In this document: positions 1 through 34,246 of the stretch, piece by piece
Numbering within the stretch: position 1 is the first letter of the stretch
Layout: every line of letters starts with the position of its first letter
From: Lachnospiraceae bacterium
GTDB lineage: Bacteria; Bacillota; Clostridia; Lachnospirales; Lachnospiraceae
Assembly: GCA_017623675.1 (NCBI GenBank)
Contig: JAGAOO010000062.1
Span: forward strand, 1 to 34,246
Length of the DNA: 34,246 nucleotides
Direction of reading: 5' to 3'
Notes under the pieces: model-generated
Seen by the model: only the letters and a program-made list of their open reading frames with translations
What the model was told of the DNA's origin: nothing
Database searches by the model: none
Translations under genes and position numbers: made by a program

Positions 1-220
1 TATATTCTACAACAGCAACCTTAAAATCGCCAGTATATGTTCCATGAGTTTTGCATAAACCTTCCACACCATGTTCGACATAAGCTGCTTTCCACTTTTG
101 AATGTCGCCCTTGTTAACATGATATTGTTCTGCAAGAGTCTTCAATCCAATATCACCCTTTAGATAACGTTGTACAATTTCTAGTTTCAATTCGGTACTA
201 TACATCTTCTTTCCAGACAT
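1..220 (-). CDS. IS3-family transposase OrfA (helix-turn-helix), 3' end beyond the window
   Basis: The minus strand encodes at least 73 residues beginning MSGKKMYSTELKLEIVQRYL, followed by GDIGLKTLAEQYHVNKGDIQ and KWKAAYVEHGVEGL. This is the helix-turn-helix leader domain (HTH_28/IS150 InsJ-like) that binds the IS ends. The ATG at 218-220 follows a GAAAGGGG ribosome binding site. In this family OrfA is normally joined to the DDE-domain OrfB by a -1 frameshift; OrfB would lie left of position 1. The reading frame is intact as far as the window shows, so the element could be active, but that cannot be judged here. Confidence 0.8.
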   Translation of the reverse strand, partial: MSGKKMYSTELKLEIVQRYLKGDIGLKTLAEQYHVNKGDIQKWKAAYVEHGVEGLCKTHGTYTGDFKVAVVEY

Positions 221-277
221 AGAAATAACCCCTTTCATTAGACATGTATTTTTGTCTAACAAAAGGGGTTCATTTCA
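1..277 (-). mobile_element. Partial IS3-family (IS150-like) insertion sequence, left end
   Basis: The window starts inside an insertion sequence. It shows the 5' part of the first transposase frame on the minus strand and the terminal sequence beyond it. Read on the minus strand the end begins near 277 as TGAAATGAACCCCTTTTGTT and runs into TAGACA, which resembles IS150-group ends (TG at the tip, a CCCC run, then GTTAGACA). The other end and the second frame lie outside the window, so target-site duplications cannot be checked. The exact tip at 277 is an estimate. Confidence 0.7.
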
Positions 278-492
278 AGACCAGGGCGGTTATTTTTGTG
301 TCTTATCATTGCTCTTAGAACCAACGGCATAACCAAGAGCAAAGCAAGTGATACATAAGCTGATGATGGGAATATTTTTCCAAATAATGAAAATAAAAAT
401 ATATTGGCAAACGATATTCCATGTGTTAGATTAATGTCTGGCGAATATTTCTTATTTCACTAATTTACTAGACGATACACAAAGGAGAATCT
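278..492. other. Spacer between the IS end and the YeiH gene; possible hydrophobic gene remnant
   Basis: This 215-bp AT-rich stretch holds no intact gene. On the minus strand two frames give short hydrophobic peptides. One contains NIPIISLCITCFALGYAVGS and ends at a stop just before the IS boundary. The other contains FPSSAYVSLALLLVMPLVLR and runs into the IS end. Neither has a convincing start. It may be the tail of a membrane-protein gene cut by the IS insertion. It must also hold the promoter of the downstream permease, but no clear -35/-10 pair stands out. Confidence 0.3.
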
Positions 493-1554
493 ATGATGAA
501 CTTTATGAAAAAGAACTGGAAGGGTCTGCTCCTATGCTTAGGTATTGCCATCCCAAGTTTCTTTCTGGGAAAACTGCTGCCAATCATCGGAGGTCCTGTT
601 TTTGCCATCCTGATTGGCATGGGAATTACTCTGTTAATTAAGAACAAAGAACCATTCAAAGACGGAATTACTTTTACCTCGAAGAAGATTCTACAGGCGG
701 CGGTCATTCTGCTTGGATTTGGACTGAACTTGTCTGTCATTGCCCAGACCGGAAAGGAATCTTTACCGATTATTCTCTCTACAATTGCAACCTCACTGGT
801 GATTGCATTTGTTTTACACAAGGTCATGCATGTGCCGGGAAAGATTTCCACATTGGTTGGTGTTGGTTCTTCCATCTGTGGTGGTTCCGCAATTGCCGCA
901 ACCGCACCGGTCATTGATGCAGACGATGAAGAAGTCGCACAGTCTATTTCCGTTATTTTTCTGTTCAATATTTTAGCCGCCCTGATTTTCCCATATCTGG
1001 GTCAGCTATTAGGCTTTCAGGGACCGGATGGCTTTGGTATCTTTGCCGGAACGGCAGTGAATGATACCTCCTCTGTCACAGCAACCGCTTCAACCTGGGA
1101 CAGTATCTTTGGGTATGGCACCGCCACACTGGATAAGGCTGTTACCGTAAAACTAACACGAACACTGGCAATTATTCCAATCACTTTGGTTCTTGCCTTT
1201 ATCCGTACCCGAAAGGAAAAGAAAAATGGTGTAGAGGGTGGAAAAAAAGTAGATTTTAAGAAAATTTTCCCTTTCTTTATCCTCTACTTTGTACTGGCTT
1301 CTATCATTACCACCATTGTAACCAATGCCTTTGCCGAAACCTCTACGGTTTATATCATTGCTAATCAATTCTTTGGATTTATGAAGGATTTAAGCAAATT
1401 CTTCATCATTATGGCAATGGGTGCCATCGGACTAAATACTAACATTGTAAAGCTGGTGAAAAGCGGCGGAAAGCCAATTCTCATGGGCTTTTGCTGTTGG
1501 GCAGGCATTACCGGAGTCAGTCTACTAATGCAGCACGTACTGGGCTTATGGTAG
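493..1554 (+). CDS. YeiH/UPF0324-family putative sulfate exporter
   Basis: This 353-residue, very hydrophobic protein has about ten predicted membrane spans. The UPF0324 signature lies near residues 120-150: [20 protein letters not shown], then [13 protein letters not shown]. The family is often annotated as putative sulfate exporter, but its substrate is not firmly established. The length is usual for the family. An AGGAG lies 5 bp before the first of two adjacent ATGs (493 and 496), so either could start. The gene appears monocistronic and converges on the next gene with only 5 bp between the stop codons and no visible terminator. An IS element ends about 215 bp upstream and might influence its transcription. 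Confidence 0.85.
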
Positions 1555-1559
1555 TTGAG

Positions 1560-1787
1560 CTACATCAATCCTTTTAATTGTTCAACCAATTCCAAATCCG
1601 ATTGAGTCAGCTTCAAATTCGTCTTTAGCTGTTGCCCGTCCGGCTGTGTAATCTGAATTTCTATAATGCTGCCTTCTCCCATTCCTGAACTTTTTAAGGC
1701 ATTCAAGAACATGGGGAATTTGGGGTGATTCTGTACAAACTGCTCCCACATTCCCTTTATCTTAAATAATGCTACTGGATTCTTCAT
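1560..1787 (-). CDS. Small conserved-looking protein of unknown function (75 aa)
   Basis: The ATG at 1785-1787 is preceded by GAGGAGAT, which makes MKNPVALFKIKGMWEQFVQN the likely N-terminus; a longer frame to 1826 lacks such a site. The product is soluble, with no membrane span or cysteine motif. It shows a helix rich in aromatic residues (MWEQFVQNHPKFPMFLNAL), a beta-like stretch (SIIEIQITQPDGQQLKTNLK) and a leucine-rich C-terminal helix. I do not recognise a family. It may be cotranscribed from the 274-residue gene upstream or use the extended -10 at 1859-1867. Confidence 0.75.
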   Translation of the reverse strand: MKNPVALFKIKGMWEQFVQNHPKFPMFLNALKSSGMGEGSIIEIQITQPDGQQLKTNLKLTQSDLELVEQLKGLM

Positions 1788-1858
1788 GCTATCTCCTCTT
1801 TTCTTCTGTATTCTAAGTCTTAACAAGATTCATGGATTCTAAACACCTTGTGAGACCT

Positions 1859-1867
1859 AGTATAGCA
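1859..1867 (-). promoter_or_regulatory. Possible extended -10 promoter for the 75-aa protein gene
   Basis: The minus strand reads TGCTATACT here, an extended -10 element (TGn plus TATACT). A weak -35 candidate (TGGAAA) lies 17 bp upstream, at the end of the preceding gene. The untranslated leader would be about 65 nt. Confidence 0.4.
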
Positions 1868-1876
1868 GAATTACTC

Positions 1877-2701
1877 TTAGTTTTCCACCTCTGATGTTTC
1901 CTCTGTGCCCGATTCAGGATTTAATGAATCAATGAACTCCTGTACCTCGTTTATAGCATCCATATAACTTTCCTCTGTAATATGTCCGCTCTCATCATAA
2001 TCCAGTCCATATAAATCTATGCTTCGCTCCTCAATATCCATATCGGGCGTTACATATATTCCTTCATAAATCAGCTTCGGCTGCCGCACCTGCCACTTAA
2101 CATCTAATTTCAACTCTATAAACTCTTCATTCTTTTTCTCTATATCTTCAAATATGGCATCCAAATCATCTATATCGGAAAATGTATACTCTAATCTTGG
2201 TGCTTCATAATTATCCCAATCTCTCTCTATCCAATTTTCTGTATCACAATCCGTACCAATTACATATGCAACTACAACATCATCATAATTGTCTGTACAG
2301 GCATAATCCGTTTGACCATATTCTCCCGTCGACTGCCACCGATCCTCTACAACAAAGACTTGATTAATTCCTGTTATTTCAAAGTAGTACAAATAGGTGT
2401 CATATGCCCCAATCTTACAATCCTCAATATAAGAACTCCAGGGTTTTACATCATCTTCTATCATCTCCGTATCAACCAAGGTAATATCCGAAGATGTCAG
2501 TCCATATTCTTCGTTCAAATAGACATAGATTTCCTGTTCTTCATGGGGCTGGTCTCTCAGTTCCTTTGCCATCATTGGAACCATTATAATCACCATGACT
2601 ATTGCAATGATATCAATAACAAGGCAACAGCCAAATATAATTAACAATATGGTTATTACACGTTTGGTTTTACTTTTTTTCTGTCCTTCCTTATTTTCCA
2701 T
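1877..2701 (-). CDS. Membrane-anchored protein of unknown function (274 aa)
   Basis: The start is taken as the ATG at 2699-2701 (MENKEGQKKSKTKRV), which has GAGGAGAAA 7 bp upstream. A lysine-rich cytoplasmic tail of about 15 residues is followed by one long hydrophobic segment (VITILLIIFGCCLVIDIIAI and on, about residues 16-45). The remaining roughly 225 residues are strongly acidic and rich in Tyr, Asp and Glu, and are predicted to lie outside the membrane. The topology is that of a single-pass protein with an extracytoplasmic domain. No motif is recognised; the C-terminus is low-complexity acidic (GTEETSEVEN). It lies downstream of murA but is separated from it by a strong terminator. Confidence 0.75.
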   Translation of the reverse strand: MENKEGQKKSKTKRVITILLIIFGCCLVIDIIAIVMVIIMVPMMAKELRDQPHEEQEIYVYLNEEYGLTSSDITLVDTEMIEDDVKPWSSYIEDCKIGAYDTYLYYFEITGINQVFVVEDRWQSTGEYGQTDYACTDNYDDVVVAYVIGTDCDTENWIERDWDNYEAPRLEYTFSDIDDLDAIFEDIEKKNEEFIELKLDVKWQVRQPKLIYEGIYVTPDMDIEERSIDLYGLDYDESGHITEESYMDAINEVQEFIDSLNPESGTEETSEVEN

Positions 2702-2723
2702 ATAATTTCTCCTCAGTAAACAC

Positions 2724-2764
2724 AAAAATGAGAAACAGCACTGATTTGCATGTTTCTCATTTTT
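2724..2764. terminator. Bidirectional intrinsic terminator after murA
   Basis: A perfect 14-bp inverted repeat pairs 2724-2737 (AAAAATGAGAAACA) with 2751-2764 around a 13-nt loop. Flanking A and T runs allow termination on both strands. It lies just past the murA stop codon and before the start of the next minus-strand gene. Confidence 0.85.
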
Positions 2765-2776
2765 ATCTGTATGACA

Positions 2777-4084
2777 TCAACCGACCTTCAGTTTGAATTT
2801 CATGATATCCTTTTCTGTTTCTACAATCTCAATCTTTCCGCCAAGAGCCTGTAGCTTCTCCTCGAACCGCTCATATCCACGCTGGATATACTTGATATCA
2901 TCTACTACCGTAAAGCCTTCGGCAGCCAGACCGCCGATAACCAGGGCGGCGCCGGCACGCAAATCCGGTGCTACTACAGCTGCACCGCTATACTTCTCTA
3001 CACCGGTAATAATGGCCATGTTGCCTTCTACCTTAATATTGGCACCCATACGAGCCAGTTCATCCGCATATTTAAATCGATTTTCAAAAATATTTTCTGT
3101 AATCACACTGGTGCCATCCGACAATCCCAAAGTAACTGCCATCTGTGGCTGCATATCCGTTGGAAATCCCGGATATGGCTGGGTTTTAATCTGGGTTGCA
3201 CCTAAACGCTTCTCAGCACTTCCGATTACTCGTACCGAATCATCATATTCCTCAACCACTGCACCAATTTCTGACAATTTCGAACTGATTGCCTCCAAAT
3301 GCTTTGGTATTACATTCTTAATTAAAATATTTCCTTTTGTAGCTGCTGCTGCCATCATAAAGGTACCGGCTTCAATCTGATCCGGAATGATAGAATATTC
3401 CGTTCCTTTTAATTCCTTCACACCACGAATTCGGATTTCATTGGTTCCTGCACCCTTGATATTGGCACCCATACTATTTAAAAAGTTGGCTACATCAACG
3501 ATATGTGGCTCTTTTGCCGCATTTTCAATGGTCGTTTTACCTTCTGCAAATACCGCTGCCATCATAATATTAATGGTTGCTCCTACACTGACGGTATCCA
3601 GATAAATATGCTTTCCAATTAATTGGTCTGCCGTTGCCGTTACCATACCCTTGTCAATGACAACCTTTGCTCCCAAGGCTTCAAAACCCTTGACATGCAA
3701 GTCAATTGGACGACTGCCAATATCACAGCCTCCCGGCAATGCCACCTGAGAACGCTTATATTTTCCTAATAACGCACCTAACAGATAATAAGATGCACGA
3801 ATCTTACGTATAAACTCATCATCCACACACAGGGAATCAATATTCGTAATGGTTCCCCCACAAATACTTACCGTATGCTCGTCAATATACCGCACCGTTG
3901 CCCCAATTTCCTTAATTGCCTGCAACAATACTCTGGTATCTCTTACATTCGGTACATTTTCAATAATACATTCTTTATCCGTCATAACTGCGGCTGCCAA
4001 AATACCCAGCGCCGCATTTTTTGCTCCTGCAATTGTTACCTCACCGACTAAAGGGGTCCCTCCCTTTATCACATATTGCTCCAT
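2777..4084 (-). CDS. murA: UDP-N-acetylglucosamine 1-carboxyvinyltransferase (MurA)
   Basis: MurA transfers enolpyruvate from PEP to UDP-GlcNAc, the first committed step of peptidoglycan synthesis, in the cytoplasm. The 435 residues show the family's marks: GAKNAAL with Lys22-Asn23, RAS at Arg96, catalytic Cys120 in ALPGGCDIGSRPIDLH, and Asp310 in PGFPTDMQ. The catalytic cysteine is present, so the enzyme should be of the fosfomycin-sensitive type rather than the Asp variant. The ATG at 4084 follows an AAGAGGTGC ribosome binding site. Firmicutes commonly carry two MurA paralogues; which one this is cannot be decided here. It has its own promoter (4204-4231) and terminator (2724-2764), so it looks monocistronic although it follows pyrI. 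Confidence 0.96.
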   Translation of the reverse strand: MEQYVIKGGTPLVGEVTIAGAKNAALGILAAAVMTDKECIIENVPNVRDTRVLLQAIKEIGATVRYIDEHTVSICGGTITNIDSLCVDDEFIRKIRASYYLLGALLGKYKRSQVALPGGCDIGSRPIDLHVKGFEALGAKVVIDKGMVTATADQLIGKHIYLDTVSVGATINIMMAAVFAEGKTTIENAAKEPHIVDVANFLNSMGANIKGAGTNEIRIRGVKELKGTEYSIIPDQIEAGTFMMAAAATKGNILIKNVIPKHLEAISSKLSEIGAVVEEYDDSVRVIGSAEKRLGATQIKTQPYPGFPTDMQPQMAVTLGLSDGTSVITENIFENRFKYADELARMGANIKVEGNMAIITGVEKYSGAAVVAPDLRAGAALVIGGLAAEGFTVVDDIKYIQRGYERFEEKLQALGGKIEIVETEKDIMKFKLKVG

Positions 4085-4203
4085 AATGCACCTCTTACAT
4101 TATTTTTTATATCAAATTCATTTAATTTCTTATGTGTATCATCCGTTAAATGTCTTGATTTTCCAGTATTTTTTTCACCGAAAGACATAAGGACACTAGG
4201 CTA

Positions 4204-4231
4204 ATTATAACACAACTTTCTTTTTTGTAAA
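4204..4231 (-). promoter_or_regulatory. Promoter of murA
   Basis: On the minus strand TTTACA (4226-4231) and TATAAT (4204-4209) are separated by 16 bp, a good sigma-A type promoter. It begins a few bases past the pyrI stop codon and would give a leader of about 110 nt before murA. Confidence 0.75.
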
Positions 4232-4236
4232 CTATT

Positions 4237-4662
4237 TTAAATTACCGTCTGTTGGTCTTCCTCACAATAGATACAGCGATAGGTGCGTTTTTCCCGGTTA
4301 GCAAGCTTAAATATGTGGTCGATTCCCTGTTCTGTTGTGGTAATACAACGAGGATTCTTACATATTAATATATTCACCAACCGCTCCGGCAGTTCAACCT
4401 TTTTCTTTTCAATTGTTTCTCCGTCTTTAATAATACTGACGGTTATATCCGGGTCAATATAGCCCAGAACATCCAGATTAATGGAATAGTCCTGGTCAAT
4501 CTTAATTATATCCTTCCGTCCCAGCTTATTGCTTTTCACATTCTTAATAATTGCAACACTACAATCCAGTTTGTCCAGCTCCAAATCATGATATATCTGC
4601 ATACTCTTGCCTGCTGTTATATGGTCTAACACTATTCCATTGGTAATACTGTCAATGTTCAT
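4237..4662 (-). CDS. pyrI: Aspartate carbamoyltransferase regulatory chain
   Basis: This 141-residue protein is the allosteric, nucleotide-binding regulatory subunit of aspartate carbamoyltransferase. It joins PyrB catalytic trimers into a larger holoenzyme. The N-terminal allosteric domain (GIVLDHITAGKSMQIYHDL) is followed by a C-terminal zinc domain with four cysteines at 101, 106, 130 and 133 (CKNPRC, YRCIYC), all present. The ATG at 4660-4662 has GGAGGTATAAGG directly upstream, so a longer frame to 4686 is not used. It lies 77 bp downstream of pyrB on the same strand and should share its promoter. The spacer contains a strong hairpin. Confidence 0.95.
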   Translation of the reverse strand: MNIDSITNGIVLDHITAGKSMQIYHDLELDKLDCSVAIIKNVKSNKLGRKDIIKIDQDYSINLDVLGYIDPDITVSIIKDGETIEKKKVELPERLVNILICKNPRCITTTEQGIDHIFKLANREKRTYRCIYCEEDQQTVI

Positions 4663-4678
4663 CCTTATACCTCCATCA

Positions 4679-4717
4679 ATTGGCATGAGGCGTCACCGCA
4701 GGTGACGGAGTCCTGAT
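4679..4717. repeat. Hairpin in the pyrB-pyrI spacer
   Basis: On the minus strand a perfect inner stem CGTCACC-TGC-GGTGACG sits inside a second pairing block, GGCAT with ATGCC. The whole palindrome covers about 39 nt of the 77-nt spacer. It has no T run directly after it, so it is not a typical terminator. It could stabilise or process the pyrBI mRNA, reduce read-through into pyrI, or be a REP-like mobile palindrome. Confidence 0.6.
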
Positions 4718-4739
4718 GCCGCTTTTTTCATATTTGACT

Positions 4740-5654
4740 TTACGCTATCTCAAGCAGTTTCATGATTAAAGCCATACGCACATATTTTCCATTCAATGCC
4801 TGTTTGAAATAGCAGGCTCTCGGGTCATCATCCACCTTGGTTGAGATTTCATTCACTCTCGGAAGAGGATGAAGAATAGACAAATCTTCTTTCGCTTTCT
4901 TAAGCTTTTCTGTATCCAGAATGTAGGTGTCCTTTAAGCGGATATAATCTGCCTCATTGAAGAACCGTTCTCTCTGCACTCTGGTCATGTATAAAATATC
5001 CAAATCACCAATCACTTCATCCATACTTTCTACTTGTTGGTATGGAATATGATTCTTTTCAAAAATCTCTGTCCGAATATAATCCGGCACCTGCAATTCC
5101 GTAGGTGAAATCAGAATATATCGTATATTTTCATATCGGGACAGTGCCTTAATTAAGGAATGTACCGTCCGTCCGAATTTCAAATCTCCACAAAAACCTA
5201 TGGTCAGATTTTCCAGCCTTCCCTTTTCCCGTTGTATGGTCAGTAAGTCCGTTAAGGTCTGCGTCGGATGGTAATGTCCGCCATCCCCTGCATTGATAAT
5301 CGGTACCGGTGATTTCAGGGAAGCAAATAAAGGTGCACCCTCCTTTGGATGCCGCATGGCAATAATATCTGCGTAACATCCAACTACCTGCACCGTATCA
5401 TGTACACTTTCTCCCTTCGTTGCGGAAGAAGAGTCAGCAGAAGAAAAACCAAGTACATTTCCTCCTAATTCCATCATAGCAGCTTCAAAGCTCAATCTGG
5501 TTCGTGTACTTGGTTCAAAAAATAAGGTAGCAAGCTTCTTTCCCTTGCACACCTCACTATATTTATCTTTATGTTCAATAATATCATTGGCAAGTACCAA
5601 CAATTCTTGAATTTCCTGTACGCTTAAATCCATTGGATCAATTAAATGTCTCAT
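4740..5654 (-). CDS. pyrB: Aspartate carbamoyltransferase catalytic chain
   Basis: PyrB condenses carbamoyl phosphate and aspartate to N-carbamoylaspartate in de novo pyrimidine synthesis. The 304-residue protein carries the carbamoyl-phosphate motif STRTR at residues 49-53, the mobile loop lysine near residue 80 (SSATKGES), RHPKEGAP near 101-108, HPTQTLTD at 129-136, and HPLPRVNEI near the C-terminus. The chosen ATG (5652-5654) follows GGAGGTACATT; the longer frame to 5678 has no comparable site. It is the first gene of a pyrBI pair. The promoter gives a leader of only about 25 nt, so a long attenuator or PyrR-type leader is absent upstream. Confidence 0.96.
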
Positions 5655-5685
5655 AATGTACCTCCGTACCATTTTCATCTATTTC

Positions 5686-5714
5686 AGTATAATCTTCCAC
5701 TCTTTTCGTGTCAA
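5686..5714 (-). promoter_or_regulatory. Promoter of pyrBI
   Basis: The minus strand has TTGACA (5709-5714), 17 bp, then TATACT (5686-5691), close to the sigma-A consensus. The start site would be near 5679, about 25 nt before the pyrB ATG. Confidence 0.85.
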
Positions 5715-5745
5715 TTATTTCCCTTTTGTTTCAACACTTTTCTTA

Positions 5746-6222
5746 TCAGCGTTCCGGAATCTCTTTCAGCTTGCCACGCACCAGTTGTTCCACATCAGCC
5801 TTCTGTTCCTTATCACATTCAATAATGTATTGCCGCTTGTTGGCGCGTAGTTTCACCTTTATTGTATTTATGTTGTCATTTACGAATTTATAACCTTCAA
5901 TATGTTCCCAATCAATAAAAGTTAATCCCACAAACATCCCTTCTTCGGATAAACCACTGCGGATTCGAGTGGTTATGACAATAAAAAAGATATACATGAG
6001 TAATGGAGGAACGAATATGTAATAGTGGAACCATACGGACATAGCGATTCCCACCAATGCAATATTGACGTTAATAATTTCCGACACACTACTGGATTTT
6101 CCCAACCGACTTTCCACAATGATTTTCTTCTGTCGGCTTAACACAACACAGCTAATAATTCCAATGGTACCAAATCCCAAGGTCAACGCTGCGGATAACA
6201 CATACTGTATATATTGCCACAT
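5746..6222 (-). CDS. Small membrane protein of unknown function (158 aa, DUF5673-like)
   Basis: The protein has an N-terminal span (residues about 6-28), two closely spaced central spans (about 52-85) and a cytoplasmic C-terminal domain of about 70 residues. That domain contains the pattern GLTFIDWEHIEGYKFVNDN followed by a beta-rich, lysine-rich tail. The layout of short spans, a W-x-x-I-x-x-Y motif and a basic tail resembles DUF5673-type Firmicute membrane proteins; this is a resemblance, not a firm assignment. The ATG at 6222 follows AAGGAGAT. Its stop lies only about 30 bp upstream of the pyrBI promoter. Confidence 0.7.
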   Translation of the reverse strand: MWQYIQYVLSAALTLGFGTIGIISCVVLSRQKKIIVESRLGKSSSVSEIINVNIALVGIAMSVWFHYYIFVPPLLMYIFFIVITTRIRSGLSEEGMFVGLTFIDWEHIEGYKFVNDNINTIKVKLRANKRQYIIECDKEQKADVEQLVRGKLKEIPER

Positions 6223-6390
6223 AACGGCATCTCCTTTATCTGATAATCTCTATCTGTTACTATATCTCTTTTTTAAGATTTTCTCAATCTATCTTTCAAT
6301 TTTTAAACTCATAATTAATTACTTCTTGTGCGTCAGTCGCAATAGCAACAGACATACCGCCCGAAACACCTGCAATCCGACAACGTGTTC

Positions 6391-7500
6391 TTACCGCATC
6401 GTCTCACTATTGTTCAAAAGCAACGTACTATATAAAAACAGCACATCCTGATTCTCCAATTCCACATAATCTCCAATCAGTTCGGGATTCACATACCTGG
6501 TATCAATGACTGTTACTCTGCTGTATGACTGTACCAATAACGGAACCATACTGCTGCCAAAGGAATCCCGGAATACCACCAGCTCCCGTCCCGTGGTGCA
6601 TTGGGGATTCTCAATCATCGCAATCGCCGTACTGCCGGATAGAAAGAATTCATATGGGTCTCTGCCTGTCAGTTTCTCTTCCTCGTATATTCCAAGTGTT
6701 TTCCCATTTTCCACATGATGAACCTGACACTGCTCCAATACATCATTGGTCAGATAATACATAGGCTCTCCCCTTACCGGAAGGGCGGACTGCCCTGCAT
6801 ATACTCCATGGAATTCCTCCAATGCCTGCTTCTGCTCCAAGCCCTGCAAGGCCTCTCCTCCCATGGCATCTAAAAGCCGGTTCGCAGTCTCCTCTAACTG
6901 CTCCTGCCGCCAGTGGGAATCCGTTGCATAATAATCCTCTATGGATAAGGTATCTTCAATTGGAATCCATTCTGCTTCCGGGAATTCCTCCTCCATAATT
7001 GTCTTCATCTGTTCGTAATCCGGTGTTAAATAACCGTTTTCTTCACTCAGGTAGTATCCTTTGTCCGGAATTATCGCCGCATAAACGGAGGTATCCGTTC
7101 CTGCCAGCCATTCCTGATAAAGGCTCTCACATTTTTCTCCTGCATTGTGTACACTGGATTCCCTTAACGGATATAACGATTCCGCCAAATACCCCTCTGC
7201 CAGATAAATCCCATGTACGTCTTTTTTCCGGAAGCCATAGATATCTGTTACAGCCCGAATACTCCGAACGGTTTCCCGCATAGGGAACTGATCGGTTGCC
7301 GCTTCTTCAAACTTCTCTGCATAGGAACCTTTCATTATGGACGACCATGAAATGGTTGGAAACTGTGCCAGCTTTCTTCTTTCTCCCTCTGATAGTTCCT
7401 GTCTTGGTAAAAACCAGCAGAGTAATGCAAGCATCCCCCAAACAAGCAGAATTATGAGAATCTGTATTCTATTTTTTATGGAAGCTTCCTTCTTATTCAT
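6391..7500 (-). CDS. DHHW-family (AlgX/AlgJ-like) membrane-anchored protein, envelope O-acylation partner
   Basis: This 369-residue protein has a short cytoplasmic N-terminus, one membrane anchor (about residues 11-30) and a large extracytoplasmic SGNH-like domain. The DHHW signature is seen as YATDSHWR (Asp194, His196, Trp197). A second conserved block, VFRDSFGSSMVPLL, holds the candidate nucleophile Ser312. Relatives work with MBOAT acyltransferases to O-acetylate polysaccharides outside the membrane. The MBOAT gene lies 140 bp upstream on the same strand, which supports this. The ATG at 7498-7500 is preferred. A GTG at 7533 in the same frame is possible, because the GGAAGGA upstream of the ATG is rather distant (about 13 nt). 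Confidence 0.85.
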   Translation of the reverse strand: MNKKEASIKNRIQILIILLVWGMLALLCWFLPRQELSEGERRKLAQFPTISWSSIMKGSYAEKFEEAATDQFPMRETVRSIRAVTDIYGFRKKDVHGIYLAEGYLAESLYPLRESSVHNAGEKCESLYQEWLAGTDTSVYAAIIPDKGYYLSEENGYLTPDYEQMKTIMEEEFPEAEWIPIEDTLSIEDYYATDSHWRQEQLEETANRLLDAMGGEALQGLEQKQALEEFHGVYAGQSALPVRGEPMYYLTNDVLEQCQVHHVENGKTLGIYEEEKLTGRDPYEFFLSGSTAIAMIENPQCTTGRELVVFRDSFGSSMVPLLVQSYSRVTVIDTRYVNPELIGDYVELENQDVLFLYSTLLLNNSETMR

Positions 7501-7640
7501 ACAAAAACCACTTATCCTTCCTTCAATCTTCACTTTTTCGAATATTCATATCGAAATGCCAAAGTTAAAAATCAAATCTAGAAAACCGTATATATAGAAC
7601 AAAATCTAAAAAACGAAATCAAAAAAACAAATCAACCGTA

Positions 7641-9053
7641 TCAAAAGCGAAAATATAGAAATGGATGGTAGGAACCATCTACCAGATACGCTGTCGACAG
7701 CAGCAGCAACAAAATCCATACCACAGGCTCTGCTACTGCCAGCACCTTTGTTCCAAGCTCCTGCTGTTCTATCTTGCCAACCAGCCATTTTCCTACGGGT
7801 ATACAGCCAATTATCCCTATGAGAAACAGAATGCCATAGCTTTGCAGATAGTACCATGTCTCCTGATTGACAGCCACCAAGCCACCCAGGCCCAGCATAC
7901 CGCCTAACTGCTGCCCAAGCTCGGATATATCTGTTTCCTTAAATAGTACAAAACCAATGATTACAATTAGCATGACATAGACATGTCCAAGGGTACTGTT
8001 TCCCTGCTTCTTTTTCCTGTCTTTCACCAGTTTCTCTATGATTAAAATAATTCCAAAGTACAGCCCCCACAATATAAAGTTCCACTCTGCCCCATGCCAG
8101 AAGCCGGTCAAAAGCCATACCAATAAAATGTTACGAATCCATTTCCATGGCTTACACCGATTCCCACCAAGGGGAATATAAATATAGTCCCGGAACCATT
8201 GGGTCAGTGATATATGCCACCGCCTCCAGAAATCCGTAATGCTGGTTGCTGCATAAGGGTATTGAAAGTTCTCAGGAAATTGAAAGCCGAGAATCCTTCC
8301 CAATCCGATTGCCATATCACTATAACCGGAAAAGTCAAAATATAACTGCAGGGTAAATGCAATGGCGGCCAGCCACAAGCCCAGTACGGTTGGTTCCTGA
8401 AATCCCTGAACCGTTTCACAGAATTCACCCAGCAAATCCGCCAGCAATACCTTTTTCGACAAACCGAATATTATCCGACGGATTCCCGTTTTTATATCCT
8501 CTGCCTTGCTGGTGCGCCCCTTTAACTGACCTGCAATTTCCCGATAACGGACAATGGGACCTGCAACCAACTGGGTAAACAGACAGATGTACATAGCAAA
8601 ATCAATCAGGTTGTGCTGTGGCTTTTCTCTTTCCCAATAGACATCTGCCAGATAACTGATAATCTGAAAGGTATAAAAGCTAATCCCTACCGGAAGAATT
8701 ACTCTCAAAAGGGGGATGTCAAGTCCGGTGACACGATTTATATTTTCAATAAAGAAATCCACATATTTAAAATAAACCAGACTTCCGGCTTCCAGAACAA
8801 TTGCTGTCCATAGAAGTACGGTTTTCCATTTCTTTTTGGATTTCTTTTGACACACTTCCAGTCCTAATCCGGCACCATATCCTATCAGAATGGATATCAC
8901 AAGAACACCCAAAAGTCTCGGCTGACTCCAGCCATAGAAGCACAGACTGGCAATCAGAAGCCAGCCATTTCTCCAGCCTTTGGGAATTAAAAAATACACC
9001 AGTAATACCAGAGGAAGAAACCAATATAAAAATGTAATACTTGCAAATACCAT
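7641..9053 (-). CDS. MBOAT-family membrane O-acyltransferase (AlgI/DltB-like)
   Basis: This 470-residue polytopic protein belongs to the AlgI branch of membrane-bound O-acyltransferases, which pass acyl groups across the membrane to envelope polymers. The hallmark PVGISFYTFQ lies near residue 121, FDFSGYSDMAIG near 239, FWRRWHISLTQWFRDYIYIP with His280, and GFWHGAEWNFILWG with the catalytic His320. The length is typical. An AAGGAG lies 7 bp before the ATG at 9053. The DHHW protein downstream is its likely partner. The acceptor polymer is not identifiable here. A possible weak promoter (TAGACA and ATAATA) lies in the 60 bp upstream, after the terminator of the preceding gene. Confidence 0.93.
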   Translation of the reverse strand: MVFASITFLYWFLPLVLLVYFLIPKGWRNGWLLIASLCFYGWSQPRLLGVLVISILIGYGAGLGLEVCQKKSKKKWKTVLLWTAIVLEAGSLVYFKYVDFFIENINRVTGLDIPLLRVILPVGISFYTFQIISYLADVYWEREKPQHNLIDFAMYICLFTQLVAGPIVRYREIAGQLKGRTSKAEDIKTGIRRIIFGLSKKVLLADLLGEFCETVQGFQEPTVLGLWLAAIAFTLQLYFDFSGYSDMAIGLGRILGFQFPENFQYPYAATSITDFWRRWHISLTQWFRDYIYIPLGGNRCKPWKWIRNILLVWLLTGFWHGAEWNFILWGLYFGIILIIEKLVKDRKKKQGNSTLGHVYVMLIVIIGFVLFKETDISELGQQLGGMLGLGGLVAVNQETWYYLQSYGILFLIGIIGCIPVGKWLVGKIEQQELGTKVLAVAEPVVWILLLLLSTAYLVDGSYHPFLYFRF

Positions 9054-9112
9054 GGCATTCTCCTTATAACCTCATATCCTTATTATGCTTGGAAATCCGC
9101 AAAATGTCTATA

Positions 9113-9172
9113 AAAAAGGGCTATATGAAATAGCTTCTTACTACCATAATTCTGCTATTCATACAGCCCTTT
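9113..9172. terminator. Intrinsic terminator between the DUF4358 and MBOAT genes
   Basis: The arms AAAGGGCTGTATGAATAGC and AAAGGGCTATATGAAATAGC are inverted relative to each other, giving a long, slightly bulged stem. On the minus strand it ends in a run of T. It lies about 20 bp past the stop codon of the DUF4358 lipoprotein gene, so the MBOAT gene probably has its own promoter. Confidence 0.75.
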
Positions 9173-9191
9173 ATCCTTCTTTTTCTGACTT

Positions 9192-9755
9192 CTATTCTAC
9201 AGTTAAGGTACCGCCACAGACCTCCCGGAATGCATCCACAATTTCCTGTGAGGTCACAGAATCAGACAACTGAGAGGATACCATAATTAACAGTACCACA
9301 TCTCCACAGGCAACTACCTGTAAATCATCTGCTTCTACACAAATCCATTTTGCCGGATTAATCCCTGCTTTCATGTCAGCAGCTACTGCTTCTGCATCTT
9401 CCGGACTGTTGGTTCGAACCAGTACCATAGAATATGCCTGTGCACTAATCATGGCTTCTGAAGCCACTGCTTCCTGAATGGAATCTGTGGAATCCAGACC
9501 GGTATACATCTTTACTGCATCTGCATCGGATAAGTCAATCTCTATGGTTCCTACTCCAATGGTTGGATCCTTGATTGCATAAATCTGTTCCACTATATCA
9601 GACAATGCTCCCTCCGGTCCATTCACAGCACTTCCATCGTTATTCCCGCTGCCGGAACCGTTGGCGGAATTCCCACCATTGCCACCGCAGCCGGTGCAAA
9701 GCAACATTACCGTTACACAAGCCAATACTAATAACTTCTTACTTCCTTTTTTCAT
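9192..9755 (-). CDS. DUF4358 domain lipoprotein
   Basis: This 187-residue protein has a lipoprotein signal peptide (MKKGSKKLLVLACVTVMLLC, then TGCGG). The likely lipidated cysteine is at residue 23, and a Gly/Asn/Ser-rich linker follows. The remaining globular part (ALSDIVEQIYAIKDPTIGVG onward) matches the pattern of DUF4358, a domain of unknown function common in Clostridia. DUF4358 genes often neighbour MBOAT and DHHW genes, as here, which hints at a role in the same envelope modification. The gene ends in its own terminator (9113-9172). The ribosome binding site is weak (GAAAAGATG). Confidence 0.82.
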   Translation of the reverse strand: MKKGSKKLLVLACVTVMLLCTGCGGNGGNSANGSGSGNNDGSAVNGPEGALSDIVEQIYAIKDPTIGVGTIEIDLSDADAVKMYTGLDSTDSIQEAVASEAMISAQAYSMVLVRTNSPEDAEAVAADMKAGINPAKWICVEADDLQVVACGDVVLLIMVSSQLSDSVTSQEIVDAFREVCGGTLTVE

Positions 9756-9855
9756 AGTACATCTTTTCTGTCTTTTCAGACTTATAATTCCTTTCTTGTT
9801 TTGTTACGCCTCTCTTTTCTTATTTGTCATCCATCGCATTACATTCGGAATGCTT

Positions 9856-11802
9856 CTAGTGAATCTCTGCCCCATGTGGCATATCTTTTTCAGAGGTCAA
9901 CAGTGATAACGTTCCATTTTCATCCTCTGCACAAAGCAACATGCCCTCGGATTTTACTCCGGCTAAGGTTGCCGGCTTTAAGTTGGTAACAACCACTACC
10001 TTCTTGCCAACCATTTCCTCCGGTGTGTACTGAGGTTTGATACCGGATACAATCTGCCGAATCTGACTGCCAATCTTCACCTGAGAGCAAAGGAGCTTCT
10101 TAGATTTCTTCACTTCCTCGCAGGCAATAATCTGTCCCATCTGCAACTGTACTTTATCAAAGTAATCAATGTCGATTTCTTCCTTTGCCTCTACATCAAT
10201 GCCCGGGCCATACTGATTAATCTTCGCCTCTTCTCTCCGGCGTTCCAAATCAGCTAATACTTCTTCCACATCTAAACGGGCAAATAAGATTTCCGGATTC
10301 TCCGTAACCTTAGTATTGTTCGGATACATGCCAAATATTCCAAGCTGGTCACATTCTCTGTCCTTTGCATTTAACTGCGTTAAAATCTTTTCTGCTGTTT
10401 CCGGCATAAAGGATTTTAACAATACTGCACCAATGGTAATGCTTTCTACCAGATTGTACAATACAGTTTCCAGTCTTGGTTGTGCGGCTTCCTCCTTTGC
10501 CAATGCCCATGGCATGGTTTCATCAATATACTTATTGCAACGCTTGAACAATGCAAAGATTTCGGTAATGGCATCTGCCACTCTCAATTTTTCCATTGCC
10601 TTGGTTACCTTCAACGGAGTTTCCAATGCCAGCTTCTTCAATTCCTCATCAATTGGCTCATTCACTTCCGTATTCCGTACAATACCGTTAAAATATTTAT
10701 TGGACATAGAAATAGTACGATTTACCAGATTGCCCAGTGTATTGGCAAGGTCGGAATTCATACGTTCTACAATCAATTCCCATGAAATGACACCATCATT
10801 TTCAAACGGCATTTCATGTAATAAGAAGTAACGAACTGCATCTACGCCGAACATTTCTACCAAGTCATCAGCATAAATCACATTACCCTTGGACTTACTC
10901 ATCTTACCGTCACTCTGAATTAACCATGGATGTCCAAATACCTGCTTTGGCAATGGCAAATCCAACGCCATTAACATGATTGGCCAATAAATGGTATGGA
11001 ATCTTAAAATATCCTTTCCAATCAAATGCAGGTCTGCCGGCCAGTACTTCTTAAACATAGCGTCACTGTTCCCGTCTACATCATAGCCTAACCCGGTAAT
11101 GTAGTTTGTTAATGCATCAATCCATACATAGATTACATGCTTGTCATCAAAGTCTACCGGAATTCCCCACTTAAATGAAGTACGGGAAACACATAAATCC
11201 TGCAAGCCGGGAAGCAGGAAGTTATTCATCATTTCATTCTTTCTTGCCTCCGGCTGAATAAATTCCGGATGGGAGTTAATATGCTGAATCAGCTTGTCTG
11301 TGTATTTACTTAAACGGAAGAAATATGCCTCTTCCTTTGCCGGCTGACACTCTCTGCCACAGTCCGGGCATTTGCCGTCAATCAACTGGGAGCTGGTAAA
11401 GAAAGACTCACATGGAGTACAATACATTCCTTCATATTCTCCCTTGTAAATATCACCCTTATCATACAGCTTCTTGAAAATCTTCTGTACCTGTTTTTCA
11501 TGGTCAGCATCTGTGGTACGGATAAATTTATCGTAAGATGTATTCATCAAATCCCAGATACGCTTGATTTCTCCTGCGGTCTGGTCTACAAATTCCTTTG
11601 GTGTAATACCGGCTTCTGCTGCCTTCTGTTCAATCTTTTGTCCATGCTCGTCCGTACCGGTCTGGAACCGTACATCGTAACCCAAGAATCTCTTGTAGCG
11701 GGCAATACTGTCTGCCAAAACGATTTCGTAGGTATTTCCAATGTGTGGTTTTCCTGATGTGTACGCAATTGCGGTGGTAATGTAATACGGTTTCTTTGCC
11801 AT
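9856..11802 (-). CDS. metG: Methionyl-tRNA synthetase
   Basis: MetG charges tRNA-Met with methionine in the cytoplasm. The ATG at 11800-11802 follows GGAGGAGAAGG, giving 648 residues from MAKKPYYITTAIAYTSG. Class I motifs are present: PHIGNTY (HIGH variant, 19-25) and KMSKS (300-304). A zinc knuckle is formed by Cys128, Cys131, Cys145 and Cys148. The C-terminus (about residues 545-648) is the EMAP/Trbp111-like tRNA-binding and dimerisation domain. The longer frame to 11886 runs into the T-box terminator and is not used. The gene is controlled by the Met T-box leader directly upstream. Confidence 0.97.
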   Translation of the reverse strand: MAKKPYYITTAIAYTSGKPHIGNTYEIVLADSIARYKRFLGYDVRFQTGTDEHGQKIEQKAAEAGITPKEFVDQTAGEIKRIWDLMNTSYDKFIRTTDADHEKQVQKIFKKLYDKGDIYKGEYEGMYCTPCESFFTSSQLIDGKCPDCGRECQPAKEEAYFFRLSKYTDKLIQHINSHPEFIQPEARKNEMMNNFLLPGLQDLCVSRTSFKWGIPVDFDDKHVIYVWIDALTNYITGLGYDVDGNSDAMFKKYWPADLHLIGKDILRFHTIYWPIMLMALDLPLPKQVFGHPWLIQSDGKMSKSKGNVIYADDLVEMFGVDAVRYFLLHEMPFENDGVISWELIVERMNSDLANTLGNLVNRTISMSNKYFNGIVRNTEVNEPIDEELKKLALETPLKVTKAMEKLRVADAITEIFALFKRCNKYIDETMPWALAKEEAAQPRLETVLYNLVESITIGAVLLKSFMPETAEKILTQLNAKDRECDQLGIFGMYPNNTKVTENPEILFARLDVEEVLADLERRREEAKINQYGPGIDVEAKEEIDIDYFDKVQLQMGQIIACEEVKKSKKLLCSQVKIGSQIRQIVSGIKPQYTPEEMVGKKVVVVTNLKPATLAGVKSEGMLLCAEDENGTLSLLTSEKDMPHGAEIH

Positions 11803-11846
11803 TTCCTTCTCCTCCAATACTTTTTCCTTTTTTACTTGCCAAAACA

Positions 11847-11882
11847 AAAAGCCACCTTTAAGAATCATCTTAAAGGCGGCTG
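11847..11882 (-). terminator. T-box terminator hairpin of metG
   Basis: GCCGCCTTTAAG pairs with CTTAAAGGTGGC, followed by TTTTTG on the minus strand. It is mutually exclusive with the antiterminator immediately upstream. Confidence 0.9.
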
Positions 11883-12140
11883 TCATTCCGCGGTACCACT
11901 TTAATTCTCCGACACCTCACAATGCCGGACTCAGGAGCTGCATCAACAGCTCTGCACTATAATGGGTGCTCCCATTGAACGCTAACTTTCGCTCACGCCC
12001 AACGCTCCAAGACCATCTTCCATAAGACCTTCATTCTCTGTTCTCAGCATTCCAGATTCTCTGTAAATGTCCCTCTTATGTACTCTTCTCTTCTTTGCGT
12101 GTACATATGTTATTTTGCAGATTACCTCTGCACGTTACTA
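11847..12140 (-). promoter_or_regulatory. T-box leader of metG (methionine)
   Basis: This is a complete T-box leader on the minus strand, nearly 300 nt long. Stem I carries the candidate specifier AUG at 12014-12016, in the context GAAG-ATG-GTCTTGGAGC; a purine follows the specifier, as expected. The conserved antiterminator AATTAAAGTGGTACCGCGG lies at about 11886-11907, with UGGU able to pair with the ACCA end of uncharged tRNA-Met. The intrinsic terminator 11847-11882 follows. Uncharged tRNA-Met should turn metG on. Confidence 0.93.
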
Positions 12141-12146
12141 AGAAAT

Positions 12147-12175
12147 AGTATACCCGTATAAAATGGGGATGTCAA
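12147..12175 (-). promoter_or_regulatory. Promoter of the metG T-box transcript
   Basis: TTGACA (12170-12175) and TATACT (12147-12152) are separated by exactly 17 bp on the minus strand. A perfect palindrome, TAAGGAAA-CT-TTTCCTTA (12180-12197), adjoins the -35 box upstream. It may be an operator or the weak terminator of the preceding gene. Confidence 0.88.
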
Positions 12176-12238
12176 GGATTAAGGAAACTTTTCCTTAGAC
12201 AACATGAAATAAATTTTTTTCTCATGTAACTATATATT

Positions 12239-13534
12239 TTATCCTTCAATACTTGCCGGGTTAAGCAAAAAATCGTAGATGTTTACCGTCAAAATGCCAT
12301 GTTCATCATAATGCATAGGAACAATATCCCTTGTTACAACTATCTTCTTGAATGAATCATCTATTTTTCTAAACGGTCTTATTTCCTGAGTTCGCTTCTC
12401 TTCATCTGGTAGGGAATATGCCGATTGGATGTAATATCTTGCAGAACCAAGATTACACACAAAATCTACTTCAAGAGCCTTTCTAACTACTTTTCCGTTC
12501 TTATCTTTTTCTGCTATTGGTACAACACCAACGTCTACACTATATCCCCGCATACGGAGTTCATTGTAGATTACATTCTCCATAGAATGTGTCTGTTCAA
12601 ACTGACGGAAATTAATTCGGGCATTACGAAGTCCTAAATCGGAAAAATAATATTTTCTTGGAGTTTCTATATATACCTTTCCCTTTATGTCATATCTCTG
12701 CGCAGACTCAATCAGAAAGGAATCCTCAAAGTAATCCAGATATTTCTTAATGGTTTTTGCAGTAATATTTGATTTTTTAACGGTTTTGAAAGTATTCTTC
12801 AATTTCTCCGGGTTGGTAAGTGAACCTATCGCAGAAGAAAGAATATTAAGCAAGTCCTCTAACTCTCCTTGATTCTTTACTCTGTTTCTCTTAAATATAT
12901 CTCTAATATATATTTCATCAAATAAATTCTGCAATACTGTAGCTTTGTCATTTGCTCCATCACGAAGAACCACCAAAGGTATTCCTCCATAAAGCATATA
13001 TTCAGATAACCCTTCATATTTATCACCTTGATATACAGACATAAACTCTGCAAAACTCAAAGGATACATATGAATCTCATCACCACGTCCTGCAAATTCT
13101 GTGATAATATCCTTAGATAAGAATTTCGCATTACTTCCGGTCACATACACATCCATATTATCTTTGCGCAAGTAACCATTTAAAACGGATTCAAAGCAAT
13201 CAAGCATCTGCACTTCATCCAACAGCAGATAATACATCCCTTCTCCCGAAGTTTGAGAGCGAATATATGCCATAAACAGTTCTGGATTAACGCCTCTTTT
13301 TTCTTTTTCTATGTCAATAAGACTTTCTCCTATAAGATAAAGGTCATCTGCTGAATCAAATGCAAAACGAATGATATGGTCTTTATCCACACCATTCTCT
13401 AATAGATGATTGTAAAAAATAGTGTTTAACAAATATGATTTACCACATCTTCTGATACCTGTTATAACCTTTATCAAACCATTGTTTTTTCTCTTTATCA
13501 GCTTATCTAAATAATACTCACGTTTTATTTCCAT
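12239..13534 (-). CDS. AAA_14/DUF4143 family ATP-binding protein
   Basis: The ATG at 13532-13534 follows AAGGAGGATACG, giving 431 residues. Walker A GIRRCGKS lies at 26-33, Walker B YYLLLDEVQML at 101-111 (Asp106, Glu107), a sensor-like VTGSNAKFLS at 131-140, and the family's EFAGRGDEIHMYPLSFAEF block at about 147-165. The C-terminal half (IRRDIF-type region, then ALEVDFVCN and EEKRTQEIRPFRKI) is the DUF4143 part, which resembles PD-(D/E)XK nuclease folds. The cellular role of this large family is unknown. The gene stands alone and is divergent from the EAL-GGDEF gene. A TTGCAA repeat sits in its leader. Confidence 0.88.
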   Translation of the reverse strand: MEIKREYYLDKLIKRKNNGLIKVITGIRRCGKSYLLNTIFYNHLLENGVDKDHIIRFAFDSADDLYLIGESLIDIEKEKRGVNPELFMAYIRSQTSGEGMYYLLLDEVQMLDCFESVLNGYLRKDNMDVYVTGSNAKFLSKDIITEFAGRGDEIHMYPLSFAEFMSVYQGDKYEGLSEYMLYGGIPLVVLRDGANDKATVLQNLFDEIYIRDIFKRNRVKNQGELEDLLNILSSAIGSLTNPEKLKNTFKTVKKSNITAKTIKKYLDYFEDSFLIESAQRYDIKGKVYIETPRKYYFSDLGLRNARINFRQFEQTHSMENVIYNELRMRGYSVDVGVVPIAEKDKNGKVVRKALEVDFVCNLGSARYYIQSAYSLPDEEKRTQEIRPFRKIDDSFKKIVVTRDIVPMHYDEHGILTVNIYDFLLNPASIEG

Positions 13535-13566
13535 ATCGTATCCTCCTTGCGTTTTGGGAAAGATTT

Positions 13567-13582
13567 TTGCAATTAGTTGCAA
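13567..13582. promoter_or_regulatory. TTGCAA-TTAG-TTGCAA dyad in the leader of the DUF4143 gene
   Basis: Two copies of the self-complementary hexamer TTGCAA, 4 bp apart, lie just downstream of the predicted transcription start of the minus-strand gene. This looks like an operator, but no regulator can be named. Confidence 0.35.
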
Positions 13583-13593
13583 TTTTCAGTCCT

Positions 13594-13622
13594 AGAATAT
13601 CATAAAAATCTAAAAAAAGCAA
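13594..13622 (-). promoter_or_regulatory. Promoter of the DUF4143 ATPase gene
   Basis: On the minus strand TTGCTT (13617-13622), 17 bp, then TATTCT (13594-13599). It is a moderate match to the consensus. Confidence 0.55.
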
Positions 13623-13770
13623 TTTTTATATACCCAATCCTCTGGCATAAATTTACAACCATTTTTCTTCCCTTTTACTTTAAAAAGATAGTTGCTTTAC
13701 CTTATTTTCACTAGACTAGTATCTGAAAAATATGCGAAATTATAGATTTAGAACAAAAGGGGATTCAATT

Positions 13771-15522
13771 ATGTCACCAACCCAAACAACTGTAGATGCA
13801 GAACACTTAGAAACCATAATAAAAGACCAACTCATTACTCCGGTTTTTCAACCGATAGTTTCTCTTCAAGACGGGAGTGTCTTTGGCTTTGAAGCACTGA
13901 GTCGGATTACTCAGGACGGATTGTTTGCAAATGTGGAAGATATGTTCCGTTATGCAGAACATACCAATAACATCTGGAATTTAGAACAGGTGTGTCGTCG
14001 TGCCATTCTTCGCGCTATCAGCCAGCAAAAGGATAGCTTTGATTCCTATCATGCCAAGTTGTTCATCAATGTAAATCCCAAGGTTCTCCATGACGACAAG
14101 TTCCAGGCAGGCTTTACCCGGGAATATACCAGCCGCTATGGCATCAATACAGACCGTATTACCTTTGAGGTTACGGAACGAGAACGGGTGCAGGATGAGG
14201 AAAGTTTTACAAATGCCATTAACCACTACAAATTACAAGACTATCAGATAGCAATTGATGATGTTGGTGTTGCATATTCCGGTCTGAACCGTATCTGCAG
14301 TCTGACACCCAATTACATCAAATTAGACACTGCACTGGTTCGAAATGTTCACAACAACCCTACCAAATATGCACTTATAAAAGGTCTGGTAGAATTTTCT
14401 GTCAACAGTGGTACGCGTTTGATTGCAGAGGGAATTGAAACCCAAAAGGAGCTGGCTGTACTGATTGACCTGGGGGTTCAATATGGACAGGGTTTTTATC
14501 TTGCCCGTCCTGCCGCACAACTTCAGGCATGTAACTCTAATATCCGGCAGGAAATACAGGAACGTAATCAGCACAAACTAAGCTCACATTATCAAGGTAT
14601 CAGTTATTTTCCGGTTCGCAACATTCTTCGCTCTGCTCTGACCGTATCATCGGATACCAAGGTTGAACAGGTACTTTCTTATCTTAAAAAAAATGAAGAT
14701 ATAATCGGAATCTGTGTCATAGAGAATCAACAGGTGATTGGAACGCTCACCAGAGAAAAGTTTCTGAAAAAACTGAGCGGGCGTTATGGTTTCTCCCTTT
14801 ATTCCTCCAAAACCATTCAACACATCACTTGTAAAAATTTTTTATTTGTAGACGCCAATACTCCAATTAGTAATGTTACTAAACTGGCAATGAAGCGAGA
14901 AAAAGATAGTCTTTATGATTTTATAGTAGTTCAGAATCAGAATCAATATCTGGGCATTGTAACCGTAGAAGATTTATTGGAAAAGGCAATGGAAATTAAT
15001 ATCACGATTGCCAAGTCCTCTAATCCCCTTACAGGTCTTCCGGGCAATCTTTTAATTGAACAGGAAATGAAACAGAGCGTTGAATCAGGAAAGCCTTATA
15101 CCATCTACTATTTTGACTTGGATAATTTCAAAGCTTTTAATGATATCTATGGTTTTGAAAAAGGAGACGAAGTGATTCGGATTCTTGCCGACATACTTAA
15201 AAACTTTGCCACAGACAATGACTTTGTGGGACACATTGGTGGAGATGATTTTGTCATGATATGCAATGGTTATCCAACACCGGAATCTATAGATGCACTT
15301 CGTCAGGAATTTGAGAACCGTTCTCATCAGCTATACAATGATACAGACCGGAAAAACGGTTACATAACTGCCCCTAATCGACATGGGGAAATCGAGCATT
15401 TTCCACTGGTTTCTGTTACCATTGTATCTTTGTCAAATGAGACTCTTCCATTTTATAATTATGATAAGGTGGTTGCCACTTTGTCTCACTATAAAAAACA
15501 GACAAAAGCCGCCAAGCACTAA
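13771..15522 (+). CDS. EAL-CBS-GGDEF bifunctional cyclic-di-GMP protein
   Basis: The ATG at 13771 (MSPTQTTVDA) follows AAGGGGATTCAATT and gives 583 residues; the frame is open to 13732 but without a comparable site. Residues 20-250 are an EAL domain with Glu41 of EAL, the FINVNP asparagines (100-104), FEVTE (132-136), Asp163-Asp164, Lys184, AEGIET with Glu220, and Gln240. All metal and catalytic residues of an active phosphodiesterase are thus present. Residues 285-405 look like a CBS pair. Residues about 415-580 are a GGDEF domain with GGDDF at 490-494. The inhibitory I-site (RxxD) reads TDND at 481-484, so product inhibition is probably lost. No membrane span is seen; it is likely cytosolic. 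Its direction of c-di-GMP control cannot be told from sequence. Confidence 0.93.
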   Translation: MSPTQTTVDAEHLETIIKDQLITPVFQPIVSLQDGSVFGFEALSRITQDGLFANVEDMFRYAEHTNNIWNLEQVCRRAILRAISQQKDSFDSYHAKLFINVNPKVLHDDKFQAGFTREYTSRYGINTDRITFEVTERERVQDEESFTNAINHYKLQDYQIAIDDVGVAYSGLNRICSLTPNYIKLDTALVRNVHNNPTKYALIKGLVEFSVNSGTRLIAEGIETQKELAVLIDLGVQYGQGFYLARPAAQLQACNSNIRQEIQERNQHKLSSHYQGISYFPVRNILRSALTVSSDTKVEQVLSYLKKNEDIIGICVIENQQVIGTLTREKFLKKLSGRYGFSLYSSKTIQHITCKNFLFVDANTPISNVTKLAMKREKDSLYDFIVVQNQNQYLGIVTVEDLLEKAMEINITIAKSSNPLTGLPGNLLIEQEMKQSVESGKPYTIYYFDLDNFKAFNDIYGFEKGDEVIRILADILKNFATDNDFVGHIGGDDFVMICNGYPTPESIDALRQEFENRSHQLYNDTDRKNGYITAPNRHGEIEHFPLVSVTIVSLSNETLPFYNYDKVVATLSHYKKQTKAAKH

Positions 15523-15545
15523 TTCACGGTATCTCTGTACTGCAT

Positions 15546-16496
15546 TTAATAATTATCTTCTATACTATGTATCAGCCGTACTATCATTTCATGGGTTGGC
15601 ACCGGAACACCATGCTCCTTTGCCAACCGTACGATACAGCCATTTAGGGTTTCAATTTCCGTTTTCTGTTTTTTCTCAATATCCTGCAAAGTAGATGCCC
15701 GATGATTATAGGTATCGGGAATCAACTTTTCATAAAATACGTTCTTATATTCTTCTGCATTTTCCCAATTGGTAGAATATCCTGCTGCCTTCATAACCGC
15801 AAAGGTTTCTTCAATTAATAAATTCATAATCTCTCTGGATGCTTCCGATTCCATTAATCTTCCGTAATTCACACCCAGAATTCCCCCTAATGGATTCAAG
15901 GTAGTATTGTAAAGCATCTTTGCCCAAAGGAATTTCCCAACCTCATCTGTGACCTCCGTTGGAATTCCACTGTTGTTTAATGCCAGCTGTAAAGGTATCA
16001 TACAATCCTTATCGCAACCATGTAACGAACCCAATAATACCGGTGCCGTATGTACCGTGATATTACTGATATTCGGGCTTGTCCGCTGGAACCCGGTAAT
16101 CACTCTTGCGTTGTACACCTGTTCTGCCGGAAAATAAGCCAAATACGGTGCATCATTCCCCCAGCCATTCTGCATAATGACAATTTTACCCTCCGGTTTC
16201 ATGCAGGTTCTCGCCTTCCACAGCTTCTCACTGATTTCTTCATTTGCCATGGTTTTCGCACTGACAATTACATAGTCATACGCATCCTCCGGCAATTCCT
16301 CATAAGCTCCATACGCACCTACTGCTCCGGCACTGCAGCTATAATCCCCGAATAAGCCGGTTCTTCCTACACCATTTGAACGAATGGCATCTAATGTTGT
16401 TCCTCTTGCCAGAAAATCTACCACTACCTTTTGACTTTCTAAGGAAGCTCCAACTGCAATGCCAATGGCACCTGCTCCGATAATTAATACTCTCAT
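15546..16496 (-). CDS. Ketopantoate reductase family oxidoreductase (PanE/ApbA-like)
   Basis: This is an NAD(P)H-dependent oxidoreductase of about 316 residues. The N-terminal Rossmann motif GAGAIG is at 7-12, followed by the C-terminal helical domain with FLWAKMLYNTTLNPLGGILG, which holds the conserved Lys and Asn, and a later acidic stretch (STLQDIEKKQKTEIETLNG) with the expected Glu. PanE reduces 2-dehydropantoate in pantothenate synthesis. Many paralogues have other or unknown substrates, and no other panBCD gene is nearby, so the exact reaction is uncertain. The ATG at 16494-16496 is favoured over 16502 because the AAAGGGA site is well spaced for it. A good promoter lies directly upstream. 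Confidence 0.85.
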   Translation of the reverse strand: MRVLIIGAGAIGIAVGASLESQKVVVDFLARGTTLDAIRSNGVGRTGLFGDYSCSAGAVGAYGAYEELPEDAYDYVIVSAKTMANEEISEKLWKARTCMKPEGKIVIMQNGWGNDAPYLAYFPAEQVYNARVITGFQRTSPNISNITVHTAPVLLGSLHGCDKDCMIPLQLALNNSGIPTEVTDEVGKFLWAKMLYNTTLNPLGGILGVNYGRLMESEASREIMNLLIEETFAVMKAAGYSTNWENAEEYKNVFYEKLIPDTYNHRASTLQDIEKKQKTEIETLNGCIVRLAKEHGVPVPTHEMIVRLIHSIEDNY

Positions 16497-16537
16497 ATCC
16501 ATCCCTTTTCTTTCTTAAAAAAATAATATGATTCTTT

Positions 16538-16566
16538 ATTATACATGTTTTGCTCTATCCTATCAA
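16538..16566 (-). promoter_or_regulatory. Promoter of the PanE-like gene
   Basis: On the minus strand TTGATA (16561-16566), 17 bp, then TATAAT (16538-16543). It overlaps the last codons of the upstream LysR gene, so the reductase gene can be transcribed independently. Confidence 0.75.
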
Positions 16567-17454
16567 TTCATATCCCAACACTAGTTTTTTCAACTCCTTT
16601 GCGGCAATACTTAACATATGATTCTTATTTTCTACAAAGCATATTTTTCTGGAAGGTATCTTTTCTGCCACCGGAATCTGAAATACCTCACTTTTTTCTA
16701 ACGCTTCCCTTGCATATACATCAGGAATAAAGCCAAGTCCCAGATTATGTTTTACCATTGGAAGAATCTGGTCTGTAGTAGCCGCTTCCAGCTCAGGCTT
16801 CAATTCCAACTTATGTCTATGAAACAATTCTTCATAAAAGTGATACGTGACAGTATTATCTCCAAGACAAACCAAAGGATAAGAATTCAATTCATTTAAG
16901 GAGAGAGGCTTATCCTTCAGTTTTATATAATCACTTCCACCAATCAGAATATCATGAAATTCAATGATTGGATAAGACACTAGTGGTTTTTCAATTATCT
17001 CCGGGGTTACAACCACTGCAAAGTCAACCAGTTCCTTCCTAACCGCCTCCATCGACTGACTGGTCAGATGGTTTTGAATACGAATATGGATATCCGGATA
17101 CAGTTTTTTAAAATGATTCAAAACCGGAAGCATAACCATCCGAAGTGCAGTCTCACTGGCTCCAATCGCAACACTTCCACTCATCATGCCGGTGGAGAGC
17201 ATAATTTCACCCTCTGCTGCCTGTAAATGTTCCACTGCCAGTTTAACATGCGAATATACTTGTTCTCCTTCCGGCGTCAACGATATTCCTCGATTGGAAC
17301 GCACCAACAGCTTGCAGCCCATTTCCTCCTCCATCTGTTTCATCGTTCGTGAAATATTCGGTTGATTATTATGTAACATCTCTGCTGCCTGTGTCAGATT
17401 CTTATATTTTGCCACGTAATAAAAGATACGATAATACTCATAATTGATGTTCAT
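16555..17454 (-). CDS. LysR-family transcriptional regulator
   Basis: This 299-residue protein has the LysR N-terminal winged helix-turn-helix (residues about 1-60: YRIFYYVAKYKNLTQAAEML, then NNQPNISRTMKQMEEEMGCK). A helical linker and a C-terminal co-inducer domain of about 210 residues follow. The ATG at 17452-17454 is preceded by AAGGAGTGAAAGA; the frame to 17481 has no such site. It is transcribed divergently from a MATE transporter gene, and palindromes lie between them. This is the classic LysR arrangement, so the transporter is its likely target. The effector is unknown. Confidence 0.92.
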   Translation of the reverse strand: MNINYEYYRIFYYVAKYKNLTQAAEMLHNNQPNISRTMKQMEEEMGCKLLVRSNRGISLTPEGEQVYSHVKLAVEHLQAAEGEIMLSTGMMSGSVAIGASETALRMVMLPVLNHFKKLYPDIHIRIQNHLTSQSMEAVRKELVDFAVVVTPEIIEKPLVSYPIIEFHDILIGGSDYIKLKDKPLSLNELNSYPLVCLGDNTVTYHFYEELFHRHKLELKPELEAATTDQILPMVKHNLGLGFIPDVYAREALEKSEVFQIPVAEKIPSRKICFVENKNHMLSIAAKELKKLVLGYELIG

Positions 17455-17487
17455 TCTTTCACTCCTTCTCATCTCTCCCATTCTTCT

Positions 17488-17533
17488 ATATCAAATTGAT
17501 ATGTTAGAAATATCATATATGTATTTTACATAT
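17488..17533. promoter_or_regulatory. Paired dyads between the LysR and MATE genes
   Basis: Two palindromes lie in the divergent region: ATATCAA-A-TTGATAT (17488-17502) and ATATGTA-TTT-TACATAT (17517-17533). The second overlaps the -35 box of the MATE promoter. They are the best candidates for binding sites of the adjacent LysR protein; this is inference from position and symmetry. Confidence 0.5.
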
Positions 17534-17553
17534 GTTTGTATAAAAAGTATAAT
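17525..17553 (+). promoter_or_regulatory. Promoter of the MATE transporter gene
   Basis: TTTACA (17525-17530), 17 bp, TATAAT (17548-17553). The leader is about 30 nt. Confidence 0.8.
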
Positions 17554-17589
17554 GGCTGCGACACAAAAATGCAATCAGGAGGGAACCAA

Positions 17590-18933
17590 ATGAATCAAGA
17601 TTTGACGGTGGGAAAACCGGAAAACGTATTATGGAAGTTCTGCCTTCCCTTATTTGGCAGTATTATTTTTCAACAGTTATACAATATTGCAGACAGCCTT
17701 GTTGCAGGGAAATTCATTCACGAGGAGGCTCTGGCAGCCGTAGGAAACAGCTATGAAATCACTCTTATTTTTCTCGCTTTTGCATTCGGCTGTAATATTG
17801 GCTGCTCTGTGATCGTATCTCAATTATTCGGTGCCAAGAATTACAACGATATGAAAACCTCTATTTATACATCTATCATCGCAAGCACCCTGCTGTGTCT
17901 CGTGTTAATGGGCTTGGGCATTTCATTCTGTGATGACCTCCTTGCACTGATTCATACTCAGGATGCCATATGGAAGGACTCGAAGCTATATCTGGATATT
18001 TATATATGGGGTCTTCCATTTTTGTTCTTATATAACATTGCAACCGGAATTTTTTCAGCTCTTGGAGATTCCAAAACCCCTTTTATTTTTTTGGCAATTT
18101 CTTCTACCACTAATATTTTTGCCGACATTCTCTTCGTTACTGCCTTTGATATGGGGGTTGCAGGAATTGCATGGGCAACCTTTATCTGTCAGGGTGTCAG
18201 TTGTATTCTGGCAATGATTGTAGTGTTAAAGAGGTTAAAAACCATTCCAACCGAGGGTTCTGGCCGAACCTTCTCTTTTACAATACTAAAGAAAGTCACA
18301 CGCATTGCCCTTCCAAGCATTCTGCAACAAAGCTTTATTTCCATTGGCAACATGATTATTCAAAGCATTATTAATGATTGTGGCGTTCAAATTACCGCCG
18401 GTTATGCGGCTGCCATTAAACTAAACAATCTGGTCATCACCTCCCTTACAACCTTAGGAAATGGGATCTCTAATTATACTGCCCAGAATCTCGGTGCCAA
18501 TATTTTCCCGCGAATCAAAGCCGGCTTCAAGGCTGGCATTAAGCTGGTGTGGATTATCTGTATTCCGCTTGTGCTTTTATATGTTGTTGCAGGCAGATAT
18601 TTGATTACTTTCTTTATTGACAATCCTTCCGAACGAACCCTGCTTTCCGGTGTACAATTCCTTATGATTGTGGCACCATTTTATTTTGTCATATCTGTAA
18701 AGCTGGTTGCCGACGGCATATTACGGGGTGCCGGATTAATGAAGCAGTTTATGATTTCTACCTTCACTGATTTGGTTTTACGGGTTCTGCTTGCCTTTCT
18801 GTTGTCCAATGCCTTTGGCTACATCGGCATCTGGTGTGCATGGCCAATCGGATGGAGTATTGCCATGGGATTATCTGTTCTTTTCTATAAGAAATGGATT
18901 GACTCCAAATGTCGGGAATGCTCGGGATTGTGA
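17590..18933 (+). CDS. MATE-family efflux transporter
   Basis: This 447-residue protein has about twelve membrane spans in two homologous halves. The first half has the characteristic NVLWKFCLPLFGSIIFQQLY and NIADSLVAGKF pattern, and the second repeats it near residue 240 (VTRIALPSILQQSFISIGNM). MATE proteins export cationic drugs or metabolites with Na+ or H+ coupling. The ATG at 17590 follows AGGAGGGAACCAA; a longer frame to 17536 would begin upstream of the promoter's start site and is rejected. It is divergent from a LysR gene and no strong terminator follows. The substrate cannot be predicted. Confidence 0.93.
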   Translation: MNQDLTVGKPENVLWKFCLPLFGSIIFQQLYNIADSLVAGKFIHEEALAAVGNSYEITLIFLAFAFGCNIGCSVIVSQLFGAKNYNDMKTSIYTSIIASTLLCLVLMGLGISFCDDLLALIHTQDAIWKDSKLYLDIYIWGLPFLFLYNIATGIFSALGDSKTPFIFLAISSTTNIFADILFVTAFDMGVAGIAWATFICQGVSCILAMIVVLKRLKTIPTEGSGRTFSFTILKKVTRIALPSILQQSFISIGNMIIQSIINDCGVQITAGYAAAIKLNNLVITSLTTLGNGISNYTAQNLGANIFPRIKAGFKAGIKLVWIICIPLVLLYVVAGRYLITFFIDNPSERTLLSGVQFLMIVAPFYFVISVKLVADGILRGAGLMKQFMISTFTDLVLRVLLAFLLSNAFGYIGIWCAWPIGWSIAMGLSVLFYKKWIDSKCRECSGL

Positions 18934-18960
18934 TTTTTTTCTTTCAACCCTTGTAACCTG

Positions 18961-18989
18961 TTGTTTTTTGCCCCTTTTATGCGTATAAT
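18961..18989 (+). promoter_or_regulatory. Promoter of the DUF885 lipoprotein gene
   Basis: TTGTTT (18961-18966), 17 bp, TATAAT (18984-18989). The predicted leader is about 35 nt, with GAAAGGGAAC before the ATG at 19031. Confidence 0.7.
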
Positions 18990-19030
18990 CATAGTAGCAG
19001 ACTAGTGAAAATGTAAGAAAGGGAACATTT

Positions 19031-20827
19031 ATGAAATTACAAAAACATATAAAACGCATTACCGCTGTTTCTTTCAGTGTCATATTGCTCTTATCCATTT
19101 CCGGTTGTAACAGGCAGAATACCGGAACAGCCGCCAGTCCCAATGAGGACTTTGATGAGTTTTTAGAGGAATTATTCTTAGAAGAGGTAACCGATAATAC
19201 CTTAAACCTTCATTTTACATTAAAAGACCCGGAAGGATATGGCATTGAGGATATGGAGCCTACCTTTGGCGATTTAGATGATCGGGATTTTTCCAACATG
19301 GAGGAGGATTGGGAAGATTTAGAAGCATCCTTCCAAGAGTTACAATCTTATAACTATAACAAGCTGGACGAGAAACAGCAATTGACCTACGACATTCTCT
19401 ATCGTTATATGGAGCAGGAATTGTCCATCAAGGACTGCGAATATCAGGGAACCGTATTTGGGCAGGTAACCGGTGTACAGAGCAATATGCCTCTCAATAT
19501 GTCCCTATATGAATTCTACTCTGCAGAAGATGTAGAGGACTATCTGTCTCTTATGGATCAGTTAGATGATTACTTCGATTACTGTATCGAATATGAGCAG
19601 TTCCGAACCGTCGAAGGATACGGTATGGCAGACGGTGCCATCGATGACGCTGTGGAACAATGTGAGGAATTCTTAACACATCGAGAAGACAATTATCTGA
19701 TTACTACCTTTGACCACAGAATAGATGCCCTTGATGGTTTAAGCGATACCGAACGTGCCTCTTATAAAGACCAGAATCGGAATATCGTAATGAATACCGT
19801 AATACCTGCATACGAAACCATGATTGATGAATTAAATGCATTAAAGGGCAAGAGTGAAGACCGGGGCGGCATCTGTAATTATGAAGGTGGAAAAGAATAC
19901 TATGAATACATTGTTTCCCACAAAACAGGTTCTTCGAAATCCATTGAAGAAATGAAAAAGATATTAGAAGATGTTTTAGATGATGCCACCAATATGACAT
20001 ATGATGTGTATGCCAATGCACCGGATGTACTCATGGAATACTATGGCGATGAAAACTTCGTTGTAGAGGGATTATCCCAGCCGGAAAGTTTTTTAGAATA
20101 TTACAAGCAGGAAATGATTGGCGAATTCCCAACGCCACCGGCAATTACATATACCATCAGCGATATTGATCCTTCTATTGCAGACATCGTTTCTCCTGCA
20201 TTCTGCGTAACACCATGCATTGATGATTACACGCAAGGTGTTATTCAAGTGAATCGCAGCGAAGACAATGGTGGCGGAGGTGCCTTATCTGCTACCTATG
20301 CTCATGAGGGTTATCCGGGACATTTATATCAGATGACTTACTTCTTATCCACCAACCCTTATCCAATCCGCGACATGCTAAGCTTCTTAGGCTACGATGA
20401 AGGCTGGGCTATGTATGTGGAAATGCGTTCTTATAACTGGGTTACTTATGAGAACTATGATGACGAATATGTACGCGAAATGTATGTAGCCGGTGAATTG
20501 CAGAATATTGCTTTCTGCTGTCTGGCAGATATCTATGTAAATTATTACGGCTATACGGTAGAAGATCTTGCTGACTACATGAACGAGATGGGCTTTAACG
20601 GTGATGCCGCACAGGACTTATACGATATGATGGTAGAAGAACCGGGATATTATCCACAATACTTTATCGGTTATCTGGAGTTCGTTGAGCTTCGGGATTA
20701 TGCAACCGAACAATTAGGTGCAGACTTCAATGAAGAAGCTTATCACAAAGTAATTCTGGAAACCGGACCTTGTGATTTTACTACCTTGCGGGAACAGATG
20801 GATGAATATATTGATTCTGTGAAATAA
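19031..20827 (+). CDS. DUF885 family lipoprotein, probable zinc metallopeptidase
   Basis: This 598-residue protein has a lipoprotein signal: a basic N-terminus, a hydrophobic core and the lipobox SISGC with Cys26. It should be tethered outside the membrane. The DUF885 core contains ATYAHEGYPGHLYQ (His425, Glu426, His431), a zinc-binding HE-x(3)-GH type motif, and downstream LGYDEGWAMYVE with Glu457 and Glu464 as further ligand candidates. The domain architecture and length fit DUF885 proteins, which are related to M2/M32-type gluzincin folds. Peptidase activity is inferred. The mature protein is very acidic. It has its own promoter. The terminator after it is weak. Confidence 0.9.
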   Translation: MKLQKHIKRITAVSFSVILLLSISGCNRQNTGTAASPNEDFDEFLEELFLEEVTDNTLNLHFTLKDPEGYGIEDMEPTFGDLDDRDFSNMEEDWEDLEASFQELQSYNYNKLDEKQQLTYDILYRYMEQELSIKDCEYQGTVFGQVTGVQSNMPLNMSLYEFYSAEDVEDYLSLMDQLDDYFDYCIEYEQFRTVEGYGMADGAIDDAVEQCEEFLTHREDNYLITTFDHRIDALDGLSDTERASYKDQNRNIVMNTVIPAYETMIDELNALKGKSEDRGGICNYEGGKEYYEYIVSHKTGSSKSIEEMKKILEDVLDDATNMTYDVYANAPDVLMEYYGDENFVVEGLSQPESFLEYYKQEMIGEFPTPPAITYTISDIDPSIADIVSPAFCVTPCIDDYTQGVIQVNRSEDNGGGGALSATYAHEGYPGHLYQMTYFLSTNPYPIRDMLSFLGYDEGWAMYVEMRSYNWVTYENYDDEYVREMYVAGELQNIAFCCLADIYVNYYGYTVEDLADYMNEMGFNGDAAQDLYDMMVEEPGYYPQYFIGYLEFVELRDYATEQLGADFNEEAYHKVILETGPCDFTTLREQMDEYIDSVK

Positions 20828-20853
20828 TGGGATTTTAATGATGAAAGTATAAC

Positions 20854-20876
20854 AAAACAAGTTGTCGTCTTGTTTT
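20854..20876 (+). terminator. Weak hairpin after the DUF885 gene
   Basis: AAAACAAG (20854-20861) pairs with CTTGTTTT (20869-20876) around a 7-nt loop, and TCTTG follows. It is AT-rich and short, so it is only a possible terminator. Confidence 0.45.
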
Positions 20877-20911
20877 CTTGGGATAACAGAACTTCGATGT
20901 TTTATCCCTTC

Positions 20912-21898
20912 CTACCCATTATATGTACAGCTTTCCCGTTCCAGCAGGCGACACGGTAATTCCAAACGCACCCGTTCCTGATGCAGCCCGTCTTTGCGGT
21001 CCAATAACAATCGAATCGCTAAATGTACCATTTCTTTTTTCGGAATATGAATGGTTGTTAACATGGGTGTGCTCTTCTGTGACTCTGTGATATTATCGAT
21101 AGAGATTACGGATGGAACATACCCTCTTTTTTTGTTTTGTTTTAACGCCCGTAGCACACCAAGTGCGGTACAGTCATTTGCACAGAAGATAGCTGTTGGC
21201 TTCTTTTCCCCCTTCATGATTTCCTGCATGACACGAAAGCCCTCCTGTTCGGTCTGACTCGTCTGGTGGACATCACTGTAGCGAAGAGGAATTTTGTGTT
21301 TAAGCAACGTTTGATAATAGCCTATATATCTGGATTCATAGTTGCAGTCTCCAATATAAGCTATATTGCTATGTCCTAAAGAAATTAGGTATTCCACAGC
21401 TATACTGGCTGCTGCAGCACCGTTACAGATTACCTCGTCGTATTCATATTCCGTTGGATTTCTGTCAATTCCCACAATATAAGCATATCGTTTCCGCAAA
21501 ATGCTGATTACATCGGCCGGACATTTTCCAAATATCAACAACCCTGTATTCTTTTTGCGAACAATAAATGCTGATGGATTCAACTGCCTTTCCGATTGCA
21601 CATTGGCTTGTGAACGATATGGAACATTTCTCGTATTCGTTGCCTCCCGTTCTAACGCCATAATATCCGGCAGATTCAGCACCTCGCCAAGCAAGCACCC
21701 GTTTTCAATTAATTCTTCCTCTGTGTAATGAAACAGTTCCAAAAAGAAGGAATCCTTATCCATGGATTCGAATCGTGTCAAAAGAATATCAACTACAAAC
21801 GGAGTCTCTGAATCCTTCCTACCCTTCCGCAGCTCTCTGGCAGCAGAATTGGGAAGATAGTGTTCCTGTTCTGCTATTTCCCATATACGTCTGTACAA
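20912..21898 (-). pseudogene. LacI-family regulator missing its N-terminal DNA-binding domain
   Basis: About 329 residues remain. They begin inside the family's hinge region (RRIWEIAEQEHYLPNSAARE) and continue through a full periplasmic-binding-protein-like effector domain (GLLIFGKCPAD, VEYLISLGHSNIAYIGD, TAIFCANDCTALGVLRALKQ, VISIDNI) to the usual C-terminus. The helix-turn-helix that LacI proteins carry before the hinge, roughly 25-30 residues, is absent. Upstream of about 21,898 the same frame stays open only because it runs antisense through the substrate-binding-protein gene up to 22333. An in-frame ATG at 21899-21901 has no clear ribosome binding site. The gene has lost its promoter, start and DNA-binding part, so it is very probably non-functional as a repressor. 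Confidence 0.85.
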
Positions 21899-22754
21899 CA
21901 TTACCCATGCCCAGGCATTGCTGATGAAAGCAGAAGGCAGCTTGGAAACTAGCCTCGGTGATAGTGCAACCGTTACCTGGACTGCTTTTAATGCAGGCCC
22001 TGCGGAAGTGGAAGCCTTGTTTGCCGGTGACATTGATATCGGATATATCGGTCCGGTTCCGGCTATCACTGCAAATGTGAAATCCCAAGGAGATATACAG
22101 ATTCTTTCCGGTGCTACCAAGGGTGGAGCAATCCTTGTTAAACGGGAAGGTACCGACATTAACAGTGTAGAAGATTTAGATGGAAAAATTGTTGCAATTC
22201 CACAGCTTGGTAATACCCAGCATTTGTGCCTGTTAAATCTCTTAGCAGAACATGGTCTGGCTCCGACCAGTGACGGTGGTACTGTTACGGTTGCCGCTGT
22301 TGCCAATGCAGATGTATCGAACACTATGACCAATGAAGATATTGATGCTGCTTTGGTACCGGAACCTTGGGGTTCTACTCTTCTCTCACAAAATGCAGAG
22401 CTTCTTATGGATTACGATACCATTTACTACGAGGGAGACTATGATGTTGCTGTTGTAGTGGTTCGTAAAGAATTCATGGAAGAACACCCGGAGCTGGTAG
22501 AACAATTCCTGGCAGAACATGAAGCAGCAACCAAACAACTGAACGACAATCAGGCTGAATGTCTGGATATCATTAATCAGGAATTAGAGAATGCAACCGG
22601 AAAGTCCCTCGATGACGCCATTATAACAGAAGCCTTTACAAGAATTGGTGTCAGTACGGAATTAAATGAGGCATCCATCCAGCAATTCGCCGTCATAAGC
22701 AAAGAGCAGGGTTTTATTGATGAACTGCCAGCGGAGGATTTGATATGTCGTTAG
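21897..22754 (+). pseudogene. Sulfonate/nitrate/taurine-type ABC substrate-binding protein, N-terminus missing
   Basis: About 285 residues remain, starting NITHAQALLMKAEGSLE and continuing with FNAGPAEVEALFAGDIDIGY, IGPVPAI, VAIPQLGNTQHLCLLNLLAE and DAALVPEPWGS. This is typical of SsuA/TauA/NrtA-type binding proteins (NMT1/SsuA superfamily). Intact members start with a lipoprotein signal peptide and a first beta strand; about 45-60 residues including that signal are gone. Without it the protein could not be exported. The reading frame is otherwise undamaged and its end overlaps the ATPase gene by 10 bp. Translation could begin at TTG 21918 or ATG 21924, but neither has a good ribosome binding site. 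The loss shares one junction with the beheaded LacI gene. Confidence 0.85.
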
Positions 22755-23491
22755 TGCTAAAAGGAATACATAAGCAATTTGATAATAATGAAGATGCTAC
22801 TTTAAATGATATTAATCTGGAGATTGAAACCGGCGAGTTCGTATGTATCGTCGGCCCCTCCGGTTGTGGCAAAAGTACACTCCTTAATCTGGTTGCCGGT
22901 CTGGAAACGCCCACCATTGGACAGATTCTTCTGGATGGTAAACCGATTACCGGCCCGGGTTCCGACCGGACGGTGATGTTTCAGGAGCACGGATTATTTC
23001 CATGGCTGAATGTCATAGAAAATGTAAAATTCGGCATGAAGATGTCCGGTGTACCGAAGGAGGAACAGGAGCGAAAAGCCCTTCATTATCTGGAAATGGT
23101 ACATTTACTGGACTATAAGGATTATCTGATTCATCAAATCTCCGGTGGTATGCGCCAGCGAGTTGCCTTAGCCAGAGCTTTGACAATGGACTCCAAAATA
23201 CTGCTGATGGACGAACCATTTTCTGCTTTGGACAGACAGACCTCCAACCAGCTTCGGGAGGAGCTTCAACGGATTTGGATGGAAACGAAACGTACCATTT
23301 TTTTTATTACCCATAGTGTTGAAGAAGCCGTCTATCTTGCCGACCGTGTGGTGGTTCTCTCTGCAAAAACCGGGAAGGTGGCAGACATCATCCCCATTCC
23401 CTTTGACCGTCCACGTCAGGTATACGACCCGGACTTCGTAGAATATCGACATCGAATTCTGGATGAGGTCAGAAAGGAGAGCACCCTATGA
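22745..23491 (+). CDS. ABC transporter ATP-binding protein (SsuB/TauB/NrtD-like)
   Basis: This 248-residue ATPase has Walker A GPSGCGKST (37-45), the Q-loop MFQEHGLFPWL, signature SGGMRQR (133-139), Walker B ILLMDEPFSALD (152-163) and a switch histidine in ITHSVEEA. The sequence is closest to ATPases that power uptake of sulfonates, taurine or nitrate, with the family hallmark FPWLNVIENV. The ATG at 22745 lies within the last codons of the binding-protein gene, after GGAGGATTTGAT, so translation is coupled. It overlaps the permease gene by 4 bp (ATGA). With the binding protein truncated and the promoter region lost, the transporter is probably not working or poorly expressed. Confidence 0.93.
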   Translation: MSLVLKGIHKQFDNNEDATLNDINLEIETGEFVCIVGPSGCGKSTLLNLVAGLETPTIGQILLDGKPITGPGSDRTVMFQEHGLFPWLNVIENVKFGMKMSGVPKEEQERKALHYLEMVHLLDYKDYLIHQISGGMRQRVALARALTMDSKILLMDEPFSALDRQTSNQLREELQRIWMETKRTIFFITHSVEEAVYLADRVVVLSAKTGKVADIIPIPFDRPRQVYDPDFVEYRHRILDEVRKESTL

Positions 23492-24243
23492 GCATTTTTA
23501 TTTTTCTTATCCTGTTAATCTTTCTCTGGCAGGGCTTTTACTGGGTCTTTGTAGATTTGCTGGAGGTTTTTAAGCCCTATGCGGTTCCTTCTCCTTTGGG
23601 AGTAGGCGAAACCTTTATTGAACTATGTCAGGACGGAACCTTATTCGAAGCCACCGGTTATTCTCTTTTGCGAGGCATTGGAGGATATCTGATTGCAGTC
23701 ATCATTGGCGTGATTATCGGGCTTTTAATCAATCATTTTTCCTACCTGCAAAAGAATCTGAAACCGTTGATTCTGGGAATCCAGACCCTGCCAAGTGTCT
23801 GCTGGGTTCCATTTTCCATTCTCTGGTTTGGCTTATCCACTCAGGCGATATTATTCGTAGTAGTTATGGGCTCCGCTTTTAGCATTGCCATATCAGTAGA
23901 TAATGCGATTAAAAATGTGCAGCCAATCTATACGAAAGCCGCCCGGACTATGGGGGCGACCAAACGGCAGCTTTATTTTCATGTCATTTTACCTGCCAGT
24001 TTACCGGAACTAATATCCGGTCTGAAGCAAGGCTGGTCCTTTGCATGGCGGGCACTGATGGCAGGCGAAGTCATGACTACTTCCATCGGCTTGGGTCAAA
24101 CCCTGATTACCGGACGAGACCTAGCTGACATCAACCAGGTTATGCTGGTTATGATTGTCATTGTTTTTGTTGGTATCGTAATAGACAAGTGCATTTTTTC
24201 CGTTATCGAAAAACGTGTGCTTCGAAAACGCGGACTATTATGA
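23488..24243 (+). CDS. ABC transporter permease (SsuC/TauC-like)
   Basis: This 251-residue inner-membrane permease has about six spans and the binding-protein-dependent transport EAA-type loop near residues 150-170 (AARTMGATKRQLYFHVILPA, then SLPELISGL). An aromatic-rich first span (FYWVFVDLLEVFKPYAVPSP) and ITGRDLADINQVMLVMI near the end are typical of the sulfonate/taurine group. The ATG overlaps the stop of the ATPase gene by 4 bp, after an AAAGGAG. It is the last gene of the truncated ABC operon. Confidence 0.92.
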   Translation: MSIFIFLILLIFLWQGFYWVFVDLLEVFKPYAVPSPLGVGETFIELCQDGTLFEATGYSLLRGIGGYLIAVIIGVIIGLLINHFSYLQKNLKPLILGIQTLPSVCWVPFSILWFGLSTQAILFVVVMGSAFSIAISVDNAIKNVQPIYTKAARTMGATKRQLYFHVILPASLPELISGLKQGWSFAWRALMAGEVMTTSIGLGQTLITGRDLADINQVMLVMIVIVFVGIVIDKCIFSVIEKRVLRKRGLL

Positions 24244-24553
24244 CGCATATTTACCGGCTTATTCTTTCTGCCAGAGTATCTGTGCCAAAAGTGTTGGTCT
24301 GAGAGAATCTGTGCCAAAGGTTCTTTATCTGGTAAAATAAGTTAAAAAGCTATGTAAAAATACGACTTTCAGCAAAAAACTTCGATATTCTAAAACCATT
24401 TATATTGACAAAACACGTTTGTTTGATAAAATAAACAATGTGTGAGTATCGCCTTGTGCACGGTCTATGAATTATCAGGATTGAAACCTTCAGACTGTCA
24501 CAGGTATATATATACTTAGTACCAAAAATATAAGAAAAGAGGTAAACGTAAAG
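24244..24553 (+). other. Intergenic region between the ABC operon and pckA
   Basis: This 310-bp stretch has no gene. It holds two direct copies of ATCTGTGCCAAA (about 24279 and 24309) within 45 bp, an AT-rich middle, the pckA promoter (24405-24432) and a leader of about 115 nt before pckA. That leader includes short pairings such as GGTA with TACC, but no known riboswitch was recognised. Confidence 0.6.
24405..24432 (+). promoter_or_regulatory. Promoter of pckA
   Basis: TTGACA (24405-24410), 16 bp, TAAAAT (24427-24432). The leader is about 115 nt and ends in AAGAGGTAAACGTAAAG before the ATG. Confidence 0.75.
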
Positions 24554-26167
24554 ATGGCAGCTATTGATTTAACAAAGTATGGCATTACTGGAACTACAGA
24601 AATCGTTCACAATCCTTCCTTCGAATTATTATTTGAAGAAGAGACAAAGGCTTCTAACGAAGGCTATGAAGTAGGACAGAATACAGAATTAGATACTGTT
24701 AACGTTATGACAGGTATCTATACAGGTCGTTCTCCTAAAGATAAGTACATCGTAGTAGATAAGAATTCTGAGAACACCGTTTGGTGGGATTCAGCTGAAT
24801 ATCCAAATGACAATCATCGTATGTCAGAGGATACCTGGGCTGTTGTTAAGAACATCGCAAAGGAAGAGCTTTCTAACAAGAAGTTATTCGTTGTAGATGC
24901 ATTCTGTGGTGCCAATAAGGATACACGTATGGCAGTTCGTTTCATCATGGAGGTTGCTTGGCAGGCTCACTTTGTAAAGAACATGTTCATTATTCCTACA
25001 GAGGCTGAATTAGCTGATTTCGAGCCAGACTTCGTAGTATACAATGCTTCTAAGGCAAAGGTTGAGAACTACAAGGAATTAGGTCTTAACTCTGAGACAT
25101 GTGTAGCATTCAACATCACAAGCCGCGAGCAGGTTATCATTAATACATGGTACGGCGGAGAAATGAAGAAGGGTATGTTCTCTATGATGAACTACTACTT
25201 ACCATTAAAGGGTATCGCTTCTATGCACTGTTCAGCAAATACTGATATGGAAGGTAAGAATACAGCTATCTTCTTTGGTCTTTCAGGAACAGGTAAGACA
25301 ACCCTTTCTACAGACCCTAAGAGATTATTAATCGGTGATGATGAGCATGGTTGGGATGACAACGGTGTATTCAACTTCGAAGGCGGTTGCTACGCTAAGG
25401 TTATCGGTCTTGACAAGGAATCTGAGCCGGATATCTACAATGCTATTAAGAGAAACGCTCTGTTAGAGAACGTTACTGTTGATGCTGAAGGTAAGATTGA
25501 CTTTGATGACAAGAGTATTACAGAGAACACTCGTGTATCTTACCCAATTGATCATATTACAAACATTGCTTCTAAGGTAAATGGCGTATCTTCAGGTCCT
25601 GCTGCAAAGAACGTAATCTTCTTATCAGCAGATGCATTCGGAGTACTTCCTCCTGTATCTATCCTGACACCGGAGCAGACACAGTACTACTTCCTTTCAG
25701 GATTCACTGCTAAGCTTGCAGGTACAGAGCGTGGTATCACAGAGCCAACACCTACATTCTCAGCTTGCTTCGGTCAGGCATTCTTAGAGTTACACCCTAC
25801 AAAATACGGTGAAGAGCTTGTTAAGAGAATGGAAAAGAGCGGTGCCAAGGCATATCTTGTAAACACAGGCTGGAATGGTACCGGTAAGCGTATCACTATT
25901 AAGGATACACGTGGTATCATCGATGCAATCTTAAGCGGTGCTATCAACGAAGCTCCAACAAAGAAGATTCCTATGTTCAACTTCGAAGTACCAACAGAGC
26001 TTCCGGGTGTAGATCCTACAATCCTTGATCCTCGTGATACTTACGCAGATGCTTCTGAGTGGGAAGCTAAGGCTAAGGATCTTGCTGAGAGATTTACAAA
26101 GAACTTCAAGAAGTATGAAACAAATGAAGCTGGTAAGGCTTTAGTTTCTGCCGGTCCTCAGTTATAA
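24554..26167 (+). CDS. pckA: Phosphoenolpyruvate carboxykinase (ATP)
   Basis: PckA interconverts oxaloacetate plus ATP with PEP, CO2 and ADP. In many anaerobic Clostridia it runs toward oxaloacetate. The 537 residues show TGRSPKDKY (57-65), [10 protein letters not shown] (201-210), the kinase-1a P-loop [11 protein letters not shown] (242-252, Lys248), kinase-2 GDDEHGWDD (261-269) and [10 protein letters not shown]. Length and motifs match the ATP-dependent family. Codon use is even and rich in GGT, AAG and GAA, unlike the neighbouring ABC genes, which suggests high expression. It has its own promoter and a strong terminator, so it is monocistronic. Confidence 0.97.
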
Positions 26168-26184
26168 AATGAGATAAATTACTA

Positions 26185-26217
26185 TCGGGTGTGGATTTGA
26201 CCACACCCGATTTTTTC
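26185..26217 (+). terminator. Intrinsic terminator of pckA
   Basis: A perfect 10-bp stem TCGGGTGTGG / CCACACCCGA with a 6-nt loop is followed by TTTTTTCTTTT. Confidence 0.95.
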
Positions 26218-26314
26218 TTTTCACAAACATAAAGTTTTATATCATTTTAATACCAGTAAGATTTTCATAAGATTTTCTTTAGAAACAAAACACAAGTTGA
26301 ACACAATTTCCCGG

Positions 26315-26522
26315 TATACTTTACTCATAAACAGAAGAAAAGAATTCTTCTTAAACCTCATGAATTTGCTTAAGAAGTCTTGAGGATATAACAGAAACAG
26401 ATAGCAGTCAAACGCGCGCAGATTGTTATTTGTTTCGTCTAACAATAACTTAAATTTAGATAGATTTTTCTCCCCTCTCTCCAAAGAGGCAGCTGGTATT
26501 ACCAACTGCCTCTTTAACTTTT
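26315..26522 (+). ncRNA. Possible structured small RNA between pckA and the cstA T-box
   Basis: No gene explains this stretch. A TATACT (26315-26320) could be a -10 box, although no good -35 is seen. Then comes a stem CTTCTTAA/TTAAGAAG (26347-26354 with 26370-26377) whose loop CCTCA (26356-26360) can pair with TGAGG (26381-26385), an H-type pseudoknot. A second stem ATTGTTA/TAACAAT lies further on, and a strong intrinsic terminator (26483-26520) ends it. The layout suggests an RNA of about 200 nt. It fits no known family that I recognise and may be degenerate leader sequence. Confidence 0.35.
26483..26522 (+). terminator. Intrinsic terminator, copy 1 of a repeated hairpin
   Basis: AAAGAGGCAG-C-TGGT-ATT-ACCA-A-CTGCCTCTTT forms a long stem with one internal mismatch, followed by AACTTTTT. 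Positions 26488-26522 are identical over 35 bp to 28774-28808 after cstA. Confidence 0.85.
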
Positions 26523-26634
26523 TAGAAGTTCACATGTGGTGGTATTCCAAAGACCCATTTGCTTCTGGCAAATAACGAATAATTGTCATGAAGCAAGGTA
26601 AAAATGCAAAAAACGACATTTTTTCAAAATTATC

Positions 26635-26663
26635 TTGATTTTTTATTCAAATAGGTGTAAAAC
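26635..26663 (+). promoter_or_regulatory. Possible promoter of the cstA T-box transcript
   Basis: TTGATT (26635-26640), 17 bp, TAAAAC (26658-26663). The -10 is weak, but position and spacing fit a start near 26670, just ahead of the T-box. Confidence 0.5.
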
Positions 26664-26669
26664 ATAAGC

Positions 26670-26990
26670 GTTCAATAATAGTTACAGTGTTGAAGGGGAC
26701 ACATCACGAGAAGATACCTGATTCCAGAGAGCCGCTGTATGGTGCGAGGCGGCAGAGGGCCTTTTCATGACATCACCCCGGAGCTTCCTTTTGAACGCAG
26801 AAATGTTAGTAGGTAAGGACGTATTCTCCACGTTATAAGAGATACTGTTGTGGCAGACAACTATTTACAGTTAGGTGACTGCCATTATGACGGTGATGAG
26901 AGGTTGCAGTATATGCAACAAAGCAGAGTGGTACCACGGAAAAATCCGCCTCTGCAAGTCTTGATTTAAGACTTGCAGAGGCGTTTTTAT
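26670..26990 (+). promoter_or_regulatory. T-box leader of the CstA-family gene (probable isoleucine specifier)
   Basis: All the elements of a T-box leader are present. Stem I includes AGAGAGCCGC and the 3' segment GACATCACCCCGGAGC. The conserved antiterminator AAAGCAGAGTGGTACCACGG is at 26920-26939, and a terminator at 26947-26988. By position relative to ACC-CCGGAG and the following A, the specifier is ATC (26772-26774), that is, isoleucine. UGGU in the antiterminator fits a tRNA with discriminator A. The specifier call is inferred by analogy and needs folding; the T-box class itself is secure. Confidence 0.9.
26947..26988 (+). terminator. T-box terminator before cstA
   Basis: CGCCTCTGCAAGTC pairs perfectly with GACTTGCAGAGGCG around a 9-nt loop, followed by TTTTTAT. 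Confidence 0.95.
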
Positions 26991-27015
26991 TATAAAAGAG
27001 AAAGGAAGAGATATC

Positions 27016-28713
27016 ATGAGTGGAATCTTAATGATGGTTATCGCCATCGTAGTCCTTGGAGGAGCTTATCTCCTGTATGGACGTTATCTTCAAAAGAAAT
27101 GGGGAATAGACCCCAACGCAAAAACTCCTGCCTATGAATATGAGGACGGAGTAGACTATGTACCTGCTGATACCAATGTAGTGTTTGGTCATCAATTCGC
27201 ATCTATTGCCGGTGCAGGTCCTATCAACGGACCTATACAGGCCGCAATCTTCGGCTGGCTTCCTGTGATGCTATGGATCCTTATAGGTGGAGTATTCTTT
27301 GGAGCAGTTCAGGATTTCGCAGCTATGTATGCATCCGTAAAAAACAAGGGGCGTACAATCGGATATATAATTGAGGAGTATATTGGTAAGCTTGGTAAAA
27401 AGCTGTTTCTTCTCTTCTGCTGGCTATTCTGTATACTTGTCATTGCTGCATTTGCAGATGTTGTCGCAGGAACCTTCAACGGCTTTACTGCTGACGCAGA
27501 AGGCATTGTCTCAAAGGTAAGTGCAAACGGTTCCGTAGCAATGACCTCCATGCTGTTTATTCTTGAAGCTGTTGCTTTAGGAATGATATTGAAATATGCA
27601 AAGCTTAACAAATGGATAAACACAGCAATCGCAATTTTAATGCTTGTTGTGGCAGTCGCAGTCGGACTTAATTTTCCATTATACATAACTCGTGATATAT
27701 GGCACATCATTATTTTTGCATATGTACTTATCGCCTGTGTAGTACCTGTATGGGCACTCCTTCAGCCTCGTGACTACCTGAATAGCTATCTGCTGATTTT
27801 CATGATTGTAGGTGCGGTTGTAGGTGTATTTGTGTCCAATCCATCCTGCAACCTGGCAGCTTTCAACGGATTTAATGTAGACGGACAGTATCTGTTCCCT
27901 ATCCTATTTGTAACAATTGCCTGTGGTGCAGTATCAGGCTTCCATTCACTGGTCTCCTCCGGTACAGCCTCAAAGCAGATAAAGAGTGAAAAGAGCATGC
28001 TACCTGTATCCTTCGGTGCCATGCTTATGGAAAGTATGCTTGCTATTATAGCCCTTATCGCAGTTGCATCATTTGGAAAAGGTGAGGCAGCAGCTCAGGG
28101 ACTTACAACACAGCCACAGATATTTGCAGGAGCGATAGCTAACTTCCTCACAGCAATCGGACTTCCATATCAGCTGGTATTTACCCTGATTAACCTGGCC
28201 GTTTCCGCATTTGCACTGACATCTTTGGACTCTGTAGCCCGTGTAGGACGTCTGTCATTTCAGGAGTTCTTCTTGGATGACGATGTAGATGAGGAGAATA
28301 TGAGTCCTTTCCTCAAGGTGGTTACAAACAAGTATTTTGCCACAATCCTCACACTGGTACTCGCATACCTGCTTGCAAAGGTAGGATACGCTGAGATATG
28401 GCCACTGTTTGGTTCTGCAAATCAGCTGCTTTCAGTTCTGGCACTTGTTGCCTGTGCTGTATTCCTGAAGAAGACAAAGCGTCAGGGCTGCATGCTCTGG
28501 ATACCAATGTTCTTCATGATGGCAGTTACATTTACAGCACTTACCATGACTATCATAAAGCTGTCAAAAGCATTTATGACAACAGGACTTACCCTTGGAA
28601 CTACACTTCAGCTTGTGTTTGCAATTCTTCTTCTTATCCTGGGAGTCATCGTTGCAATACAGGGCGTTAAGAAGCTTGTAGAAAAAAGAGATAGCAAAGA
28701 AGTTACGGAATAG
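27016..28713 (+). CDS. cstA: CstA-family peptide/pyruvate-type transporter (carbon starvation protein A)
   Basis: This 565-residue, highly hydrophobic protein has about fourteen spans and CstA signatures: YGRYLQKKWGIDPNAKTPAY near the N-terminus, FGHQFASIAGAGPINGPIQA (about residues 57-76), and CGAVSGFHSLVSSGTASKQI near 300-320. CstA proteins import peptides or, in some bacteria, pyruvate. The Firmicute forms, as here, are shorter than the roughly 700-residue E. coli protein. The ATG at 27016 follows AAAGGAAGAG. Control by a T-box ties its expression to amino-acid starvation and favours a peptide or amino-acid-supply role. It lies between two copies of a 35-bp terminator sequence, which suggests a mobile or duplicated cassette. 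Confidence 0.9.
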   Translation: MSGILMMVIAIVVLGGAYLLYGRYLQKKWGIDPNAKTPAYEYEDGVDYVPADTNVVFGHQFASIAGAGPINGPIQAAIFGWLPVMLWILIGGVFFGAVQDFAAMYASVKNKGRTIGYIIEEYIGKLGKKLFLLFCWLFCILVIAAFADVVAGTFNGFTADAEGIVSKVSANGSVAMTSMLFILEAVALGMILKYAKLNKWINTAIAILMLVVAVAVGLNFPLYITRDIWHIIIFAYVLIACVVPVWALLQPRDYLNSYLLIFMIVGAVVGVFVSNPSCNLAAFNGFNVDGQYLFPILFVTIACGAVSGFHSLVSSGTASKQIKSEKSMLPVSFGAMLMESMLAIIALIAVASFGKGEAAAQGLTTQPQIFAGAIANFLTAIGLPYQLVFTLINLAVSAFALTSLDSVARVGRLSFQEFFLDDDVDEENMSPFLKVVTNKYFATILTLVLAYLLAKVGYAEIWPLFGSANQLLSVLALVACAVFLKKTKRQGCMLWIPMFFMMAVTFTALTMTIIKLSKAFMTTGLTLGTTLQLVFAILLLILGVIVAIQGVKKLVEKRDSKEVTE

Positions 28714-28769
28714 AGTATGCATGCAAAAATAGCATAAAAGCTACATTTAGGTGGATTTTTCCCACTCAA

Positions 28770-28808
28770 AAGGGGCAGCTGGTATTACCAACTGCCTCTT
28801 TAACTTTT
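28770..28808 (+). terminator. Intrinsic terminator of cstA, copy 2 of the repeated hairpin
   Basis: It has the same stem as at 26483-26522, with AAAGG in place of AAAGA on the 5' arm, followed by TTTAACTTTT. The match to copy 1 is exact for 35 bp (28774-28808). Confidence 0.85.
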
Positions 28809-28828
28809 ACTTATATTTACGATTATAC

Positions 28829-28987
28829 TTATTCTCCCCGATGCTTCTCAATAATCTCCTTAAACCGTTGATACGATGCGTCCGTTTCCTTATCCGATAA
28901 CTGTTCAATTTCCTCATCTATTGCCTTCTCGTCTAATTCATCAAATAAGCCTGCCAAGTCGTCCTCTGAGAAAAAATTACCATCCAT
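28829..28987 (-). CDS. Small acidic protein of unknown function (52 aa)
   Basis: The minus strand encodes 52 residues beginning MDGNFFSEDDLAGLFDELDE and ending RFKEIIEKHRGE. The ATG at 28985-28987 is preceded by GAGGAAGGCGGGG. The peptide is strongly acidic, with two predicted amphipathic helices and no membrane span or cysteine. Coding is supported by the ribosome binding site, the absence of internal stops and the clean amphipathic pattern. I do not recognise a family. It faces the cstA terminator at its 3' end and is divergent from the fluoride riboswitch. Confidence 0.65.
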   Translation of the reverse strand: MDGNFFSEDDLAGLFDELDEKAIDEEIEQLSDKETDASYQRFKEIIEKHRGE

Positions 28988-29077
28988 ATTTGTACCCCGC
29001 CTTCCTCTTTTCGTTCATAAAATATCTCTATCTAATAGTATACTGGAATTTCCTGCTTTCGTAAATGAAAACTTTCC

Positions 29078-29106
29078 TTGTATTCCCAAATAACTCATGC
29101 TATACT
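29078..29106 (+). promoter_or_regulatory. Promoter of the fluoride riboswitch transcript
   Basis: TTGTAT (29078-29083), 17 bp, TATACT (29101-29106), with TG at 29098-29099 making an extended -10. The aptamer starts within a few bases of the predicted start site. Confidence 0.8.
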
Positions 29107-29112
29107 ACCAAT

Positions 29113-29203
29113 ATCGGGAATGAAGTTCTCCCACGGGTAACCGAAACCGCATTTCATGCTGATGACTTCTGCGAACAAACACGCAGAAATTATCAGCTTT
29201 TTT
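29113..29203 (+). promoter_or_regulatory. Fluoride riboswitch (crcB motif) with expression-platform terminator
   Basis: The aptamer shows the crcB-motif pattern: a GGGA/TCCC hairpin (29116-29119 with 29129-29132) whose loop holds GAAGTT (29122-29127), then GGTAACCG-AAACCGC, then GCTGATGACTTCT. The loop pairs with GACTTC (29164-29169) as the fluoride pseudoknot. The 3' part GCTGATGACTTCTGCG (29158-29173) also forms the 5' arm of a terminator with 29182-29197, followed by six T. Aptamer and terminator compete, so fluoride should switch the downstream antiporter on. Confidence 0.87.
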
Positions 29204-29265
29204 ATTTATGCGTGTAAATCATTTTTGTGAATTTCATCTTATTTTACAACGTTTGGAGGATATAT

Positions 29266-30477
29266 ATGTTAACAAGTATTGCACTGATTTTACTACTGGG
29301 ATTGTTATTGGGAAGTCTTTTTTCCAAAATGAAACTGCCAAGCCTTCTAGGTATGATTCTTGTGGGAATTATATTAAGTCCCTATGCCCTTAATCTGATT
29401 GATGAATCTATCTTGAATATTTCCGGCGATTTAAGACAAATTGCTTTGGTCATTATTCTGACCAGGGCAGGATTATCCTTAGATTTATCTGATTTGAAAA
29501 AAATAGGCAGACCGGCAATTCTCATGTGTTTTGTTCCTGCCTGCTTTGAAATCTTAGGAACCGTTCTTCTGGCACCTAAGCTGTTAGGAGTAACAACCCT
29601 GGAAGCTGCCATTATCGGAAGCGTAATTGCAGCAGTTTCTCCTGCCGTTGTCGTACCTAGAATGATTCGCTTAATGGAAGAGGGATATGGACAAACCAAT
29701 CATATTCCACAATTAATCTTAGCCGGAGCATCGGTAGATGACGTCTTTGTCATAGTAGTATTCACTGCCTTTACTTCTTTGGCATCCACAGGAAATATAT
29801 CTGCAACCAGCTTTTTACAAATACCGATTTCTATAATACTTGGCATTCTATTGGGTGGAATTGTAGGTTCTGTTTTGGTCATTTTCTTTCGAAAATTCCA
29901 TATGAGAGATTCTGTTAAAATACTAATTATCCTCAGTCTCTCTTTTCTGCTTCTGACATTACAGAATTACTTAGAGGGTATTGTTCCTGTTTCCGGACTT
30001 TTAGCCATTATGAGTATGGGAATCATGATAAAACAAAAATATGACACGCTGGCAGTAAGATTATCTACCAAATACAATAAACTATGGGTTGCGGCAGAAG
30101 TATTTTTATTCGTCCTTGTAGGTGCCACAGTTAACCTAAATTATGCCGTATCCGCAGGAATTTTCCCTATATTACTGGTTGTGGGTGCAATGGTATTCCG
30201 TATGCTTGGAGTTGCCATTTCCCTTATTAAAACCAAATTATCCGGCAAAGAAAAATTATTCTGTATGGTAGCATATACGCCCAAAGCAACTGTCCAGGCA
30301 GCTATCGGCGCAATACCGCTTACTATGGGTCTGCCTTGCGGCCAACTTGTATTAACGGTTGCCGTATTATCCATTCTGATTACTGCCCCTTTTGGTGCAA
30401 TTAGCATCGATCATCTGCACAAAAGACTATTGAGTAAGGATGCCTGCGATGAAAACACTGGCTGCCACACCGGCTAA
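29266..30477 (+). CDS. Cation:proton antiporter (CPA family), fluoride-controlled
   Basis: This 403-residue protein has about twelve spans in the Na+/H+ exchanger fold. It shows SLLGMILVGIILSPYALNLI near the N-terminus, AAVSPAVVVPRMIRLMEEGY, and GASVDDVFVIVVFTAF, which holds the family's acidic residues in the ion site. The C-terminal half has AYTPKATVQAAIGAIPLTMG. The start at 29266 follows TTGGAGGATATAT; the frame open to 29227 is inside the leader. It is controlled by the fluoride riboswitch just upstream. Antiporters of this type are among the gene classes known to follow fluoride switches, and may deal with fluoride or the accompanying ionic stress. Its 3' end overlaps spmB on the other strand by 51 bp. 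Confidence 0.88.
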   Translation: MLTSIALILLLGLLLGSLFSKMKLPSLLGMILVGIILSPYALNLIDESILNISGDLRQIALVIILTRAGLSLDLSDLKKIGRPAILMCFVPACFEILGTVLLAPKLLGVTTLEAAIIGSVIAAVSPAVVVPRMIRLMEEGYGQTNHIPQLILAGASVDDVFVIVVFTAFTSLASTGNISATSFLQIPISIILGILLGGIVGSVLVIFFRKFHMRDSVKILIILSLSFLLLTLQNYLEGIVPVSGLLAIMSMGIMIKQKYDTLAVRLSTKYNKLWVAAEVFLFVLVGATVNLNYAVSAGIFPILLVVGAMVFRMLGVAISLIKTKLSGKEKLFCMVAYTPKATVQAAIGAIPLTMGLPCGQLVLTVAVLSILITAPFGAISIDHLHKRLLSKDACDENTGCHTG

Positions 30478-30957
30478 TGTAGCCAACAAGCCGCCTGCCA
30501 ACGTCCAACGGCTCTTTTTCACCTTAACCGATAGAAAATACACAGACATAATATAGAAAATACTCTCGGTACAACTCATCACGATAGAGGCAATCAACCC
30601 TATATTGGAATCGGTACCATATTCCTTAAATAAATCAAATACCAGTCCATTTGCCGCCGACGTAGAAAACAATCGAACCAAAATCAAAGGGATAATCTGA
30701 GCCGGAATCTTCAACAATTCTCCAATTGGGGTCAACAGCTTAGCTAGCATATCCAGAGCTCCGGATGCCCGAATCACGCCCACTGCTACCATCAATCCTA
30801 CCAGAGTAGGTGCAATACCAGCCACTATTTTAAAACCTTCTTTTACCCCATCTATGAAAATGTCATAGACCTTTTCCCGATTCATAATACCGTAACCAAT
30901 GATGTAGAACAGTACCAGTGGAATCAAGAAGCTGGAAATCATGGAAATAATTTTCAA
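30427..30957 (-). CDS. spmB: Spore maturation protein B
   Basis: SpmB is an integral membrane protein that works with SpmA in dehydration of the spore core. The 176 residues carry the nucleoside-recognition (Gate) domain, with the block EGFKIVAGIAPTLVGLMVAV at about 40-60, IIPLILVRLFSTSAANGL near 90-105, and the C-terminal AGILTQ. The length fits. The start is taken as TTG at 30955-30957; an AAGGA lies 11 nt upstream. An ATG at 30940-30942 is the alternative and lacks a site. The 3' end runs 51 bp into the antiporter gene on the plus strand. In many spore formers spmA and spmB adjoin; here another gene separates them. Confidence 0.92.
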   Translation of the reverse strand: MKIISMISSFLIPLVLFYIIGYGIMNREKVYDIFIDGVKEGFKIVAGIAPTLVGLMVAVGVIRASGALDMLAKLLTPIGELLKIPAQIIPLILVRLFSTSAANGLVFDLFKEYGTDSNIGLIASIVMSCTESIFYIMSVYFLSVKVKKSRWTLAGGLLATLAGVAASVFIAGILTQ

Positions 30958-31037
30958 GATGCATTTATTCCTTAATATCTTTAGTGGATTTTACTCATGA
31001 TTTTTAGAATTTATTCCAAATTTATTAGATATATTAC

Positions 31038-31355
31038 TTAAATCATTGCTTCAAATGTCTCTATAGAGTCAGCGTTCACTGCACAAGAAAACCATTGGGA
31101 TAAAGTCTCCACATTTGCTTCACCTTGAATCCGTTTTAACAAAGGGTCAGGTATCTTGCCGAATTTCTTCAGCCCTATTTCAATGATACAATTCACAAGT
31201 GTTTTACATTCCCCTTCTTCCCTACAATCCTTCATTAAATCATCTATTGCTTTACACATATTATTGGTTCCTCCTTCGTCTTCCTTCTGGTTGCATAGTT
31301 TCCTCAATTCCTTTGTATTTGTCAGGGTTATCATTGTCCAATCTACTTTCCCCAT
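31038..31355 (-). CDS. C-terminal remnant of an Rpn/PD-(D/E)XK transposase-like protein
   Basis: The 105-residue frame has an ATG at 31353-31355 after GGAGGAGGTACC. The stretch MCKAIDDLMKDCREEGECKT resembles the region that follows the nuclease domain in Rpn/PDDEXK_2 (TIGR01784-type) proteins. The tail KKFGKIPDPLLKRIQGEAN, LSQWFSCAVNADSIETFEAM resembles their DUF4351-like C-terminus. The roughly 200-residue N-terminal nuclease domain is absent, and an in-frame stop lies shortly upstream. It is probably a decayed remnant, although the good ribosome binding site means a short protein could still be made. It sits between spmA and spmB on the same strand. Confidence 0.6.
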   Translation of the reverse strand: MGKVDWTMITLTNTKELRKLCNQKEDEGGTNNMCKAIDDLMKDCREEGECKTLVNCIIEIGLKKFGKIPDPLLKRIQGEANVETLSQWFSCAVNADSIETFEAMI

Positions 31356-31715
31356 GGTACCTCCTCCGCAGGAAGTCCACCGGAATCAGGATTCATAAAC
31401 TGTACCGAATCTTTCCTGTTTTCCACTCCCTGCCGTTTTTTCATTCATTGAAATTCGCAAGGATTTATGAAAACTGAACATTCAGAACTTAGAACGGTTG
31501 TCACCGGTATTAAAATCATCTTGCTTATGACTACCATATCATTCCGTTGCTTATTTGTCAATATTTTTATTTTCTTTTAATTCATTACGTGAATTTTATT
31601 ACATTTCTTCGCATTATTTGTAATAAAACTCCCCATAAATATACTTATTATATATGATATATTCTCGAATCTCTTGATGTCTATATTAGAATTAACACCA
31701 TATTACTTTCAAAAG
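31356..31715. other. Gene-poor stretch between the Rpn remnant and spmA
   Basis: These 360 bp are very AT-rich and hold no convincing gene or known RNA. A 37-codon plus-strand frame (31467-31580) with a hydrophobic end and a minus-strand 20-codon frame just before the Rpn remnant are both too weak to call. It may be residue of the larger gene whose tail is at 31038-31355. Confidence 0.5.
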
Positions 31716-32330
31716 CTACAATCTCTTTCTTCGATTTCTCCTGCACATCCACACGCCAAACAATATCCCCACCAACGTAGATATGGTTGTTGCAATTAAC
31801 CCCGGCAAAATAATCACGCCAGGATGCACAGAACCAAATTGGCTGCGATATGCTATCATATTAATCGGAATCAATTGCAGTGAGGATATGTTAATGACAA
31901 GAAACAGACACATTTCATCGCTGGCGGCTTCTTCATCACCACCATTCAACTTACACTCTTCCTTGTGAATCTCCTGTAAAGCCTTCATTGCCTTTAAACC
32001 TGTGGGAGTAGCTGCCCAGCCAAGCCCCAACAGATTCGCAATGATATTAGTTGCTATATAACCCATGACCGGTTCCCGATCTGCAATCCTTGGAAATAGT
32101 AAACGAAGGATTGGCATCAACAGCTTTGTCAACTGTCGAACCAATCCTGTTTTCTCCGCTATTTTCATAACCCCTGTCCACATTCCCACTACTCCCAGCA
32201 TAACCAGACATAACTGAATGGCTTCCTTGGAAGAATCCAGGATACTGGAGGAAACCGCCTCCATACTTCCTGTAAATGCGGCAACAATAATACCGAGGAT
32301 AATCATAAATGCCCAGATGTAATTTAACAT
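31716..32330 (-). CDS. spmA: Spore maturation protein A
   Basis: SpmA is the membrane partner of SpmB in spore core dehydration. The 204 residues contain an N-terminal hydrophobic hairpin, SKEAIQLCLVMLGVVGMWTG near 34-53, and the conserved NIIANLLGLGWAATPTGLKA near 94-113. INISSLQLIPINMIAYRSQF follows, all typical. The ATG at 32330 is preceded only by a weak GGGACG. It lies upstream of spmB on the same strand but is separated from it by about 760 bp holding an Rpn-type remnant, so cotranscription is uncertain. Confidence 0.93.
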   Translation of the reverse strand: MLNYIWAFMIILGIIVAAFTGSMEAVSSSILDSSKEAIQLCLVMLGVVGMWTGVMKIAEKTGLVRQLTKLLMPILRLLFPRIADREPVMGYIATNIIANLLGLGWAATPTGLKAMKALQEIHKEECKLNGGDEEAASDEMCLFLVINISSLQLIPINMIAYRSQFGSVHPGVIILPGLIATTISTLVGILFGVWMCRRNRRKRL

Positions 32331-32489
32331 GATTTCGTCCCAATTATTTTTTTATAAATTATGACGGAACTCCTTTGTTCAGAACCTTTTATATAATGAA
32401 AGCTAAAATTCAAAATTGCGCGTGTATTTCTCTAACTTTCCAGCTTTTACGAGATTTCCCGTCCATCAAAATCTATGTAATCATCACTT

Positions 32490-32531
32490 TTCCCTTATAA
32501 TTTCCCTTATTAGGAATCTATAAGGGAAAGT
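32490..32531. repeat. Inverted repeat at the truncated end of the DUF3800 gene
   Basis: TTTCCCTTATA and TATAAGGGAAA, perfect over 11 bp, flank a spacer that holds a further partial copy (TTTCCCTTATT). It covers the premature end of the DUF3800 gene. It may be a terminator, an insertion scar or the end of a small mobile element. Confidence 0.5.
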
Positions 32532-33015
32532 GAAAAATATTAATTGAAAATACCGTATTTAGAATTGCACCGAGTTCGATTTGACCATTATCGTAGTATA
32601 CAATAATTTTGTCGAATTCATCAAAAAACGCCTTATGTTTTCCTATCACGTTTGATATTTCGCGTCCCAACTTACCGGAAAGAGAAATCTTATCCGGTGC
32701 TTCTTTTCGATTTACCACAGCCATCTCATATGCAATTGGACTGCTAACAATAAAATTTAACATCTTAAAAAGCTGCTTTCTACGTTCGTCTATAGACAAT
32801 CCGAAAAACACGTCTTCACGTCTAATAACAGGTCCCGTATGTATATACTCAAAATCAAATCCGGAATTCTTGGTACTATCCTCAAGTTTTTTAACATTTG
32901 AAGCAATATCATTCTTTTTGTCATGAAACAAAAGCGTTACTAAATAATACGCTGGTCGCTCCGTGATTTCTCCAAAGTCTCCTGATTCATCTATAAATAT
33001 GCTAAGTTCTTTCAT
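32518..33015 (-). CDS. DUF3800 protein, C-terminally shortened
   Basis: The start is taken as the ATG at 33013-33015 (MKELSIFIDESGDFGE), after TTGGATGAG, giving about 165 residues. The N-terminal IDESGDFG motif, YLVTLLFHDK, HTGPVIRRED and FFDEFDKIIVYYDNGQIELG are DUF3800 features, a family with an RNase H-like fold found in accessory regions. Intact relatives are usually some 220-250 residues and continue past the ILNTVF position to a second acidic motif. Here the frame ends in NTVFSINIFHFPL at an inverted repeat. The end therefore looks replaced, and the protein is probably inactive. Confidence 0.75.
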   Translation of the reverse strand: MKELSIFIDESGDFGEITERPAYYLVTLLFHDKKNDIASNVKKLEDSTKNSGFDFEYIHTGPVIRREDVFFGLSIDERRKQLFKMLNFIVSSPIAYEMAVVNRKEAPDKISLSGKLGREISNVIGKHKAFFDEFDKIIVYYDNGQIELGAILNTVFSINIFHFPL

Positions 33016-33043
33016 AAACTCATCCAAAACTTACGACCATAGT

Positions 33044-33069
33044 AAAAATGGCGGGAAATTCTTCCCGCC
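33044..33069 (-). terminator. Intrinsic terminator of the CPBP/zinc-ribbon operon
   Basis: GGCGGGAA (33050-33057) pairs with TTCCCGCC (33062-33069) over a 4-nt loop. On the minus strand it is followed by ATTTTTAC. It would end transcripts from the CPBP gene, about 200 bp upstream. Confidence 0.75.
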
Positions 33070-33104
33070 TACGGTGGTCCAAAGAGCTTTCGCCCAGACC
33101 AAAA

Positions 33105-33120
33105 CTGTAATGCATTACAG
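33105..33120. repeat. Perfect 16-bp palindrome CTGTAATGCATTACAG
   Basis: The sequence is its own reverse complement. It lies between the DUF3800 gene and the CPBP gene, upstream of the DUF3800 start. A repressor operator is possible; the regulator is unknown. Confidence 0.5.
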
Positions 33121-33195
33121 TTATATCCTATACACATAATACCACAAGTATTCCCTTTTTCCAATAGAATTTCAAAATATTTTCATGCCTCGCAG

Positions 33196-33237
33196 AGCGA
33201 AATACACCCTTCGCACAAATCTTCGATTTGTACTCCG
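33196..33237. repeat. Hairpin element past the CPBP gene (REP-like)
   Basis: An inner perfect stem ACAAATC-TTC-GATTTGT sits within outer arms AAATAC and GTATTT. There is no T run to suggest a terminator. Such palindromes often occur as dispersed repeats. Confidence 0.45.
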
Positions 33238-33268
33238 TGGTATTTCTACTCATATACAAATTAGTCGC

Positions 33269-33943
33269 TTAAGTAAAAACATTCAGCCATACTGTAATCA
33301 GTGCATCGTATACACCATGCGCGATAATAACCGACAACAACGTGCAATTCTTAATTTTAACTCTACAGATACAAAAGATTGCGCCAATAAAACCTGTTAA
33401 TATTATTTGTCCGATATTTCCGCCCAAGAAATGAAACAAACCAAACAAAATGGACGAACCTATAATCGCACCTACGGCGGAACCGAAAAGTGTTTCTAAC
33501 TTCTTGTAGAAGAATCCGCGAAAAACAAACTCCTCCACCAGCGCAACTGCACCAATATATTGGATAAAATCATATATATACTGCCATGCATAAATATATA
33601 TATGTTGATTATTCACCCAGTCACTCTTTCCGATCAGATGCGGTATTACTGTAAATACGAATGACATACACAAAGCAATGGCAAGACCAATCAACAACTG
33701 ATATCCTATCTTCTCTTTGGAAAAACCGTAATCCGACCACTTTTCCTTATTAAATATCACAATACAAAAGGGAACCAATGCAATCGGTAAATATGTTACA
33801 ATCATCAAAACCATACGAACAACAAGCGGAAGACTCATAAGCACATATTGATTAAATGCATTCACACCCAACAAACCGGCAACCACACCGATAATCGCTA
33901 CTACTATCTGTATTATTATTTTTTTACGTTCCTTCATTTTCAT
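33269..33943 (-). CDS. CPBP-family intramembrane glutamic endopeptidase
   Basis: This 224-residue membrane protein has about seven spans and the three CPBP (CAAX protease/bacteriocin-processing) motifs: EEFVFRG with Glu137, Glu138 and Arg142; FGLFH with His171; and HGVYDA with His209. All catalytic residues are present. Bacterial members are linked to bacteriocin maturation or immunity, or to protein processing. No peptide precursor is recognised nearby. The start MKMKERKKII at 33943 lies within the end of the upstream zinc-ribbon gene (20-bp overlap), after GAAAGAGAGAG, so translation is coupled. Confidence 0.9.
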   Translation of the reverse strand: MKMKERKKIIIQIVVAIIGVVAGLLGVNAFNQYVLMSLPLVVRMVLMIVTYLPIALVPFCIVIFNKEKWSDYGFSKEKIGYQLLIGLAIALCMSFVFTVIPHLIGKSDWVNNQHIYIYAWQYIYDFIQYIGAVALVEEFVFRGFFYKKLETLFGSAVGAIIGSSILFGLFHFLGGNIGQIILTGFIGAIFCICRVKIKNCTLLSVIIAHGVYDALITVWLNVFT

Positions 33944-34246
33944 CTCTCTCTTTCCTTGTCAGCACCTTCAGACACCATCTCCATTTGCCACAACGTGGGC
34001 ATCGCATCATTCTTAACGCAACAATATTTATTGCTACTGTATAGTTAATGAAACCGGGGACAAAGGTTTCTTCACAATGTAAACACTTATAATATCCAAA
34101 TGTGTGTCCTCCCTCCATCAGCGCAAGCAAACCAACCGTAAAAACGGCACATGCAATAAACACCAATATCCCTTTCGCCTGATTGCTTATTACTTCCGTA
34201 TATGTATTTACAGCAACAATCAGCGTCACAAAAGAAACGATGGATA
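33924..34246 (-). CDS. Zinc-ribbon membrane protein, 5' end beyond the window
   Basis: At least 107 residues are visible; the frame is open to the right edge, so the start lies outside or at a GTG near 34229. Two hydrophobic segments (TLIVAVNTYTEV region and GILVFIACAVFTVGLLALME) precede a pair of Cys-x2-Cys motifs (CLHC, CPRC), a zinc ribbon. Between them lies FVPGFINYTVAINIVALRMM. The tail is basic. It overlaps the CPBP gene by 20 bp and probably forms an operon with it. I do not recognise a named family. Confidence 0.75.
   Translation of the reverse strand, partial: SIVSFVTLIVAVNTYTEVISNQAKGILVFIACAVFTVGLLALMEGGHTFGYYKCLHCEETFVPGFINYTVAINIVALRMMRCPRCGKWRWCLKVLTRKERDENEGT

Follow-up and report, generated by a model that had tools for sequence, protein, structure and literature searches.

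Divergent pairs of a LacI-family regulator and the genes next to it are a known arrangement. In the available text of a survey of LacI-family regulators (PMC4052901), 72% of the regulators are given as autoregulated, and local regulators are found as divergent pairs with central-CG palindromes between the genes, features that are also seen in the relatives of the locus described here. Terms that start with 'sulf' or 'taurine' are absent from the main text of that survey. In contrast to such local regulators, the copy analysed here has lost its helix-turn-helix and all sites. The gene that faces it belongs to an importer of the SsuABC/TauABC type, which it resembles in that the binding protein passes the TIGR01728 model and that ATPase and permease follow in order, and from which it differs in having a binding protein without signal peptide or lipobox. 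The third point of reference is the small spontaneous deletion known from bacteria, which in the available text of a Salmonella study (PMC3411829) involves, as here, a sub-kilobase loss and a short sequence common to the junction. From its verification work, in which 12 of 15 tested deletions were confirmed, that study arrived at a cut-off of at least 8 bp for deletions, against 3–4 bp common at the junction in the present case.

The window, which is the whole stretch of 34,246 nucleotides that was analysed, is contig C75 of a Lachnospiraceae draft genome (G000; 84 contigs, 2.81 Mb, 93.8% complete, 3.2% contamination). We found no description of the locus in the literature consulted. We think it likely that both the regulator gene and the binding-protein gene were truncated by a single real deletion in the sequenced lineage or population. 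The features on which this reading is built are the following:

20854..20876, no strand assigned: hairpin, possible terminator, between the convergent 3′ ends of a DUF885 gene and the LacI remnant
20912..21898, minus strand: remnant of a LacI-family regulator with 328 codons and a stop, which corresponds to the LacI protein of the relative G003 from residue 33 onward and lacks residues 1–32
20912..22333, minus strand: spurious 473-codon ORF, in which the LacI remnant is extended by an open frame on the antisense strand of the binding-protein gene
21895..21898, no strand assigned: likely deletion junction, where the homologies of both sides overlap at CAA (21896–21898), possibly ACAA (21895–21898)
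21895..22754, plus strand: remnant of a substrate-binding protein (SsuA family) without residues 1–39 (signal peptide and lipobox)
21899..21901, minus strand: ATG, a possible but unsupported candidate for a new start of the LacI remnant
22745..23491, plus strand: ABC transporter ATPase, intact, 248 aa, the same as in the relatives G003, G004 and G006
23488..24243, plus strand: permease of the ABC transporter, intact and 251 aa long (252 aa in G003, G004 and G006)

On the regulator side, LacI homology of the 473-codon frame begins only at its residue 146 (base 21898), and the alignment with the intact LacI of G003 opens at residue 33 of the latter. The profile of the LacI helix-turn-helix (PF00356) was detected neither in the window protein at E≤1 nor in the trimmed frame at E≤0.01, and it was found in both relatives tested (G003, E 4.1e-10; L048, E 1.3e-11). 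The C-terminal periplasmic-binding-like effector domain is present (PF13377, E 1.8e-30, 106.7 bits against a cut-off of 26.5), and the trimmed frame also matches Peripla_BP_3 (E 7.1e-31). What has gone we take to be helices 1 and 2, including the recognition helix; the third helix and the hinge would be kept, and the remnant should not bind its operators. The deletion would have placed the ATG at 21899..21901 in frame before the remnant. When 299 sampled genomes of the family were searched with the LacI of G003 (E≤1e-50), 28 gave a match; that of the window opens at residue 33 and most others at residue 1 or 2. Ten further matches open at residues 139–150 but lie inside frames of 336–367 codons and are therefore apparently local alignments of full-length proteins, and the one in G048 covers residues 227–358 in a 135-codon frame whose first part is on another contig. 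In three of the matches (L073, L092 and L095, from G248, G277 and G158) one or two stop codons lie within the matched stretch, as either decay of the copy or reading beyond its natural end might produce.

On the other side of the junction, the homology of the binding protein starts only at residue 40 of the 326 residues of the G003 protein. A stop immediately 5′ of 21861 bounds the frame, and the first ATG, GTG or TTG in it is a TTG at 21918, from which 278 codons can be read (21918–22754, plus strand). A leader and a lipobox were seen by eye in the binding proteins of G003, G004 and G006 and are absent in the window. The beheaded protein still passes the TIGR01728 (SsuA_fam) model with E 3e-61 and 207.2 bits against a cut-off of 163.5, covering positions 7–278 of 290 of the profile. 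In the same 299 genomes, searched with the G003 binding protein at E≤1e-60, 11 matches were obtained, and the window holds the sole beheaded copy among them: its match alone opens at query residue 34, residues 34–39 not being true homology. Since the other 10 (the query's own genome, G003, included) open at query residues 1–21, the truncation cannot be attributed to chance.

The substrate of the transporter is probably sulfonate-like, as far as family membership can tell; the equivalog models for taurine and for SaoX/SaoA/SaoP allow no closer assignment, since the binding protein does not reach their cut-offs. In two distant relatives (L056:1042-3800 and L057:1105-3879) the transporter, with no adjacent LacI gene, comes directly after sulfate-activation genes. 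In L056 profile matches, and in L057 resemblance, identify these as CysD and a CysN/CysC fusion, neighbours that are in keeping with a role in sulfur metabolism. The genome of the window also encodes two distant paralogous binding proteins (23 and 27% identity) that are candidates for replacing the function.

How does the locus look when it is intact? DNA of the junction region was matched in four of eight same-genus genomes, the window's own included (G000, G003, G004 and G006). G003 carries the whole pair on one contig: a LacI gene of 361 codons with its helix-turn-helix start, 238 bp of intergenic DNA and a divergent binding-protein gene of 326 codons with a lipobox-like LTGCG, followed by the ATPase and then the permease. 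In G004, the helix-turn-helix start, the intergenic DNA and the binding-protein start are on one contig and the body of the LacI gene is on another. In G006, the nearest relative, the binding-protein start is intact in DNA 89% identical to that of the window; its contig begins within the intergenic DNA and, of its LacI, only the C-terminal part was found, on another contig. A scan of the named genomes yielded 16 loci with the binding protein (shared sequence identifies L044 with G003, L043 with G004 and L042 with G006). An N-terminal leader could be recognised by eye on the binding-protein ORF in all 16, and a complete divergent LacI with its helix-turn-helix start in 11 (L044–L051 and L053–L055). 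Of the others, L043 has its helix-turn-helix start where the contig stops and L042 is truncated; among ORFs of at least 150 codons, no adjacent LacI was seen in L052, L056 or L057.

By comparison with G003, the window lacks 96 + 238 + 117 = 451 bp, corresponding to the LacI start, the intergenic region and the binding-protein start. DNA homology to the binding-protein gene of G006 starts at 21895, and the flanks, as deduced from the sequence of relatives, have 3–4 bp in common in register; the longest word common to the 80-bp neighbourhoods of both G003 endpoints measures 8 bp and lies out of register. Albertini et al. (1982) reportedly dealt with short homologies at large deletions, in lacI of E. 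coli. We also considered that the missing DNA had been relocated within the genome, and it was found neither as DNA nor as protein. The best hit of the missing G003 piece elsewhere in the window's genome had an E of 0.054, and that of G006 returned the junction alone below E 0.3, in a type of search that could miss strongly diverged intergenic sequence; at the protein level, the helix-turn-helix region of G003 retrieved the remnant (residues 33–58) and two other LacI-like proteins with 41 and 40% identity.

These results bear out most of what a first-pass annotation of the sequence had proposed. It had described a LacI without helix-turn-helix and a binding protein without signal peptide, in agreement with the absence of residues 1–32 and 1–39, respectively, relative to G003, and with the presence of PF00356 in G003 and L048. 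It had placed the breaks at about 21893–21899, which is right to within a few bases (21898 for LacI, 21895 for the DNA of G006), and the two divergent genes do meet without intergenic DNA, as it had stated, since the homologies from both flanks come together at 21895–21898. Its proposal that one deletion took both starts, both promoters and the likely operators also fits, for all of them, the promoters presumably, are within the DNA missing relative to intact relatives. The comparison with relatives and sister loci that it had suggested found both starts present in the intact ones, and brought to light no relative that shares these lengths and the junction and no family naturally lacking these N-termini, the two observations that it had named as contrary evidence. 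That the repressor and the uptake system were disabled together, as it had suggested, is what a single deletion would be expected to cause.

Among the elements contained in the missing DNA are two operator-like palindromes of the G003 intergenic region. The sequence TGNAAACGTTWKCA occurs at 2 places in the whole genome of G003, both in this intergenic region, and at 0 places in G000. With up to 3 mismatches, TGAAAACGTTTTCA has exactly two sites in each of the 11 intergenic regions examined, which are those of L044–L051, L053, L054 and G004 (L009), L055 being a complete pair that was left out. Dinucleotide shuffles contained two or more sites in at most 1 of 300 cases per region, in a test that was not blind, the motif having been chosen after seeing G003. 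The two sites are 77–119 bp apart (87–89 bp in seven of the eleven regions; 77, 78, 113 and 119 bp in the rest), compared with peaks at 13, 22 and 32 bp in the available text of the LacI survey (PMC4052901), and this wide spacing makes DNA looping possible. Nine further loci were scanned over their whole length at up to 2 mismatches, giving two sites in L060, L061, L066 and L068, one in L067 and none in L062–L065. The two-site layout is thus not universal, as only four of these nine have it; L061 repeats the sequence of L048 and is not independent. Judging from their place, palindromy and conservation, the palindromes would be the regulator's own operators. Near the junction of the window there are none, and with 3 mismatches allowed the window as a whole contains 3 matches, which equals the chance expectation (2.99). 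Because the whole intergenic region is missing, both promoters are presumably gone as well. A crude sigma-70 scan of 20700–23000 gave no promoter-like match near the junction and a single one at 22824–22851, inside the ATPase gene (shuffle mean, 4.7). The hairpin at 20854..20876, which compared with shuffles is no better on the plus strand (z −0.16) and better on the minus strand (z −2.47), might limit read-through after the DUF885 gene.

The sequence of events that we favour starts with one deletion, equal to 451 bp of G003, that would have fused LacI codon 33 to the facing SsuA-type lipoprotein gene near its codon 40, the join being made at the 3–4 bases common to both ends. Comparison with relatives shows that the missing DNA held the helix-turn-helix, the intergenic region with its two operator-like sites, and the signal peptide and lipobox. 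This would have four main consequences: i) both promoters would be gone, ii) the regulator would no longer bind DNA, iii) the binding protein would be neither exported nor lipidated and iv) ATPase and permease would be left without a promoter of their own, so that uptake of the probably sulfonate-like substrate would be off. The event is most likely a recent loss-of-function deletion of the ordinary kind. None of the three transporter genes has an in-frame stop, and dN/dS between the window and G006 is 0.044 for the binding protein, 0.072 for the ATPase and 0.019 for the permease, while between the intact loci of G003 and G004 the values are 0.058, 0.038 and 0.021, respectively, the ATPase being somewhat higher in the former comparison. 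Ratios could not be calculated where synonymous distances were saturated, which includes every window comparison for LacI. Amino-acid changes specific to the window and to G006 number 7 and 4 in the binding protein, 7 and 9 in the ATPase, 2 and 2 in the permease and 4 and 5 in the C-terminal part of LacI. Progressive decay is ruled against by the lack of in-frame stops and the ordinary dN/dS, and for the same reason, the remaining genes still looking intact and being under ordinary purifying selection, the deletion, if true, should be recent. The locus would illustrate cleanly that a single small deletion can disable a regulator together with the uptake operon that it faces, leaving long open frames behind. 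A further outcome of the comparison is a divergent LacI/SsuA-type locus that, in several relatives, carries two palindromes at a wide spacing.

Could the junction have been made by the assembly instead? A chimeric or minority-strain read path might have dropped about 450 bp while the main population is intact. This is a draft genome, and in two of the three sister assemblies (G006 and G004) contigs end inside or beside the same regulator/intergenic stretch (L008:1, L014:1, L010:3619 and L009:1), which suggests that the region may be hard to assemble or variable among strains; a junction of 3–4 bp would also suit a chimeric read, and transporter genes under normal constraint are what an intact population would have. 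However, the contig runs on for about 21.9 kb on one side and 12.3 kb on the other, the missing piece has not been left over on another contig and, as far as G003 shows, no repeat of k-mer length joins the flanks. The first-pass annotation had offered assembly collapse as its alternative. Collapse at a repeat is unlikely, since only 3–4 bp are common at the junction and no in-register repeat surrounds the G003 endpoints; assembly errors of other types we regard as improbable, though worth keeping in mind. The junction gave 0 matches in viral_contigs, which is uninformative with regard to an independent sighting.

The remaining explanations accept the junction and deny that it is a simple loss. 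The truncated products might have acquired a new function, either as a LacI effector domain without helix-turn-helix and a binding protein confined to the cytoplasm, or as the fusion of 473 aa. Both frames are open, an ATG brought in by the deletion stands in frame before the LacI remnant, and the window-specific changes listed above show no marked excess in the binding protein or the C-terminal part of LacI. Against this, nothing promoter-like was matched near the junction, the searches turned up no relative that shares this architecture, and residues 1–145 of the fusion lie on the antisense strand of a conserved gene, an equally long run being open in 3 of 13 relatives; we consider a new function very improbable. 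A variant of comparably slight probability takes the junction for a common polymorphism under selection in this lineage, with repressor and importer lost in one step and the sensor without helix-turn-helix kept as a cytosolic ligand binder translated from the new ATG. It is scarcely credible that the arrangement is the natural organisation of a subfamily without these N-termini, given the leader on all 16 named relatives, the helix-turn-helix start on the 11 complete adjacent LacI proteins (both by eye) and the early opening of the other 10 matches in the binding-protein survey. A real and recent deletion remains the likely reading.

Frames left over by such a deletion may be accepted by automated annotation, and the 473-codon ORF is a case in point. 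Its residues 1–145 are antisense to codons of the binding-protein gene, and in the window this antisense frame is open for 171 codons from the junction. In 3 of 13 relatives the same frame has 170 or 171 open codons, and in the other ten it runs for 2–48 codons from the junction. A run of 171 codons was reached by a fraction of 0.0205 of 2000 shuffles of synonymous codons and of 0.0005 of 2000 free shuffles of codon order. Because it is full-length in three relatives and interrupted near the junction in the others, we read the open run as non-coding, a property of the binding-protein gene sequence rather than a gene. The ORF had been called false from the outset, in accordance with its antisense part, and it had been put down to chance, which does not hold as the whole explanation in view of the three relatives with an equally long run.

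The slot 3′ of the transporter is occupied by an ATP-type PEP carboxykinase in the window (24554–26167) and in L008:2732-4420, L007:6930-8618 and L009:2940-4628. The enzyme comes in two very different forms, one of 537 aa (window and G006) and one of 562 aa (G003 and G004), with PF01293 scores of 667.9 and 60.5 bits, respectively. At E≤1e-20, none of the eight same-genus genomes has both forms together: the 562-aa form is found in five of them and the other in G000, G006 and G002, in the last as a 220-residue match. A piece of 83 residues on a different contig of the window's genome (G000:C7:5813-6061) shares 71% identity with the C-terminus of the PEP carboxykinase of the window.
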